64,000 nt of DNA. Origin: Eubacterium sp. (lineage in GTDB: Bacteria; Bacillota; Clostridia; Lachnospirales; Lachnospiraceae). The stretch covers positions 31,999 through 95,998 of the forward strand of contig JAFRGW010000034.1 of NCBI GenBank assembly GCA_017433615.1, in the 5' to 3' direction. The translations under genes and the position numbers were made by a program. Under the pieces are notes generated by a model. It did not search any database and was not told the origin of the DNA. It saw only the letters and a program-made list of their open reading frames with translations. Below are positions 1 through 64,000 of this stretch, one piece after another (within the stretch, counting starts at the first letter, position 1; each line of letters begins with the position of its first letter).

Positions 1-27
1 CAACAACTAAAAACAGAACACCTTTTC

Positions 28-65
28 GAAAGTTCCCGGCATTCTTTTTCCGGGAACTTTCTTTT
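28..65 (+). terminator. Intrinsic terminator of a gene left of the window
   Basis: A perfect 12-bp stem (28-39 with 50-61, GAAAGTTCCCGG/CCGGGAACTTTC) around a ten-base loop is followed by four T. It should end transcription from a gene outside the window, so the next gene needs its own promoter between about 66 and 160; I found no convincing -35/-10 pair there. Confidence 0.8.
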
Positions 66-174
66 ATGATGACATCAGTTCAGAAAAGTGATCGGCGGCA
101 CAAGACAGCCGCAGTCAAAGCGAATCACAAACAGTCATCAGTCATTATCGAGCAAATGAAAAGGAGGAGTTACC

Positions 175-1188
175 ATGTTAAGAGTTGGTGTTATCGGTGT
201 AGGTGCAATGGGAACACAGCATTTTCTGCGTATCATGAATAAAATAAACGGTGCAACAGTCACAGCCGTTTCAGATATTAATGAAGTACGTGCAAAAGAA
301 GTCATCGCGCCGTTTGAGGGTGTCCGCTACATTGCAGATCCGTACGCGCTGATCAACGATCCGGAAGTTGATGCGATCGTAATTGTTTCAATCGATTCCA
401 CACATGAAGAATACTGTCTGGAAGCAATTAAGCTTGGAAAGTATATCTTCTGTGAAAAACCACTCTCCGCAAGCGCAGAAGGCGCGCGCAAAGTCGTAGA
501 TGCAGAGATGGCAGGCGGAAAGCGTCTGATCCAGATGGGCTTCAACCGCCGCTTTGATCCGGCATATGAAGAACTGAAAAATATCGTCGTATCCGGCAAA
601 CTCGGCGAGCCGCTCGTCGCACACTGTGCACACAGAAATGCAAACTATGCGCCGCAGTATGATGACGTAATCGCTGTTACAGGCACAGCGATCCATGAGA
701 TCGATACCATGAGCTGGCTGGTCGGTGATTATTTCGTAAAGGCACAGTCCATTTTCCCGAAGACATCCCGCCATTCCAAGAATCCGAACCTGCATGATCC
801 GCAGATCGTTATTCTTACCACAGCTTCCGGCATGGTAATCAACTGCGAGATCTGGACAAACTGCCAGTACGGATATGATATCCGCTGTGAAGTGCTCTGC
901 GAAGACGGAACGGCAACCCTTCCGCGTCCGGCACGTGTTGATGTCTGCACAGCAAACACGCATTACACCGGAATGACTTCTGACGGACTCGGTTATTTTG
1001 CAGAAGCATATGATCGTGAATTCCAGGCATGGGCAGACGCCTGCAATGAAGGCACCTTCTGCAGCGCGGCAGCATCTGCATGGGACGGATACTGTGCAGC
1101 AGTTACGACAGATGCAGTTTTGAAATCCCAGAAGAGCGGCGGCATCGAGGAAGTTCCGCTGACAGACCGCCCGGAATTCTACAAGTAA
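175..1188 (+). CDS. Gfo/Idh/MocA-family dehydrogenase, inositol 2-dehydrogenase-like
   Basis: A cytoplasmic NAD(P)-dependent sugar or polyol dehydrogenase of 337 aa, the usual family length. The N-terminal Rossmann fold has GVGAMG at residues 8-13; EKP follows at 94-96, where Lys95 is the expected catalytic lysine, and HEID lies at 174-177 with His174 the expected catalytic histidine. The start is set by a strong AAGGAGGAG site just upstream. An IolE-like dehydratase and a sugar ABC importer downstream point to inositol or a related cyclitol. Oddity: the family usually has Asp four residues before the catalytic His, and here that place is Gly170 by my hand alignment, so the substrate or activity may differ from IolG. 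Other MocA-type sugar dehydrogenases are possible. Confidence 0.85.
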   Translation: MLRVGVIGVGAMGTQHFLRIMNKINGATVTAVSDINEVRAKEVIAPFEGVRYIADPYALINDPEVDAIVIVSIDSTHEEYCLEAIKLGKYIFCEKPLSASAEGARKVVDAEMAGGKRLIQMGFNRRFDPAYEELKNIVVSGKLGEPLVAHCAHRNANYAPQYDDVIAVTGTAIHEIDTMSWLVGDYFVKAQSIFPKTSRHSKNPNLHDPQIVILTTASGMVINCEIWTNCQYGYDIRCEVLCEDGTATLPRPARVDVCTANTHYTGMTSDGLGYFAEAYDREFQAWADACNEGTFCSAAASAWDGYCAAVTTDAVLKSQKSGGIEEVPLTDRPEFYK

Positions 1189-1228
1189 TCAGTAAACCTG
1201 TTTATCTCTTTTCTACCTATATGTGTTC

Positions 1229-1261
1229 GCAGGCTCCCGGATCAGTGCACCGGGGGCCTGC
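1229..1261 (+). terminator. Hairpin after the dehydrogenase gene
   Basis: A 12-bp GC-rich stem (GCAGGCTCCCGG with CCGGGGGCCTGC, one G-T pair) lies 40 bases after the stop. No T-run follows directly, so it may be an mRNA-stabilising hairpin or a weak terminator. Confidence 0.5.
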
Positions 1262-1370
1262 AAATGCATGTCTGATGCTTTTTGAGAATTTACTGCAAAT
1301 TATTGGTTTTTTTACAGCTTATCCGCATGGTAATATATAGTTACAGATCGGTCACAAGAGGATTTAAGAG

Positions 1371-3071
1371 ATGTTCAGAAAGCTAACACTAAAATTTGGC
1401 GGAAGGGTGATGCTTCTTGTATTCAGTGTCTCTATGATGATCACAGTTGTAATGAGCATCCTTTTCTATCAGCGTTCTGCTGTATCCCTTGTGGATCATT
1501 ATACAAAAAACGTTACAGAAAACCTGACCCGGCGGACAGAACTCTTCGACAGTATGATGAAGGATGCTTATTTAACCTGTGTCTGCGGGGCAACGGATCC
1601 GGAACTGCAGAATCTTCTTTCTGAACACGGGGAGAACCAGAATGAAGAACTGACTGTCCTGCTGCGGAAGTATCTGGAGCGCAGTGATAATATCCATTCA
1701 GTATACTGTTATCTGCCGGAGGAAGATGTGATTGTCCAGGTCAGTGAGGGCAGCGAACAGGTGCAGGCAGGGACAGATGCGGTTCATACATGGGCAGAGG
1801 ATATCAGGCAGCAGTCCAAAAGGAACGATCCCTTTTCGCCGGTATTTAATAAGGATAAGGTGTCCGTTTTTCACCGGCATTTTTTTACATTTTCCAAAGA
1901 GGTATTCAGAAGGGACGGGGGGACCGGCGGTATCCTGTTTATCAATGTGGATGAACGCCGTGTTTACTTTTCGTGTCTGCGGGGAGAAACAGATGTACAG
2001 CATGATTTGTATCTGATGAATGGATCGTTAATCACTTCCGGACAGTCTGAAAGTATGCTGGGAACAGAACTGAAGGAACCGGAACATATCCTGAAAGTCA
2101 GTGCGAATGCACAGGAAACAGAGTATACAATGCTGTCACTGGCAGACCGGAGTGTGATCACAGAAGATTTGAAAAGGACAGGAAACCGGATCATACTGAT
2201 GGCTGTGTTTCTGAATCTGCTGTGTGCGGTACCTGTATATCTTCTGATCCGGCACCTGATGCGGCCACTGAAAGAACTGGAACAGGACATGAACCGTGTC
2301 AGAGAGGGCGATTTTACAGTCCGTGCGAAAGTTTACAGGGAAGATGAGATCGGCAGTCTTTCGGAACATTTTAATGAAATGATCGGACAGATTGAACAGC
2401 TGATTGAAGATCTGGTCACACAGAGAATGCTGAAAAAAGAGGCGGAAATTGAGGCGCTGCAATACCAGATTACACCACATTTTATGTACAACACATTGAA
2501 TTCAATTAAATATGCGGCGATTCTGCAGAATGCGGATCATATTGCGGAGCTGCTGCAGGCTTTCACAGAGCTGCTGCGGATGAGTGCAAGTGACAGAGGA
2601 TCATTTATAACTGTCGGTCAGGAAATCCATATGGTGCAGAATTATATGATGCTGCAGCAGTTCCGGTATGAAAACTCATTTTCGGCAGAATACGAAATTG
2701 AGGCAGGTGCAGAAGGATTCTATGTGCCGCGTCTGCTGATCCAGCCGCTTGTAGAAAATGCAATTCTCCACGGACTGGATCACGGAGAAAGAGACAACCA
2801 GATAAAAATTTCGGTTCGGCAGACATCTGGGCTGGTTGAGATCAAAGTGGCAGATAACGGATCGGGCATGTCACAGGAAGAACTCGACCGTCTGCTCAGC
2901 GGGCAGTACAGGAGCAAATTTAACGGGATTGGAATCCATAACATTATTGAGCGCCTCCGTCTTTATTACGGAGCAGACGGCAATCTGGAATACCGGTCCT
3001 TCATCGGAAAAGGAACGACAGCGATCATTACGTTTCCGGCAACAGACGATCCGGAGGCGTATACGATCTGA
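1371..3071 (+). CDS. Sensor histidine kinase, YesM family
   Basis: A membrane-bound histidine kinase of 566 aa. One membrane helix lies near residues 15-35, an extracytoplasmic sensor region of about 240 aa follows, and a second helix lies near 278-300. Next come a HAMP linker, the His_kinase segment QITPHFMYNTLN (His370 is the phosphate acceptor) and a HATPase with NAILHG, DNGSGMS and GIGIHN. These are the marks of the LytS/YesM class that pairs with AraC-type regulators. The next two genes are a binding-protein-like lipoprotein and such a regulator, so the three probably sense one ligand and control the transport genes downstream. I infer the ligand to be a sugar or cyclitol. Confidence 0.93.
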   Translation: MFRKLTLKFGGRVMLLVFSVSMMITVVMSILFYQRSAVSLVDHYTKNVTENLTRRTELFDSMMKDAYLTCVCGATDPELQNLLSEHGENQNEELTVLLRKYLERSDNIHSVYCYLPEEDVIVQVSEGSEQVQAGTDAVHTWAEDIRQQSKRNDPFSPVFNKDKVSVFHRHFFTFSKEVFRRDGGTGGILFINVDERRVYFSCLRGETDVQHDLYLMNGSLITSGQSESMLGTELKEPEHILKVSANAQETEYTMLSLADRSVITEDLKRTGNRIILMAVFLNLLCAVPVYLLIRHLMRPLKELEQDMNRVREGDFTVRAKVYREDEIGSLSEHFNEMIGQIEQLIEDLVTQRMLKKEAEIEALQYQITPHFMYNTLNSIKYAAILQNADHIAELLQAFTELLRMSASDRGSFITVGQEIHMVQNYMMLQQFRYENSFSAEYEIEAGAEGFYVPRLLIQPLVENAILHGLDHGERDNQIKISVRQTSGLVEIKVADNGSGMSQEELDRLLSGQYRSKFNGIGIHNIIERLRLYYGADGNLEYRSFIGKGTTAIITFPATDDPEAYTI

Positions 3072-3143
3072 CGAACCGTACGGACCCGGGTATTGTGTCA
3101 GGTCTCGCAGGGGCCTGAAAAAGATAACACTGGAGGGGGCAGC

Positions 3144-4106
3144 ATGAAAAAACGAACCGGAATCTTTCTGACAGCCGCACTGATCTTATCTGCATGTGGA
3201 AATCCTGCTTCAGACCAGACTGTCCAGGCGGACAGGCCGTCGGTGATTGCGATTGTAAAGGCAATGGATTCGCTGCACTGGCTTTCTGTCGAGGAAGGTC
3301 TGGATCAGGCGGCTCTGCAGTCGGGAGTCGATTTGAATGTTCTCTGGCCGGACGAAGAAGACGATGTGGAAACCCAAAACCGCATAATACAGGATGCAAT
3401 CACCGCAAAACCGGATGCTGTGATACTTGCACCCTGCGACTCTGTCCGGGTTCAGCCATATATAAAGGAGTTGCAGAAACAGGGGACGCCCCTTCTTTAT
3501 ATGGATGAGGAAGGCGGGGGCAGATCGGGAATTCCATATGTCGGATCCGATAATTATCATGCAGGTGAACTGGCAGCAGAGAAGCTCGCAGAGTCGCTGC
3601 CGGAAGATGCAAAAGTTGCCGTCATTGCCGGAAGTCAGAGTCAGATGGCGCATCAGAAACGTGCCGGCGGTTTTACAGACTATATAGAGAAAAATACATC
3701 CCTGCAGGTGGTATCTGTCAAAGAAGTTCCGGGAACGACTCTGGCAGGCGGACGCAAAGCCATGCAGGAGATATTAGAGGAGGATCCGGATGTTGCAGGT
3801 GTTTTCTGCGCCAGTGCCATGCTGGTTATGGGAGCGCTGGAGAATAATGAAGCCACCGGAAGAACTGAGATCAGGCTGGTCGGAATGGATACGCAGAGCG
3901 ATGCGCTGTCAGCCCTTGAAAATGGTAAAATTCTGGCGATGATCAGTCAGAACGGTTACGAAATCGGCTATACGGCACTCCTGCAGGCTGTCAGCAGTCT
4001 GGAAGGTACCGAAGTCCCGGAAAAAACATATGTTTCCAATGAAGTAATAACGAAAGAGACAGCAGATACATTTTTGCAGAAATATGTAAGTGAGGGAAGA
4101 TCATGA
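3144..4106 (+). CDS. Periplasmic-binding-protein-like lipoprotein, probable accessory sensor
   Basis: A 320-aa exported lipoprotein of the RbsB/LacI-type sugar-binding fold. Residues 1-18 form a signal peptide with lipobox LSAC (Cys18). The start at 3144 is chosen because TGGAGGGGGC lies just before it; the frame is open further upstream but without a ribosome site. It sits between kinase and regulator and its stop overlaps the regulator start by 4 bp. This placing suggests it binds the ligand outside the cell and presents it to the kinase rather than feeding the importer, which has its own lipoprotein at 8639. That role is inferred from gene order and from similar three-gene modules; transport cannot be excluded. 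Confidence 0.85.
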   Translation: MKKRTGIFLTAALILSACGNPASDQTVQADRPSVIAIVKAMDSLHWLSVEEGLDQAALQSGVDLNVLWPDEEDDVETQNRIIQDAITAKPDAVILAPCDSVRVQPYIKELQKQGTPLLYMDEEGGGRSGIPYVGSDNYHAGELAAEKLAESLPEDAKVAVIAGSQSQMAHQKRAGGFTDYIEKNTSLQVVSVKEVPGTTLAGGRKAMQEILEEDPDVAGVFCASAMLVMGALENNEATGRTEIRLVGMDTQSDALSALENGKILAMISQNGYEIGYTALLQAVSSLEGTEVPEKTYVSNEVITKETADTFLQKYVSEGRS

Positions 4107-5647
4107 AACGTGTGCTGATTGTGGATGATGATTTTCTGGTCCGGCGTTATCTTGCCCAGCTGATTGACTGGGAGAAGAACGGATATGAGCTGCTGGAGCC
4201 TGCCCGGGACGGTGGACAGGCATTGAATATGATCAGGGATCATGTTCCTGATCTTGTTCTGACAGATATTGACATGCCGGTGATGAACGGGATCGAGCTG
4301 CTGATGCAGATGCGGGAAGAATCTCTTCATCCTCATATCGTCATTTTGAGCTGCCATGATGATTTTGCCTATGTCCGGGAATCAATGCGGCTCGGCGCGG
4401 AAGAATATATTCTGAAGGACGAGGTATCAGAGGAAAAACTGCTGGAGGTTCTGTCTGATATTTTCCGGGATGAAGCAGGCAGAGAATCTGAGCATGTCCG
4501 GACACAGAAAGAGACAGACAGAGAATCTGAGCCGGCCATGACACAAAAAGGAACCGGCAGGAAAACGGAAGCCGTGCGTGCAGAACTTCTGCGGCTGCTG
4601 GATGGTGTTTCTGAAAGAAGTGATTTAATCGCTCCGGATGCGGTCGCTGCACTGCAGGTTGTTGATTATGAGGAAAATGCAGCGTATCAGTCGCTGGAAA
4701 ACAGGGAACAGTTTTACCGGTCCTTTGCGGAGCTGTGTGAAGAAAAAGCTGAGGGATGCAGGAATGTCAGAGTTGTCCATGTACGGGGCGGCTGGTTTGC
4801 CGTGCTTTTTGAGTTGAAAGATACTGTAAGCCTGCAGGATCGTCAGTATATACTTCAGAAAAACGTCAATATGTTTCAATATGAGGCGGACAGACATTAT
4901 GAGGTTTCCCTGAGAGTCGGTATCAGCGAAATGCAGTTCTGCAGCAATGATGTGCAGAATTGCTGGGAGTCGGCAAAAGATCTGACGGGACATGCCTTTT
5001 ATAACCGGGGAACTACTTTTTACAGCTGGCAGACACCGCCCATGGGGAATACACTCCCGCAGAAAGCGCAGGATTTTCTGGACGTCGCGCCGGAAATGAT
5101 CGCCAGACGCGACCGCGAAGCTGTGCATGAGGCATGTGAAAGTGTACTGAAGACATTTATGAAGGAGCAGACAAAGGAGACCATTGTAATTGCATGGGTC
5201 CGGAATGCAGACAGGATTTTCCAGCTGGAGATGCAGCCGGCTCCAAAACATTTCCGGGAGATGAATGAACGCGTCAGGTTATACGTGGCAGCCTGTACAG
5301 AGCGGCTGCCGGATACAAACGAATACAGCGAAAGTGTTGCAATGGTGATCCGGTATATTCAGAAGAACTATGCAGATAACATCTCGCTGAATGATGCAGC
5401 AGAAGCCGTACACCTGACGACAACCTATCTCAGCTATGTTTTTCACAAAGAGACAAATATCACGTTCTCAGAATATCTTCAGTCCTGCCGGATTGACAGA
5501 GCGCGGGAACTTCTGGAACATACAGATGAGAAAGTGCGGGAGATCGGGCAGATGGTCGGATACAATGATAACCGGCATTTCAGCAAGACCTTTAAGAAAG
5601 TGACGGGATTCACGCCGCAGGAGTACCGAAAACAGCATCGCAGGTGA
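4103..5647 (+). CDS. AraC-type response regulator, YesN family
   Basis: A DNA-binding response regulator of 514 aa. The receiver domain (1-120) has the acidic pair near residues 8-10, phospho-acceptor Asp55 in LTDIDMP and a lysine in YILKDE. The C-terminal 100 residues form a double helix-turn-helix AraC domain. The start overlaps the upstream lipoprotein stop (ATGA), so translation is coupled. It most likely activates the ABC operon that begins 325 bp downstream. Oddity: just after the receiver, a 13-residue unit starting RESE is repeated in tandem (39-bp period, 4481 and 4520), making a charged, probably flexible linker. Confidence 0.93.
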   Translation: MKRVLIVDDDFLVRRYLAQLIDWEKNGYELLEPARDGGQALNMIRDHVPDLVLTDIDMPVMNGIELLMQMREESLHPHIVILSCHDDFAYVRESMRLGAEEYILKDEVSEEKLLEVLSDIFRDEAGRESEHVRTQKETDRESEPAMTQKGTGRKTEAVRAELLRLLDGVSERSDLIAPDAVAALQVVDYEENAAYQSLENREQFYRSFAELCEEKAEGCRNVRVVHVRGGWFAVLFELKDTVSLQDRQYILQKNVNMFQYEADRHYEVSLRVGISEMQFCSNDVQNCWESAKDLTGHAFYNRGTTFYSWQTPPMGNTLPQKAQDFLDVAPEMIARRDREAVHEACESVLKTFMKEQTKETIVIAWVRNADRIFQLEMQPAPKHFREMNERVRLYVAACTERLPDTNEYSESVAMVIRYIQKNYADNISLNDAAEAVHLTTTYLSYVFHKETNITFSEYLQSCRIDRARELLEHTDEKVREIGQMVGYNDNRHFSKTFKKVTGFTPQEYRKQHRR

Positions 5648-5972
5648 AGCTCCTTTTGCAAGCGGATATCCGCAGCGCCGGCAGACGCGGAGCTGAAGAT
5701 CTGCAATCAAAACAGAATCGAAATCGAAAAATAAGACACCTTGTCGAAAAACTGTCCCGTACAGTGCCGGCAGGTGTCTTTTTTTGTGTCTGCATCAGAA
5801 AAAAAGAGCGTATTTTTGATGCATTTTCCGAAAGAACGGCTCGTTATAAAATGGCAGGATCCGGCTTATACTTTGTACAACAAAGAAAAACAGCAGCCGC
5901 GAAAGAACGAAAGCGACAGGCCGGCTGCAGAAACGAAGGGGAAGCAAGAGAAAAAGAGGAGGTAAACATCAT
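5648..5972 (+). other. Intergenic region between regulator and ABC operon
   Basis: This 325-bp gap holds the terminator at 5733-5785. Beyond it lies a possible weak promoter with TATACT at 5867-5872, which is where the upstream AraC-type regulator would be expected to bind. I see no clear repeated operator. A GAGGAGG ribosome site precedes the next gene. Confidence 0.5.
5733..5785 (+). terminator. Terminator after the response regulator
   Basis: The outer stem AAGACACC (5733-5740) pairs with GGTGTCTT (5773-5780) and closes a branched inner hairpin; a T-run follows to 5785. It separates the regulatory trio from the transport operon. Confidence 0.8.
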
Positions 5973-7487
5973 ATGAGCAATTCGAAGTATCTCGTAGAGA
6001 TGAACGATATCTCCGTAGAATTTCCGGGTGTTAAGGCACTGGATGGTGTTCATTTTAATGCAATACCCGGCGAGGTACACGTTCTTCTCGGAGAGAACGG
6101 CGCAGGCAAAAGTACCATTATGAAGGTGCTGGCCGGTGTAAATACCAATTATACGGGAACAATCATCTGGAAGGGAGAAGAAATAGTTGCAAAGAGTGTC
6201 GAAGAGCAGCGGGAACGCGGTGTCGGCATCATTTTCCAGGAACTGAATCTGCTGGACAACCTCACGGTCGCAGAGAACATGTTTCTCGGGCGGCAGCCGC
6301 TCACAAAGTCCGGAAACATCGACTGGAAGAAAATGAATGCAGACGCCAGAAAGCTGCTGGATGATATTCATTCAGACATCGATGAGAAGATCCAGGTCTC
6401 AAAGCTGACAGTCGGACAGAAACAGATGGTTGAGATTGCAAAATCCATGTCGTACCACTGCGATATCCTGATCATGGATGAGCCGACTTCCGCACTTACG
6501 GAGAAAGAAGTAAATGCACTCTTTGAGCTGATCCACAGGCTGACAGCTGAAGGTGTAGCGATCGTATATATTTCCCACAGACTTGCGGAGATCAAGCAGA
6601 TCGGTGACCGGGTTACAATTTTCCGTGACGGCAAATATGTCGACACGCTGAACCTGAAAGAAATCACGATCGATCAGATGGTAGCCCTGATGGTCGGACG
6701 TGAGATGACCAATTACTATCCCAAGGTTGATGTAGAACCGGGAGAGATCCTGCTGGAAGTAAAGAATTTTAAGCAGAATACCACACTGAAGGATGTTTCC
6801 TTCTATGCGAGAGCCGGAGAAATAACCGGATTCTATGGTCTGATGGGTGCAGGCCGTACAGAACTGATGCGGGCAGTATTCGGCGCAGATCCGGTCGACA
6901 GTGGAGAGGTTTTCGTCAAAGGTCAGAAAACGGTAATTAAGAGTCCGGAGCAGGCTGTTAAAATGGGCATTGCACTTCTGACAGAAGACCGGAAACAGCA
7001 GGGGCTGATCCTTGAATTTGATTTGAACCAGAATATTTCCCTCCCTAATTTGTCAACTGCCATGACAAAGTTCGGTTTGAATCATAAGAAGGAGACAGCT
7101 AACAATCAGAAACTGGCGGACTCCATGCGGGTTAAGACACCGTCTCTGATGCAGAAAGCGAAAAACCTCTCCGGCGGAAACCAGCAGAAGGTCGTCATCT
7201 GCAAATGGCTGAATACCAATTCGGACATCGTCATTTTCGATGAGCCGACACGCGGTATTGACGTCGGCGCGAAGGCGGAGATCTACTCCATCATGAATGA
7301 GCTGAAAGAAGATGGTAAAGCAGTCATCATGGTATCCTCAGAGCTTGCGGAATGCATGGGCGTCAGCGACAGAATCTACGTCATGCATGAAGGTGAGATC
7401 ACCGGTCTGATTGAGCGTGATCAGATGAAGGATGTTACAGAAGAGCTTGTCGTAGGATACGCGACAGCGGCAACCACAATGAATTAA
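5973..7487 (+). CDS. Sugar ABC importer ATPase with two nucleotide-binding domains (RbsA/MglA type)
   Basis: The 504-aa energy-coupling subunit of a ribose/galactose/inositol-type importer, acting at the inner face of the membrane. The N-terminal domain has Walker A GENGAGKST (40-48), a signature in the LTVGQKQ form and Walker B MDEPTSAL. The C-terminal domain has the degenerate Walker A GLMGAGRTE typical of this family, signature LSGGNQQ and Walker B FDEPTRGID. Fused duplicate ATPase domains are normal here. Permease and binding protein follow at 7542 and 8639. The exact sugar cannot be read from the ATPase; IolE- and IolG-like neighbours suggest inositol. Confidence 0.95.
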   Translation: MSNSKYLVEMNDISVEFPGVKALDGVHFNAIPGEVHVLLGENGAGKSTIMKVLAGVNTNYTGTIIWKGEEIVAKSVEEQRERGVGIIFQELNLLDNLTVAENMFLGRQPLTKSGNIDWKKMNADARKLLDDIHSDIDEKIQVSKLTVGQKQMVEIAKSMSYHCDILIMDEPTSALTEKEVNALFELIHRLTAEGVAIVYISHRLAEIKQIGDRVTIFRDGKYVDTLNLKEITIDQMVALMVGREMTNYYPKVDVEPGEILLEVKNFKQNTTLKDVSFYARAGEITGFYGLMGAGRTELMRAVFGADPVDSGEVFVKGQKTVIKSPEQAVKMGIALLTEDRKQQGLILEFDLNQNISLPNLSTAMTKFGLNHKKETANNQKLADSMRVKTPSLMQKAKNLSGGNQQKVVICKWLNTNSDIVIFDEPTRGIDVGAKAEIYSIMNELKEDGKAVIMVSSELAECMGVSDRIYVMHEGEITGLIERDQMKDVTEELVVGYATAATTMN

Positions 7488-7541
7488 GCAACTCCCGGGA
7501 TTAAGAAAATCCGGATCGGAAAATAAAAAAGGAGAATAAAG

Positions 7542-8510
7542 ATGAATACAACAGCTGCAAAGACAAAGAAAATAGATTTATCGAACATGTCGGCACTGCT
7601 CGTACTGATCGTTCTGTGCGTGCTGCTGTCAATCGCAGAACCGGCATTCCATTCATTTGCAAACTTCATTAACATTCTGCAGCAGGTTACCGTATATGCG
7701 GTCCTGGCAGTCGGTGTCAACATTGTAATCTTCACCGGCGGTATCGATATCTCAGTCGGATCAGTCGTTGCTTTTACCGGTATCGTAATGGGTAAGATCA
7801 TCGTCGAAGCTGGTCTTCCGAGCATCGTCGGCATCATCGCCGCACTGGCAATCGGACTTGGCTGCGGCCTGTTCAACGGCATTATGATTTCCAAATTCAA
7901 ACTGCAGCCTATGATTGCGACCCTCGCCATGATGTCTATGGCCCGCGGCGCTGCTTATACAATTGCTGACGGAAATACGATCACAGGTTACTCTGCTGGA
8001 TTCCGTTTCATCGGTTCCGGTACCATTCCGGGAACACAGATTCCGGTTCAGATCATTTTCATGATCCTGCTGTACATCCTGTTCTACTACATCATGAAAT
8101 ACCGCAGATTCGGCCGCTACATTTACTCCATCGGCGGCAACGAAGAAGCAACAAGACTTTCCGGTATCAATGTCACAAAGTATAAAACCATGGCATACGG
8201 AATCTCTGGCCTCTGCGCCGGTATAGCTTCCGTAATCCTGACAGCAAAGCTGAACTCCGCACAGTCTACAGCAGGCCTTGACTATGAGATGGACGCAATT
8301 GCATCCTGCGTCATCGGCGGAACATCCCTCCTCGGCGGATCCGGTTCAGTCTGGGGCACATTCGTAGGTGCAATCATCATGATCGTTATCAGAAACGGTC
8401 TGAACCTCCTGAACGTTTCCTCAAACCTGCAGAAGCTGGTTATCGGTGTTGTCATCCTGATTGCAGTCCTTGCTGACGCGATCCGAAACGGCGCACTGAA
8501 GAAAGCATAA
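7542..8510 (+). CDS. Sugar ABC importer permease (RbsC type)
   Basis: A 322-aa, very hydrophobic membrane protein with about eight to ten predicted helices and the BPD_transp_2 pattern, including GGIDISVG early and a Gly-rich GGTSLLGGSGSVWG stretch near residue 260. The family length is about 320 aa. An AAAAGGAG site precedes the start. It would form the membrane channel as a homodimer with the ATPase encoded 54 bp upstream and the lipoprotein encoded 128 bp downstream. Confidence 0.95.
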   Translation: MNTTAAKTKKIDLSNMSALLVLIVLCVLLSIAEPAFHSFANFINILQQVTVYAVLAVGVNIVIFTGGIDISVGSVVAFTGIVMGKIIVEAGLPSIVGIIAALAIGLGCGLFNGIMISKFKLQPMIATLAMMSMARGAAYTIADGNTITGYSAGFRFIGSGTIPGTQIPVQIIFMILLYILFYYIMKYRRFGRYIYSIGGNEEATRLSGINVTKYKTMAYGISGLCAGIASVILTAKLNSAQSTAGLDYEMDAIASCVIGGTSLLGGSGSVWGTFVGAIIMIVIRNGLNLLNVSSNLQKLVIGVVILIAVLADAIRNGALKKA

Positions 8511-8549
8511 AACATAACAGGCAGTACACAGAAAATTATTTAAAGGTAT

Positions 8550-8590
8550 ATCCCGGCCGGGATTGGCTGAATGATTCCGGCCGGATATTA
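8550..8590 (+). promoter_or_regulatory. Strong intercistronic hairpin before the binding-protein gene
   Basis: TATCCCGGCCGG pairs with CCGGCCGGATA with one bulged base. No T-run follows. Such hairpins between permease and binding-protein genes often protect or process mRNA so that the binding protein is made in excess; that use is inferred here. Confidence 0.55.
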
Positions 8591-8638
8591 AACAAGTTCA
8601 TTATTTACCCGGTAAGGGCATATGAAAGGAGAAACATT

Positions 8639-9685
8639 ATGAAAAACTGGAAAAAACTGATCGCAGTCGCTATGGCAGGCGCAATGTCCATGAGTATGCT
8701 GGCAGCATGCGGAAGCAGCTCTGATTCAAGTGCAGCATCTTCTGCACCGGCAGCAGCATCTTCTGCAGCAAGTGAGGCAGCTTCCTCAACATCTGTTGAG
8801 AAGAAGGACGGAGATGTCAAGATTGCCTATATCGTAAAGGCTAAAACAGATGAATTCTGGACAACCATGGAAACAGGTGCATATGCAGCTGCAGAAGAGA
8901 AGGGTGTAACCCTCGAGTTCCAGGCACCGGAGAAAGAGACTGACGTCGAGAAACAGGTACAGATGGTTGAGAACGCAGTTGTCAAGGGATTTGATGCAAT
9001 CATCCTGTCAGCAGCTGATTCTACATCACTGCTTCCGTCAATCGTAAAGGCTAACAATGCAGGCATTCCGGTTGTACTCGTAAATGATACCATCGATATG
9101 GATGAGCTCACAAACCAGGGCGGAAAAGTTGAGACCTACGTCGGCATCAGCCAGTATGACGCAGCTGCACAGGCAGGTACTTATGCTGCAGAGAACATCA
9201 AAGACGGCAAGATCTGCTATCTGGAAGGTGTTCCGGGCGTAAAGGCACTTGATGACCGTCTTGCAGGCTTCCAGGATCAGGCTCCGGACTTTGAGACAGT
9301 TGCTTCTCAGACCGCAAAGTGTGACAGAAATGAAGCTTACAACGTTATGCAGAATGTTCTGAATGCAAATCCGGATGTCAATGTTGTCTGGGCAGTCAAC
9401 GCTGAGATGGGTCAGGGTGCCATCCAGGCGATCGACCAGATGAAGAAGACCGGCTCCATCAGCGTATTTGACTTTGACGCTTCCTCAGATGACCTTGCAG
9501 CAATCGAAGAGGGCACACTTACAGGTACTGTTGCACAGTATCCGAATAAGCAGGCAGAAGCAGCAATCCAGGCTTGCCTCGATGTTCTTGACGGCAAGAC
9601 ACTTGAAGAGCACACAGAGACACCTTCTCTGCTGGTAACAGCTGACAACCTTGATGAGTACAAGGCAGAGATGGGAATCGAATAA
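8639..9685 (+). CDS. Sugar-binding lipoprotein of the ABC importer (RbsB type)
   Basis: A 348-aa lipoprotein with a signal peptide ending at the lipobox LAAC (Cys24), then a Ser/Ala-rich tether (25-55) and a Peripla_BP_4 sugar-binding fold. The family hallmark of an aromatic-rich strand near the N-terminus (EFWTTME) is present. The codons are more biased than those of its neighbours, as expected for an abundant binding protein, and strong hairpins flank the gene. It delivers the substrate to the permease encoded just upstream. The ligand is unproven: ribose, galactose and inositol proteins share this fold. Confidence 0.93.
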   Translation: MKNWKKLIAVAMAGAMSMSMLAACGSSSDSSAASSAPAAASSAASEAASSTSVEKKDGDVKIAYIVKAKTDEFWTTMETGAYAAAEEKGVTLEFQAPEKETDVEKQVQMVENAVVKGFDAIILSAADSTSLLPSIVKANNAGIPVVLVNDTIDMDELTNQGGKVETYVGISQYDAAAQAGTYAAENIKDGKICYLEGVPGVKALDDRLAGFQDQAPDFETVASQTAKCDRNEAYNVMQNVLNANPDVNVVWAVNAEMGQGAIQAIDQMKKTGSISVFDFDASSDDLAAIEEGTLTGTVAQYPNKQAEAAIQACLDVLDGKTLEEHTETPSLLVTADNLDEYKAEMGIE

Positions 9686-9751
9686 AGAGACACTGCGAAA
9701 AGATTAAGATTGTCTGAACGACAGAATCGTCGCAAAACTGTAGATTTAGGG

Positions 9752-9784
9752 CGCCTGCGGCAATACAAATGCCGCGGGCGTTTC
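9752..9784 (+). terminator. Attenuator-like terminator between binding protein and IolE
   Basis: An 11-bp stem (9752-9762 with 9770-9780, one G-T pair) with a seven-base loop is followed only by TTTC. It is probably leaky, so that the dehydratase is expressed at a lower level than the lipoprotein. Confidence 0.65.
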
Positions 9785-9814
9785 GATTATAAGATGATAA
9801 GGAGAGAATCAGAA

Positions 9815-10714
9815 ATGATGCTGAAGAATATAAAACTGGGGATTGCACCGATCAACTGGACCAATGACGATATGCCGCAGCTGGGCGGGGACCGGACCTT
9901 CGAGCAGATGATTTCCGAGGCGGCGCTGGCCGGTTACAAAGGAACCGAAATCGGCGGAAAATTCCCGTCGGATCCGGTTGTATTAAAGAAGGCGCTGGAT
10001 TTGCGCGGCATGCAGATTACGTCGCAGTGGTTTTCATCCTTTCTCTGTTCGGAATCCTATGAGTCGAATGAGGAGCGGTTTATCAGCCAGCTGGATTTTC
10101 TGGAGAAAGTCGGCGCGAAGATGATCAATGTATGTGAAGTGACAAGATGCCTGTTTGCAGAAACCTGTTCCATGTTTGGCGACAGAAAGCCGGTTGCGGA
10201 TGATGAAGAGTGGGAGAAGCTCTGCAGCGGCCTCAACAGACTTGGAAAGATTGCGTCGGACAGAGGGTTCACACTCTGCTATCATCATCATATGGCAACT
10301 GTCGTTCAGACATTCGAAGAGACAGAACGGCTTATGGACAATACAGATCCGGCGTTTGTATCACTCTGCTTTGACACGGGACACTTTACGGTAGCCGGTG
10401 CGGATGCGGCAAAAGCCGCAGAGCGGTTTGCGGACCGCATTGCCTATGTGCATCTGAAAGATATCCGCCCGGAGAAGCTTGAACAGGCAGTGCGGGAAGG
10501 ATGGGCATTCCGCCGCTGCGTTCTGGAGGGCTGCTTTACAGTTCCGGGAGACGGCTGTGTAGATTATCCGGCAGTATTTGAAGTGCTAGGACAGGCAGGC
10601 TATGAAGGTTGGATGACCGTGGAAGCCGAACAGGATCCGGATGTCGCCAATCCGTTCGAATACGCACTGAAGGCACAGGCATACCTGAAAGAAGCCGGAA
10701 TTCAGGCGGTATAA
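9815..10714 (+). CDS. iolE: Myo-inosose-2 dehydratase-like sugar isomerase/epimerase
   Basis: A 299-aa cytoplasmic TIM-barrel protein of the AP-endonuclease-2/xylose-isomerase-like fold. The N-terminus APINWTNDDMPQLGG and the following GYKGTEIG strongly resemble IolE, which dehydrates 2-keto-myo-inositol with a divalent metal. Metal-ligand candidates occur at CFDTGH and HLKD and in a late E (VEAEQDP). The start is set at 9815 by AAGGAGAG nine bases upstream, shorter than the longest open frame. Together with the IolG-like gene at 175 it gives the first two steps of inositol breakdown, but iolB, iolC, iolD and iolJ are not in the window. A related 2-keto sugar dehydratase is an alternative. 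Confidence 0.8.
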   Translation: MMLKNIKLGIAPINWTNDDMPQLGGDRTFEQMISEAALAGYKGTEIGGKFPSDPVVLKKALDLRGMQITSQWFSSFLCSESYESNEERFISQLDFLEKVGAKMINVCEVTRCLFAETCSMFGDRKPVADDEEWEKLCSGLNRLGKIASDRGFTLCYHHHMATVVQTFEETERLMDNTDPAFVSLCFDTGHFTVAGADAAKAAERFADRIAYVHLKDIRPEKLEQAVREGWAFRRCVLEGCFTVPGDGCVDYPAVFEVLGQAGYEGWMTVEAEQDPDVANPFEYALKAQAYLKEAGIQAV

Positions 10715-10741
10715 ACAAATTGTTTTAAGAAGAGAGTTAAG

Positions 10742-10777
10742 AGGCTGTCACAGTTCCCCCGCTGTGACGGCCTTTTT
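10742..10777 (+). terminator. Terminator of the ABC/iolE operon
   Basis: AGGCTGTCACAG (10742-10753) pairs with CTGTGACGGCCT (10762-10773) with one G-T pair, and TTTTT follows. A strong intrinsic terminator. Confidence 0.88.
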
Positions 10778-10800
10778 GCCTGCAGCAGCATTCTGATGAG

Positions 10801-10829
10801 TTGACAATTAAGTACTGAAAAGGTACGCT
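10801..10829 (+). promoter_or_regulatory. Candidate promoter of the radical SAM operon
   Basis: A perfect -35 TTGACA (10801-10806) is followed after 17 bases by the weak -10 TACGCT. It lies between the upstream terminator and the radical SAM gene. The poor -10 may mean that an activator is needed. Confidence 0.5.
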
Positions 10830-10884
10830 CAAAAAGAAGGGTAGTACATACAGCAGGGCAGCTGAATTGATACAGGAGGATGAA

Positions 10885-12282
10885 ATGATTTCTGTACCGA
10901 AATTATTCAGAAATACAAAATCGGTGAAGCGGATTCAGACATACATGGATACCGTTTTGAATGAGGTTCTTCACACGACGCTCAATCCGGACGGACCGGG
11001 TGCGATCCGCATTCATCTGATTCCGCCGAAGAATGAGGAGAACACCCTCAATCCGAGTGTCGCAATTATCAACGGAACAGATGTCGTGCCCGTCAATTTT
11101 GCCTGGGCGGTGATCCTGGCGGAGATGATCCGCGAGACAAACCGGTACGACGGGAAAGAGATCGGAGAGACGGATATTCAAAACATTCTGGACCGGACCT
11201 GTGAGAACGTGAAGCAGATCATTCCGTTCTTCTCACGAAAACGGATTCAGGAAGATATTCAGACAATTTATCAGACGATGCGGCAGATTGCGTACCGCGA
11301 AGAAGTTACAACAGATGTCCACTATATGAGCCTTGGCGAATATGCGGAATACATGAATGCGCCGCACCGGATGGATCTGCTGGTCAGTGCCATGACAAAG
11401 AACGGAAACTGGCACTGCAATCAGAAATGCGTGCACTGCTATGCGGCTGGGCAGACACTGGCTGACGAGGAGGAACTCTCGACAGCATCCTGGAAGGAAA
11501 TCCTCGCAAAATGCCGTGCTGCCGGGATCCCGCAGGTGACCTTTACCGGCGGCGAGCCGACCATGCGGGACGACCTGATCGAATTGATCAAGGACGCACG
11601 CTGGTTTATTTCCCGGCTGAATACCAACGGAATCCGGCTCACGAAGGAATACTGCAGCGCGCTGCATGATGCAGAACTCGACAGTGTCCAGATCACGTTC
11701 TACTCCTGTGATCCGGATATCCACAACCGGCTGGTCGGCGCGGAGCAGTTTCAGAATACGGCAGCGGCCATTGAAAATGCGCTGGCAGAGGGGCTGTCGG
11801 TCAGCATCAATACACCGCTCTGCACATGGAACCGGGATTACCGGAAGACACTCGAATATCTGCATGAGCGGGGCGTGATCTATGTGACCTGCTCCGGCAT
11901 GATTACGACCGGTAATGCAGCCGGCGAGGCGTCGGAACATCTGCAGCTGACCGGTGAAGAGCTTGAGGCGATTCTGCGGGATGCTGTCGCATACTGTCAC
12001 GCGAACGGCATGGAAATCGCATTTACCTCGCCGGAATGGATCGGACAGGAAGTATTTGACGAATTAAATATCCCGTCGCCTTCCTGCGGTGCGTGCCTGT
12101 CCAATATGGCAGTTACGCCGGCCGGGAATGTCGTGCCCTGCCAGAGCTGGCTGTCAGACAAGCCGCTGGGCAATCTGCTCTGCGATGACTGGACAGCGAT
12201 CTGGGAAAGTGAAGCCTGCGCGGCCAGAAGGGAATATTCATCTGAAATGACCGGGAAATGTCCGCTGAGGAGGTATTGCTGA
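10885..12282 (+). CDS. Radical SAM/SPASM peptide-modifying-type enzyme
   Basis: A 465-aa radical SAM enzyme. The core has the [4Fe-4S]/SAM motif C178-x3-C182-x2-C185 followed by a TGGEPT segment. The C-terminus has SPASM cysteines for auxiliary clusters (C401, C404, C419, C445, C459 and the terminal C465). An N-terminal region of about 150 aa that I do not recognise precedes the core. SPASM enzymes mostly modify peptides or proteins by forming thioether or C-C crosslinks. The start at 10885 is set by AGGAGG five bases upstream. Its stop overlaps the start of the next gene by one base (TGATG), and that gene encodes a protein with a ten-cysteine repeat tail, the obvious candidate substrate. The modification itself is inference. 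Confidence 0.92.
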   Translation: MISVPKLFRNTKSVKRIQTYMDTVLNEVLHTTLNPDGPGAIRIHLIPPKNEENTLNPSVAIINGTDVVPVNFAWAVILAEMIRETNRYDGKEIGETDIQNILDRTCENVKQIIPFFSRKRIQEDIQTIYQTMRQIAYREEVTTDVHYMSLGEYAEYMNAPHRMDLLVSAMTKNGNWHCNQKCVHCYAAGQTLADEEELSTASWKEILAKCRAAGIPQVTFTGGEPTMRDDLIELIKDARWFISRLNTNGIRLTKEYCSALHDAELDSVQITFYSCDPDIHNRLVGAEQFQNTAAAIENALAEGLSVSINTPLCTWNRDYRKTLEYLHERGVIYVTCSGMITTGNAAGEASEHLQLTGEELEAILRDAVAYCHANGMEIAFTSPEWIGQEVFDELNIPSPSCGACLSNMAVTPAGNVVPCQSWLSDKPLGNLLCDDWTAIWESEACAARREYSSEMTGKCPLRRYC

Positions 12283-13670
12283 TGAACCACATGATCAGGG
12301 ATCAGAAAAACAGGAATCGCCGGCACAGGAAGATGCCGGCCGGAAACGTTCTGAAGAGACGTGCACGGATCAGGAAACTGACTGCATGCCTGTCTGTTGT
12401 GTGTCTTATGCTGGTCTGGGTTTGTTTTGCGGCTGTCCCGGCCAGGGCTGATGCAACCGATGAAATCCGTGATTTTACCATCACCGTTGATGTAAATGAC
12501 GACGCCTCGCTCAACATGAATTACCACATTGAATGGGAGGTGCTGGACGACTCGATCGGTGAGCTGGAATGGATCGACCTCGGCGTGCCGAACAGCTTTC
12601 ACGAAGACATTGAGCCCATCAGTGATACGATTGATTACATCGAAGACAATGGCAGCTCGCTGGCGATTTACCTGGACCGTGGTTACGGGGAAGATGAGAT
12701 TGTCAGCGTTGATTTCTCTATGAAACAGGACCATATGTATCAGATCGATAAGTGGGTGGAAGGGGAATCTGTCTATACCTTCACGCCCGCATGGTTTGAC
12801 GGCATGGATGTTGATCAGCTTACCATCCGCTGGAATGCGGAGAATGCAGGTGCGTGGCAGCCGGACTGCCTGCAGGATGACGGGTATCTGGTCTTTGAGA
12901 CATCGCTGTCAGCCGGCGAGAAGTATACCATTTCTGTCGTCTACCCGAATGATACGTTTGGTTTTGTCCCGGAGCGGCAGGCCGGCGGCAGCGGCGGAGA
13001 CTACGAAGATAGCTATGACGGCAGTTATGAGAGTGAAAGCGGCGGGTACAGCATTGCGGAAGGCATCGGGATCCTCATTGGAATTGTGATTTTTCTTGGT
13101 TTCATTGCTGCGCCGTTCATTGCACTGTACAAATTTATCCGCTGGATTGCCGGCGGCACCGGATTCGGCACCGGCACGTCCGCACAGCCGCAGACCAAAA
13201 AGAAGATCACGCGCACGAAGATCGAATATTATGAAAGCTGCCCGGGCTGCGGCGCCGTGCGGGAGGATGGCAAGGATAAATGTGCCTACTGCGGACGCAG
13301 TATGATTAAAAGCAAAGAGGTTGTAGAAGAGGACCAGATCGAAGAACCTGAGAAATATACGAAGCGGGGAACGTACCGGTACGGAAATGCACCGAATACG
13401 TTTATCCGTGTCAACGTGATCAATGTACCGGTCAGCCGGCCGCGGTCATCCTCGCATTCGTCTCATTCTTCCCGTTCGGGAGGTTCCCATCACTCGTCCT
13501 GTGCGTCTTCCTGTGCGTGTGCATCGTCCTGTGCCTGTGCGTCCTCCTGTGCATGCGCCTGTGCATGTGCATCCTCGGGAAGGGCGGGCTGTTCCGTGAA
13601 AGATTTCTTCAGGGACAGCATCCACAACGGACGGATCCGCGTACAGCAGTATCAGAGGAGGGATCTGTAA
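12282..13670 (+). CDS. DUF2207-like membrane protein with Cys-Ala-Ser repeat tail, probable radical SAM substrate
   Basis: A 462-aa membrane protein. A basic N-terminus and hydrophobic helix (about 34-54) act as signal or anchor. An acidic extracytoplasmic domain of about 200 aa resembles the N-terminal part of DUF2207 proteins. A Gly/Ser/Tyr linker and a second helix (about 262-285) follow. A zinc-ribbon-like CxxC-x10-CxxC comes next (C320, C323, C334, C337), then Ser/His-rich sequence. Residues 407-430 then repeat CASS and CACASS, followed by GRAGC (434-438 region) and KDFF. Cys lies at 407, 411, 413, 417, 419, 423, 425, 427, 429 and 437. The start at 12282 has GAGGAGG nine bases upstream and is coupled to the radical SAM gene. 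With two helices, the tail could face the cytoplasm, where the enzyme is. Confidence 0.85.
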   Translation: MNHMIRDQKNRNRRHRKMPAGNVLKRRARIRKLTACLSVVCLMLVWVCFAAVPARADATDEIRDFTITVDVNDDASLNMNYHIEWEVLDDSIGELEWIDLGVPNSFHEDIEPISDTIDYIEDNGSSLAIYLDRGYGEDEIVSVDFSMKQDHMYQIDKWVEGESVYTFTPAWFDGMDVDQLTIRWNAENAGAWQPDCLQDDGYLVFETSLSAGEKYTISVVYPNDTFGFVPERQAGGSGGDYEDSYDGSYESESGGYSIAEGIGILIGIVIFLGFIAAPFIALYKFIRWIAGGTGFGTGTSAQPQTKKKITRTKIEYYESCPGCGAVREDGKDKCAYCGRSMIKSKEVVEEDQIEEPEKYTKRGTYRYGNAPNTFIRVNVINVPVSRPRSSSHSSHSSRSGGSHHSSCASSCACASSCACASSCACACACASSGRAGCSVKDFFRDSIHNGRIRVQQYQRRDL

Positions 13671-13672
13671 GA

Positions 13673-14023
13673 ATGTGTCAGGAAGAGACAGCGCACGGAA
13701 GCGGCGCATTTGCAAAAATATATGAAGTTGTCCGGCAGATCCCGCGGGGAACTGTCGCGACATACGGGCAGATTGCCGCGCTTGCGGGAAACCGCCGCTG
13801 GGCCCGTGTGGTCGGCTACGCACTGCATGCCAATCCGGATCCGGACGGAATTCCATGCTACCGGGTCGTCAACCGGAACGGAGAAGTCTCCCCGGCATTT
13901 GCTTTTGGCGGAAAGAACCGCCAGATTGAATTGCTCGAAGCGGACGGAATTCCCTGTCCGGACGGCAGGGTGGATCTTGCCAAATACCGGTGGAGCCGGG
14001 TGACGACAGATTTTTTGCTGTGA
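13673..14023 (+). CDS. MGMT-family (alkyltransferase-like) protein
   Basis: A small 116-aa protein matching the DNA-binding domain of O6-methylguanine-DNA methyltransferases: VVRQIPRGTVATYGQIA, then GYALHANP, IPCYRVVNRNG and a final W/R segment. The active-site consensus is PCHRV; here it is PCYRV, so the reactive Cys is kept but the helper His is Tyr. Stand-alone alkyltransferase-like proteins usually have Trp for Cys, which is not the case. The start is set by GAGGAGGG about ten bases upstream and lies two bases after the previous stop, so it belongs to the radical SAM operon. It may repair alkylated bases or serve as a DNA-damage sensor; why it sits in this operon is unclear. Confidence 0.85.
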   Translation: MCQEETAHGSGAFAKIYEVVRQIPRGTVATYGQIAALAGNRRWARVVGYALHANPDPDGIPCYRVVNRNGEVSPAFAFGGKNRQIELLEADGIPCPDGRVDLAKYRWSRVTTDFLL

Positions 14024-14030
14024 CTGACAG

Positions 14031-14074
14031 GGCTTCCGCACTGATTTTCATGTGCAGTGCGGGAGCCTTTTGTT
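14031..14074 (+). terminator. Terminator of the radical SAM operon
   Basis: A 13-bp stem (GGCTTCCGCACTG at 14031-14043 with CAGTGCGGGAGCC at 14055-14067, one G-T pair) is followed by TTTTGTTT. Confidence 0.88.
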
Positions 14075-14165
14075 TATGATCCTGTGTTTTGTCATATTAT
14101 TCAATGCAGACGGGACAATGCAGATCCAATAGACCCTGTTTAGCACTCCATCTGCGCAGAAAACG

Positions 14166-14174
14166 TGGTATAAT
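14166..14174 (+). promoter_or_regulatory. Extended -10 promoter of the hybrid kinase gene
   Basis: TGG-TATAAT is a perfect extended -10 element, about 85 bases before the start. No good -35 is seen, as is common for extended -10 promoters. Confidence 0.6.
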
Positions 14175-14259
14175 AACAGAATCATAGTTAGATTTGTTCC
14201 GCAGGGACGGGACTTGAATATACGCGAAACGGATGATATGCCGGGAGGAATTGAGTAAC

Positions 14260-17200
14260 GTGAACAAAGTCAGAAACAATAATACCACCCGCATCGCGGT
14301 GATCGGAAGTCTGGTTATTGCAGTCATACTGGTTGCGGGAACGATCTGGATGGGACGCTATGCGAGACGTGATACAGAGGAGGCTGTGCGTGAGGTCAGC
14401 CTGCTGTATCTGGATGAGCTTGCCGGCCGCCGGGAACAGGTCGTTGAGAACAATCTGCAGGAAAAGATTCAGACCGTGCAGATTGCCATTGATCTGATGA
14501 CAGAGGAAGATCTGAGCGACAAAGCGCACATGGAGGACTACCAGACCCGCATGAAACAGCTGCTGAAGCTGGATAAGTTCGCATTTGTCGATACAGAGGG
14601 CCGGATCTATTCCTCCAAAGGAATGGATTCCAATATTTCTGATTACACATTTGATTACCGGACGCTTTCTGAGCCGGAGATCTCCATCATTGATCAGGCG
14701 GATACCGGCAGACGGGTTGTCATTGCAGTTCCGGTCGAGATTCCCTTTCAGGATGAAACGCTGTCAGTCTGCTTCATTTCCATTGACATGGATGACATGC
14801 TCGCCGGCGTTTCCATGACAACCAATACCGGCGACGCGACCTTCTGTAATATTTATACGGACAGCGGAACGGCGCTGACCAATGCCGTGCTGGGCGGTCT
14901 CGCAGAAGAAGACAATCTGCTGGATGCCATGAAGATTGCGGTGTTTGAAAATCCGTATTCCTACGACCAGTTTGTCGGGGAATTTCAGAACGGAACCAGA
15001 GGCGTCGTATCCTTTACCTACAACGGCATCCGGGAGACGCTGGCCTATATCCCTGTGAGCGGCACAGATTTGCAGCTGACTTATCTGATCCGGGAAAGCG
15101 TCATCAGTGACCGGATCGGTGCCATTTCCGACGGAACGGTCCGGCGCAGTATCATGCAGTCCGTTCTGACCGTGGCAGCAATGCTGATCATGTTCGGGTT
15201 TATTATTTCCCAGACAAAGCGGAACAGCCGTCTGCTGCTTGAGAAGGAGACAGCGGATACCGAAAACCGCGTCAAGCAGGAGGAACTGGAACACCGTCTG
15301 GAGCTGCAGGAGAAATTGCTGGCGGAAGAGCGTCAGACGGAACAGCAGAGCCGGATGATTACGGCATTATCTTCGGACTACTGGAGCGTGTATTATCTGA
15401 ATCTTGAGACGGACGACGGCGTCTGCTACCAGGCCCACGGCGACTTGGACGGGACCGGATTCAAGGTCGGGGAGGAATTCAAATACCTTCCGTCCGTCAC
15501 AGCTTACGCAAACCAGTACATTACCGAACCTTATCTGGAGACATTTCTTGCATTTATCCAGCCGGATGCGGTCCGGGCGGGGCTGCGGAAGAGCAACGTG
15601 ATTTCTTATACCTACATGGTAACGCGCCATGGGAAAGAGACATACGAGACCGTTCGCTTTGCGGCAATGAAGGATCCAAATGAACCCGCAGGGCGGGATG
15701 TCAATCATGTGGGCGCATGTTTCGCGGATGTGGACGCCGAGACCCGCAAGAGTATTCAGCAGAACCAGACGCTGAGCGACGCACTCAATGCCGCCGAAGA
15801 GGCCAGCAGGGCGAAGACCGCGTTCCTGTCTAACATGAGCCATGAGATCCGCACGCCGATGAATGCCATTATCGGTCTGGACAATATCGCGCTCAGCGAT
15901 CCGGCGACGCCGGAGAAAACCAGAGAATATCTGGTAAAAATCGGAGATTCGGCGGAGCATCTGCTCAACCTGATCAATGATATTCTCGACATGACCCACA
16001 TCGAATCCGGACGTATGATTCTGCGGAACGAAGAGTTTTCCTTCTCCAGACTTCTGGAGGCGGTCAATACCATGTTCAGCAGCCAGTGCAGCGACAAGGG
16101 TCTGGAGTATCAGTGCTATATTAACGGCGAGGTCGATGACTATTACATCGGCGACAACATGAAGCTGCGCCAGGTACTGATCAATATTCTCGGAAATGCA
16201 GTGAAATTCACACCGGTCGGCGGAAAGGTCAACTTACAGGTAGAGCGGAAAGCGCAGTTTGAAGGGAAAACGACACTGCAGTTTACCATTTCTGATACTG
16301 GCATCGGCATGAGCAAAGAATTTATCCCGCATATCTTTGACACCTTTGCACAGGAAGACAGTTCCACGACAAACAAGTACGGAAGTTCCGGCCTCGGTCT
16401 GGCGATTACTAAGAGTATCGTGGAGATGATGAACGGGACGATCGAGGTCGAGAGTACCAAGGGAGAAGGAACGACATTCACAGTCAATGTGACGCTTGAT
16501 GATGTGACCGGAAGTACGCAGACGCCGGAACAGGAGATCCATCCGGGCGAAATGACGGTGCTGATCGTTGACGATGATCCGGTTGCCTGCGAGCATGCCC
16601 GGCTTGTGCTGGAAAAAGTCGGCATTGCGGCGGAGATTGCGGATTCCGGTGCGGCGGCGGTGGAAATGGTCCGTCTGCGTCACGCGCGTCACGCGCCTTA
16701 CAATTTGATTCTGGTCGACTGGCAGATGCCGGAAATGGACGGCGTGGAGACCACCCGGCGGATCCGCAGTATCATCGGAAATGAATCTGCCATTATCATT
16801 CTGACAGCATATAAGTGGGATGATATTCTGGATGAAGCCATCCAGGCCGGCGTGGACAGCTTTATTGCGAAGCCGCTGTTTGCGGCAGCGGTCATGGAGG
16901 AATTCCGCTCCGCCATGCAGCGGAAGAATCTTGCAGGAAAAGGTGTGGCGAAGAAAACCGATTTGACCGGCCGCAGAATCCTGCTCGCTGAGGATGTTCA
17001 GGTCAACGCGGAAATTATCGAGATGGTGCTGCAGATGCGCGGCGTCACGGCAGATCTGGCAGAGAACGGACGGATTGCTGTTGAGAAATTTGAAGCCAGT
17101 CCGGAAGGCAGTTATGACGCAATTCTGATGGATATGCGGATGCCGGAGATGGACGGCCTTGAGGCAACCCGCAGGATCCGCGAACTCGACAGAGCAGATG

Positions 17201-17364
17201 CAAAGAACATACCGATTATTGCACTGACGGCAAATGCATTTGACGAAGATGTGCAGCGCAGCCTGCAGGCAGGCCTGAATGCGCATCTGTCCAAGCCGGT
17301 GCAGCCGGACACTCTGTTTGAGACGCTGGAAAGTCTGATCGGGCAGCAGGAGACAGAGGAGTAA
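14260..17364 (+). CDS. Hybrid sensor histidine kinase with two receiver domains
   Basis: A membrane sensor kinase of about 1034 aa. Helices near residues 10-30 and 294-316 bracket a Cache-like extracytoplasmic domain. A coiled coil and a PAS-like region (about 370-500) follow. HisKA has SNMSHEIRTPMNA with His528. HATPase has an N box and the glycine boxes DTGIGMS and GSSGLGLAI. Two receivers follow, with phospho-Asp at D820 (VDWQMPEMDG) and D958 (MDMRMPEMDG). No Hpt or output domain is present, so a separate partner is expected. The GTG start at 14260 is preferred because GGGAGG lies about ten bases before it; an in-frame ATG at 14233 would put the ribosome site inside the gene. The gene stands alone between terminators, so its target cannot be told. 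Confidence 0.9.
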   Translation: MNKVRNNNTTRIAVIGSLVIAVILVAGTIWMGRYARRDTEEAVREVSLLYLDELAGRREQVVENNLQEKIQTVQIAIDLMTEEDLSDKAHMEDYQTRMKQLLKLDKFAFVDTEGRIYSSKGMDSNISDYTFDYRTLSEPEISIIDQADTGRRVVIAVPVEIPFQDETLSVCFISIDMDDMLAGVSMTTNTGDATFCNIYTDSGTALTNAVLGGLAEEDNLLDAMKIAVFENPYSYDQFVGEFQNGTRGVVSFTYNGIRETLAYIPVSGTDLQLTYLIRESVISDRIGAISDGTVRRSIMQSVLTVAAMLIMFGFIISQTKRNSRLLLEKETADTENRVKQEELEHRLELQEKLLAEERQTEQQSRMITALSSDYWSVYYLNLETDDGVCYQAHGDLDGTGFKVGEEFKYLPSVTAYANQYITEPYLETFLAFIQPDAVRAGLRKSNVISYTYMVTRHGKETYETVRFAAMKDPNEPAGRDVNHVGACFADVDAETRKSIQQNQTLSDALNAAEEASRAKTAFLSNMSHEIRTPMNAIIGLDNIALSDPATPEKTREYLVKIGDSAEHLLNLINDILDMTHIESGRMILRNEEFSFSRLLEAVNTMFSSQCSDKGLEYQCYINGEVDDYYIGDNMKLRQVLINILGNAVKFTPVGGKVNLQVERKAQFEGKTTLQFTISDTGIGMSKEFIPHIFDTFAQEDSSTTNKYGSSGLGLAITKSIVEMMNGTIEVESTKGEGTTFTVNVTLDDVTGSTQTPEQEIHPGEMTVLIVDDDPVACEHARLVLEKVGIAAEIADSGAAAVEMVRLRHARHAPYNLILVDWQMPEMDGVETTRRIRSIIGNESAIIILTAYKWDDILDEAIQAGVDSFIAKPLFAAAVMEEFRSAMQRKNLAGKGVAKKTDLTGRRILLAEDVQVNAEIIEMVLQMRGVTADLAENGRIAVEKFEASPEGSYDAILMDMRMPEMDGLEATRRIRELDRADAKNIPIIALTANAFDEDVQRSLQAGLNAHLSKPVQPDTLFETLESLIGQQETEE

Positions 17365-17397
17365 ATGGGTAAATTGCGATCTCTGATCGCGCACAGG

Positions 17398-17427
17398 AAA
17401 CGGTCGCCCGGCAGGCGACCGTTTTTG
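17398..17427 (+). terminator. Terminator of the hybrid kinase gene
   Basis: AAACGGTCGCC (17398-17408) pairs perfectly with GGCGACCGTTT (17414-17424), with a five-base loop and a T-run. Confidence 0.88.
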
Positions 17428-17437
17428 CATGTACGTC

Positions 17438-17446
17438 TGCTATACT
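17438..17446 (+). promoter_or_regulatory. Extended -10 promoter of the VWA gene
   Basis: TGC-TATACT lies 50 bases before the start, just after the terminator. No clear -35. Confidence 0.5.
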
Positions 17447-17496
17447 GACCTCACAAAAGATGAAACACAGCTCTGCGGCAGAAAGAGAGGTCAGAA

Positions 17497-18171
17497 ATGA
17501 AAAAAGGATTAACAGAACTGGTTTTTATTCTCGACAGAAGCGGATCCATGTCCGGTCTGGAAGCAGACACAATCGGGGGATTCAACGGACTGCTTGAAAA
17601 GCAGAAAAAGGAAGACGGGGAGGCACTTGTATCGGTCGTCCTGTTTGACGATGTGACAGAAATCATCTATGACAGAACCGATATCAGAAAGGTTGAGCCG
17701 ATGAATGACAGACAGTACTACGTGCGCGGCTGCACGGCGCTGCTGGATGCCGTCGGCGGGGCAATTCATCACATCGGAAATGTTCATAAATATGCCAGAG
17801 AGGAAGATGTGCCGGAAAAGACACTGTTCATCATCACCACGGACGGAATGGAAAACGCAAGCCGCAGATATAATTACGAGAAAGTCCGCCGGATGATCGA
17901 GCATCAGAAGGAAAAATATCACTGGGAGTTCCTGTTCCTCGGCGCCAATATTGATGCGGTTTCTGTGGCCGGCAGCTTCGGGATCAGTCCGAATCGCGCA
18001 GTGCGCTACGAGCACGATGCAAAGGGAACCAGACTGAACTTTGAAGTCATGTCAAATGCGGTAAGCTTCGCGCGGATGTCTGCATCGGCAGAGGCCATGG
18101 AGGAAATGCTCGATGACGAGGAACTGCTTGCACCCATCCGCAGGGATTATAAAAAGCGGCACCGCCGGTAA
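17497..18171 (+). CDS. Cytoplasmic VWA-domain protein
   Basis: A 224-aa protein made almost wholly of one von Willebrand A domain. The MIDAS motif D13-R-S15-G-S17 opens it and TTDGMEN supplies the later Asp. There is no signal peptide or membrane helix, so it is cytoplasmic. Similar small bacterial VWA proteins are often next to AAA ATPases or toxic-metal-resistance genes, but none is present here: neighbours are a hybrid kinase and a tRNA. A metal-dependent protein-binding role is all that can be stated. Confidence 0.85.
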   Translation: MKKGLTELVFILDRSGSMSGLEADTIGGFNGLLEKQKKEDGEALVSVVLFDDVTEIIYDRTDIRKVEPMNDRQYYVRGCTALLDAVGGAIHHIGNVHKYAREEDVPEKTLFIITTDGMENASRRYNYEKVRRMIEHQKEKYHWEFLFLGANIDAVSVAGSFGISPNRAVRYEHDAKGTRLNFEVMSNAVSFARMSASAEAMEEMLDDEELLAPIRRDYKKRHRR

Positions 18172-18240
18172 GAAGCAGATACGGTTTCAGTTTCCCGGAA
18201 GGAATGAAGAACACGTTGCCGGGTGCAGCGTGTCTGTCAA

Positions 18241-18279
18241 AAAGAAAAAGTCTGCATGCGATGTCGGCATGCAGACTTT
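18241..18279 (-). terminator. Terminator of the tRNA-Ser gene (minus strand)
   Basis: A perfect 13-bp stem (18247-18259 with 18267-18279) lies just beyond the tRNA 3' end. On the minus strand it is followed by a T-rich stretch. It may also stop plus-strand transcription of the VWA gene. Confidence 0.8.
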
Positions 18280-18285
18280 ATTCAG

Positions 18286-18375
18286 CGGAGACGAAGGGAT
18301 TCGAACCCCCGTACCGGGATGAACCGGTAAACGCATTTCGAGTGCGCCGCGTTATGACCACTTCGCTACGTCTCC
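18286..18375 (-). tRNA. tRNA-Ser (anticodon CGA)
   Basis: Read on the minus strand, the acceptor arms GGAGACG and CGTCTCC pair. The anticodon loop is CTCGAAA with CGA, reading UCG. A long variable arm (ACCGG/CCGGT stem) marks it as class II serine, and the T loop GTTCGAATC is canonical. It is 90 bases long including discriminator G, and CCA is not encoded. Its own terminator lies directly downstream. Confidence 0.95.
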
Positions 18376-18436
18376 TTAAGAATGCTTAACTGATTGTAAC
18401 AAATCGCCCGTGCGACTGCAAGGGTGATTTTTCGAA

Positions 18437-18590
18437 GGAGACAGGGGACGGTTCTCTGTCGCCTTTTTTTATGCAGGATAATCATCCGGAACAGGGTGAG
18501 CAATGAGTCAGAGAGAAACGTCCCCGCTGACTCATTGACTCACTCACTCGCCGAAATCAGGAAGGAGACAGAGAACCGTCCCCTGTCTCC
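18437..18590. repeat. Compact 24-bp inverted-repeat element (REP/MITE-like)
   Basis: The ends are perfect 24-bp inverted repeats (18437-18460 and 18567-18590, containing GGGGACGGTTCTCTGTC). Inside lies a second hairpin with CAATGAGTCAG and CTGACTCATTG and another ACGTCCCC motif. No protein is encoded. From memory, GGGGACGGTTCTCTGTC-type palindromes are spread in many Firmicutes and are often tied to REP-associated Y1 transposases. The right arm overlaps the 3' end of the EamA gene. Confidence 0.75.
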
Positions 18591-19666
18591 CCGAGCCGGT
18601 AGACGATGACAATGCCGGCTGTCACGAGGACAAGTGAGAGCAGGCCGTATACGCTGAAGGCCTGGTTCTGTTCGCCGAGCAGAAGCGCGGAGAGGATAGC
18701 GCCCATGACCGGGTTGATGAAACCGAAGACTGCGATCCGGCTGACGGGGTTGTGCCGGAGCAGGATGCTCCAGAGGGTGTAGGCTGCTGCTGAAATAAAT
18801 GACATGTAGAGCAGCAGAGCCGTGGAAGCCGGGGTAAACCCGGACAGATGGCCGCCCATGAGTGCACCTGCAGCGGTCAGTACGATACCGCCGAAGATAA
18901 ACTGGTATCCGGAGAGGACGAAAGTATCCTCCCGGCGGGAGTACTGTTTCATTACCGATGATGACATGGCGTACATCAGTGTGGAGATCAGGATGAATCC
19001 TTCTCCGTTGAAGCTGACGTGGAAATCCAGTGTATTTCCGGGAATCAGGATGACCAGAACGCCTGCAAATCCGACCAGACAGCCAATGATTTTCCGATAG
19101 TTCAGCTTTTCGGTGTGAAAGACCAGCGCTGCGATCAGGATCGCAAAGAATGTGGAGGAAGCCTCTGTAATGGAAGCCTTCACACCGGATGCATGTGCCA
19201 TACCGATGTAAAAGAAGAAATATTGTCCGATCGTCTGGAATGCCGACAGGATGATAATCATTTTGATGGAATCCGGGCTGATCCGGCCGGCAGATTTGCC
19301 GCTGCCTGATGCACTGCTGAGTCCGTTGTGCGTCGGGATCGGATCCAGAATCCGATTGCGTGCTCGATTTGTACCGGAGCTGTGTCCGCTGTATGCCGGA
19401 ACCGGACTGCCTGCCGGAATCCCGGCCGGGAGCAGCAGGCGGCGTTCGCCGATGCTGCCGAACAGGATTACCAGGACGCCGGCCAGCGTAAAACGGATCC
19501 CGGCGAACAGCAGCTGCGAGGCCGTGTCATCCGCCGCGACCGAAAACAGGCGGTAGCCGATTTTGACGCAGGGAAATGCGCTGCCCCACAGGAAGCCGCA
19601 GATAAATGCCGCGATCACAATCACGGGCGTACGTGTCCAGAAATTTTTTTGTTTCGTTCTGCTCAT
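18557..19666 (-). CDS. EamA-family (DMT superfamily) transporter
   Basis: A 369-aa membrane protein with about ten helices and two EamA halves. The first half has FLWGSAFPCVKIGY and the second EGFILISTLMYAMSSS with a late NPVMGAILSALLLGE. It likely exports or exchanges a small metabolite. Two oddities: a hydrophilic stretch of about 55 residues (about 75-135), rich in Pro, Gly, Ser and Arg, interrupts the first half; and the last 11 residues (GETGDGSLSPS) with the stop codon are encoded by the right arm of the inverted-repeat element, so the natural C-terminus was replaced or extended. The substrate cannot be predicted. Confidence 0.88.
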   Translation of the reverse strand: MSRTKQKNFWTRTPVIVIAAFICGFLWGSAFPCVKIGYRLFSVAADDTASQLLFAGIRFTLAGVLVILFGSIGERRLLLPAGIPAGSPVPAYSGHSSGTNRARNRILDPIPTHNGLSSASGSGKSAGRISPDSIKMIIILSAFQTIGQYFFFYIGMAHASGVKASITEASSTFFAILIAALVFHTEKLNYRKIIGCLVGFAGVLVILIPGNTLDFHVSFNGEGFILISTLMYAMSSSVMKQYSRREDTFVLSGYQFIFGGIVLTAAGALMGGHLSGFTPASTALLLYMSFISAAAYTLWSILLRHNPVSRIAVFGFINPVMGAILSALLLGEQNQAFSVYGLLSLVLVTAGIVIVYRLGETGDGSLSPS

Positions 19667-20062
19667 GCTGGAAAGTATAACACAATGCCCCTGAAAAAAG
19701 TGTTACAAAAACTTAATACAATCAAAATAAATTATTTTTATTGTGGGGTTACATTTATGAAACTTGTTTTGTATACTGTTACTTGGAGTATAAATGAATC
19801 GTAGGGGATAATCGTCAAAATCGGGAAGAGGGGCCCGTGTATTTTGTGACGGTTTCTTTGGTGATTCTGCTCCCGATTCGGGAGCTATTTTATTTGGAAA
19901 ATGTTTCTGTTGAGCGGGATCCTGCAGGTAAGCGGAACACGCGCAGGTGCATTGCACAAGGCGGGATTGTCTTAACGCGCAGGCGCATTGCACAGGCCGG
20001 GCAGAGGGGCCCTGGCGATCCCGGCAGAACAGGATTTGCTTCATAAAAGGGGAGAATAGAAA
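19667..20062. other. Divergent intergenic region with a 36-bp tandem duplication
   Basis: The AT-rich left part (19680-19800) should carry the promoter of the minus-strand EamA gene. A CTCCCGATTCGGGAG hairpin at about 19869-19883 followed by CTATTTT could be a small terminator. At 19939-19964 and 19975-20001 a GC-rich unit with ACGCGCAGGYGCATTGCACA occurs twice with a 36-bp period. I see no convincing gene here. Confidence 0.55.
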
Positions 20063-21301
20063 ATGTTGAAGAGTATTGCAGGGCGGATTGCTCTGTTTAT
20101 GCTGATCGGTGTTTCGGCCATGGCGGCAGCCGGCTGCGGGAGCCGCGATGAAACACGTAAGATCGTATTTGTCGGCAACACGGAGTCCGGTTCCGACTAT
20201 GAAGTCTGCCAGGAGATCTGGCAGGGCGTTTCCGCGTATGCGGCAGAAAGCGGCGCAGAGGCTTCTATCTATACACCTGATCCGTCGGCAGCGGGTGCGC
20301 GGATTGCAATGATGAATGCAATCGATGAGGGCGCAAATGTAATCGTATGTGTCGGCGATGAGATGGCAAGTGCTGTCTATGATTTGCAGCAGCGGGAAAA
20401 CCATACGGAATTTGTTCTGATTGATGAGGTTCCGACCAATGGAAGCGGTTCCGGAAAAACCCGGATCCGCGGAAATACATTCAGTGTGATGTGCAACCGG
20501 CAGGAAGCAGGATTTCTGGCCGGATATGCCGCGGTCTCAGAAGGATACCGGAAAATCGGATTTCTGGGCGGCAGTGCCGGTGAAGATGACAGAAAATATG
20601 GCTCCGGATTTATCCAGGGAGCAGAGGCTGCCGGAAAAGCGATGGGTTACACAGACGGCGAAGTGGAGATCCGGTATCGTCTGACGACATCCAACGCGAT
20701 CAGCCCGACGCTTGTCTCGGATATCGGAAGCTGGTTTCAGGAAGGCTGTGAACTGATCTGCGTCTGTGGCAGCGGTCCGGAATTTATCGGACCGGAGAGT
20801 GCCGCGCAGTTCGGCGGAAAGGTGATCACGGCAGATATCAACCAGCTGGATGCAGCCGACAACATTATTGCCGCATCCGGTATCAATCACATCAATGTCG
20901 TACAGCTCGCACTCAAAGCGCTGGAAGAAGGAAAGCTGGAAGGCGGCGAGAAGAATTTCTTCGGCCTTTCAGAGGGCGGCGTCACACTGCAGCTGAAAGA
21001 AGGACAGTTCCAGAGTTTCACCGAGGCGGAGAAGACTGCGCTGATAGATCAGATCGCCAGCGGCGAGATTGAGATTGAAAGCGCGGATGTCGCAGAAAAT
21101 CCGGAGCGTTATGAGATTACAGTATGCAGTCTGATCGGCGTCGAGGATGCGCAGGCAGAGGCAGAAGCTGCGGAGAACGGCGAAAACACAGAGGAAGCCG
21201 GAGATGCAGATACTGGCGCTGATGTCGAAAGCGGAGATGGCGTAGTAGACGCCCAGAGCGGTGATGTTGCTGCTGATTCTGCTTCTGAAGCGGCGGAGTA
21301 A
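20063..21301 (+). CDS. BMP-family (PnrA/Med-like) substrate-binding lipoprotein
   Basis: A 412-aa lipoprotein. The signal peptide ends at lipobox AAGC (Cys25). A Bmp fold follows, as in nucleoside-binding BmpA/PnrA proteins, with GADVIV-like GANVIVCVGDEMA and GFLGGSAGEDDRKYGSGFIQGAE. No permease or ATPase gene is adjacent, so it may serve a remote nucleoside ABC importer or act as a receptor. The last 50 residues are an acidic Glu/Ala/Asp-rich tail, unusual for the family. GGGGAG lies eight bases before the start. Confidence 0.85.
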   Translation: MLKSIAGRIALFMLIGVSAMAAAGCGSRDETRKIVFVGNTESGSDYEVCQEIWQGVSAYAAESGAEASIYTPDPSAAGARIAMMNAIDEGANVIVCVGDEMASAVYDLQQRENHTEFVLIDEVPTNGSGSGKTRIRGNTFSVMCNRQEAGFLAGYAAVSEGYRKIGFLGGSAGEDDRKYGSGFIQGAEAAGKAMGYTDGEVEIRYRLTTSNAISPTLVSDIGSWFQEGCELICVCGSGPEFIGPESAAQFGGKVITADINQLDAADNIIAASGINHINVVQLALKALEEGKLEGGEKNFFGLSEGGVTLQLKEGQFQSFTEAEKTALIDQIASGEIEIESADVAENPERYEITVCSLIGVEDAQAEAEAAENGENTEEAGDADTGADVESGDGVVDAQSGDVAADSASEAAE

Positions 21302-21411
21302 AAAGCTGCCGCAGATTCCGGAGCGGGAGACTGAGCCGGTAATACATCAGAACCGGTACCCTGAATCTGATAAAAGAACGGATAATAAAAACATAAACAG
21401 GTTAACAGCAG

Positions 21412-21445
21412 GATGCACGGAAACAAACAGCCGTGCATCTTTTTT
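21412..21445 (+). terminator. Terminator after the BMP lipoprotein
   Basis: GATGCACGG (21412-21420) pairs with CCGTGCATC (21431-21439); six T follow. Confidence 0.85.
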
Positions 21446-21467
21446 GCGTCATTACACACGTCTTTTC

Positions 21468-21496
21468 TGGTCATTCAGCAGATTCCATGCTAGAAT
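21468..21496 (+). promoter_or_regulatory. Candidate fumC promoter
   Basis: TGGTCA at 21468 is followed after 17 bases by TAGAAT (21491-21496), preceded by TGC as an extended -10. A start near 21503 would give a leader of about 210 bases that contains the repeats at 21528-21680. Confidence 0.55.
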
Positions 21497-21527
21497 AGGG
21501 CGGGAAAAAGAAAGTGGTTGTGGAGCT

Positions 21528-21680
21528 GCAGACAAATATATGTTCCCCGGCTCAGGAGGGATTCGCCGTTGAACATATATTTGTCTGCGGCTCCGCGAAG
21601 GGAAGAGGCGGAAAGATGATCCCCGGCTCAGGAGGGATTCGCCGTTGAACATATATTTGTCTGCGGCTCCGCGAAGGGAA
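21528..21680. repeat. Two 60-bp direct repeats with inverted partial copy in the fumC leader
   Basis: A 60-bp unit starting CCCCGGCTCAGGAGGG occurs at 21545-21604 and 21621-21680 (76-bp period), nearly identical. A third partial start (CCCCGGCACAG) lies near 21691. GCAGACAAATATATGTT at 21528-21544 is the exact inverse of 21572-21588 and 21648-21664, so the RNA can form either of two competing 17-bp hairpins. No coding content. Confidence 0.8.
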
Positions 21681-21714
21681 AGCAAATGATCCCCGGCACA
21701 GAAGGAGGAACAGG

Positions 21715-23103
21715 ATGGAATACAGAATCGAACATGACTCTATGGGCGAGATGAAGGTCCCGGCGAATGTATACTGGGGTGCGCAGACGCAGCGGAGTTA
21801 TCAGAATTTTGAAATCGGAACGGAGAAAATGCCGGCGGAAATCATCCGCGCATTTGCAGTGTTGAAAAAGGCTGCTGCGATTGCAAACTGCCGTCTGGGT
21901 AAGCTGGATGAGCAGCGTATGGAACTGATCAGCCAGGTCTGCGACGAGATCCTTGAAGGTAAACTGGAAGGGAATTTCCCGCTGGTGGTCTGGCAGACAG
22001 GCAGTGGCACACAGTCCAATATGAATGTTAATGAAGTTGTCGCAAACCGCGGAAATGAGATCGCGGCAGAATCCGGCTTGCAGTTCGAGGTGGAGAAGCC
22101 GCTGCATCCGAATGACACTGTCAACATGTCCCAGAGCTCCAATGACACCTATCCGACTGCAATTCATATCGCAGCCGTGACAGAGATTGAGCAGCAGCTG
22201 TATCCGTCAATTGACCATGCCATTGAAGTGCTGAAAAAGCTGGAAGAGGCACATCAGGGCGTGATCAAGAGCGGCCGCACGCATCTGATGGATGCAACCC
22301 CGATTGCATTTTCACAGGAAATCAGCGGATGGCGCGCAATGCTGGAAGAAGGCAGACGTCTGATCGGATCAGCCATTCCGCATCTGTCTCAGCTGGCGTT
22401 GGGCGGCACGGCGGTCGGCACCGGCATCAACGCGCCGAAGGAATTTGGCGAAGAGGTGGCAAAGGCTGTCTCTGAGCTGACAGGCAAGCCGTTCGTGACC
22501 GAGCCGAACAAATTCCACGCACTGACATCCAAGGATGCCGTCACATTTGCACACGGCGCTTTGAAGGCACTGGCAGCCAACATGATGAAGGTCGCAAATG
22601 ATGTGCGCTGGCTGGCGAGCGGCCCGCGCTGCGGACTGGCGGAGATTACCATTCCGGCAAATGAACCGGGCAGTTCAATCATGCCGGGTAAAGTCAATCC
22701 GACCCAGTGCGAGGCCATGACCATGGTTGCAGTACAGGTCATGGGAAACGACGCTGCGATTGGATTTGCAGCATCTCAGGGCAACTTTGAGCTGAACGTA
22801 TTTATGCCGGTGATCGCATACAACTTCCTGCAGTCCGTCCGGCTGCTCTCCGATGCAATCCGTTCCTTCACTGATCACTGCCTCGTCGGCATTCAGGCAA
22901 ACGAAGAACAGATGGCGGCGAATCTGCACAATTCCCTGATGCTGGTCACAGCCCTCAATCCGATCATCGGATACGAGAACGCGGCAAAGACATCCCTGAA
23001 GGCATACCGCGAAAACATCTCGCTGAAAGAGGCGTGCGTATCACTGGGACTGCTGACAGAGGAGGAGTTTGATCAGGCAGTGCGGCCCGAGACGATGATT
23101 TGA
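21715..23103 (+). CDS. fumC: Class II fumarate hydratase
   Basis: A 462-aa enzyme that converts fumarate and malate; class II has no iron-sulfur cluster. It has the N-terminal [10 protein letters not shown] and YWGAQTQRS, the SGTQSNMN and SSNDTYPTA active-site segments and the superfamily signature [11 protein letters not shown]. Length is standard. The preceding GAAGGAGGAA is a strong ribosome site. It stands alone and is flanked on both sides by repeat clusters. Confidence 0.97.
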
Positions 23104-23105
23104 AG

Positions 23106-23490
23106 CAAAGTTCCCGGCAGGGCATATAAAATCAGGCACAACGGTAGTTTCACCTGCCCCGAGATCCAGAAGGAAGGTGCCGGGGGCATGAAAAATCAGG
23201 AACAACGGTAGTTTCACCTGCCCCGAGATCCGGAAGGAAGGTGCCGGGGGCATGCAAAATCAGGAACAACGGTAGTTTCACCCGCCCCGAGATCCGAAAA
23301 GAAGGTGCCGGGGGCATGCAAAATCAGGAACAACGGTAGTTTCACCCGCCTCGAGATCCGAAAAGAAGTTGCCGGGGGCATGCAAAACTGGGCAAAACGG
23401 AAGATTCACCCGCCCCGAGATCCGGAAGAAAGGTGCCGGGGGCATGCAAAACCGGGCAAAACGGAAGATTCACCCGCCCCCACAATCCAG
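23106..23490. repeat. 64-bp tandem repeat array
   Basis: Six units with an exact 64-bp period start with GCAT at 23122, 23186, 23250, 23314, 23378 and 23442; the last is cut short. Each has a core ACGGTAGTTTCACCYGCC or ACGGAAGATTCACCCGCC and ends GGTGCCGGGGGCAT. TGCCCC and GGGGCA in each unit could form a hairpin. Copies 1-2, 3-4 and 5-6 share private variants, a sign of stepwise expansion. 64 is not a multiple of three, so this is not a coding repeat. It fills the gap between fumC and the acetyltransferase. Confidence 0.9.
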
Positions 23491-23513
23491 AAATACAAGG
23501 AGTACAACAAGAA

Positions 23514-23984
23514 ATGAACATCAGAAGAGCCGAAGAGAAGGATCTTCCCCGCATCGATGAACTGCTCAGCCAGGTCTTGATGGTGCATCACAATGCGCGG
23601 CCTGATCTGTTCAAGGCTGATTGCAGAAAGTATACGGACGAAGAGTTACTGGAGATCATCCGGGACGATCAGCGCCCGATTTTCGCGGCGGTTGATGAGA
23701 ATGATGTGCTGATGGGGTATGCGTTCTGCGTGATTCAGCAGCATATCAATGACAATATCCTGACCGATATCAGGAAGCTTTATATTGACGATCTGTGTGT
23801 CGATGAAGAGCTGCGCGGCAAACACATCGGGAAAGTGCTTTATGAATATGTCGTCGCCTGGGCGAGGGAAAGAAACTTCTATAATGTTACACTGAATGTC
23901 TGGGAAGGAAATGACAGCGCGAAGAAGTTCTATGAGGCTTGTGGACTGGGTGTGCAGAAGACAGGGATGGAGCTGGTTCTTTGA
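23514..23984 (+). CDS. GNAT-family N-acetyltransferase
   Basis: A 156-aa cytoplasmic acetyltransferase. It starts MNIRRAEEKDLP, has the motif A region with DLCVDEELRGKHIGKVLYEYV (acetyl-CoA pyrophosphate loop RGKHIG) and a late NVWEGNDSAKKFYEACG, typical of the family. The start is set at 23514 by CAAGGAG about 11 bases upstream; the open frame extends into the repeat array, which should not be translated. The Nudix gene follows after 25 bases. Substrate unknown. Confidence 0.9.
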   Translation: MNIRRAEEKDLPRIDELLSQVLMVHHNARPDLFKADCRKYTDEELLEIIRDDQRPIFAAVDENDVLMGYAFCVIQQHINDNILTDIRKLYIDDLCVDEELRGKHIGKVLYEYVVAWARERNFYNVTLNVWEGNDSAKKFYEACGLGVQKTGMELVL

Positions 23985-24009
23985 TTGAATAGAGAAAACT
24001 GGAGAAAAT

Positions 24010-24486
24010 ATGGTTGGATTAAGTACGCTCTGCTACATTGAGCAGGATGGAAAATATCTGATGCTCCACCGCGTAAAGAAGGAGCATGATATCAACAAAG
24101 ACAAATGGATCGGCGTCGGCGGACACTTTGAGGCGGATGAAAGCCCGGAGGAATGCCTGCTTCGCGAGGTGAAGGAGGAGACCGGCCTGACGCTGACATC
24201 CTGGCGTTACCGAGGGATTGTGACATTCGTATCCGGCGACGGTGTGACGGAATACATGTCGCTGTTTACAGCTGATGGATTTACCGGCAGTATGATTGAA
24301 TGTGACGAGGGTGAGCTGGTCTGGATTGAGAAAGCGAAGATCAATGAGCTGGAGCTGTGGGAAGGGGATAAGATTTTCTTCCGGCTGCTGGATGAGGAGC
24401 GGCCGTTTTTCTCGCTGAAACTTGTCTATGACGGCAGCGGCAATCTGACCGAAGCAGCGCTGGACGGAAGGGAAATGGCAATCTGA
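24010..24486 (+). CDS. Nudix hydrolase (8-oxo-dGTPase-like)
   Basis: A 158-aa pyrophosphohydrolase. The Nudix box spans residues 38-60 (Gly38, Glu44, then REVKEETGL) and is complete. The N-terminus LSTLCYIEQDGKYLMLHR resembles MutT-like 8-oxo-dGTP diphosphatases. The last 16 codons lie in the first unit of a 38-bp tandem repeat that continues beyond the stop, so the C-terminal tail may have been altered by repeat expansion. It is likely cotranscribed with the acetyltransferase. Confidence 0.9.
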   Translation: MVGLSTLCYIEQDGKYLMLHRVKKEHDINKDKWIGVGGHFEADESPEECLLREVKEETGLTLTSWRYRGIVTFVSGDGVTEYMSLFTADGFTGSMIECDEGELVWIEKAKINELELWEGDKIFFRLLDEERPFFSLKLVYDGSGNLTEAALDGREMAI

Positions 24487-24600
24487 CCGAAGCAGCGCTG
24501 GACGGAAGGAAAATGGCAATCTGACCGAAGCAGCGCCGGACGGAAGGGAAATGGCAATCTGACCGAAGCAGCGCCGGACGGAGGGCAGATGGATATCTGA
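24439..24600. repeat. 38-bp tandem repeat over the Nudix stop codon
   Basis: Units starting GGCAATCTGACCGAAGCAGC occur at 24439, 24477, 24515 and 24553, with a degenerate start at 24591; the period is exactly 38 bp. The first unit is coding (the end of the Nudix gene) and the rest follow the stop codon. Confidence 0.9.
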
Positions 24601-24687
24601 CATGGCGGGTTGCTGAACTGGAGCAGATGAAAACAGTCCGGCAGCCCGGGGATAAATATGATGAATGGACAGAAAAGGAGACAGAAA

Positions 24688-25803
24688 ATGTACGATTATC
24701 TCGTGGTCGGCGCCGGCCTCTACGGCGCAGTATTTGCGCACGAAGCAAAGAAGGCAGGAAAATCTGTTCTGGTGATTGACAAGCGCCCGAACATCGCCGG
24801 CAATGTTTACACAGAGCAGATCGAGGGAATCCATGTGCACAAATACGGCGCGCATATTTTCCACACGAATCTGAAGCATGTATGGGAGTATATCAATCAG
24901 TTTGCGACATTCAACCGGTTCACCAATTCGCCGGTTGCAAATTATCACGGCGAGCTGTATTCGCTTCCGTTTAACATGTACACTTTTAATAAAATGTGGG
25001 GTGTCGTGACGCCGGAAGAGGCAGCGGCAAAGATTGAGGAGCAGCGCCGCGCAGCCGGTATTACCGAACCGAAAAATTTGGAAGAGCAGGCGATCAGTCT
25101 GGTCGGAACGGATATTTATGAGAAGCTTGTAAAGGGCTATACGGAAAAACAGTGGGGAAGACCATGCACGGAGCTTCCTGCATTTATTATCAAACGTCTG
25201 CCGGTGCGTCTGACATTTGACAACAATTATTTTAATGCACTCTATCAGGGAATCCCGGTCGGCGGCTACACGCAGATGGTCGCCAACATGCTGGACGGCA
25301 TAGAGGTGCGCCTGAATACAGATTATCTCGCAGACAAAGAGGCGCTGGATGCCCTGGCGGAGAAGGTGGTTTACACCGGCCCGATTGACGCATACTTCGG
25401 GTTCCGTCTCGGAACACTCGAATACCGTTCTGTCCGGTTCGAAAATGAAGTGCTGGATCAGCCGAATTTCCAGGGAAATGCAGCGGTTAACTACACGGAT
25501 CGCGAGACGCCGTGGACACGCATTATCGAGCATAAATGGTTTGAATTCGGCAAGGATGCAGAGGGAAATGATCTGCCGAAGACGGTTATCAGCCGTGAGT
25601 ACAGTTCCGAGTGGAAGCCGGGCGATGAGCCGTATTATCCGGTGAATGATGAGAAAAACGGTGCACTTTACACTGCATACAAAGAACTGGCGGACAAGGA
25701 AGAAAAGGTTATCTTCGGCGGCCGGCTGGGTGAGTACAAGTATTACGATATGGATGCGGTAATCGCATCGGCACTTGCAAAATGTGAAACGATATTTGGC
25801 TGA
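24688..25803 (+). CDS. glf: UDP-galactopyranose mutase
   Basis: A 371-aa flavoenzyme that converts UDP-galactopyranose to UDP-galactofuranose for cell-surface glycans. It has the FAD-binding VGAGLYGA (G8, G10, G13), DKRPNIAGN, the segment YGAHIFHT and the late YYPVND and FGGRLGEYKYYDMD. Length matches the family. The start is set at 24688 by AAAAGGAG; an in-frame ATG 30 bases upstream lacks a site. No glycosyltransferases are adjacent. Confidence 0.96.
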   Translation: MYDYLVVGAGLYGAVFAHEAKKAGKSVLVIDKRPNIAGNVYTEQIEGIHVHKYGAHIFHTNLKHVWEYINQFATFNRFTNSPVANYHGELYSLPFNMYTFNKMWGVVTPEEAAAKIEEQRRAAGITEPKNLEEQAISLVGTDIYEKLVKGYTEKQWGRPCTELPAFIIKRLPVRLTFDNNYFNALYQGIPVGGYTQMVANMLDGIEVRLNTDYLADKEALDALAEKVVYTGPIDAYFGFRLGTLEYRSVRFENEVLDQPNFQGNAAVNYTDRETPWTRIIEHKWFEFGKDAEGNDLPKTVISREYSSEWKPGDEPYYPVNDEKNGALYTAYKELADKEEKVIFGGRLGEYKYYDMDAVIASALAKCETIFG

Positions 25804-25845
25804 AAACAGAAACAGCCGTTTTATGTACTTTAAGGATTAAACAGA

Positions 25846-26682
25846 TTGAGAAAATACAAAGCAGTATTTTTTGATATGGACGGAACCGTCCTGAATACAT
25901 TGAAAGATCTGACAATCGCATTGAATTATGCAATGGAGCAGACCGGCCACCGGCATGATTATACAATGGAAACCGTCAGAAATTTCTTCGGCAGCGGAAT
26001 CCGCGTCGCGATCCGGCGCGCACTGGCGCTGGAGGATAATCCGGGGATGAAGGCGGCCGATCTGATCCGGATCGATACGGAGGCAGAGCCGGAAGATGCC
26101 GGAAGTTCTACAGACTGTGGAGAGGAATACAGTGACACGGAAAAAGGGAAGTGCCGGGCGGCAGTTCAGGAGTCGGAACCGGAATCAGTCCCGGATTCAG
26201 AGCAGGATGTAAAGCAAATCCGGGAGCCGGAGGAAATCTGCAGAATCCGCACGGTATACCAGCCGTACTATGAGCAGCACTGTAATGATCATACAGTGCC
26301 CTACCCGGGGATTTTGGAACTTCTCGAAGAACTGCACCGGAGGAACATCCGGACGGCGGTCATTTCCAACAAGCCGGATGCCGCAGTGCAGATTCTTGCG
26401 GATGAGCTGTTTCCGGGGCTTTTTGATTTCGCGGCAGGTGAGAAACCCGGAACGGCGCGCAAACCGGCGCCGGATCTGGTTCTTCAGACAGCCGGTGCAA
26501 TGCATCTGAAACCAGATGAAATCCTGTATGTCGGTGATTCGGAAATTGATCTGCAGACTGCAGAAAATGCCGGCATGGACTGCGCGGCTGTGACCTGGGG
26601 ATTCCGGGACCGGGAAATGCTGACAAAGCTCCGACCCGCGTATCTGTTCGATGACACGGCCGGGCTGCTGAAATATTTATAA
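25846..26682 (+). CDS. HAD-family hydrolase, phosphoglycolate phosphatase-like
   Basis: A 278-aa HAD phosphatase with DMDGT at 10-14 (nucleophile Asp10), an ISNKPD segment with the conserved Ser/Thr, a Lys in RKPAP and GDSEIDL. It probably dephosphorylates a small phosphate ester such as 2-phosphoglycolate. The start is TTG, with AAGGA ten bases upstream. Oddity: residues about 76-132 form an acidic, Ser-rich low-complexity insert in the helical cap, which makes the protein about 60 aa longer than usual. Confidence 0.88.
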   Translation: MRKYKAVFFDMDGTVLNTLKDLTIALNYAMEQTGHRHDYTMETVRNFFGSGIRVAIRRALALEDNPGMKAADLIRIDTEAEPEDAGSSTDCGEEYSDTEKGKCRAAVQESEPESVPDSEQDVKQIREPEEICRIRTVYQPYYEQHCNDHTVPYPGILELLEELHRRNIRTAVISNKPDAAVQILADELFPGLFDFAAGEKPGTARKPAPDLVLQTAGAMHLKPDEILYVGDSEIDLQTAENAGMDCAAVTWGFRDREMLTKLRPAYLFDDTAGLLKYL

Positions 26683-26690
26683 GAAAACAG

Positions 26691-26736
26691 AGAAGAGGTT
26701 TCTGCTGTTATGGCGGCAGGGCTTCTTCTTTTTTTA
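26691..26736 (+). terminator. Terminator after the HAD gene
   Basis: An imperfect stem from AGAAGAGGTTTCTGCTG and CGGCAGGGCTTCTTCT is followed by seven T. Confidence 0.7.
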
Positions 26737-26754
26737 TGATTTTAGAAATAACAC

Positions 26755-26783
26755 TTGCATGCTGCTTACAGGTATGTTATATT
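26755..26783 (+). promoter_or_regulatory. Promoter of the PadR module
   Basis: TTGCAT (26755-26760), 17 bases, TATATT (26778-26783). It sits directly after the terminator. PadR regulators usually control their own promoter, so its operator is expected here, but I see no clear palindrome. Confidence 0.6.
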
Positions 26784-26939
26784 TACTAGGACAGACATAG
26801 TATGACAGACGTTGCAATGTCAGGCGTTGTAACGACAGACGAAATATTGACAGAGAAACAGTCAACGGGTGAAGGTCTGCCGGACACAGCATCGGCAGAT
26901 CGCGATGGAACAGGCGAAAGTAAAAAGAAGGTGATGCAT

Positions 26940-27272
26940 ATGAATATCAGCAGTGATGTCATTCGCGGCTACAATGATACGATTATCCTGTATCTTCTGC
27001 TGGATGCTCCTTCCTACGGATATGAGATTTCCCGCAGGATCCGGGAATTGTCAGAAGAGAAGTATGTGATCAAGGAGACGACGCTCTACTCTGCATTTAC
27101 CCGGATGGAGAAGAACGGATATATCGAATCATTTTACCAGACCGCAGAGAACGGAAAGCGGCGTACTTATTACAAAATCACAGAAAGCGGCCGGCAGTAT
27201 TATCAGGAAAAATGTGCCGAGTGGCAGCTGACGAAGGAAGTTGTGGAGCGGTTTATTCTGGATCTGGAGTAA
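26940..27272 (+). CDS. PadR-family transcriptional regulator
   Basis: A 110-aa winged-helix repressor: ILYLLLDAPSYGYEISRRI, then KETTLYSAFTRMEKNGYIES and a wing with GKRRTYYKIT. The start at 26940 fits the family N-terminus and has AAGAAGG at the right distance. The frame is open back to an ATG at 26802, close to the predicted transcription start, so a longer 156-aa form cannot be excluded. The next two genes are a HAAS-domain membrane protein and a DUF4097 protein, a common trio in which PadR represses the operon. Confidence 0.9.
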   Translation: MNISSDVIRGYNDTIILYLLLDAPSYGYEISRRIRELSEEKYVIKETTLYSAFTRMEKNGYIESFYQTAENGKRRTYYKITESGRQYYQEKCAEWQLTKEVVERFILDLE

Positions 27273-27371
27273 GCATCGGAAGAACGCGGAAAAATACGAA
27301 GTACGTAAGGTGACGGCTTCGGATGAACAGAAGACAGAAAAAATGGCACTGTCATGATGGAGGACGGGAAG

Positions 27372-28361
27372 ATGGAAACAATCAAAAACTATCTTGAATC
27401 AATGTTTGCAGCGCTTCCGAATACGCCGGAGGTACTGAAGGCCAAATATGAACTCGGCCAGATGATGGAGGATAAATATACGGAGCTGATCGAAGAAGGG
27501 AAAGCAGAAAATGAAGCGGTCGGCATCGTGATTTCAGAATTCGGCAACCTGGAAGAAGTCGCAGAAGCACTGGGAATCGAGGAAATTCTGCGGGCAGACA
27601 GACCGGAAGCAGCACCGCTGTTATCGCAGGAGGAGGCACGGGATTACATCGCGGATGCCAGCCGCACAGGATTTCTGACAGGACTCGGTGTGCTGCTTTG
27701 TATCTGCAGTCCGGCACCGGCCGCAGCAGTTGCCGAACTGAACAGTCCGCTGGCAGAGGCGGTCACTACGGCAATGCTGTTCATCTTAGTTGCCGCAGGC
27801 GTCGGACTTTTCATTTACAGCTCCGTGCGCATGAGCCGGCACAGCGAGATTCAGAAGCGGCAGTGCCGCATTGATTACGGGACAGCGGCATGGGTCAATG
27901 AGCAGCGGGAGAATTTCCGGAGCACGCGGGCGATCTTCCTGGCAGTCGGCGTAATTCTCTGCATTATTTCGGTGGTTCCTGTGTCTGTAATGGGAATTCT
28001 GGACCGCGCGACCGGCCTCGTGATGGGCTTTTCCGCCGCACTGATTTTCGTTTTTGTCGGAATCGGAGTCTTGATGATTGTAAGCGTTTCACAGCGCACG
28101 GATGCATACAATAAACTGCTGAATCTGAATGCATCCGGCACGGTCGGAAGCACCTACCGCGGCAGCGGCGAAGATGACGATGTGTATTATGAAAATAACA
28201 CCGTGGGTGCTGTCATGTCCGTCTACTGGCCCACAATCACCTGCATTTACCTGATCTGGAGCTTCCTCACATTCCGCTGGGGATTTACCTGGATCATCTG
28301 GCCGGTCGCGGCAATTGTGGAGACGCTGATCAAGCGTACACTGGGAACCCGGAGAGTCTGA
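27372..28361 (+). CDS. HAAS-domain (DUF1700-like) membrane protein
   Basis: A 329-aa protein. The first 80 residues form the helical HAAS/permease-prefix domain (TIKNYLESMF...GNLEEVAEALG). About six hydrophobic helices follow from residue 95 on. The start at 27372 has GGAGG eight bases upstream. Proteins of this type are linked to PadR regulators and DUF4097 proteins and are thought to respond to envelope stress; the biochemical role is unknown. Confidence 0.85.
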   Translation: METIKNYLESMFAALPNTPEVLKAKYELGQMMEDKYTELIEEGKAENEAVGIVISEFGNLEEVAEALGIEEILRADRPEAAPLLSQEEARDYIADASRTGFLTGLGVLLCICSPAPAAAVAELNSPLAEAVTTAMLFILVAAGVGLFIYSSVRMSRHSEIQKRQCRIDYGTAAWVNEQRENFRSTRAIFLAVGVILCIISVVPVSVMGILDRATGLVMGFSAALIFVFVGIGVLMIVSVSQRTDAYNKLLNLNASGTVGSTYRGSGEDDDVYYENNTVGAVMSVYWPTITCIYLIWSFLTFRWGFTWIIWPVAAIVETLIKRTLGTRRV

Positions 28362-28378
28362 GATGCCGGGGAATCTGA

Positions 28379-28466
28379 TGACAGGGGCATTACGCGACCC
28401 GGCAGGCAGATGAGTCATTGGAGAACGCGGCGACAGGGGCATCACGCGGCCCGGCAGGCAGATGAG
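28379..28466. repeat. 35-bp direct repeat between HAAS and DUF4097 genes
   Basis: A 35-bp unit starting GACAGGGGCATTACGCG occurs at about 28379 and again at about 28432 with two substitutions. It fills most of the 143-bp gap. No hairpin or coding content is obvious. Confidence 0.7.
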
Positions 28467-28504
28467 ATGCCGCAGGATATTTACAGAGCGAGGAGGCAGG
28501 CGTC

Positions 28505-29323
28505 ATGAAAAAGAACATTTATCTTATCATCATCACCCTGATAACCATAGGCTGTATCATTGGCGGGATGCTGTATCACACCGGCGGCTTTTCAGGGATG
28601 CGGCTGGACAAGAGTATTACCCGTAAAACGGAAACGATCTTTCAGCAGGATGGAGAAGTAACAGCAGTTGCAGTGGATTCTGAAGTGATGGATGTAAGAT
28701 TCCGTACGGGAGAGAAGCTGGAAATTGCATATGGGGGAAATGAAAATCTGAAACCCGAAATTTCGCTGGACAACGGGACGCTGACGATCACGCAGCGCGG
28801 CAAAGCCGGAAACCATTTTAATCTCTTCGGATTCGGGAAAAACGGCGCAAAGCTGGACGTGACGCTTCCTTCCGGTACAAAGCTGGAGAAATTCGCCAGC
28901 CGGATTGATGTGTGCGACATGGAAATCGCACAGCTTGCAGCTGCGGAAGCGGTAATCAGCGGAAATACCGGTGATATCGATATAACGGATGCGGCGTTTG
29001 GTTCCACGGAAATCACACTGAATACAGGAGATCTCAATGTGAATGATTCAGCGCTCGGCAGCGGAACGATCACATTGGATACAGGTGACATCGATGTGAA
29101 GCGCAGCGCATTCGCTGACCTGCGGGTGAGCGCCGGCATGGGGGATGTCGAAGTGGAACTTGCTGATGAGAGAAGCAGGTACGCAATTGATCTTTCGACA
29201 GATCTCGGTGAAGTTGAGATCTTCGGAAATGATGAGGGAAGAAGCTACTCGCAGCAGAGCAGCGAGAGCGGAGGCCCGTCATTGACAGTGACGAATCATG
29301 TCGGAGATATTGAAGTGAAATGA
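28505..29323 (+). CDS. DUF4097-family beta-helix-like membrane protein
   Basis: A 272-aa protein with one N-terminal helix (about 5-25) and a long repetitive beta-strand region with recurring NTGDxD units (GNTGDIDI, NTGDLNV, DTGDIDV), as in the DUF4097 'putative adhesin' fold. It is probably anchored in the membrane with the beta domain outside. GAGGAGG precedes the start. It is the third member of the PadR-HAAS-DUF4097 module. Function unknown. Confidence 0.85.
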   Translation: MKKNIYLIIITLITIGCIIGGMLYHTGGFSGMRLDKSITRKTETIFQQDGEVTAVAVDSEVMDVRFRTGEKLEIAYGGNENLKPEISLDNGTLTITQRGKAGNHFNLFGFGKNGAKLDVTLPSGTKLEKFASRIDVCDMEIAQLAAAEAVISGNTGDIDITDAAFGSTEITLNTGDLNVNDSALGSGTITLDTGDIDVKRSAFADLRVSAGMGDVEVELADERSRYAIDLSTDLGEVEIFGNDEGRSYSQQSSESGGPSLTVTNHVGDIEVK

Positions 29324-29445
29324 TTGAAGAGCTATTTAAAAATACCATCGCAGAGGGATTTCAAATGATCCCGGCGGTGGTATTTTTGTTTTTGATTTAT
29401 CTTCTGTAATCTTCTGTAAAAGATCTTACTTATGCAAAGATCTGA

Positions 29446-29574
29446 TCAGTCATCCCGGTCGTCCGGTTTGTCAAATCCGGATACAGCGGAAACAGCAGAG
29501 ATGATTGCAATCAGCACTGCGAACAGCGCCATAAACCCAAATACACAAAGTCCGACAATTGCTCCGATCGGCAT
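29446..29574 (-). CDS. Small single-helix membrane protein (42 aa)
   Basis: A short minus-strand gene: ATG at 29574-29572 preceded by a GGAGG site eight bases upstream. The product has one hydrophobic helix (IGAIVGLCVFGFMALFAVL...) and an acidic, charged end (KPDDRDD). The good ribosome site and the helix-plus-charged-tail pattern support a real gene. Function unknown. Confidence 0.65.
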   Translation of the reverse strand: MPIGAIVGLCVFGFMALFAVLIAIISAVSAVSGFDKPDDRDD

Positions 29575-29692
29575 ATTCAGAACCTCCAGTTATCTGTGCG
29601 AGAGTATTCAGCAACTAATAATAAATATAAATGATTTTGCTGACGATTTCAAGTGGCTGTATCACAGGAAAACTGTGCAGAACCGGGCAGGA

Positions 29693-30478
29693 TTACGCGG
29701 AGAATCCCGGCGCCGGCACTTTCTTGATGACGTCAGCATCATAGGACGGTGCGGCCATCTCGCCAGGCTCCAGAATCAGGAAATCATTTTCGTTCCAGTC
29801 GCCGGCGATCATTTTCTCCATGAGGCTCATGTCGCCGTCGAGCTCGCTGTATTCCCAGCCGAGATAATCTGCGGCTTTCTTTGTGAGTTCCGCATAGCGG
29901 GGCTTATCCAGATAAGGCATTTTGATGTAGGCGTTTGCGTGATAATTCTTCAGGCCGCCCAGTTCTTCGATCAGGAAATCGATCGTGTCCTCGTCGTAGT
30001 CCATGTCGGCATAGTACTTCCGCAGCCGGTTTGTCCGTTCCTCGCCGTGCATATCGGACTGATCGATCCAGCCCGCCGTGTACCAGAAGCAGCCCGGCAT
30101 GTCATTGAAGACCTTGGCGTAGCGCTCCTTTGAGCCGAGGAACAATGTAATACAGTCGTGCGCCTTCGGAATAATGATGCGGTGTTTGCGCGCAAAGACG
30201 CCGGTGATCGCATTGGAGCACAGGCCGTAGCCGAGCAGGATGGCTTCAAAATCATCCGGCACACCGCCGCCGGCGCCGGTTTCCACAACCGGGTTGGTAT
30301 AGGGATCTTCCCCGGACTCGATGGCATCGATTTCTTTCTGCAGGATCGGCGGAAGCTGTTCCGGCCGGTCATGATAACCCTGCCGCATCCAGGTAATGTC
30401 AACCACATTGTCGGACAGCGCACACAGATAAGACAATTCCCTTGTCAGTACTTTACAGGCAATCAATTTCAGGCGCAT
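29693..30478 (-). CDS. DUF1638-family protein
   Basis: A 261-aa cytoplasmic protein. Marks of the family are the start LKLIACKVLTRE, LLGYGLCSNAITGV, PKAHDCITLFLGS and a late WNENDFLILEPG. Conserved His and Cys residues suggest metal or corrinoid chemistry. From memory, DUF1638 genes are often next to corrinoid methyltransferases for methylated amines; none is present here. The start follows an AAGGAGG-type site, and a TTGACA promoter lies 80 bases upstream. Confidence 0.85.
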   Translation of the reverse strand: MRLKLIACKVLTRELSYLCALSDNVVDITWMRQGYHDRPEQLPPILQKEIDAIESGEDPYTNPVVETGAGGGVPDDFEAILLGYGLCSNAITGVFARKHRIIIPKAHDCITLFLGSKERYAKVFNDMPGCFWYTAGWIDQSDMHGEERTNRLRKYYADMDYDEDTIDFLIEELGGLKNYHANAYIKMPYLDKPRYAELTKKAADYLGWEYSELDGDMSLMEKMIAGDWNENDFLILEPGEMAAPSYDADVIKKVPAPGFSA

Positions 30479-30556
30479 AGGTAATCCTCCTTCAGAATCA
30501 GACCGTTATTCGGGCGCAGGCATAATCCTCCCACTGAACCGGTTTTTATAGAAACT

Positions 30557-30585
30557 ACAATAAAATCACGCATCATTTCTGTCAA
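30557..30585 (-). promoter_or_regulatory. Promoter of the DUF1638 gene
   Basis: On the minus strand TTGACA (30585-30580), 17 bases, TATTGT (30562-30557). Confidence 0.6.
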
Positions 30586-30620
30586 CCGGAATAATTTGCT
30601 GTTCTCAAATGCAGGAAAAA

Positions 30621-30629
30621 TGCTATAAT
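30621..30629 (+). promoter_or_regulatory. Extended -10 promoter of trpB
   Basis: TGC-TATAAT, a perfect extended -10, 86 bases before the trpB start. No good -35 at 17 bases. The leader is too short for a T-box. Confidence 0.6.
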
Positions 30630-30714
30630 CATAGGGATTTATTCTACTTCGATAAATTCACAGGCGTTTCTTTACCTGCGGTGAAGGACTAATATCAGAA
30701 AGGCGGACAGCATC

Positions 30715-31971
30715 GTGAATAAATACAGAGACTATGATAATTATCTGAAGGAGTATCCGGACAGCAAAGGGTATTTTGGAAAATATGGCGGCAACTATCT
30801 GGAGGATCCGGAACTGATCAAGGCGTTTAACGAATATGCGGAAGCATACAATACAATTGCGCAGTCCGCGCAGTTTATTGCAGAACTGCGGCGCATTCGC
30901 CGGGATTTTCAGGGACGGCCGACACCGGTTTATCACTGTCAGAATCTGTCCAACCTGCTCGGGAGAACACAGATTTATCTGAAGCGTGAAGACCTGAACC
31001 ACACCGGCGCACACAAGCTGAACCACTGCATGGGCGAGGGCCTTCTTGCGAAATACATGGGTAAGAAGAAGCTGATCGCTGAAACAGGCGCGGGCCAGCA
31101 CGGCGTGGCACTCGCGACAGCGGCTGCATACTTCGGCATGGAATGTGATATTTACATGGGTGAAGTAGATATTGCGAAGCAGGCGCCGAACGTCACCCGC
31201 ATGAAGATGCTCGGGGCAAATGTTGTTCCGGTCAGCTTTGGTCTGAAAACACTGAAGGAAGCAGTCGATGCGGCATTTATGGCATACGCGAAAGAATATA
31301 AAGATGCGGTTTACTGCATCGGCACAGCCGCCGGCCCGCATCCGTTCCCGCTGATGGTGCGCGACTTCCAGTTCTGCATCGGCGAAGAGGCGAAATCACA
31401 GTTTGTCGAGCAGACAGGACATCTGCCGGATCAGGTCGTCGCCTGCGTCGGCGGCGGCTCCAATTCGATCGGCATGTTCACGCCGTTCCTGGCAGATCCC
31501 GTAGAGCTGGTCGGCGTTGAGCCGCTCGGACGCGGCCCGAAGCTCGGCGACCACGCGGCATCCATCACATATGGCAAAGAAGGCGTCATGCACGGATTCA
31601 ACAGCATCATGCTGGCCGATGAAAACGGCGATCCGGCACCGGTTTATTCCAATGCCAGCGGCCTGGATTACCCGGCAGCGGGACCGGAACACTGCATGCT
31701 GCATGACATGGGCCGTATCAATTACACGACGATCAGTGACGAGGAGGCCATTGAGGCGCTGTTTCTGCTGTCGCGCCACGAGGGAATCATTCCGGCGATC
31801 GAGAGTTCGCATGCACTTGCCTATGCGATCAAGATTGCCCGCACCGGCATGACCGGATCCGTTCTGGTGAACCTGTCCGGCCGCGGCGACAAGGACCTTG
31901 ACTTTGTCGTGGAGCACTACGGCTACGGCGAGGATTTCCTGAAGAAAATGGAGGAGAAGAGGAATGCTTGA
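30715..31971 (+). CDS. trpB: Stand-alone tryptophan synthase beta chain
   Basis: A 418-aa PLP enzyme that joins indole and serine to give tryptophan. PLP lysine is K101 in HTGAHKLNH; the catalytic Glu is E123 in ETGAGQHG; the phosphate loop is [11 protein letters not shown]. The sequence is of the TrpB1 type, though LNHCMGEGL differs from the usual INNxxGQxL. No trpA or other trp genes are near, so it may salvage indole. The start is GTG with AAGGCGG upstream. A small gene overlaps its 3' end, and trpS lies 1.7 kb downstream. Confidence 0.92.
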
Positions 31972-32152
31972 GCTGCTGCTGTCACAGTATGAATTTCAGT
32001 TCGGAACGCCGTTTCCGCTGGAGAAGTTCACGGATACGACGGAAATCGATCTGATCAATATTCTGTATAACTGTGTGCAGAACAACGATCCGGACTACAC
32101 GAAGCCGGCAGGAGAAAACCGCTTCCCGTACGCACCGGGACAGAAGGGGTAA
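31964..32152 (+). CDS. Small conserved-looking protein coupled to trpB (62 aa)
   Basis: A 62-aa acidic protein that overlaps the trpB end by 8 bp, with GGAGAAGAGG directly before its ATG, so translation is probably coupled. It has no signal peptide; [18 protein letters not shown] looks helical. I do not recognise the family. The overlap suggests a partner or regulator of TrpB, or a cotranslated unrelated protein. Confidence 0.65.
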
Positions 32153-32182
32153 AACTGCCAGAGCATCTGAGGTAGACTGACT

Positions 32183-33532
32183 ATGCTGGAAAATAAATCC
32201 GTACCGCGGGCGATCGCGCAATATGCGATTCCCACGATTCTCAGTCAGATTGTAACGCTGGTTTACAATCTGGCTGACACTTTTTTTGTAGGACATACAA
32301 ATAATCCGTCGCAGGTCGCGGCGTTGGCACTGAGCTTTCCGCTCTTCATGTCGATGACGCTGATCGGCAATCTGTTCGGCATCGGTGCCAACAGCCTGAT
32401 GTCCCGGTCGCTCGGCCATAAGGATCCAAAAAGGGCATCCGTGACATCGACCTTTGCATTTTATGGCGCACTCGCGCTGACAGTTGTCTGGATGGCAGTG
32501 CTTTCCATCTTCATGCATCCGATCCTGAATGTGATCGGCGCGAAGACGGCAGAGACGTATCAGGCCACCGGCGCCTATATTCGCTGGACGGTTGTGATCG
32601 GCGGGCTTCCGACAGTCGCCTCTCTGATGCTGGGGCATCTGTCACGCGGCGAGGGAAATACAAAGCGCGCAAGCTTCGGCATGGCATTCGGCGGCCTTTT
32701 GAATATCTTTCTGGATCCGGTTTTCGTACAGGGATTCGGCATGGGCGCTGCCGGCGCCGGAATTGCCACCTGTATTTCCAATGCGGCAGCATTTTTATAT
32801 TTGTTTGTCTGTGTGAAGCGGGATCCGGACTCTGTGATCCGCCTGTCACCGCGGGCATTTAAAATAATTCCGTCCATTGCGAGCCAGGTGATCCTGGTCG
32901 GCATGCCGGCGGCAGCGGTTATCGTGCTGGGCTCCTCGGCAAACATTGTGCTGACACATTTCATGTCGGCATACGGAGATGTGCCGGTGGCTGCATTTGG
33001 CGTCGTTCAGAAAATCGGAACGATCACGATGCAGATCACTATCGGCCTGACGCAGGGCATCATGCCGCTGCTCGGATACTGCTATGGTGCCGGCGACATG
33101 AAACATGTCAAAGAGATCAACCGCTGGTCGTTCCTGATCCTGGCAGTCTACGCCGCATCCTGCGTGGCGCTGATCGAACTGTTCCCGGGACAGCTGATCC
33201 ACCTGTTTATCCACGAGCCGGAAACCGTCACCATCGGAACGGCCTTCCTGAAGCGGTACATCCTGTGCGCATTCGGCATGTGCTTCGTCATGCTGCTCAA
33301 TTCCATGTTTCAGGCAATGGGAAAGTGGCAGCAGTCACTGCTGCTTTCCTTCATCCGGCAGGGCGTTCTGCTGATCCCGCTGCTGACCATACTGAACCGT
33401 GTCATGGGCATGTACGGCCTCGTGTGGTCCCAGCCGATCGCCGATACCTGTGCTCTGGTACTTGGGTTTGTCATGTACGGACTGACGATCTACGGGCGAA
33501 AAACGGATCGGGTGCGGAAAGGCGGCAGGTGA
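32183..33532 (+). CDS. MATE-family efflux transporter
   Basis: A 449-aa membrane protein with about twelve helices and two MatE halves. The N-terminus has PTILSQIVTLVYNLADTFFVG, typical of the DinF/NorM group, and the second half has GLTQGIMPLLGYCYGAG. It probably exports drugs or cationic metabolites using Na+ or H+. It starts 30 bp after the small gene and may belong to the trpB transcript. A palindromic repeat begins right at its stop. Confidence 0.93.
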   Translation: MLENKSVPRAIAQYAIPTILSQIVTLVYNLADTFFVGHTNNPSQVAALALSFPLFMSMTLIGNLFGIGANSLMSRSLGHKDPKRASVTSTFAFYGALALTVVWMAVLSIFMHPILNVIGAKTAETYQATGAYIRWTVVIGGLPTVASLMLGHLSRGEGNTKRASFGMAFGGLLNIFLDPVFVQGFGMGAAGAGIATCISNAAAFLYLFVCVKRDPDSVIRLSPRAFKIIPSIASQVILVGMPAAAVIVLGSSANIVLTHFMSAYGDVPVAAFGVVQKIGTITMQITIGLTQGIMPLLGYCYGAGDMKHVKEINRWSFLILAVYAASCVALIELFPGQLIHLFIHEPETVTIGTAFLKRYILCAFGMCFVMLLNSMFQAMGKWQQSLLLSFIRQGVLLIPLLTILNRVMGMYGLVWSQPIADTCALVLGFVMYGLTIYGRKTDRVRKGGR

Positions 33533-33582
33533 AGACGCACAAGTGCGTCGCGCAGCTCGCGCGATCAGAGATCGCGATTTAC
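33533..33582. repeat. Dispersed palindromic repeat, copy 1
   Basis: Begins after the MATE stop. It holds ACGCAC/GTGCGT, GCGCAGCTCGCGC and GCGATC/GATCGC palindromes and ends GCGATTTACATC. A near-identical copy lies at 48750-48807. Confidence 0.75.
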
Positions 33583-33673
33583 ATCATATTTTATTGAAAT
33601 CCCGCCCCTGCCGTGCTACACTTGAACACAATGAAAAAAACTATAACTGCGGTTAAGAACAGGAGCAGCAACT

Positions 33674-34678
33674 ATGTTAGATGGAAACAAAGTCCTTTTT
33701 TCGGGCATGCAGGCAACCGGCAATCTGACACTGGGCAATTACCTCGGTGCACTGAAGAACTGGGTTGAACTCAGCACACAGTACATGTGCTTCTACAGCG
33801 TCGTAGATATGCATTCGATCACAGTCCGCCAGGATCCGGCGGAACTCAGAAAGCGCGCACGCCGTCTGATGGCGATCTACATCGCGGCAGGCATTGATCC
33901 GGAAAAAGCGTGTCTGTATTATCAGTCCCATGTAACAGGCCACGCCGAACTTGCGTGGATTCTGAACTGCTTCACATACATGGGCGAGTTGAACCGCATG
34001 ACACAGTTCAAGGACAAATCCGCAAAGCATGCGGACAACATCAATGCGGGACTCTTTACCTATCCGGTTCTGATGGCAGCTGATATTCTGCTGTATCAGG
34101 CAGATGTCGTTCCGGTCGGCATTGACCAGAAGCAGCATCTGGAGCTGACCCGTGACCTGGCAATCCGCTTCAATAACATTTACGGCGATGTCTTCACCGT
34201 TCCGGAAGCCTATATTCCGAAGGTCGGCGCGAAGATCATGAGCCTGCAGGATCCGACAAAGAAAATGTCCAAGTCCGATGAAAATCCGAACGCCAGCATT
34301 TATCTGATGGATGACGCAGACACCGTCGCGCGCAAATGCAAGCGTGCCGTCACGGACTCCGAGGGCATCATCGCGTACCGCGAAGAGCAGCCGGGCGTCA
34401 GCAATCTGCTGGATATCTACAGCGCATGCGTCGGCAAGACACCGGAAGAAGCCGTGAAGGAATTCGAGGGACAGGGCTACGGCGCACTGAAGACAGCCGT
34501 GGCAGAATCCGTCAACGCGATCCTCACACCGCTGCAGACCCGCGTCGCCGAGATCGAGAAGGACAAAGACTGGCTCGATCAGCGCATCAAAGAAAATGCC
34601 GAGAAGGCAACTTACTATTCGACCAAGACCCTGCGCAAGGTGCAGAAGAAGGTCGGTTTCCCGGTGCGTCCGCGGTAA
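33674..34678 (+). CDS. trpS: Tryptophanyl-tRNA synthetase
   Basis: A 334-aa class I aminoacyl-tRNA synthetase that charges tRNA-Trp. The HIGH-like segment is TGNLTLGNYLG near residues 17-27, and the KMSKS loop is KKMSKSDENP near 198-207. Length is standard. AGGAG lies eight bases before the start. The 141-bp upstream gap has no T-box features. The last codons (FPVRPR, stop) are copied in a 38-bp duplication directly after the stop. Confidence 0.96.
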   Translation: MLDGNKVLFSGMQATGNLTLGNYLGALKNWVELSTQYMCFYSVVDMHSITVRQDPAELRKRARRLMAIYIAAGIDPEKACLYYQSHVTGHAELAWILNCFTYMGELNRMTQFKDKSAKHADNINAGLFTYPVLMAADILLYQADVVPVGIDQKQHLELTRDLAIRFNNIYGDVFTVPEAYIPKVGAKIMSLQDPTKKMSKSDENPNASIYLMDDADTVARKCKRAVTDSEGIIAYREEQPGVSNLLDIYSACVGKTPEEAVKEFEGQGYGALKTAVAESVNAILTPLQTRVAEIEKDKDWLDQRIKENAEKATYYSTKTLRKVQKKVGFPVRPR

Positions 34679-34734
34679 GGCAGAAGAAAGTCAAATTCCC
34701 GGTACGGCCGCGATAAGACAGAAGAAAATAGAAG
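34641..34734. repeat. 38-bp duplication of the trpS 3' end
   Basis: The unit GCAGAAGAAGGTCGG...CCGCGGTAAG at the end of trpS recurs after 38 bp (TTCCCGG at 34658 and 34696), followed by a third partial GACAGAAGAAAAT. The second copy could again encode FPVRPR-stop but has no start. Confidence 0.8.
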
Positions 34735-34747
34735 AATAAACAGAAGA

Positions 34748-34805
34748 GGCATCTTTCGCCCCGGTTTGGCACTGACACGTGCCGGCGGGCGGAAGGTGCC
34801 TTTTT
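34748..34805 (+). terminator. Terminator of trpS
   Basis: A 14-bp stem (GGCATCTTTCGCCC with GGGCGGAAGGTGCC, two G-T pairs) encloses a second GGCAC/GTGCC hairpin, and five T follow. Confidence 0.85.
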
Positions 34806-34844
34806 ACGATGCCTGACTTCTAAAAACCCGGTCTCGATTCATCA

Positions 34845-34873
34845 TTGACAAGGAACAAATATCCTTGTAATAT
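34845..34873 (+). promoter_or_regulatory. Promoter of the Uma2 gene
   Basis: TTGACA (34845-34850), 17 bases, TAATAT (34868-34873). Confidence 0.6.
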
Positions 34874-34934
34874 AAATTATGTAAATATACCATAGGATAA
34901 TCCAACGGGTAGGAATTAAAAAAAGGGGAACCGT

Positions 34935-36287
34935 ATGATGAAGAAAACGAATGAAAGCATAAACATACCCGAAGATGACGATTACACACTTCAGCCGATC
35001 CTGAAGTCTCCGGAGTTTCCGCGGCAGGGTGAATATACCGTTGAAGATTACCGGGCACTGCCGGACGACGGCAGACGGTTTGAACTGATTGACGGGTATC
35101 TGATCGAGATGGAAGCGCCTTACTGGGTCCATCAGGAGGTACAGATGCAGTTGGTCATGCAGCTCTTAGAATGCCTGAAACAGTCAGACCATGACTGCGA
35201 AATATTTGTCGCACCGCTGGACGTGCGGATCGACGAGGATGACAGGACAGTTGTTGAGCCGGATATCATTGTGCTCTGTAATTACGACAAGCCAAGGGAT
35301 CACGATGTCATGGGCGCGCCGGATTTTGTGATTGAGATTCTGTCAGAATCGAACCGCGCCCACGATCTGATCCGGAAGTACCGCAAATACAAAAACGCCG
35401 GCGTGCGGGAGTACTGGATTGTTGACCCGCGGGACAAGGTTGTGCGTGTGCATTATTTTGAAAAAGATGAACCGGAAGAAGTCTATCCATTTGATGCAAT
35501 TGTAGAAATCCGGATTTCGGAGAAAAAATGTAAGATTGACTTTGCGGTGATCAACCGGAAGCTGGAGCAGTATCAGAGCGGACGAAGAAAATACGGGAAA
35601 TATCCGCAGCTGACGCCCGACAGATCGATCATCCTGCGTGAATCGCTGGCAGCTTACGGAACCAGCCTGGATGTCGATGATGATTACACGCTGAAACCCG
35701 TTCCGCGTACAGCAGAATTTCCCCGTCAGGGAATGTATACCATAGAAGATTATATGAATCTGCCGGATGACGGCAGGCGTTTTGAACTGATCGACGGGTA
35801 CCTGATCGAGATGAACAGCCCGACAGAACTGCACCAGACGATCCTCGCAGAATTATCTTACCAGATTTACACATGTATTAAACAAAAGAATCTCAAACAC
35901 TGCAAATTGCTCTTTGCCCCCTTTGATGTGCGGCTGGACATGGACAACCGCACGATGGTGCAGCCGGATCTGCTTGTTGTCTGCGGCGAGAAAGCTGTCA
36001 ATATGCATGCGGGTGAGGGTGCGCCGGATTTTGTAATCGAGATCCTGTCAGATTCCAACCGCGCCCACGACCTGGTCCGGAAGTATCACAAATACAAAAA
36101 TGCCGGCGTGCGGGAGTACTGGATTGTCGATCCGAAGTTCCGATTGGTGCGTGTGTTCTGCTTTGAAAAGGGCGGTTCGGAGCAGGTATATCCTTTTGAC
36201 GGCGAGATCCCGGTCGGCCTTTCAGAAGGATCTTGCAGTGTGGATTTTTCAGAAATCATGGAAGCAACACAAAATTACTATGCGTAA
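34935..36287 (+). CDS. Tandem Uma2-domain (DUF820) protein
   Basis: A 450-aa protein made of two full Uma2 domains, a restriction-endonuclease-like (PD-D/ExK) family. The copies span about residues 18-215 and 245-445. Each repeats GRRFELIDGYLIEM, xxPDxxV, PDFVIEILSxSNRAHDL, KYKNAGVREYWIVDP and a final Asp-Phe segment. Both copies keep the acidic and lysine residues of the predicted active site. Uma2 proteins are normally single-domain and about 190 aa, so a fused pair is unusual; it may act as an internal dimer. Uma2 genes are abundant in cyanobacteria and their substrate is unproven. AAAGGGG precedes the start; ATG at 34935 or 34938. Confidence 0.88.
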   Translation: MMKKTNESINIPEDDDYTLQPILKSPEFPRQGEYTVEDYRALPDDGRRFELIDGYLIEMEAPYWVHQEVQMQLVMQLLECLKQSDHDCEIFVAPLDVRIDEDDRTVVEPDIIVLCNYDKPRDHDVMGAPDFVIEILSESNRAHDLIRKYRKYKNAGVREYWIVDPRDKVVRVHYFEKDEPEEVYPFDAIVEIRISEKKCKIDFAVINRKLEQYQSGRRKYGKYPQLTPDRSIILRESLAAYGTSLDVDDDYTLKPVPRTAEFPRQGMYTIEDYMNLPDDGRRFELIDGYLIEMNSPTELHQTILAELSYQIYTCIKQKNLKHCKLLFAPFDVRLDMDNRTMVQPDLLVVCGEKAVNMHAGEGAPDFVIEILSDSNRAHDLVRKYHKYKNAGVREYWIVDPKFRLVRVFCFEKGGSEQVYPFDGEIPVGLSEGSCSVDFSEIMEATQNYYA

Positions 36288-36349
36288 AGCCGCGGTAAGG
36301 TCTCGTTTAAAATCAATACATGACAGGACTTCAGTAAAACCTTGATGTT

Positions 36350-36378
36350 TTGACAGGGTTTTCAGCATATGCTATACT
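36350..36378 (+). promoter_or_regulatory. Promoter of the GntR-family regulator
   Basis: TTGACA (36350-36355), 17 bases, TATACT (36373-36378) with TGC before it: a near-ideal promoter. GTAGGATGTAGGAT lies just downstream (36393-36406) and may be the regulator's own operator. Confidence 0.75.
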
Positions 36379-36426
36379 ACTTAAGATAATATGTAGGATG
36401 TAGGATATGAAAGAAAAGGTGTTCGC

Positions 36427-37137
36427 ATGGGTTTTAAACAGATTAAAAGCGAATCTGTTGTACAGCAGATTATCGATGCATTTTCGGACGAAATCATGAA
36501 AGGTGAACTTCGCCCCGGCGACAAGGTCCCGACAGAAATGGAGCTGGCGGAGAAATTCGGCGTCGGCCGCAATTCCGTACGGGAAGCCGTTAAGATTCTG
36601 GTATACATGGGGGTACTTGAGATCCGCCGCGCGGAAGGAACATTCGTGTGTGAAGGATTTCAGGAGAGTATGATCGATCCGATGGTGTTCGGGATCATTC
36701 TGGATAATGCCAAAGACGGAACCAACCTGATGGAGCTTCGCGAGATTATGGAGGCAGGTGTCATGCAGCTGGCCATGCGAAATGCCAGTCCGAAGGAATT
36801 CAGTGACCTCGGGAGAAAGCTGAATCTGCTGAAGACGGAGATTGAACTCGGTCCGGACAACATGGAGAACATCTTCGAGGCAGATAATCAGTTCCACAAT
36901 GAAATTTCAAAAATGGGGCACAATCCGCTGCTGACAAAGCTTGAGGATGTCGTACGTGTTCTCACGTATGCGATGCGCTACCAGTCCGTGAAGAACATGA
37001 TCGACAGCGGACGGGGAGAGGAGCTCTATAAAGCGCATGCGGATCTTATGGAAGTTCTGAAAACCAGAAATACAGAGAATTTGAATACCGCGGTTCGTAA
37101 TTCCTACTTTGATCAGGTCGAACCAATTGAAATCTGA
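36427..37137 (+). CDS. GntR/FadR-family regulator with FCD domain
   Basis: A 236-aa regulator. The N-terminal winged helix has GELRPGDKVPTEMELAEKFGVGRNSVREAVKIL and GVLEIRRAEGTFV. The helical FCD effector domain (about 80-230) has LREIMEAGVMQLAM and FHNEISKMGHNP with the metal-binding Asp/His pattern. FCD effectors are usually organic acids. It sits before a DctP/symporter/transketolase/SDR operon and probably represses it until a carboxylate or sugar acid appears. Confidence 0.93.
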   Translation: MGFKQIKSESVVQQIIDAFSDEIMKGELRPGDKVPTEMELAEKFGVGRNSVREAVKILVYMGVLEIRRAEGTFVCEGFQESMIDPMVFGIILDNAKDGTNLMELREIMEAGVMQLAMRNASPKEFSDLGRKLNLLKTEIELGPDNMENIFEADNQFHNEISKMGHNPLLTKLEDVVRVLTYAMRYQSVKNMIDSGRGEELYKAHADLMEVLKTRNTENLNTAVRNSYFDQVEPIEI

Positions 37138-37177
37138 ATATCGTTGATACAGATCTATTATCTGAAGCAGCACCGGA

Positions 37178-37212
37178 ACCACCGACTCACAAAATGTGCC
37201 GGTGGTTTTTTC
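37178..37212 (+). terminator. Terminator of the GntR-family gene
   Basis: ACCACCG (37178-37184) pairs with CGGTGGT (37200-37206), followed by a T-run; CACCGG/CCGGTG offers an alternative pairing. Confidence 0.75.
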
Positions 37213-37349
37213 GTAAATTAATTCCCATAAAAGCAGAAAACTATATTTTTTAAAGGGCGTGCGGAATCTGCATATGCTGTGTTGAAGACTCGAATATTGT
37301 AAAGTTGCACAAATTCAGGTGCTCAAAAATAGGCAAAACAGAGAAACCA

Positions 37350-37388
37350 ACGTAGGATGTTGACAACATCAACGTAGGATGATAGGAT
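37350..37388 (+). promoter_or_regulatory. Promoter and candidate GntR operator of the DctP operon
   Basis: TTGACA (37360-37365), 17 bases, TAGGAT (37383-37388). The direct repeat AACGTAGGATG at 37350 and 37371 (21-bp spacing, two helix turns) straddles the -35, and GATGTTG-A-CAACATC is a perfect palindrome over it. GTAGGAT pairs also lie before the regulator gene, which supports autoregulation and shared control. Confidence 0.6.
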
Positions 37389-37463
37389 AAGCCCATAAAG
37401 AGGGCGCGCCTCATAAAAAGGAGCAAATGGAGGGATTCGAGAACAGTAGGAGAAACACAAATT

Positions 37464-38582
37464 ATGAAGCAAAGAATCATTTCCCGTGCGATGCTTACTG
37501 CAATGCTTCCGGTTATGATCGCGGCTTTGACCGGCTGCGGTACAAAGGGGACTGAATCAATGACAGACACTGCCGGCAATGCAGCGATATCCGAAGTGAC
37601 TGATGATTCGGCCGGATTGGCAGACGGGGAAGCAGCGGAAAAGGGCAATACGGAGTATATCATCCGGTTGGGACACAGTGACACAGAGGACAATCTTCTG
37701 AATATTTCCCTGACGCACTATGCTGACTGGGTAAAAGAACAGACGGACGGACGTGTTCTTGTCCGGCTGTATCCGGATGAGGAGCTGGGAGATAACACGG
37801 AGATGGCACAGCAGCTGGTCACCGGAGAACTGGATGCCATGATGATGCCGCAGGGTGTTGAAGCAGTTTATGCACCGAAAATCGCGACACTGGGACTGCC
37901 ATTTCTATTTAACAGTTATGAACAGGCGTGGGCTGTGATGGATGATCCGGAAGTCGCAGAAGGACTGACGGAGGGGCTGGAAGACTACAATCTGGTTCAG
38001 CTGGCTTTCTGGGAAAACGGTATGCGGCAGATCACAAACAATGCACGTGAGGTGAATACACCGGAGGACATGGCAGGTCTGCGGATGCGTATTCCGGACG
38101 ACAGTATGACAGCTTCCATTATGAAAGCGTTAGGCGCAAACCCGACAACTTTTTCCTGGAGCAGAACTTACGAGGCATTGAAACAGGGGACATTTGACGG
38201 GCAGGAAAATCCGATTGCAAATATCTATGCCAGCAGCATTCAGGATGTCAACAAATACATGACGATCACAAATCATAAATATGAGTCCAAAAACCTGGTT
38301 TTCTCCAGCGGAGCGTGGAACAGGCTTCCGGAAGATATTCAGGAGATCCTGCGGGAAGGTGCGAAAACCTTCGGGCAGGAGCATCGCAAAGCAGTTGCCG
38401 CTGCACAGGATCAGCAGCTTAAGGAACTCAAAGATGCAGGAATGATCGTCAATGAGACACCGGAAATCGATGCATTCAAAGAAGCGACCCGAAGCGTATA
38501 CACCAATTTTGAACTGCAGAACGAGTGGACAGTTGATCTTGTGGCAAGAATCCGTGAGATCACGGCACAAAAAGGAGAATGA
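37464..38582 (+). CDS. TRAP-type DctP substrate-binding lipoprotein
   Basis: A 372-aa lipoprotein with lipobox LTGC (Cys25), a short Thr/Ser/Glu-rich tether and a DctP fold: IRLGHSDTEDN, the GELDAMMMP and GLPFLF segments, the conserved Arg region GLRMRIPDD and the QENPI motif (FDGQENPIANIY). Such proteins bind carboxylates. No dctQ or dctM follows; the next gene is a GltS-like symporter that starts three bases later. Either the lipoprotein feeds that carrier, or it uses a remote TRAP permease. Confidence 0.92.
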   Translation: MKQRIISRAMLTAMLPVMIAALTGCGTKGTESMTDTAGNAAISEVTDDSAGLADGEAAEKGNTEYIIRLGHSDTEDNLLNISLTHYADWVKEQTDGRVLVRLYPDEELGDNTEMAQQLVTGELDAMMMPQGVEAVYAPKIATLGLPFLFNSYEQAWAVMDDPEVAEGLTEGLEDYNLVQLAFWENGMRQITNNAREVNTPEDMAGLRMRIPDDSMTASIMKALGANPTTFSWSRTYEALKQGTFDGQENPIANIYASSIQDVNKYMTITNHKYESKNLVFSSGAWNRLPEDIQEILREGAKTFGQEHRKAVAAAQDQQLKELKDAGMIVNETPEIDAFKEATRSVYTNFELQNEWTVDLVARIREITAQKGE

Positions 38583-38584
38583 AC

Positions 38585-39901
38585 ATGTTTGAAACAATAC
38601 TTATGGATTTTGCCTGGGCCAGCATGCTGCTTCTCATCGGGCTGTTTCTGAGGGCAAAGGTTAAGGTGTTCCAGAAGCTATTTATTCCGGTTGCAGTTAT
38701 CGCCGGTCTGGCCGGCCTCCTGCTCGGATCAGAAGTGCTCGGAAAGATCTGCCCGTACTATATTCACTGGTCGGACAATGTCAGCGGTTTCGCAAATCCG
38801 CTTCTTGCAATTCTGTTCGTGACACAGTTTATCTCACTGTCGTTCAACAGAAAGATGATCAAGAAGTGTTCTCTGATCTTCCTGATCTCAGCGACCGTTA
38901 TCAGCGTACAGGTGCTGTCGGCCATGGGACTCGGCAGAGTGTTCGGACTGCCGGACGGAGCATCGCTGCTTCCATTCGGTGCGTTCTACGGCGCACACGG
39001 AATTCCGCAGGTGATCGCCGGTATCTTCGATACCGTCGGATACTGGAATTACGATGAGGCATCCGCATTTGGAACGACATACGCGACGATCGGTATGCTC
39101 TACGGTATCATTGCCGGCATCTTCATTCTGAATATCGGCATCCGCAAAGGCTGGGTTACGGCAGAAAAATCCGGAAATCTGAGCAAAGAAGATTACACCG
39201 GTATTCTGGAAAAGAAGAACCAGAACAAGTTCATGAAGGCGTTTACATCAGATATTGCCTTTGATCCGCTGACACTGCATTTCGGCATTGTTCTTGCGAT
39301 CATGATTGTGGCCTACGGCCTGCTGAACATTCTGCATATGGTGCCGCTGTTCTCCGGATTTGCGATTTACGTACCGGCGATCATCGTATCACTGATTTTC
39401 GGAATCATTGCGAAACGGACGCCGCTTGACAACTTCATCGATGCAGAATCTCTGGCCCATGTCGGATCACTTGCACTTGAGTATTTGATCGTAACAGCAA
39501 TCGCGACCATGAAGCTGGACGTCATCATGAACAATGCTGCGGCAATTCTGACCATTTCGGCTGTCGGTCTGGCACTGACCACCATCGTTCTGATGACACT
39601 GCCGCGGCTCTGGCTCAAACAGGCCTGGCTGGAAAATGCCATGGTAATGTTCGGTGCGTGGACCGGCTCTACGGCGACAGGCATGATGCTGCTGCGAATC
39701 GCCGATCCGGAGCTTGAGACAGATGCGGGCCCGAATCTGATCACGGCGACGCCGCTCTGGCAGATCAGTACGCAGAACTTCTTCCTGACGATTGCACCGT
39801 ACATCATCGTTACCGCGGCAGGATTCCGCACGCTGGCACTTGGTACAGCCGGTTTGCTGGCGGGTGCGCTGATACTCGGGTTTATTATCGGCAGAAAATA
39901 A
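38585..39901 (+). CDS. GltS-like (ESS family) sodium:carboxylate symporter
   Basis: A 438-aa membrane protein with about ten to twelve helices and the inverted-repeat plan of the sodium/glutamate symporter family: GAFYGAHGIPQVIAG in the first half and MFGAWTGSTATGMMLLRIADP in the second, which match the two re-entrant glycine-rich hairpins. It is longer than typical GltS (about 400 aa). AAAGGAG seven bases before 38585 sets the start; the ATG at 38579 is too close. Coupled to DctP, it probably imports a dicarboxylate, amino acid or sugar acid with Na+. The substrate is unknown. Confidence 0.85.
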   Translation: MFETILMDFAWASMLLLIGLFLRAKVKVFQKLFIPVAVIAGLAGLLLGSEVLGKICPYYIHWSDNVSGFANPLLAILFVTQFISLSFNRKMIKKCSLIFLISATVISVQVLSAMGLGRVFGLPDGASLLPFGAFYGAHGIPQVIAGIFDTVGYWNYDEASAFGTTYATIGMLYGIIAGIFILNIGIRKGWVTAEKSGNLSKEDYTGILEKKNQNKFMKAFTSDIAFDPLTLHFGIVLAIMIVAYGLLNILHMVPLFSGFAIYVPAIIVSLIFGIIAKRTPLDNFIDAESLAHVGSLALEYLIVTAIATMKLDVIMNNAAAILTISAVGLALTTIVLMTLPRLWLKQAWLENAMVMFGAWTGSTATGMMLLRIADPELETDAGPNLITATPLWQISTQNFFLTIAPYIIVTAAGFRTLALGTAGLLAGALILGFIIGRK

Positions 39902-39907
39902 TCAGCG

Positions 39908-39944
39908 GGAGAGGCTGATTTGCACAACGAATCAGCCTTCTCCA
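39908..39944 (+). promoter_or_regulatory. Intercistronic hairpin between symporter and transketolase
   Basis: GAGAGGCTGATT pairs with AATCAGCCTTCTC with no T-run after it. Probably an mRNA stability element or a weak attenuator inside the operon. Confidence 0.55.
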
Positions 39945-39986
39945 TTAAACATACAGAAATGACAGCATACAAGGAGAATGAAAGTC

Positions 39987-40823
39987 ATGAAAGACATTTC
40001 CATGAAGGAATTAAAAAATAAAGCAACAGAAATGCGTATGAAGGTCATTGACATGATCTACAAAGCACAGTCAGGACATCCGGGCGGTTCTTTGTCAGCA
40101 GCTGAATTTGTGACAGCCTGCTACTTCAAATACATGAACATTGATCCGGAGAATCCCCGCTGGGAAGACCGCGACAGAATGGTTCTCTCCAAAGGACATG
40201 TATGCCCGATTCAGTACGCGTGCCTCGGAACACTCGGATATTTTCCGGAAGAGGAACTCGACACACTCCGCCAGGAAGGATCCAAACTGCAGGGACATCC
40301 GTCCATGGTTAAGTGCCCCGGCATCGATATTTCTACAGGTTCGCTCGGACAGGGAATGGCCTGCGCGGCAGGTATGGCAGTCGCAGGAAAGATGGACAAC
40401 AAAGATTACAAAGTGTTCTGCGTCGTCGGCGACGGCGAGACCCAGGAAGGTGAAATCTGGGAAGCAGCCAATACTGCACATAAGTACAAACTGGACAATT
40501 TCATTGTGTTTGTAGACGTTAACAATCTGCAGCTGGACGGCACCACAGACCAGGTTATGCCGAACGGAGATCTCGGCGAGAAATTCAAGGCGTTCGGATG
40601 GGATGTCTACTATTATGACGGCAACGACATGGAGCAGACCTGCGAGGTACTTGACAAATGTTACGCAGCACAGAATGGTCTGCCGAAGGCGCTGATCGGA
40701 AAAACCGTCAAGGGCAAAGGCGTCAGCTACATGGAGAATCAGGTCGGCTGGCACGGCGTCGCTCCGAATGATGAGCAGTATGCACAGGCAATGGAAGAAC
40801 TGAAAGCGCAGATGATTGACTGA
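39987..40823 (+). CDS. Transketolase N-terminal (TPP-binding) subunit
   Basis: A 278-aa protein equal to the first third of transketolase. It has QSGHPGGSLSAAE, SKGHVCPIQYA and the TPP/Mg motif VVGDGETQEGEIWEA ending in VDVNN. With the next gene it forms a split enzyme that moves two-carbon ketol units. The start at 39987 is ten bases after AAGGAG. Placed in a GntR-controlled uptake operon with an SDR enzyme, it probably cleaves a specific ketose or keto acid rather than serving the general pentose pathway. Confidence 0.93.
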   Translation: MKDISMKELKNKATEMRMKVIDMIYKAQSGHPGGSLSAAEFVTACYFKYMNIDPENPRWEDRDRMVLSKGHVCPIQYACLGTLGYFPEEELDTLRQEGSKLQGHPSMVKCPGIDISTGSLGQGMACAAGMAVAGKMDNKDYKVFCVVGDGETQEGEIWEAANTAHKYKLDNFIVFVDVNNLQLDGTTDQVMPNGDLGEKFKAFGWDVYYYDGNDMEQTCEVLDKCYAAQNGLPKALIGKTVKGKGVSYMENQVGWHGVAPNDEQYAQAMEELKAQMID

Positions 40824-40839
40824 CTGGAGGGTCATACAA

Positions 40840-41775
40840 ATGAGTGAAATGAAAAAAATCGCAACACGCGAAGGATTTGGTGATGAAATCGTTGCTGTCG
40901 GAAAAGATCATCCGGAAGTTATTGTTCTGGATATCGATATCGGAAAAAGCTGCAAGACAGCTGCATTCAAAAAAGAACTTCCGGATCAGTACATGAATGT
41001 CGGTATTGCCGAGCAGAACGGCGCAGGTGTTGCAGCCGGTCTTGCAACATGCGGAAAGATCCCGTTCGTTGTTACATACGCAGCATTCGGCTCCATGCGC
41101 ATCTGTGAGATGATCCGCCAGGAGATCTGCTACACGAATCTGAACGTCAAGATCGCATGCTCACACGGCGGATTTACCCCGGCAAATGACGGCGCTTCCC
41201 ATCAGGCAATTGAGGATATGGGAATTCTCCGCACCATTCCGAATATGACGGTTATGATGCCGGCAGATTACAATGCAACCCGCAAGCTGGTGCGCGCAGC
41301 TGCAGAGACATACGGACCGATGTATCTCAGATTTACCCGCGACGCCATGGAGCAGGTATACGGACCGGATGTTGAACTTGAGATCGGCAAAGCATATCAG
41401 ATCCGTGACGGAAAAGATATTGCGATTATCGCAAACGGCGATACCGTCATCCTTGCAGTAAAAGCGGCTGCAGAGCTTGAGAAGCAGGGCATCTCTGCAC
41501 GTGTGCTCGATATGCACACCATCAAGCCGCTGGACGTCGAAGCTGTCAAGGCTTGTGTCAACGACATCGGCAAGATCATCACAGTTGAAGATCACAATAT
41601 TCTGAACGGCCTCGGCAGCGCTGTCTGCGAAGTGGCAGCAGAGATGGGCAAAGGAATTGTCAAGCGTATCGGTATTCAGGATCAGTTCGGTGAGTCCGCA
41701 CCGTATGAGAGACTGCTGGCAAAGAATGGCGTAACTGTAGAAGATATCGTAAATGAAGCAGTGAAACTGCAGTAA
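40840..41775 (+). CDS. Transketolase C-terminal (pyrimidine-binding) subunit
   Basis: A 311-aa partner subunit with Transket_pyr and C-terminal domains: NVGIAEQNGAGVAAGLA (catalytic Glu58), PFVVTYAAFGSMR, SHGGFTPANDGASHQAIED and a late VEDHNILNGLGS. GGAGGG eight bases upstream sets the start at 40840, 16 bp after the N-subunit stop. Some 1-deoxyxylulose or acetoin-type ketolases share this fold, but the N-subunit fits transketolase best. Confidence 0.93.
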   Translation: MSEMKKIATREGFGDEIVAVGKDHPEVIVLDIDIGKSCKTAAFKKELPDQYMNVGIAEQNGAGVAAGLATCGKIPFVVTYAAFGSMRICEMIRQEICYTNLNVKIACSHGGFTPANDGASHQAIEDMGILRTIPNMTVMMPADYNATRKLVRAAAETYGPMYLRFTRDAMEQVYGPDVELEIGKAYQIRDGKDIAIIANGDTVILAVKAAAELEKQGISARVLDMHTIKPLDVEAVKACVNDIGKIITVEDHNILNGLGSAVCEVAAEMGKGIVKRIGIQDQFGESAPYERLLAKNGVTVEDIVNEAVKLQ

Positions 41776-41789
41776 AGGAGGAATATATC

Positions 41790-42548
41790 ATGTTTGATTT
41801 CAAAGATCAGGTCGTACTCGTAACAGGTTCAGGTTCTCCCAGAGGCATGGGACGTATTTTCGCACAGAAGTTCGCAGAACTCGGCGCAAAGGTTGTTCTC
41901 TGTGATATCAATCAGGAAGGAATCGATGCAAATGTAAAAGAATTGACTGCAGCCGGCTATGAGGCTGTCGGCTATACGGGAAATCTGACAAACGAAGATG
42001 ACGTCAACAACATGGTTGATGATATTGTCGCGAAGTTTGGCAGAATCGATGTTCTCGTTAACAACGCAGGTATTTCACAGAAGGTCACTGTCGCTGATAT
42101 GACACTTGCTGATATGCAGAGAATCTTCAGCGTTAACATGTTCGGTCTGTTCGTACTGACCAAAAAGGTCTGCGAAGTCATGAAAAAACAGAACTACGGC
42201 CGTATCGTTCATCTTTCATCTGTATCCGGCAAGCGCGGCGGCGGTGTATTCGGCGGTGCACATTATTCCGCATCCAAAGCAGCTGTTCTCGGATTCTCCA
42301 AGAATCTTGCCAGAGAGGTTTCCCAGTATGGCATTACCACAAACTGTGTATGCCCGGGCCTGATCAACACAGATATCTGGAAGAGCATGTCAGAAGAGCA
42401 GGCAAAGCCGGTTATTGATGCAATCCCGATGGGACGTCCGGGAGAGCCGGAAGAGGTTGCTGCTGCAATCGTATTCCTGGCATCAAAAGAAGCTTCTTAT
42501 ATTACAGGAGAAGAGATCGATATCAACGGCGGATCACATATGGATTAA
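41790..42548 (+). CDS. Short-chain dehydrogenase/reductase (FabG-like)
   Basis: A 252-aa NAD(P)-dependent oxidoreductase. Cofactor motif TGSGSPRGMG at 12-21 (an unusual form with SPR), NNAG at 91-94, catalytic Ser143/144, Tyr159 and Lys163 in HYSASKAA, and a PG segment for the cofactor. It follows the transketolase by 14 bp with AAAGGAGG. In this operon it probably oxidises an alcohol or reduces a keto group of the imported compound, rather than working in fatty acid synthesis. Confidence 0.92.
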   Translation: MFDFKDQVVLVTGSGSPRGMGRIFAQKFAELGAKVVLCDINQEGIDANVKELTAAGYEAVGYTGNLTNEDDVNNMVDDIVAKFGRIDVLVNNAGISQKVTVADMTLADMQRIFSVNMFGLFVLTKKVCEVMKKQNYGRIVHLSSVSGKRGGGVFGGAHYSASKAAVLGFSKNLAREVSQYGITTNCVCPGLINTDIWKSMSEEQAKPVIDAIPMGRPGEPEEVAAAIVFLASKEASYITGEEIDINGGSHMD

Positions 42549-42854
42549 TCCGCAGAAATATTTCAAAAACCCTCAAAGCGATTCCCCCTTAGCGACGGAC
42601 AGCCATGGACGGCATAACCTTGCAGCAGTTTAAATGACTGAACGATAATACCTCTTACCAGAGCTTTCCATGGCCGTTCTTCGCCTTATTGTTCAAACAT
42701 TTCCGATGTGCTATACTGAATACTGATCAAAATCCATATTGATTTTTTAACAAACCACTTACAGCGTGAAGCTGAAAGAATCTCTGCATAAACCAGTTAA
42801 AACACTCTGATCAGTACAGTATATCGCATCGGAATATTTGAAAGGAATGGAAAT
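42549..42854 (+). other. Intergenic region before the lactonase
   Basis: 306 bp. A pair of CCATGG-centred segments (42602-42615 and 42668-42680) could form a loose hairpin that ends the SDR operon, without a T-run. A good promoter lies at 42690-42718. A leader of about 130 bases follows, AT-rich, with a small ATCAA/TTGAT hairpin and T-run near 42726-42750. No gene seen. Confidence 0.5.
42690..42718 (+). promoter_or_regulatory. Promoter of the lactonase gene
   Basis: TTGTTC (42690-42695), 17 bases, TATACT (42713-42718) with TGC before it (extended -10). Confidence 0.65.
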
Positions 42855-43907
42855 ATGGCCGGAAAATATGTCGCTTACGCGGGAACCTATACGCTCGGCA
42901 GCAGTGTCGGCATTCATCTCTATGACGTTGATATCAACGAAGGAACACTGACGGAACGCAAGGTCTTTCCGGTAAATAATTCCTCGCATCTGTGTCTGTC
43001 TAAGAACGGAAAATACCTGTATTCCATCGCTGATGAAGGTGTGGCTGTGTTCGCGATCCAGCCGGACGGTGATCTGATCAAGATCAATCAGATCGAGCTG
43101 ACCGGTATGCGCGGCTGCCATTTGTCAGTCGATAAAACAGGTAAATATCTGTTTGTGGCGGGTTACCACGACGGCAAGGTGACGCTGATTCACACGCACC
43201 ACGACGGCCGCCTCGGCTCCGAGTGGGACGGCGTCTTCCACCGCGGCCTGGGAACCGTGACGGAGCGCAACTTCCGCCCGCATGTTTCCTGCGTCATGCC
43301 GACACGCGACGGAAAATATGCCTGTGCGGTGGACAACGGAATTGACCAGGTCAAGATCTACCGTGTCACGGAAAAAGGCAAACTGGAACTGGCGGACATT
43401 CTCCGCTGTCAGCTCGGCTCGGCGCCGCGCATTATGCGATTTAGTCCGGACGGCCGCTTTGCCTATCTGATCTGCGAGCTGCAGAATGTGGTACAGGTGC
43501 TGGCCTATCATCCCGAACGGACCGATGATATTTTCGAAGAAATTCAGACAATCAGCACGGTTAAGAAAACCAATGACCGCGAACACGACGCAACCTCTGC
43601 ACTGTGCTTTGCAAAAGACGGAAGATATCTCTTTGTCTCAGTCGCCGGCGACAATGTCGCCACGATGTTCAAGGTGGACCCGGAGACAGGACTGCTGACA
43701 AGAGAATTTACTCTGCCGATCAGCGGCAACTATCCGAAGGACATCCGGCCGTTCCCGGGCGGTGAGTTCCTGGCATCAGTCAATCACGAATCCGGATCGA
43801 TCACGACATTCCGCATCGATTACGAGAAAAAACTGATCGTCATGAAGGGAAAACCGGTGCGTCTGGATACACCGAACTGCATTGTATTTACAGAAGTAGA
43901 GGGATGA
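42855..43907 (+). CDS. Lactonase-family seven-bladed beta-propeller (6-phosphogluconolactonase-like)
   Basis: A 350-aa cytoplasmic protein of the YbhE/Pgl propeller family: repeating strands with GKYLYSIADEG, GKYLFVAGYHDGKV, RPHVSCVMPTRDGKYACAVDNG, HDATSALCFAKDGRYLFVS and a final PNCIVF. It probably opens a sugar lactone such as 6-phosphogluconolactone. AAAGGAA precedes the start. It has its own promoter and terminator, so it is independent of the transketolase operon although a role in the same sugar-acid route is possible. Confidence 0.88.
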   Translation: MAGKYVAYAGTYTLGSSVGIHLYDVDINEGTLTERKVFPVNNSSHLCLSKNGKYLYSIADEGVAVFAIQPDGDLIKINQIELTGMRGCHLSVDKTGKYLFVAGYHDGKVTLIHTHHDGRLGSEWDGVFHRGLGTVTERNFRPHVSCVMPTRDGKYACAVDNGIDQVKIYRVTEKGKLELADILRCQLGSAPRIMRFSPDGRFAYLICELQNVVQVLAYHPERTDDIFEEIQTISTVKKTNDREHDATSALCFAKDGRYLFVSVAGDNVATMFKVDPETGLLTREFTLPISGNYPKDIRPFPGGEFLASVNHESGSITTFRIDYEKKLIVMKGKPVRLDTPNCIVFTEVEG

Positions 43908-43923
43908 ACCGCAAGATTCAAAG

Positions 43924-43960
43924 AAATTGGTTGTTTTTTTCATGAAACAACCAATTTTTT
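43924..43960 (+). terminator. Terminator of the lactonase gene
   Basis: AAATTGGTTGTTT (43924-43936) pairs perfectly with AAACAACCAATTT (43945-43957); the T-run continues to 43960. Confidence 0.88.
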
Positions 43961-43981
43961 ATGCGCATTTGTGTAATTTAA

Positions 43982-43990
43982 TGGTATACT
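43982..43990 (+). promoter_or_regulatory. Extended -10 promoter upstream of nifJ
   Basis: TGG-TATACT right after the lactonase terminator. Transcription from about 43998 would read through the structured region before nifJ. Confidence 0.5.
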
Positions 43991-43997
43991 GATCATA

Positions 43998-44217
43998 CTA
44001 GGGTCAAAAGCTGGGTTCACACTGCAGTTCGCCTGTAAATGTGCGCGCAGATGCTGATCCTGATCACATTCATCTATGACACTGCCCGATCTATGGCAGT
44101 ATGCATAGCGAACGCTTTGCTGCCGGACAATCCGTACACCACGGCAGACGGCAAATGTATTTAGCCTGACCGCCGCTCAAAAGACATCATGGCATGACAC
44201 CTCAGGGGAGCGGCTTT
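43998..44217 (+). ncRNA. Candidate structured RNA or long nifJ leader
   Basis: The 519-bp gap before nifJ has no plausible gene but several nested pairings. GGTCA (44002) pairs with TGACC (44167), GTTCGC (44027) with GCGAAC (44108), CTATG (44074) with CATAG (44104), ACTGCC (44081) with GGCAGT (44095), CTGCCG (44120) with CGGCAG (44142). GCCGCTC (44172) with GAGCGGC (44208) could be a terminal hairpin. The rod-like closed form of about 175 bases recalls 6S RNA, but I cannot assign a family. The rest (44218-44426) shows a GGTCTG/CAGACC hairpin (44274-44304) and the nifJ ribosome site. Confidence 0.35.
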
Positions 44218-44426
44218 CAGAGCGGGTTGTTTTGTCCGTCGGAACTCAGATGTTTTTACAGTCTTGATGACTGGTCTGGGTTCCGCGGCGTAACTCGCAG
44301 ACCAAATTGGTTTTACCCGAATTTGGCAAGATAAAGACAGAAGCCGGCGACGGAGGGTGCACAGGCGGCCGGACAGACCGCGCAGCGCAGCACAACAATA
44401 ACCAGTAGTGATAAGGAGGAAACACG

Positions 44427-47400
44427 ATGGCAAGAAAAATGAAAACCATGGATGGTAACACCGCAGCGGCTCATGCGTCGTATGCATTTACCGAAGTGGC
44501 AGCAATCTTCCCGATTACCCCGTCTTCACCGATGGCAGAAGCTACCGATGAGTGGGCAACACAGGGCAGAAAGAATCTGTTCGGACAGGAAGTTCAGATT
44601 ACAGAGATGCAGTCTGAGGCAGGCGCAGCAGGTGCTGTTCACGGTGCACTTTCCGCAGGTGCTCTGACAACTACCTACACCGCTTCCCAGGGTCTTCTTC
44701 TGATGATCCCGAACATCTACAAGATCGCAGGTGAGCTGCTTCCGGGCGTTATCAATGTTTCCGCGCGCTGCGTATCCTCACACGCGCTGAACATCTTTGG
44801 TGATCACTCTGACGTATATGCATGTCGTCAGGCCGGTGCTGCAATGCTCTGCGAATCTTCCGTACAGGAAGTTATGGACCTGACTCCGGTTGCACATCTG
44901 GCTGCAATCAAGGGCAAAGTTCCGTTCATCAACTTCTTCGACGGATTCCGTACTTCCCACGAGATCCAGAAGATCGAGACATGGGATTACGAAGATCTGA
45001 GAGACATGCTGGATATGGATGCACTTGCTGAGTTCAGAAAGAACGCCCTGAACCCGAATCACCCGGTTCAGAGAGGTTCCGCACAGAACCCGGACATCTT
45101 CTTCCAGACAAGAGAAGCATGTAACCCGTACTACGATGCTATGCCGGCAATCGTTCAGGATTACATGGACAAAGTCAATGCCAAGATCGGCACAGACTAC
45201 AAGCTGTTCAACTACTACGGCGCACCGGATGCAGAGCACGTAATCGTTGCTATGGGCTCCGTCTGCGAATGTATCGAAGAGACCATCGACTATCTGGCAA
45301 CACAGGGTCAGAAGGTCGGCCTGATCAAGGTCCGCCTGTACAGACCGTGGGCAACAGAGGCGTTCATCGCTGCAATTCCGGATTCCTGTAAGAAACTCTC
45401 CGTACTTGACCGTACAAAAGAGCCGGGATCCATCGGCGAGCCGCTGTACCTCGATGTTGTCGCAGCTCTGCGCAACACCAAGTTCAAAGATATCGAAGTC
45501 TTCACAGGACGTTACGGCCTCGGTTCCAAGGACACCACACCGTCCGAGATCGTTGCTGTCTATGAGAACAAAGACAAAGAGCGTTTCACCATCGATATCG
45601 TCGATGATGTCACAAACCTCTCCCTGCCGGTAGGCGAGCCGCTGGTTACCACACCGGAAGGCACAATCAACTGCAAGTTCTGGGGTCTTGGCGCAGACGG
45701 TACCGTCGGTGCAAACAAGAACTCCATCAAGATCATCGGTGACAACACCGATATGTACGCACAGGCATACTTTGATTACGACTCTAAGAAGTCCGGCGGT
45801 GTTACAATGTCTCACCTCCGCTTCGGTAAGAAGCCGATCAAATCCACATACCTGATTCACAAAGCAAACTTTGTTGCATGCCACAATCCGTCCTACATCA
45901 CCAAGTACAACATGGTTCAGGAACTGGTTGACGGCGGCACATTCCTGCTGAACTGCAAATGGGATATGGCAGGTCTCGAAGAGCATCTTCCGGGACAGGT
46001 TAAGGCTTACATCGCAAACCACAATATCCAGTTCTACACCATCGACGGTGTCAAGATCGGTATTGAAGTAGGCATGGGCCCGACACGTATCAACACAATC
46101 CTGCAGTCCGCATTCTTCAAGCTTGCAAACATCATTCCGGAGTCCGAGGCAATCGAGCTCATGAAGGCTGCAGCTAAGAAGACATACGGCCGTAAGGGTG
46201 ACGATGTTGTTCAGAAGAACTGGGCAGCAATCGACGAAGGTGCGAAGCAGGCAGTCAAGGTTGAGGTTCCGGAGAGCTGGAAGAACGCAGCTGATGAAGG
46301 TCTTGAGTGGAAGCATCATGAAGGCGCAAGACAGGATGTCGTTGATTTCGTAAACAACATCCAGAACAAGGTCAGCGCACAGGAAGGTAATACCCTGAAA
46401 GTCAGCGACGTTGCTCCGTACGTAGACGGCACAACACCGTCCGGCGCATCCGCATTTGAGAAACGCGGCATCGCAGTCAACGTTCCGGTATGGGTATCCG
46501 AGAATTGTATTCAGTGTAACCGCTGCGCATACGTCTGCCCGCACGCAGTCGTACGTCCGGTTGCAATGACAGAAGAAGAAGCAGCAGGCCTTCCGGAAGG
46601 CGCAGCAGTTCTTCCGATGACCGGTATGGCAGATTACAAGTTCCGTATCTCCATCTCCTCCCTGGATTGTACAGGTTGCGGTTCCTGCGCAAATGTATGC
46701 CCGGGCAAGAAGGGTGAGAAGGCACTCGTTATGAAGCCGCTCGACCAGACACTGGATCAGCAGCCGGCATTCGATTACACAGTCACACTGCCGGAGAAGG
46801 CAGACGTTGTTGAGAAGTTCAAACAGAACACCGTTAAGGGCAGCCAGTTCAAGAAGCCGCTCCTTGAGTTCTCAGGCGCATGCGCAGGCTGCGGTGAGAC
46901 ACCGTATGCACGTCTGATCACACAGATCTGTGGTGACAGAATGTACATCGGCAACGCAACAGGATGCTCCTCCATCTGGGGCAACTCCTCACCGTCCACA
47001 CCTTACACCATGAACGACGAGGGCAAGGGCCCGGCATGGTCCAACTCCCTGTTCGAGGATGCAGCTGAATTTGCATATGGTATGCTTCTGGCTCAGAACG
47101 CACTCCGTAAGCAGCTGTCCGACAAGATCACAGCAATCAAGGCTGACGCTCCGGCTGACGTAGCAGCAGCTTGTGATGAGTATCTTGACACAATGGACGA
47201 CGGTCCGGCGAACTCCATCGCTACCACCAAGCTCGTTGCACTGCTCGACGGCATGGACAGCGAAGATGCGAAGTACGTCGTTGAAAACAAAGACTTCCTC
47301 TCCAAGAAATCCCAGTGGGCATTCGGCGGAGACGGATGGGCATATGACATCGGCTTCGGCGGCCTGGATCATATCATTGCAAGCGGCAAGGATATCAACG

Positions 47401-47969
47401 TCATGGTCTTCGATACCGAGGTTTATTCCAACACAGGCGGACAGTCTTCCAAGTCCACACCGACCGGCGCTGTTGCACAGTTCGCTGCAGGCGGTAAAGA
47501 GACCAAGAAGAAAGACCTCGCTTCCATCGCTATGAGCTACGGCTATGTATACGTTGCTCAGATCGCTATGGGTGCTGACTTCAACCAGGCAGTCAAGGCA
47601 ATCGCTGAGGCTGAGGCTTACAAGGGACCGTCACTCATCATCGCATACGCTCCGTGCATCAACCACGGTATCAAGAAGGGTATGGCGAAGGTTATGGATG
47701 AGGAAGCTCTTGCAGTTAAGGCTGGTTACTGGCATCTGTTCCGCTTCAACCCGGACAACGTCAAGGAAGGCAAGCCGGCATTCACACTCGACTCCAAGGA
47801 GCCGACAGAGTCCTATCAGGACTTCATCAACGGAGAAGTTCGTTACAACTCCCTGATGCGTGCGAACCCGGAGAAGGCTGAGCGTCTGTTCGCTAAATCT
47901 GAGCAGGAAGCTAAAGAGCACTATGCTTACCTGAACAAGCTGGTTAAGCTGTACGGTGTTGATGAGTAA
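44427..47969 (+). CDS. nifJ: Pyruvate:ferredoxin (flavodoxin) oxidoreductase
   Basis: A 1180-aa homodimeric enzyme that converts pyruvate and CoA to acetyl-CoA and CO2 and reduces ferredoxin, central to fermentation. Domains in order: pyruvate-binding N-terminus with FPITPSSPMAE, a gamma domain, the CoA/EKR region, a two-cluster ferredoxin domain (CIQCNRCAYVCP and CTGCGSCANVCP, about 690-770), and the TPP domain with CAGCGETPYARL, GNATGCSSIWG, GDGWAYDIGFGGLDH and VYSNTGGQ. Codons are far more biased than in the neighbours, as expected for one of the most abundant proteins. AAGGAGG precedes the start and a strong terminator follows. A single-gene transcript. Confidence 0.98.
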   Translation: MARKMKTMDGNTAAAHASYAFTEVAAIFPITPSSPMAEATDEWATQGRKNLFGQEVQITEMQSEAGAAGAVHGALSAGALTTTYTASQGLLLMIPNIYKIAGELLPGVINVSARCVSSHALNIFGDHSDVYACRQAGAAMLCESSVQEVMDLTPVAHLAAIKGKVPFINFFDGFRTSHEIQKIETWDYEDLRDMLDMDALAEFRKNALNPNHPVQRGSAQNPDIFFQTREACNPYYDAMPAIVQDYMDKVNAKIGTDYKLFNYYGAPDAEHVIVAMGSVCECIEETIDYLATQGQKVGLIKVRLYRPWATEAFIAAIPDSCKKLSVLDRTKEPGSIGEPLYLDVVAALRNTKFKDIEVFTGRYGLGSKDTTPSEIVAVYENKDKERFTIDIVDDVTNLSLPVGEPLVTTPEGTINCKFWGLGADGTVGANKNSIKIIGDNTDMYAQAYFDYDSKKSGGVTMSHLRFGKKPIKSTYLIHKANFVACHNPSYITKYNMVQELVDGGTFLLNCKWDMAGLEEHLPGQVKAYIANHNIQFYTIDGVKIGIEVGMGPTRINTILQSAFFKLANIIPESEAIELMKAAAKKTYGRKGDDVVQKNWAAIDEGAKQAVKVEVPESWKNAADEGLEWKHHEGARQDVVDFVNNIQNKVSAQEGNTLKVSDVAPYVDGTTPSGASAFEKRGIAVNVPVWVSENCIQCNRCAYVCPHAVVRPVAMTEEEAAGLPEGAAVLPMTGMADYKFRISISSLDCTGCGSCANVCPGKKGEKALVMKPLDQTLDQQPAFDYTVTLPEKADVVEKFKQNTVKGSQFKKPLLEFSGACAGCGETPYARLITQICGDRMYIGNATGCSSIWGNSSPSTPYTMNDEGKGPAWSNSLFEDAAEFAYGMLLAQNALRKQLSDKITAIKADAPADVAAACDEYLDTMDDGPANSIATTKLVALLDGMDSEDAKYVVENKDFLSKKSQWAFGGDGWAYDIGFGGLDHIIASGKDINVMVFDTEVYSNTGGQSSKSTPTGAVAQFAAGGKETKKKDLASIAMSYGYVYVAQIAMGADFNQAVKAIAEAEAYKGPSLIIAYAPCINHGIKKGMAKVMDEEALAVKAGYWHLFRFNPDNVKEGKPAFTLDSKEPTESYQDFINGEVRYNSLMRANPEKAERLFAKSEQEAKEHYAYLNKLVKLYGVDE

Positions 47970-47987
47970 TCGCTTAGTTTAGAAAAA

Positions 47988-48025
47988 AGAAATGCACCTC
48001 CTGATTCAGGAGGTGTATTTCTTTT
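47988..48025 (+). terminator. Terminator of nifJ
   Basis: A 16-bp stem (AGAAATGCACCTCCTG with CAGGAGGTGTATTTCT, one G-T pair), three-base loop and T-run. Confidence 0.92.
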
Positions 48026-48037
48026 ATAGGAAGATTG

Positions 48038-48046
48038 TGATATAAT
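48038..48046 (+). promoter_or_regulatory. Extended -10 promoter of the 127-aa gene
   Basis: TGA-TATAAT, just after the nifJ terminator and 57 bases before the start. No clear -35. Confidence 0.55.
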
Positions 48047-48102
48047 AAAACGCAGTTGAATTTTATTTCAAATATGGTATGTATGCACAGGAGGGTTTTG
48101 AT

Positions 48103-48486
48103 ATGAGTAAGATGCCGGAGAAGGGCAGCAAGATCGTTTACAAGGGTGTTCCGTTTGAACTGGTCAGTGATCTGAGAAAGTATCACGATGAGATCGGCGG
48201 CGGCTGCAGATTCAGAGCAGACGGCGTTATCGAAGGCGATACCAGAGATGATACAATCTTCGAGATCGAGTGGACATCCGTTCCTGCATATGATGTGTGC
48301 CGCAGAAAAGTTATGGCTCGTATGCGTAACATCGAGTCTCTGGAGCACATCAATGAGGAAGAGCTGTATGAGCGCTACGGCGGCAGCCAGTTCTATCACA
48401 ACGATGAGTTCATCTGCAACTGGGATCAGCCGGCAGGCGTATACCGCACTCAGGTAGTAAAATCCTACGTTCCGTATCTTGACTGA
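48103..48486 (+). CDS. Hypothetical protein (127 aa), family not recognised
   Basis: A 127-aa acidic, soluble protein with no signal or membrane helix. Codon use is close to that of nifJ, so it is probably well expressed. It has aromatic and charged residues spread evenly (KGSKIVYKGVPFELVSDL, ICNWDQPAGVYRTQVVKSYVPYLD) and three Cys (residues 33, 67 and 108 by approximate count). AGGAGGG seven bases upstream sets the start. It has its own promoter and terminator. I cannot assign a function. Confidence 0.8.
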   Translation: MSKMPEKGSKIVYKGVPFELVSDLRKYHDEIGGGCRFRADGVIEGDTRDDTIFEIEWTSVPAYDVCRRKVMARMRNIESLEHINEEELYERYGGSQFYHNDEFICNWDQPAGVYRTQVVKSYVPYLD

Positions 48487-48520
48487 TTCATCGATTAATA
48501 ATATTTAGAAGCATCACATA

Positions 48521-48560
48521 CAGGCCGGTTTTGAGAAAGATCAAAAACGGCCTGTTTTTT
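48521..48560 (+). terminator. Terminator after the 127-aa gene
   Basis: AGGCCGGTTTTGA pairs with TCAAAAACGGCCT; six T follow. Confidence 0.88.
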
Positions 48561-48617
48561 CTGCTTTCCGGTATGGCTCTGACTGGAGTGGGTTTCGTAA
48601 AAACAGATTTCATATTA

Positions 48618-48807
48618 TTCAATCTTCAACACAGGATTCTTGTGACTTCAGATCATGAGAGGAATGTGCAAAATCAAGCTCGTCTTCAACATGGGTCAAA
48701 AGCCCGTGTTGAAGATTGAGCCTCCGGCGGATCGCAGAGCTGCGCAAAGGAAGACGCACTTCGTGCGTTGCGCAGCTCGCGCGCGATCGGAGATCGCGAT
48801 TTACATC
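48618..48807. repeat. Palindrome-rich element with dispersed repeat, copy 2
   Basis: CAATCTTCAACAC near 48619 is the inverse of GTGTTGAAGATTG near 48706. Inside, CTTCAACATGGG/CCCGTGTTGAAG makes a 12-bp hairpin. From 48750 the sequence matches the element at 33533-33582: ACGCAC/GTGCGT, GCGCAGCTCGCGC, GCGATCGGAGATCGC, then GATTTACATC. No coding content. Confidence 0.75.
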
Positions 48808-49002
48808 CAGTAGATACATATCTCTTGTCCGAAAAAAACGGTGGAATAAACTCGTGGACCAGTTTTGTGTTTGCACAAATCCGGAATTATGGTAAAGTTA
48901 TGAAAGAAAAAGAAAGTTATGAAGAGTTATGAAAGGTTATGAAAAGATATAATGCCGCAATGGAATACTTTCGATTAATCGTTTGTAAAGGGAGATACAA
49001 TT
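48808..49002 (+). promoter_or_regulatory. Promoter region of the HD-domain gene
   Basis: An AT-rich stretch with TTGCAC...TAAAGT near 48872-48900. A run of four GTTATGAA units (48896-48943) ends at TATAAT (48948-48953), 50 bases before the start. The tiny repeats may be operator-like or simple slippage products. Confidence 0.45.
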
Positions 49003-49578
49003 ATGACCAGAAATGAAGCATTTGACCTTCTGAAGAAATACAACCAGGATCCGTTCCACATTCAGCACGCGATAACGGTCGAGGCAGTGATGAAGTGGTT
49101 TGCCAATGATCAGGGGTTTGTCGATGAGGCGGAGCACTGGGGACTTGTCGGCCTGCTGCATGATATCGATTTTGAGCAGTATCCGGACCAGCACTGCATC
49201 AAGGCGCCGGAACTTCTTCGCGCCGGCGGCGTGAGCGAAGACATCATCCACAGTGTCGTCAGTCACGGATACGGGATTACGGTAGATGTGAAACCGGAGC
49301 ATCAGATGGAGAAAATCCTCTTTGCAAGTGACGAACTGACCGGCCTGATCTGGGCAGCGGCTCTGATGCGTCCTTCGAAGAGCACGAAGGACATGGAACT
49401 GAAGTCTCTCAAAAAGAAATATAAGAGCAAAGGGTTCGCGGCCGGCTGCAGCAGAGAAGTGATCGCGCAGGGCGCGGAAATGCTCGGCTGGGATCTGAAT
49501 GATCTTCTGCAGAAGACGCTCTCGGCGATGCAGGCCTGTGAGGATGAGATTAATACACAGGTTGCGGCAGAAGCCTGA
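49003..49578 (+). CDS. HD-domain phosphohydrolase-like protein
   Basis: A 191-aa cytoplasmic HD-superfamily protein. Metal-binding pattern: His22 in FHIQHAITVE, His53-Asp54 in LLHDIDFE, a later VVSHGYG and a downstream Asp in FASDELTG. Small HD proteins of this kind often hydrolyse nucleotides or phosphate esters; the substrate is unknown. AAAGGGAG precedes the start. The last 50 bases and the terminator recur, diverged, at the end of the first giant surface-protein gene. Confidence 0.9.
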   Translation: MTRNEAFDLLKKYNQDPFHIQHAITVEAVMKWFANDQGFVDEAEHWGLVGLLHDIDFEQYPDQHCIKAPELLRAGGVSEDIIHSVVSHGYGITVDVKPEHQMEKILFASDELTGLIWAAALMRPSKSTKDMELKSLKKKYKSKGFAAGCSREVIAQGAEMLGWDLNDLLQKTLSAMQACEDEINTQVAAEA

Positions 49579-49614
49579 AGTGAAATGAAATAATGTGCTT
49601 ACAGATTTCGTATG

Positions 49615-49646
49615 GGTCGGTCACTTTGGTGACCGGCCTGTTTTTT
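49615..49646 (+). terminator. Terminator of the HD gene
   Basis: GGTCGGTCAC pairs with GTGACCGGCC (one G-T) around a TTTG loop; six T follow. A related hairpin lies at 56771-56799. Confidence 0.88.
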
Positions 49647-49829
49647 GGGAATTCACAAAAATTTTTTCGTTGGCCGGCCCGTTTTGATTTCAAAAGTTAC
49701 GAAGACTGGTCTGATCATAGCCGGATTCCCAAAAGATGATCGGAAAATAAATTAAGTGAATTTTATCACACAAACAAATGAATATACAATAAATATAAAT
49801 TTGGTAACATATTATTCAGAAATTAAATA

Positions 49830-49857
49830 TTGCAAGTTCAGAATAATCTGTTACAAT
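49830..49857 (+). promoter_or_regulatory. Promoter of the first giant surface-protein gene
   Basis: TTGCAA (49830-49835), 16 bases, TACAAT (49852-49857). The duplicated gene has the same arrangement at 56936-56963 with the sequence around it conserved, which supports the call. Confidence 0.75.
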
Positions 49858-49863
49858 GATATG

Positions 49864-50096
49864 ACAATATTAAGGTAAATAATAGGAGCAATGTCTTTGT
49901 TGCTTTGACGTTTGGTTATATGCATCGGATGATACAATCATGGCATAGATAAATACGATCATCAATATGACAGAATGATCAGGCAGCAGTCAGGTCGGAA
50001 CTGTCCTGGAAAGATCAGATGTAAATGTGTTTCTCAGAAATGTTTTTGAGAAGGAAGGAAAGTCCGTAAACCAGCATCCAGTATGAGGTGATCACT
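49864..50096 (+). promoter_or_regulatory. Long 5' leader of the first giant gene with a five-codon mini-ORF
   Basis: About 230 bases, conserved in the duplicate (56970-57215). After an AGGAGC site lies ATG-TCT-TTG-TTG-CTT-TGA (49891-49908); the copy has GTG-GCT-CTG-TTG-CTT-TGA. The middle shares GGATGATACAAT and GATCAGGCAGCAG-type blocks, the end shares GAAGGAAGGAAAGTCCGTAAA. I cannot match a riboswitch family. Confidence 0.45.
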
Positions 50097-53000
50097 ATGA
50101 AAAATGATCTGAGAGAATTGTTGAAAATGCTCAGACAGATGAAACTTTCCGAGACCACCCGGAAGCGGTGCCGGTCAGCAATTGCGATGATGGTTGTTTT
50201 CATCACAACTTATACGCTGATCATGCCGGCCGTTGCACTGGAAAGAAAAAATGTGCCGGATGTCAAAGGCTTGAATCTGTCGGAGCAGAATGTGAAAGCA
50301 TTGAACTGCCATTTCCCTGTGCACCAGCATACAGAGGAATGTTATAAGAAGGTGCCGGAATATGATGCCGGCGGCAGGAAGACAGGGACGAAAAAAGTCC
50401 TGAATTGTTGGAAAGCAGACTGGGTTGTCCATGAACACGATGCAAACTGCTACGAAAATGGCCTGCTCGTCTGTTCGCTTCCGGAGTATATGGAGCATAT
50501 ACACGATGCATCCTGTTATACGATGCAGCGTGTTTTGACATGTGACAAAGAGGAGACACCCGGACACAGGCATACAGATGCATGCTATCAGACGACACAG
50601 AATATTGTATGTGGAATGGATGAACACAGACATTCCGAACAGTGCTATAGCGACGTTGTGACAGGAACAGAGCAGAAACTGGTTTGTGGATACGATGAAG
50701 GCGAAGAACTTTCGCCGGCGGTTTACAGCGATCCGGTCGTTGATGAGGAGACCGGAGAAACCATCGAAGAAGCACATCTTGTGCAGGATGCAGTTGTTCA
50801 TCATCACACAGACAGCTGCTATGAGACAGAGACGAAGACCGAGCGTCAGCTGACGTGCGGTCTCACTGAGCATGTCCATTCAGACGCATGTTATCAGACA
50901 GAGAGCAAACTGATCTGCGGTCAGGCGGAAGGGGAGGGACACACGCACACAGATGCATGTTATAAGGAAGAAAAAGTCCTGACCTGTACAGAACTGGCGC
51001 CGCATCAGCATACGATTGACTGTTATGAGAAGGGTCCAAAGGGCGAAAGCCCGCTCGAAATGGGCTGGGTTACGCTCACATATGATGAATACGGAAATGA
51101 AATTCTGAACGGGGATCCGAATCATCTGATCTGCGGAAAGATCGAGCTGCTGAAGCACCAGCATGATGACGGATGTTTTGAGAACATGACAGCGGATGCC
51201 GGTGAAAATACGGATAATATGACAGCAGGTGATGCAGAAGCGCAGGAAAATGAAACAGCCGGCGAGGCTGATTATCAGGCAGATGGATCCGTCAGTGACA
51301 TGGGTCTTCAGGAAGAAGGCACTGGTGAAGACGGATTTTACGAAAACGAAATTACGTTTGATGAAAATGGAAATCCGATTGAGCATCCGGATGGCGATGA
51401 TACTAATGTAGAAGGTCAGGACGACGCGACACCGTCTGGTCTGATTGTACTGCATCCGGATGATGAAGAAGCGCAGGCGGATGACAGCGAGATCAGCGAA
51501 GATGCTGAGAATGTGGACGCAGAAGATACGGATGCAGAGGAGAAGGATGAGCAGGGAGATGCGGACGAGGAGTCGGCGGACGCAGAAGACACGGAGAAAG
51601 CTTCCGAAGAAGGCACAGCATTCACAAAAATCATCGAAGTGGAAGGTGCATCCTACAGCCTGATCGTTTCAGGTGAAGAAGCATGCGGCATTCCGGAAAA
51701 TGCAGTATTTAAGGCGACAGCCATTTCCGAGAACCGTGATGATTACGACGCTTACCGTGAGAAAGCACTGGCGGCAGTCGACAATTATACAACAGAGGAA
51801 ACCAGCCGGGCAGAAGAAATGCCGGGTCTGTTCGATCTGACCATTTATGATGAAGATGGAAATGAGATCCAGCCTGCGGCGCCGCTGTCGATCCGTGTCG
51901 ATCTCGGTGATGCAATCGACAAAGAAGCCTCCGGCATCTATGCCGTACATTTCCCCGGAACAAATGCAGATACGATCATGCAGCCGACGCCAGACAACCC
52001 GGTTGGTAAGGCTGCACAGGTGATCAGCGAGAAGATAACAGGCACCGGTGCGGAAGTCATCGAGACAACAACAGAAGATGACGGTGCCGTACAGTTTGAG
52101 GCTGAGAGTCTGTCCGTATATGCGATTGTGTATACGGTGGACTTCCATTGGGAGGTAGACGGAAAGAAGTATGAATTTAGCATTCCCGGAGGCGGATTTG
52201 TGTCATTCACAGATCTCGTAGAGATGCTGGGTATCATGGGTGATACGAATACAGCGAACGGACCGGATGATGCGGAAGTATCAGATGCTGCAAAGGAATT
52301 CGTCAAAGATGTGGCTTCTATAGAATTTAGCAGCCCTGAATTATTGTGGGTTGGAAAGATTGATGCTGACAGCTCGGTTGGAGAGCTGAAGGAAACCAAC
52401 GGGTTGGAGTGTGAATACAGTGCAGAACTGACAGAAGAGCAGATTACGGAGATCGATGCGCACGCGGTTGAGACCGGAGACTGGGCAATGATCAGCAGGA
52501 AGCCCTTTACCAGCGTAGAGACGCTGACGGTGACAATGAAAGATGGTGAGATTTTTACGATCCGTGTTACTGACGCACAGATTTCTACGAACGTCCTGAC
52601 CGCAGACGGGAAAACATACAAGATTACCGTGACATATGAGGATGACGCGGGTATACCGGACGGCACAAAACTGTTCGCGAAAGAAATTGAACCGGGAACG
52701 GATGAATATCTGCAGCATCTCGGACAAGCATGGACAGAGGTGAATAAAGAGTATTTTGAGTTGGAGGAAAAAAAGCAGAATAACAATGGTGAACTGGGTG
52801 AATATGAGGACATAAGGCCAGTCAATCTGGATGATGCACGCTTCTTCAATGTCTCTCTGATCCATAGCGGGAAAGAGATTGAACCAAAGACTCCGGTTCA
52901 TGTCGACATCGAATATGTGGAAGGATTTCTTGCGGATGCAAAAGAAGAAGATCAGGTCATTGGAGTTGCTCACTATAAGAAGGATGAGACGGAATTAATT

Positions 53001-56000
53001 ACAGATGTTGAGACGGAAAGAAACGAAACGGGCGAAGTTGTTGAGTTTGTGTATGAGCAGGACAGCTTCTCTGATATCGGAACCTATGTCGGGCAGAAAA
53101 CCTATGACAATGTTCCTTATAAGATGAGTCAGGCGCTCGCTATGCCCATGCTTCGGGCTTTGTCCAATACCACTGGAAATGGTGCGCAGCTTAAGGATAT
53201 CGAGGCGCATAAGAGTCTGACAAATAACAATGACGGAACCTATACGATGTCCCTTACGGTCAAAGGGGATGCCGTTGCGTATGAAGAATACAACAAGGCC
53301 AATATTCTGTTCGTCATGGACCGCTCGAGCAGTATGACCAACAATAATGTTTATCAAGAGTATAAGGGTACATCATATAATAGCAATACGACATATTATA
53401 GAAAAAACGGAGATAACTACGAGGCGCTTTTTCTTCATAATGGACAGATTTGTACACGCAGTTGGTCTGGAGGTATGTTCGGATCATGGGTTTATAGCCC
53501 CTATACCGGAACAGTTTATACTTCTGTAACCCGTCTTGCAGCCGAACAGGCTGCCATGGATGTTCTGATCCAAAACCTGCTTGCCAAGAATGACAAAGAT
53601 ACTCCCGGAAAAGAGGATTTGATTGAGATCTCTGTCATTAGTTTTGCAAGAACTAGATGTTCCGGTAATACGGAGTACACAAACTGGACAAGCAGCGACT
53701 ATGAAGGGGTGATGGGTGCTGTCAATCAAACAAGCACTCCATCTGGAACAAACTGGGAAGAAGCATTGATCTATGCACAGGAACAGGCGGCCCTCAAAAA
53801 AGCGGCACAGCCGGATGAAGATGTATACGTAATTTTTCTTACTGATGGAGAGCCGACGGCAGTACATGGTGAGACAGGAGGAGCGTATCACTATGATAAT
53901 CAGGAAGGCGGATTTGAATATGCACTGACAGAAGTCGGAGGCCCGTATAATAGTCACGGCAGAATTGACGATGAAAAGAATTCCCTGGACCGCGCAAAGG
54001 AAATTGTCGATGCCAAGTATAAGTTCTATGGTATCTTTACCTTTAACCCCGGCGAGGCGCAGACACGATATCTCCGCCGATTGATGAATTTCGCCTATAC
54101 CGGAGTGGATAAAGCTTACGAGAATGATCAGACAAAAGAAGATACAGATATTGTAAAGAAGTACTTTACCAATGCAGATACACCGGAGACGCTCACGGCT
54201 GCATTTGAAAAAATATTCGCAGATGTTTCCAATATGCTGGGACACGGCGATATCGTCATTACAGACGGTTTACAGGCGGCGGATGCAATGACGACGACCA
54301 TTCATGCGGACCGGGCAGATGGATTCCGGTATTCCGTAACAGATGATACAGGTGAAGAATTGTATTATGTTACAGCCACTGGCAATGATTCGAATCCGAC
54401 GGTTACTTTTCATGTTGATGGACATGATTATCCTGCCGGTGCTGCCAAACAGGGAGTGGGAGGTAAGCCATATTATTCAGTGACTGTAAATGGAACAGAA
54501 TATAAGATGGCGCTGGCGGATCTGAGTGGACGCGAATTACAATGGGATCTCTCCGCAATCGGGATGCTGATTCCTAATTGCACTTATAAAGTGGACATCA
54601 TAGTATGGCCGAATCAGGATGCATACGATTATGTTGCCGGCCTTAACAATCAGCTGCCCGGATATACCTGGGATTCGAGTGTTGAGAGTAACCCGGACAA
54701 TTATCATGAGGTGACAGTAAATGGTGTTACTTATGGATATTATACCGGCGGGGTTTCCGGGCATTCTTCAATTGTGAAGTATAAAGACAGCGGTGTGTTC
54801 AGCGTACTTACCAATACGCATCAGGAGTTAAATTATTCGATCGTTAATACGAAGACGAATGAAGTGACCGGAGAGACAACAATGACCAGTGATCCGCAGG
54901 CTCCGGTTCCACTGGAACCGCAGAAGCCGATGGATCTGGTAGATACGAGTTCAAGTATAGAGAAGCAGTGGAATGTTGATCTGGATCCGAGTATCCTGGC
55001 ACAGCTTTTGTATCCGGCGGACGGAAGTCATTATACGCTGACCTTCGACATTCTCCAGGATAAGAGTACAACTCCTTATAAAACACTGACACTCGGCTGG
55101 GATGCTGCCCAGAACAAATATGTTTGGGAGAGTGGAAGTGAGCGTGATATTGAATACAATGGAACAACATATTCAATCGGTACTACATGGAAGAAAGACT
55201 TTGCCGTTCCAACCGGACTGATGCTCAGTGAAGAACGTATGGATGCGCTTGGCATGGACAAATCTTTGTATCCGTCAGGTACTTATCCGGTCAATTCGGA
55301 TGATCCGAATAGTGAAGTGAAAACATACTATATTTTAGAAGACGGACATGATTATACAATTAAAGAACGTAATCTGAGTTACGAGTTCGACTTCAATGCA
55401 GATGTGTTCCATCCGATGCTTGTCGATGGGAAAATGCAGAACGTCAATTTCACAAAAAATGGAACGACGGTTAATATCACCAACATGACGAATACGACAG
55501 GTGGATTATCTTCTCTGAAAGTGGAAAATACCCTTCGTGGATATATTCATCTGGAGAAACATGTTGTTGATGAGAGTAATAATCTCATCGATTCAGACAA
55601 AACGAAGTTTGAATACACCATCGAATTGACCAATGACGACGCACCGTTTGTCGGTACGCATATTCCGTGGTATGGCATCAATGGCCTGTATTATCATGAC
55701 AGAGCGTTTAACTATTATCAGGTTTACTATGAGAACAATGCGCTGAAGATAAAGAATGAGGCAGGTACAGTATATGAAGTGACGAATAACTATGATCTCA
55801 ATAATGCACAAGAGCAATCCCTAAAATATCGTGACGGCGAAGAAGTAAAAGAGCTTCTAATTTCGGGTAATGAAACGTCTGTTTCAGAAGGAAACAAGTT
55901 GGCTTCCGCTGTTTTGCAGATTTCGCAAGGTGAGATCCTCAGCATTGCGAATGTTCCCGCAGGTACTCAGTACATAATTACTGAGTCAGCAAAACCGGGT

Positions 56001-56690
56001 TACAGCCTGGTAAAAATAGATGAGCGTATCGACCCGAATGACGTTCAGAAAAAGCCGGAGGATACAACGGTCAATTTAGAAGAAGGCTCAATCACAGGGA
56101 CAATCGTACCGAATCACCATAACTACATTGACTACACCAATCGTTGTCTGGTGACGGATATCACGATTCAGAAGACTGACACTGACGGTGAAGGTCTTGA
56201 AGGTGCTGTGTTCCAGATGAAAACCGTGTCTGAGGATGGTCATTCTGAAGCGGATGCCACAACAATTGATAGCATTAGCGGTATCGGGGATGTTGTGAAG
56301 CGTGTTGATGGAGAAACAATCACGTTCCCAAGCTCCTTTGAATCTACAGGAGAAATCCAGACTATATCAGGGTTGCCGGATGGAACCTACAGGCTCTATG
56401 AGGTACATGTCCCTGAAGGATACATTCGTACATACCAGTATATTCAATTTGAAGTGGAAAACCGGGAGATAAAAAATGTAACAACAGATACTGGAGATAC
56501 CAGTAAGTTGGATACAACTGCGGATAACATCGAGCTTAAGATTGCCAACGAACCCGGCGCAGCGCTTCCGAACACCGGCGGCACCGGCACGCGGCTCTTT
56601 ACGATCCTTGGAAGCCTCCTGATTCTCGGGGCGGGCGTACTGCTGTGGAAAAGATGGACCACTGACAGCAATGCAGGCAGGCGAGGGTGA
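50097..56690 (+). CDS. Giant sortase-anchored surface protein with His/Cys repeats, VWA and Cna_B domains
   Basis: A 2197-aa exported protein. Residues 27-48 form a signal helix ending AVALE. Residues 71-360 hold ten HxHxxxC units (His76, 112, 134, 157, 177, 235, 259, 282, 303, 354), most followed by a second Cys 8-14 residues on. An acidic linker (about 365-520) follows, then beta-rich repeats, then a VWA domain from about 1065 with MIDAS D1075-S1077-S1079 and FLTDGEP. Further beta domains lead to a Cna_B/SpaA-type domain (about 2020-2140). LPNTG (2157-2161), a helix and basic tail form the sorting signal. The start follows GAGGTGAT five bases upstream. The plan resembles pilus-tip or adhesin proteins; no sortase is in the window. 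The tail SNAGRRG is copied from HD-gene sequence in another frame. Confidence 0.92.
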   Translation: MKNDLRELLKMLRQMKLSETTRKRCRSAIAMMVVFITTYTLIMPAVALERKNVPDVKGLNLSEQNVKALNCHFPVHQHTEECYKKVPEYDAGGRKTGTKKVLNCWKADWVVHEHDANCYENGLLVCSLPEYMEHIHDASCYTMQRVLTCDKEETPGHRHTDACYQTTQNIVCGMDEHRHSEQCYSDVVTGTEQKLVCGYDEGEELSPAVYSDPVVDEETGETIEEAHLVQDAVVHHHTDSCYETETKTERQLTCGLTEHVHSDACYQTESKLICGQAEGEGHTHTDACYKEEKVLTCTELAPHQHTIDCYEKGPKGESPLEMGWVTLTYDEYGNEILNGDPNHLICGKIELLKHQHDDGCFENMTADAGENTDNMTAGDAEAQENETAGEADYQADGSVSDMGLQEEGTGEDGFYENEITFDENGNPIEHPDGDDTNVEGQDDATPSGLIVLHPDDEEAQADDSEISEDAENVDAEDTDAEEKDEQGDADEESADAEDTEKASEEGTAFTKIIEVEGASYSLIVSGEEACGIPENAVFKATAISENRDDYDAYREKALAAVDNYTTEETSRAEEMPGLFDLTIYDEDGNEIQPAAPLSIRVDLGDAIDKEASGIYAVHFPGTNADTIMQPTPDNPVGKAAQVISEKITGTGAEVIETTTEDDGAVQFEAESLSVYAIVYTVDFHWEVDGKKYEFSIPGGGFVSFTDLVEMLGIMGDTNTANGPDDAEVSDAAKEFVKDVASIEFSSPELLWVGKIDADSSVGELKETNGLECEYSAELTEEQITEIDAHAVETGDWAMISRKPFTSVETLTVTMKDGEIFTIRVTDAQISTNVLTADGKTYKITVTYEDDAGIPDGTKLFAKEIEPGTDEYLQHLGQAWTEVNKEYFELEEKKQNNNGELGEYEDIRPVNLDDARFFNVSLIHSGKEIEPKTPVHVDIEYVEGFLADAKEEDQVIGVAHYKKDETELITDVETERNETGEVVEFVYEQDSFSDIGTYVGQKTYDNVPYKMSQALAMPMLRALSNTTGNGAQLKDIEAHKSLTNNNDGTYTMSLTVKGDAVAYEEYNKANILFVMDRSSSMTNNNVYQEYKGTSYNSNTTYYRKNGDNYEALFLHNGQICTRSWSGGMFGSWVYSPYTGTVYTSVTRLAAEQAAMDVLIQNLLAKNDKDTPGKEDLIEISVISFARTRCSGNTEYTNWTSSDYEGVMGAVNQTSTPSGTNWEEALIYAQEQAALKKAAQPDEDVYVIFLTDGEPTAVHGETGGAYHYDNQEGGFEYALTEVGGPYNSHGRIDDEKNSLDRAKEIVDAKYKFYGIFTFNPGEAQTRYLRRLMNFAYTGVDKAYENDQTKEDTDIVKKYFTNADTPETLTAAFEKIFADVSNMLGHGDIVITDGLQAADAMTTTIHADRADGFRYSVTDDTGEELYYVTATGNDSNPTVTFHVDGHDYPAGAAKQGVGGKPYYSVTVNGTEYKMALADLSGRELQWDLSAIGMLIPNCTYKVDIIVWPNQDAYDYVAGLNNQLPGYTWDSSVESNPDNYHEVTVNGVTYGYYTGGVSGHSSIVKYKDSGVFSVLTNTHQELNYSIVNTKTNEVTGETTMTSDPQAPVPLEPQKPMDLVDTSSSIEKQWNVDLDPSILAQLLYPADGSHYTLTFDILQDKSTTPYKTLTLGWDAAQNKYVWESGSERDIEYNGTTYSIGTTWKKDFAVPTGLMLSEERMDALGMDKSLYPSGTYPVNSDDPNSEVKTYYILEDGHDYTIKERNLSYEFDFNADVFHPMLVDGKMQNVNFTKNGTTVNITNMTNTTGGLSSLKVENTLRGYIHLEKHVVDESNNLIDSDKTKFEYTIELTNDDAPFVGTHIPWYGINGLYYHDRAFNYYQVYYENNALKIKNEAGTVYEVTNNYDLNNAQEQSLKYRDGEEVKELLISGNETSVSEGNKLASAVLQISQGEILSIANVPAGTQYIITESAKPGYSLVKIDERIDPNDVQKKPEDTTVNLEEGSITGTIVPNHHNYIDYTNRCLVTDITIQKTDTDGEGLEGAVFQMKTVSEDGHSEADATTIDSISGIGDVVKRVDGETITFPSSFESTGEIQTISGLPDGTYRLYEVHVPEGYIRTYQYIQFEVENREIKNVTTDTGDTSKLDTTADNIELKIANEPGAALPNTGGTGTRLFTILGSLLILGAGVLLWKRWTTDSNAGRRG

Positions 56691-56770
56691 GATCAACGCA
56701 CAGATTGCTGCAGAAGTCAGAAGAGAAGTCTGAAGAGCAGATATATAACGCATCTGCCGATCTCATACAG

Positions 56771-56799
56771 GCCGGTCACTTCGGTGACCGGCTTTTTTT
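56771..56799 (+). terminator. Terminator of the first giant gene
   Basis: GCCGGTCAC pairs with GTGACCGGC around a TTCG tetraloop; seven T follow. Related to the terminator of the HD gene. Confidence 0.9.
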
Positions 56800-56935
56800 C
56801 GCCTTCGCAAGGATCCGGCCACAGCATGTATATTTTCCCCGGCAATTGCACAAACAGGTGAAAATCTGCTTCAAGAACCTCTATAAGTTGAACTATAAAT
56901 CTCAAATTATTGATATATCATTCAGACAATAGCCC

Positions 56936-56963
56936 TTGAAAGTTAAAAATAATCTGCTACAAT
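56936..56963 (+). promoter_or_regulatory. Promoter of the second giant gene
   Basis: TTGAAA (56936-56941), 16 bases, TACAAT (56958-56963), homologous to 49830-49857; the spacer keeps AATAATCTG. Confidence 0.75.
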
Positions 56964-57215
56964 GATTTCATAAACGGTAGATAAATAATTGGGGCAGTGG
57001 CTCTGTTGCTTTGACGCTTGATTATATGCAGCGGATGATACAATTTTAGAGAAATACGATCATGGACATGTCAGGAATGATCTGGCAGCAGGCAGGTCAG
57101 AAATGTTTTAATATCAGATGCAAATATAGTTCACAGAAATGTTTTTTGAAGGAAGGAAAGTCCGTAAATCAGTACCCAGTAGCCAGTATGCAGTATCTAG
57201 TATGAGGTGATTACT

Positions 57216-60200
57216 ATGAAAAATGAGCTGAGAGAATTGTTAAAAAAGCTCAGACAGCTGAAGCCGTCCGAAAGAGTCCGGACGCGATGCCGGTCAGCGA
57301 TAGCGATTATAATTGTTTTCATTACAACGTATACGCTGATCATGCCGGCGGTTGCGCTGGAAAGAAATAATGTATCGGATGTTAAGGGGTTGAATCTTTC
57401 GGATCAGAGTGCGAAGGTTCTGAACTGCCATTTCCCTGTACATCAGCATACGGAGGAATGTTATAAAAAGGTGCCGGAATATGATGCCGGCGGCAGGAAG
57501 ACCGGGACAAAAAAAGTCCTTAATTGTTGGAAAGCAGACTGGATCGTCCATGAACACGATGAAAACTGCTATGAAAATGGTGTTCTTGTCTGTCAGCTCC
57601 CTGAGTATAAGGAACATAAGCACGATGCATCCTGTTATACGATGCAGCGCGTTTTGGCATGCGGAAAAGAGGAGACTCCCGGGCACCAGCACACAGACGC
57701 ATGCTATCAGACGACACAGAATATTGCTTGTGGAATGGAAGAACACAGGCATTCCGATAAATGCTACAGTGATGTTGTGACAGGTACAGAGAAAAAGCTT
57801 GTCTGTGGATACGATGAGGGCGAGGAGATCTCGCCGGCGGTTTACAGTGATCCGGTTATTGATGAGGAGACCGGCGAAACCATTGAACCGGCGCATCTTG
57901 TGCAGGATGCGGTTGTGCATCATCACACAGACAGCTGTTACGAGACAGAGACAAAGACCGAGCGTCAGCTGACGTGCGGTCTTACTGAGCATGTCCATTC
58001 AAATGCATGCTATCAGACAGAAAGAAAGCTGATCTGCGGCCAGACCGAAGGGAAGGGCCACACCCATACAGATGCATGTTATAAGGACAAAAAGGTTCTG
58101 ACATGTACGGAACTGACGCCGCACCGGCATACGGTCGACTGTTATGAGAAGGGCCCGAAGGGCGAAAGTCCGGTCGACATGGGCTGGGTTACAATCACGT
58201 ATGATGAATATGGAAACAAAATTCTGAATGGAGACCCGGATCATTTGATCTGCGGTAAGATTGAGCTGCTGAAGCATCAGCATGATGATGGATGCTTTGA
58301 AAACACAGCAGTGGCTGACACTGAGAATACGGAAAATATAGCTGCCGGCGAGGCAGGTATTCCGGAAAATGGAACTGCCGGCGATGCGGATTTACAGGAA
58401 GATGGAAACGCCGGTGAAGAAGAATTCCACGAAAACGATATTACATTTGATGAAAATGGCAATCCGATTGAAAATTCGAATGGCGATGATACCAGCATAG
58501 AAGGCCAGGACGATGAGACACCGTCCGGTCTGATTGTGCTGCACCCGGATGGTGAAGAAGCGCAGGCGGATGACAGCGAGATCAGCGAAGATGCGGAAGC
58601 TGAGAATGCTGATGAAGAAGATGCGGATACGGAGGAGAAGGACGCACAGGAAGATGCTGACGGGGAGTCAGCAGATACAGACGATACGGAGGAAGTAGCT
58701 GAGAAAGGTGTCGAATTCACAAAGACGATCGAAGTAGAAGGCGCATCTTACAGCCTTATCGTTTCGGGTGAAGAAGCATGCGGCATTCCTGAAAATGCAG
58801 TATTTAAGGCGACAGCTATTTCCGAAAATCGCGATGATTACGATGAATACCGCGAGAAAGCACTGGCAGCAGTCGACAATTACACAACAGATGAAGCCAG
58901 CCGGGCAGAAGAAATGCCGGGTCTGTTCGATCTGACCATTTATGATGAAGACGGAAATGAGATCCAGCCCGCGGCGCCGCTTTCGATCAGCATCGATCTC
59001 GGTGACGCAATCGGCGAAGATGCCTCCGGCGTCTATGCCGTACATTTCCCCGGAACAAATGCAGATACCGTCATGCAGCCGGCTTCGAACAACCCGGCCG
59101 GTAAGGCTGCGCAGGTGATCAGTGAGAAGATCGCAGGCACCGGCACGGAAGTCATCGAGACAAAGACGGAAGATGACGGTGCGGTGCAGTTCGAGGCTGA
59201 GAGTCTGTCTGTGTATGCGATTGTGTACACGGTGGATTTCCACTGGGAAGTGGATGGGAAGGAATATTATTTCAGTATCCCGGGCGGTGGATTTGTAAGT
59301 TTTCGTCAGCTGGTTGAAGTGCTGGGGCTTGCGGACCGTGATACGCAGGACAATCAAAGCGAGATTTTGGAAAATACGGAAGACAAGACTGGCAAGGTAA
59401 ATGCGGATACACCGGACGCAGAAAATATCGGCAACGAAAACGAAGCCAAAAAGCTCACTTTAGAAGACATTGTAGTCTCGGAAACCACGCAGCAGTTCGT
59501 GGAGGATGTGGTAAGCATAAAATTCTCCACACCGGAGTTGCTGTTCGTGAGAAAAGCAGAAAACGACATAACGGTAGGGGCGATCAAGGATGGCCTCGGG
59601 TTAGAGTGCGAGTATAGTGCAGATCTGACGGAAGAGCAGATCGCGCAGATTAATGCGCAGACGGTGGAAACCGGGGACTGGGCACTGATCAGCAAAAAAC
59701 CGTTTCTTACGGAAGAGGCGCTGACGGTCACCATGAAAAATGGAGAAGTGTTCACGATTCGGGTGACGGACGGACAGATTACCAAGCATTTCCTCAGCGC
59801 GAATGGGGATACCTATGAGATCACTGTAACATACGATGATTCAGCACAGATTCCGGATGATGCGGAATTGCGCGTGCGGGAGATCAATGATACCGAGAAG
59901 GAATTTGCTGAGAATGTTGAAGTAGTCAATCAGCAGCTAAAGGCTCGGAAAGAGACGGACGTCACTCATCCGGTACAGTTTGATATTTCTATCTTTTCTG
60001 GCGGCGTGGAAGTAGAACCAAAAGAAGGAAGCGTGGTCAATGTTAAGGTAGAACTGATGTCGACTGTGTTTGAGGATGCTGATGACCTGACAGAGACTGA
60101 CGAATCTGAAGGTGAAATCTGGTATAACGGTGAAAAACTTGAGGTTAGTGCAGGTGTTGAAGAGAGACAGGTTAGAATCGCACATATCACAGAAAATGGT

Positions 60201-63200
60201 ACTGCAGAAATAATTGAAAATGTCAAAAAAACTGAGGATGAAAGTGATGCGATAGTGCTACAGTTTGCTACAGAATCGTTCTCGGATTATCTGTTTGATG
60301 GCAATAATGGAAATGGACTTTATAATCTCCCTACTACAATTTACGTAGGAGATGAAATCTACATGTGGAATCAGGCGAATTATTGGGTCTCCAATATAGG
60401 ATCAGTAGTAACAGAAACCAAACATACCAATCAGGGTAGTTCTGATAATTTCAAAACTGTTACCGCGATTAGTACTGGCACATTTCGTATCTATAATAGA
60501 TATAATCAAAACGAGTATAGAGAAATTACTGTTTTACCTGCACGTACAGGGACAACACCGCCTGGTCAAATTGAGACAATTGATAATGCCACTATCGGCT
60601 TGACACTGAACTTGTTTGACTATGATTTGGATAACTATCTGGACGATTATTTTAATGGATCCTCGCATTATGATGCCAAGTGCATTGCTGATTTTGCGAG
60701 CCATGGTATTAACTATGGAAATGCCCTCAAGTTTTGGGGAAGTGGCATCGGGAATAATTACGGAAGCCTAAATCAATATGTTGAACATGGCGTTACTAGT
60801 ATAGTGAATAGTAGTCTGAATTCATCGGGATATCCGACATTGAGTAATAACAGTGGTGGCACGGGTAATAGAGATCTCTCCTATCTGTTCACACCGTCCG
60901 ATGGAACTGATAAAAAAGCTTATACGAACGTAGACGGCCTTTTCAAAAAAGACGGTGATTATTATGTTTATGACAGTAATACAAACTATGCCTATTATGA
61001 CACTAGCCAAGGCAATGAAGGGAGATTCGCTGTTTATAACAGTACATACAATCAGAAGAGTGGAAAAGAGACAGGATCTGTTTCAAACAAGGCAATCGGT
61101 TTCTTCCCATTCCACAAGTGGGACAGCGATTATGATCTGTATGTAAACTGGAATAAAAACCTAAACCACCACTTCGGCATGTCCATGAGTGTTGATTTCA
61201 GTTTGCCGAAGGATCCGAAGGCTGTTAAAGATTCTGCTGGAAATCCCATTGTTTTCGAATTCTCCGGTGATGACGACCTGTGGGTATTCATTGACGGAAA
61301 ACTTGCGATGGACATCGGCGGCATCCATCAGCCGACATCAGGAACTATTAATTTCGCAGAAAAAAAAGTAACTGTAAATGGTCAGCAACAGAATTTTGAT
61401 TTCTCAAAACTCTACGATGGGAAAAAGCACACTCTGCAGGTCTTCTACATCGAGCGAGGCGGCTGTGACTCCAACTGTAAGATCAAATTCAACATGACAC
61501 AGTACGGAGATGTAGAGTTTGACAAGGTTGATGAGGATGACCAGAGCATCTTGTTGTCGGGAGCAGTCTTTGGATTATACAAGGATGACAAATGTACACA
61601 GCCATTGACGGAAGAACTCAAGGATGGGAGCAGGAGAGCTTTCATCGTTGAAACAGATGAACGTGGTCATGCGAAATTAGAGGATGTGCCTCTGGGTGAT
61701 TATTACCTGAAGGAGATCCATGCACCGGACGGTTATCCAATCGCAGTTGGAAGTGATACGGTTCGGGTACGCGTATATCTGGATGCATCCGGCAATGTCA
61801 AGACATCCGTTGGTGGGAAGGAAACCGATGCGAAGATCACGAATAAAAAGCCTGCCAATATCAACCTGGGATTGAAGAAAGAGTGGCAGGACGCAGACGG
61901 TCAGACAATTGCAGCACCGAACGGAGTGAACGCCACATTTGAAATTAAGCGGAACCGTACCTACGAGACATATACCGAGCGTCCGGTTCAAGGCCATGGC
62001 GAAGAGGCTTCTCATCTGGTTGTAGGCTGGCTTCATAACAATGAACCGCATATTTATGAGGAGTTCGATCTGGTGGCCGGATCTCAGGCGACAGTATCCT
62101 GGAGCCTTGTGGATGGATATACGGGAACGATTGGCAGTATAGTGAATGGAACGACCTATACAAAATCGCCAAATCCGAACCATATTTATTCACAGGCCAT
62201 TACTATGCCGGCTGCCGGGCAGACCACAATGCTGTATATCATTGATGAATCCGACCATGGCAATGCGATTAAGAACATCAATGTAGCGGGTTCTCAGTTT
62301 TATGGGAATTCAGGCGGTGGATTTATTCACGAATTCCAGACGGTAACCGAGCCGGATCCGGACTTTTCCTACAACGGCGAGCACATGACAGATAATCAGG
62401 TCACGCTTCCCATCAATGTGAACACCTGGCAGTATGAGTTCAGCGAACTGCCGGCTCTTGGATCGGGTACAGTCATTGTTGACGGAAAGCAGCAAAAGGT
62501 TACTTATAAGTATTCTTACTATATTGAGGAAGTGAGCAGTACAGCACCTGATGGGACGACTGTGATCTACGAAGATCTCAAGGGGGACGTCATCAATTCT
62601 CCGACGGATGCAGAGACACATACATCGGGAACAGAGACGGTCATTAACAAGGTTCCTTATGGATACCTGCAGATCAAGAAAGAAGTAACCTACAATGGAA
62701 GCAGTGAGAATCTGACCACAGCACAGAAAGCAAAACTGGCCGGTGAGTACAAATTCAAGATCTACAAAAAGGAACAATGTGCTGCAGAGGACGCAGTACA
62801 GGACCCGAATGCCGCAGCGGATGCAGCGGACAAGGATCTCATTGTGACGATCACGATCGGCACAGATGGTAAGGCGGTTGTTGGACCGAATACACCGGTC
62901 AAACTGCTGGTCGGAAAGTACTGGATCAAAGAGGTGGAATCCTCCAATCCGGGTATGTTCCCTGTGAATAATCCCATTGCAGTTACAGTGACGAAGGATC
63001 ATACGAGCGATCATCCGATAATCCAGTCGCTCACCAACAACTACGATGAGAACAACGGACCGGACAAGATTGCCATCGACATCGAGAAAAAATTCTCAGG
63101 ACTGGACAATGTAACCCAAGTTCCGCAGAATTTCGAAGTCCAGCTGCAGTATACAGTGAACGGTCAGACCAAGACAGTCACACTTAGAAACACAGAGCTG

Positions 63201-64000
63201 GCAACCGGAGAGAATGAAGAGAAGATCACCTGGACACATAGTTCCGACGGATTTACCTGGCACTGGAGGGTGACTAATATTCCTTCGGAAGCGACAAACT
63301 TCAAGATTAAAGAAGTGAATTATGACAAAGCCAAAGGGTACGACTGGAAGAGTGCAACCTTAAACGGCAATAACATTACATCAACAGTTGGCACCTGGCA
63401 TGATCTTACCATCACGGCTCCGGCAGCAGAACTTAACGACGTGACGAACGACAGAAGGACATCTGATTCAGGGCAGAATACTGTATTCTATCTTGAGGAT
63501 GATGACATTCTTTTAACGAAACTTACGGCAAACCAGGGGACATTAGTGATTTCTAAGTATCCGTTGAATCTGGTAGAGAGAGATGCTGTCGTAAAAGGAT
63601 GGCCGCAGCAGGGAGGTTTTAAGACACCCCCGCATTATTTCAGCATTGAAGAGCATCCAAATGGTTTCTCCTATGGAGATAAAACGGTTACCTTTGGACT
63701 AAAAAATGGAAGAACGATTGTCAAGTTCACGCAGAATGCATCTGCCCAGGAAGCAGTATTTGCTGTTTCCTACAGCAGCCAGGATGCCCGCAACAATGCA
63801 AATCTTGTGAATACGTATAAAGAAGTTCCGGTCACGATTGACATCATCAAGATTGATGAAAACGACAATACGAAGAAGCTTCCGGGCGCAGTATTCACAC
63901 TCAGACAGATTGCAGATAAAGCACCGACGGCAGATGGGACATTAGAGACCCTGGGTGGAACAACGCCAACTGATTCGGATCCAACGGACACTAATGGAAA
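57216..64000 (+). CDS. Giant surface protein with His/Cys repeats and fibro-slime domain (3' end outside the window)
   Basis: Open from ATG 57216 (GAGGTGAT upstream) to the window edge; at least 2261 codons without a stop. The first ~900 residues are a paralogue of the previous protein: signal helix, ten HxHxxxC units, acidic linker and the same beta domains (VDFHWEVDGKEYYFSIPGGG). Then it diverges: instead of VWA it has a fibro-slime/PA14-like domain at about 1315-1430, with FSGDDDLWVFIDGKLAMDIGG, GKKHTLQVFYIERGG and SNCKIKF. Several Cna_B-type domains follow (FDKVDEDD...GAVFGLYKD; IDIIKIDENDN...LPGAVFTL at the edge). An LPXTG anchor is expected beyond the window. Likely role: adhesion to a glycan or host surface, inferred from domains. 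Confidence 0.9.
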   Translation, partial: MKNELRELLKKLRQLKPSERVRTRCRSAIAIIIVFITTYTLIMPAVALERNNVSDVKGLNLSDQSAKVLNCHFPVHQHTEECYKKVPEYDAGGRKTGTKKVLNCWKADWIVHEHDENCYENGVLVCQLPEYKEHKHDASCYTMQRVLACGKEETPGHQHTDACYQTTQNIACGMEEHRHSDKCYSDVVTGTEKKLVCGYDEGEEISPAVYSDPVIDEETGETIEPAHLVQDAVVHHHTDSCYETETKTERQLTCGLTEHVHSNACYQTERKLICGQTEGKGHTHTDACYKDKKVLTCTELTPHRHTVDCYEKGPKGESPVDMGWVTITYDEYGNKILNGDPDHLICGKIELLKHQHDDGCFENTAVADTENTENIAAGEAGIPENGTAGDADLQEDGNAGEEEFHENDITFDENGNPIENSNGDDTSIEGQDDETPSGLIVLHPDGEEAQADDSEISEDAEAENADEEDADTEEKDAQEDADGESADTDDTEEVAEKGVEFTKTIEVEGASYSLIVSGEEACGIPENAVFKATAISENRDDYDEYREKALAAVDNYTTDEASRAEEMPGLFDLTIYDEDGNEIQPAAPLSISIDLGDAIGEDASGVYAVHFPGTNADTVMQPASNNPAGKAAQVISEKIAGTGTEVIETKTEDDGAVQFEAESLSVYAIVYTVDFHWEVDGKEYYFSIPGGGFVSFRQLVEVLGLADRDTQDNQSEILENTEDKTGKVNADTPDAENIGNENEAKKLTLEDIVVSETTQQFVEDVVSIKFSTPELLFVRKAENDITVGAIKDGLGLECEYSADLTEEQIAQINAQTVETGDWALISKKPFLTEEALTVTMKNGEVFTIRVTDGQITKHFLSANGDTYEITVTYDDSAQIPDDAELRVREINDTEKEFAENVEVVNQQLKARKETDVTHPVQFDISIFSGGVEVEPKEGSVVNVKVELMSTVFEDADDLTETDESEGEIWYNGEKLEVSAGVEERQVRIAHITENGTAEIIENVKKTEDESDAIVLQFATESFSDYLFDGNNGNGLYNLPTTIYVGDEIYMWNQANYWVSNIGSVVTETKHTNQGSSDNFKTVTAISTGTFRIYNRYNQNEYREITVLPARTGTTPPGQIETIDNATIGLTLNLFDYDLDNYLDDYFNGSSHYDAKCIADFASHGINYGNALKFWGSGIGNNYGSLNQYVEHGVTSIVNSSLNSSGYPTLSNNSGGTGNRDLSYLFTPSDGTDKKAYTNVDGLFKKDGDYYVYDSNTNYAYYDTSQGNEGRFAVYNSTYNQKSGKETGSVSNKAIGFFPFHKWDSDYDLYVNWNKNLNHHFGMSMSVDFSLPKDPKAVKDSAGNPIVFEFSGDDDLWVFIDGKLAMDIGGIHQPTSGTINFAEKKVTVNGQQQNFDFSKLYDGKKHTLQVFYIERGGCDSNCKIKFNMTQYGDVEFDKVDEDDQSILLSGAVFGLYKDDKCTQPLTEELKDGSRRAFIVETDERGHAKLEDVPLGDYYLKEIHAPDGYPIAVGSDTVRVRVYLDASGNVKTSVGGKETDAKITNKKPANINLGLKKEWQDADGQTIAAPNGVNATFEIKRNRTYETYTERPVQGHGEEASHLVVGWLHNNEPHIYEEFDLVAGSQATVSWSLVDGYTGTIGSIVNGTTYTKSPNPNHIYSQAITMPAAGQTTMLYIIDESDHGNAIKNINVAGSQFYGNSGGGFIHEFQTVTEPDPDFSYNGEHMTDNQVTLPINVNTWQYEFSELPALGSGTVIVDGKQQKVTYKYSYYIEEVSSTAPDGTTVIYEDLKGDVINSPTDAETHTSGTETVINKVPYGYLQIKKEVTYNGSSENLTTAQKAKLAGEYKFKIYKKEQCAAEDAVQDPNAAADAADKDLIVTITIGTDGKAVVGPNTPVKLLVGKYWIKEVESSNPGMFPVNNPIAVTVTKDHTSDHPIIQSLTNNYDENNGPDKIAIDIEKKFSGLDNVTQVPQNFEVQLQYTVNGQTKTVTLRNTELATGENEEKITWTHSSDGFTWHWRVTNIPSEATNFKIKEVNYDKAKGYDWKSATLNGNNITSTVGTWHDLTITAPAAELNDVTNDRRTSDSGQNTVFYLEDDDILLTKLTANQGTLVISKYPLNLVERDAVVKGWPQQGGFKTPPHYFSIEEHPNGFSYGDKTVTFGLKNGRTIVKFTQNASAQEAVFAVSYSSQDARNNANLVNTYKEVPVTIDIIKIDENDNTKKLPGAVFTLRQIADKAPTADGTLETLGGTTPTDSDPTDTNG

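Follow-up and report, generated by a model that had tools for sequence, protein, structure and literature searches.

The closest described counterparts of the locus reported here are the sacti- and ranthipeptide maturases SkfB, AlbA, CteB and PapB. Our system resembles them in joining a radical SAM core to a SPASM/twitch region, in a probable N-terminal RRE and in a Cys-rich putative substrate encoded next to the enzyme. It differs in that the enzyme would act on a membrane-protein tail (the carriers measure 300-500 aa), no further gene is shared by more than 11 of the 118 listed loci, and the recognition element would probably lie C-terminal to the core. A second parallel is QhpD, which acts on QhpC in forming the intraprotein thioethers of quinohemoprotein amine dehydrogenase, where a radical SAM enzyme works on a larger translated protein in place of the usual precursor peptide, as described in PMC8172795; QhpC, however, is an enzyme subunit and not a membrane protein with a low-complexity repeat tail. 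TVGG/TvgB and the Asp-Cys repeats of Cluster 59 share with our locus a short unit repeated in the substrate (in our case a putative one) beside one enzyme, but are described as precursor peptides (PMC9062424). The network of SPASM-type enzymes outlined in the same paper takes enzymes of 340-450 aa and searches for precursor peptides; the 465-aa enzyme studied here falls outside that length range while some relatives of 448-450 aa fall inside it, and by its length limit and its search for precursor peptides such a network, as described, would tend to pass over this system.

On the side of the membrane protein, the nearest named relatives are the DUF2207/TPM/LemA proteins. The kinship with DUF2207 suggested in the initial annotation turned out to be weak: 8 of 37 carriers matched it at E<=0.1 (best 0.0051), scoring below the Pfam gathering score where shown (16.6 bits against 24.4 of PF09972 for the carrier of L082), and the carrier of the window gave no match at E<=0.1. 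The abstract and outline of a DUF2207 paper name no radical SAM partner. In the open literature searched, whose coverage excludes most subscription journals and bioRxiv, we found no recognisable account of these tails together with a radical SAM enzyme.

The locus lies in a window of 64,000 nucleotides, which is the whole stretch of Eubacterium sp. DNA analysed, and comprises the following features.

10885..12282, + strand: radical SAM/SPASM enzyme, 465 aa; open reading frame with an AGGAGG ribosome binding site just upstream of ATG 10885, stop TGA 12280-12282
10969..11292, + strand: probable RRE-like (winged helix) N-terminal domain, residues 29-136, from the predicted model
11416..11439, + strand: radical SAM cluster motif C178-x3-C182-x2-C185, all three Cys kept in 94/94 relatives
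12085..12261, + strand: reduced SPASM/twitch region with C401, C404, C419, C445 and C459, conserved in 94, 85, 94, 86 and 91 of 94
12282..13670, + strand: membrane carrier with Cys-Ala tail, 462 aa from ATG 12282; open reading frame, homologues aligned
12369..12449, + strand: hydrophobic segment near the N-terminus, probably a signal peptide, with A-R-A at its end, read from the sequence
12441..12989, + strand: beta-sandwich ectodomain (A4 region), probably extracytoplasmic
13065..13130, + strand: single internal transmembrane segment, about residues 262-283, read from the sequence
13239..13292, + strand: zinc-ribbon-like CPGC-x10-CAYC, read from the sequence
13500..13571, + strand: Cys-Ala-Ser array, residues 407-430, nine Cys, from composition and comparison with relatives
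13578..13610, + strand: end motif GRAGCSVKDFF with the tenth Cys (C437), probable recognition element, marked by the 8-residue Cys spacing

The stop codon of the enzyme and the start codon of the carrier share one base (TGATG, the A of TGA being the A of ATG 12282), and a check of the open reading frames confirmed the coordinates, overlap and residue numbers initially given for the pair. A gene which we take to encode a methylguanine-DNA-methyltransferase-like protein begins directly after the carrier stop (13670-14023); it is absent from the recurring neighbour groups among the matches listed.

The enzyme and its predicted fold

The window enzyme matched Pfam Radical_SAM (PF04055, 9.2e-21) and SPASM (PF13186, 2.1e-6; 28.4 bits against a cut-off of 21.5). 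For conservation analysis, 114 enzyme loci (16 from the family of the window and 98 from the scan described below) were collected and 94 kept, nine being left out for want of a usable start and the rest for a length below 330 aa. The cluster cysteines C178, C182 and C185 named in the initial annotation are present in every relative, and the CxxxCxxC motif together with a (beta/alpha)6 core, as judged from Pfam, the motif in 94/94 relatives and the predicted fold, places the protein among the radical SAM/SPASM enzymes. The same annotation had counted six cysteines in the SPASM region; beyond residue 400 there are in fact seven (C401, C404, C419, C433, C445, C459 and C465). Every relative has C401 and C419, most have C459 (91/94), C445 (86/94) and C404 (85/94), and few have C433 (1%) or C465 (18%), so that the PF13186 region keeps five conserved cysteines (C401, C404, C419, C445 and C459), a SPASM domain being defined by seven cysteines and two auxiliary clusters. 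Two further conserved cysteines, C313 (94/94) and C336 (90/94), lie outside the cluster motifs. Identity with a known named radical SAM family was rejected, no NCBIfam score among the matches listed exceeding its cut-off: for the window enzyme no equivalog cut-off was reached among the best 25 of 64 families at E<=0.1, the top family NirJ2 scoring 99.6 bits against 500, and NirJ2 was again the top family for 41 other members (best E 1e-35).

The structure model of the window enzyme (pLDDT 91.7) has the RiPP maturases SkfB and SuiB as its nearest solved folds, and SkfB is the top solved match by sequence as well. In the model, residues 29-136 form strands 29-33, 41-46, 58-62 and 66-70 followed by helices 72-86, 95-112 and 118-136. 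The SuiB and SkfB alignments start at model residues 29-31 and 41 and span 341-355 residues, those of other top-30 rows spanning 242-284, and for CteB, an enzyme with an established RRE, the alignment began no earlier than residue 155-158. We picked up no RRE on the enzyme by sequence in Pfam, PDB-profile and profile-profile comparisons. Judged from the model, the N-terminal domain is probably a RiPP-recognition, RRE-like domain.

The carrier and the grammar of its tail

The carrier is no small precursor peptide with a leader and a released core, but a protein of 462 aa with a signal segment, an ectodomain and a transmembrane segment, followed by a His/Ser/Gly-rich linker between the zinc-ribbon-like motif and the tail. 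It had been described as a two-helix membrane protein; both hydrophobic segments are there (N-terminal in 117 and internal in 120 of 126 carriers kept after leaving out those cut at the locus edge or shorter than 230 aa), but the first of them looks like a signal peptide. Net charge was higher on the tail side of the internal segment in 102 of the 120 carriers, equal in three and lower in 15; with Lys and Arg alone the figures were 84, 17 and 19, the six of 126 carriers in which no internal segment was detected being excluded from both counts. Since the net charge is mostly higher on the tail side, the ectodomain is probably outside and the tail in the cytosol, where a radical SAM enzyme could act on it.

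The zinc ribbon, which the initial annotation took as part of the system, occurs in 76 of the 126 carriers and so does not belong to its common core. Two genomes (G039 and G189, at L037 and L040) encode additional proteins that have hydrophobic stretches and a zinc ribbon resembling that of the carrier but lack a Cys-Ala tail.

The tail of the window reads CASSCACASSCACASSCACACACASS-GRAGCSVKDFF followed by 19 further residues, and residues 407-430 consist of nothing but Cys, Ala and Ser, with nine Cys and a tenth, C437, in GRAGC, exactly as first noted. In a relative of the same genus (G081), whose carrier is 78% identical to that of the window over residues 15-458, a stretch of the tail is identical at 40 of 40 residues despite 22 synonymous codon differences. 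An origin of the array by chance or as a DNA microsatellite was ruled out by this synonymous pattern, and a Cys-rich array precedes the motif in 118/118 listed loci, so that the array is neither.

In 58 distinct arrays, among which are some cut at locus ends, the residue following the 429 Cys was Ala in 399 cases, Val in 26, Phe in two and Gly in two, and the spacings between Cys were 2 (263), 4 (65), 5 (37) and 3 (6). In 137 of 138 tails, exactly 8 residues separated the position of the final array Cys from that of the Cys in the motif. The number of Cys thus varies among arrays while their grammar hardly changes. Since the scan pattern itself fixed GRAGC and KDF, invariance of these residues in the tails carries no weight; nothing in the pattern constrained the content of the array, its spacing or the 8-residue distance.

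It may be argued that such a tail stays unmodified and serves as a scaffold for metal or Fe-S binding, the enzyme acting on this metal centre, together with it, or on some other molecule. A single flexible tail with as many as ten thiols, the zinc ribbon of the carriers that have one, and hosts which, to judge from genome titles, are probably anaerobes, would all agree with it. But Ala follows Cys with a strictness that a thiolate sponge would hardly need. The spacers of metallothioneins vary. This strictness makes a bare metal scaffold less likely, the enzyme moreover resembles peptide maturases, and the one tail-less body in the family of the window stands in a genome without the enzyme; we therefore regard this explanation as unlikely.

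That the tail serves only for docking or regulation, with the enzyme modifying the carrier elsewhere or a lipid, is improbable. Within the family of the window, body and tail are inseparable by co-occurrence, the ectodomain being found in the same genomes as the tail plus one, and the second-best solved relative of the enzyme by sequence is a lipid enzyme. Against this, the tail is far more conserved than the body (median identity to the window among 121 carriers, 84% for the 20 residues around the end motif and 43% for the body), and ectodomain and enzyme are probably on opposite sides of the membrane.

Pairing of enzyme and tail across genomes

The initial annotation had proposed that tail and enzyme are partners, with the tail as probable substrate, and that a co-occurrence search would test this. 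We scanned one genome per species with a degenerate DNA pattern for GRAGC[ST]xKDF[YF], which required no Cys-Ala repeat, and obtained at least 118 loci. A profile of 16 enzymes found the enzyme family within the fetched stretch in 98 of the 118 loci among the matches listed. Most of the remaining 20 are cut at the locus edge, and a whole-genome search for these, which also took in L057, found the enzyme in 18 of the 20 genomes; in 16 of those 18 its locus shares DNA with the tail locus. Tails in a searched genome lacking the enzyme are thus rare, numbering two of the 118 listed loci (L063 in G200 and L113 in G213). The carrier of L113 is cut at the end of the stretch, and that of L063 has no in-frame start region upstream. 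L063 shows a carrier with tail but no in-frame signal segment in a 1.7-Mb genome with no enzyme, and is possibly a decaying orphan.

Among 200 genomes of the family of the window, the enzyme occurred in 16, a body-agnostic tail profile in the same 16 and the ectodomain in 17; the associated value of 5.9e-24 should be taken as indicative, since the genomes are related. The seventeenth ectodomain genome (G082) has neither tail nor enzyme of the family. The gene after its tail-less body (L035, 1366-3120) has a C-x6-C-x2-C stretch unlike the enzyme family and is presumably DUF5131-like. Among 398 genomes of the phylum the enzyme was present in 15 and the tail, by profile, in 10, all among those 15. 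In three of the other five (G232, G313 and G347) a different type of tail end stands beside the enzyme, while G449 is cut within the array, and in G564 part of the carrier is masked and the sequence stops short of the tail.

The enzyme preceded the carrier in 86 pairs and followed it in three, and the two genes overlapped in 64 of the 89 pairs with measurable spacing, that is, those of the 94 enzymes with a measurable carrier on the same strand. Clustering of neighbouring open reading frames over the 118 listed loci recovered the carrier in 96 and the enzyme in 88, followed by groups of 11 and then 10. No third conserved gene emerged, as no other group exceeded 11 of the 118 listed loci and that one ran antisense to the carrier in the example row; ABC-transporter-like frames were found in 10 of the 118. 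Several carriers (two or three) accompany one enzyme at L043, L045 and L106, and L055 and L057 lie on one contig; the bodies of such co-located carriers are 52-59% alike, while their tails agree at 17/20 positions once and at 20/20 three times. L106 (1629-5851), from a genome titled Butyrivibrio, has three Cys-Ala tail frames in a row with one enzyme. A promoter scan of the region gave one promoter-like site, on the opposite strand, versus 3.5 in shuffles.

Transfer on a mobile element was considered and rejected: no plasmid matched the system at 1e-30, and the sole 'phage' match is a mislabelled bacterial contig. This entry (L238, MT837216.1 of INPHARED, 7.4 kb, 'Bacteriophage sp.') has the appearance of a bacterial contig from Gemmiger, and its carrier has the tail of L054. 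Its genes we take to be a release-factor-like gene, a membrane protein, the enzyme, the carrier and an AAA-like protein.

Diverged clades repeat the pairing. The f59 and f121 enzymes (317-347 bits) adjoin carriers ending C[HYA]CVSCACACVSCACACACAGG[RG]GAGC-xxKF, and the f18 and f23 enzymes (207-218 bits) follow carriers of about 475 aa ending SCACACACACA[SG][SG]GGCT, which are remote relatives of the main ectodomain (hhalign probability 95.8); by eye, the distant enzymes have a CxxC-x5-CxxxC C-terminal end. In f59 the enzyme occurs in 11 of 13 genomes, the remaining two giving no ectodomain match, and in f18 in three of five, the other two giving no carrier match. Nine of the 11 f59 enzyme loci had a readable tail, in one case interrupted within the array; of the other two, one was masked and cut and one lay at a contig end. 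In the two loci tested with Pfam (L218 in f121, L219 in f59) the gene row is enzyme, carrier, TPM and LemA, which links the tails with the genomic surroundings of LemA and TPM; by appearance, L217 has a similar row. Downstream of the f18 enzyme, all three f18 genomes (L213-L215) encode two proteins with N-terminal hydrophobic segments, and the pair of L214 gave no Pfam match. A tree of 99 enzymes, built by a quick method, contained 70 rows from Bacillota, four from Actinomycetota, two from Mycoplasmatota and 23 rows with no phylum assigned, and held three diverged enzyme clades, each with Cys-Ala-tailed carriers.

As the rows are mostly from Bacillota, enzyme and tail may have been inherited vertically together, which would make their pairing a coincidence of operon inheritance. 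The system is, however, patchy, occurring in 15 of the 199 genera that make up the family of the window, and it extends over three phyla, both gene orders (carrier-first also in f18 and f23) and the three enzyme clades, which leaves coincidence a very improbable explanation. Across many gut bacteria the two genes adjoin and come and go together, suggesting that the enzyme chemically modifies the tail. The proposed partnership withstood the search designed against it and is strongly supported: few tails occur without the enzyme, the tails are kept where the bodies diverge, and the predicted enzyme structure is close to that of RiPP maturases.

Putative chemistry and its meaning

Combined together, the conserved pairing, the array grammar and the predicted fold class of the enzyme, all computed here, are best explained by a two-gene RiPP-type protein maturation system, a reading to which we assign a probability of roughly 60%. 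We infer that the tail is the substrate, and with it the place of binding and the topology. The enzyme, with its probable RRE-like N-terminal domain, would bind the C-terminal end of the carrier at the cytosolic face of the membrane, most likely at GRAGC[ST]xKDF[YF] and the stretch beyond, and would act repeatedly along the Cys-Ala array. In the reaction that we consider most likely, the sulfur of Cys would form an intramolecular thioether with the alpha or beta carbon of Ala (or of Gly or Ser), and the compact stapled tail so produced would stay part of the membrane protein, whose beta-sandwich domain is probably extracytoplasmic.

The thioether is a putative bond type, though the most likely one. 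In sactipeptides the Cys thioether is made to the alpha carbon of an acceptor residue, in ranthipeptides to a different carbon. If it forms, the acceptors in short arrays would be Ala or Gly, because some of these, such as GGGGCACACACACAGGGRAGC of L015, contain only Cys, Ala and Gly ahead of Arg. Ala is reported as an acceptor in Trn-beta and RumC1, and as rejected by AlbA and PapB at their own sites (PMC8172795).

The main chemical rival is epimerisation, because PoyD is described as starting at the C-terminal side and epimerising alternate residues (PMC8326336). The enzyme would then change alternate residues, Ala or Cys, into their D forms, so that L and D would alternate along the strand and the thiols would stay free. 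The array does have a two-residue period, and the conserved C313 and C336 could serve as H-atom donors; even so, we consider an epimerase rather unlikely, at odds of about one in eight.

Returning to the thioether-forming system, its most specific form is one that we hold only tentatively, at somewhat under even odds: a cytosolic Cys-Ala tail stapled into a multiply thioether-linked rod (Cys to Ala, sactionine- or lanthionine-like), so that RiPP chemistry would give a membrane sensor a permanent structural feature. It would do so in members of Bacillota, Coriobacteriia and rumen Mycoplasmatota, and three or more diverged enzyme/carrier clades would have retained it. The carrier is perhaps a sensor of envelope or redox stress, to judge from a weak analogy to a DUF2207 protein.

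Genome mining aimed at small precursor peptides would tend to miss such a system. If the reading is true, few substrates would be as simple as the Cys-Ala repeat, and bond type, directionality and acceptor choice would be directly readable from it. The system occurs in named strains, Gemmiger formicilis ATCC 27749 and Hungatella hathewayi WAL-18680, and in gut and rumen bacteria such as these radical SAM peptide maturation would then reach beyond secreted natural products and also provide a membrane protein with a fixed tail shaped by covalent bonds.
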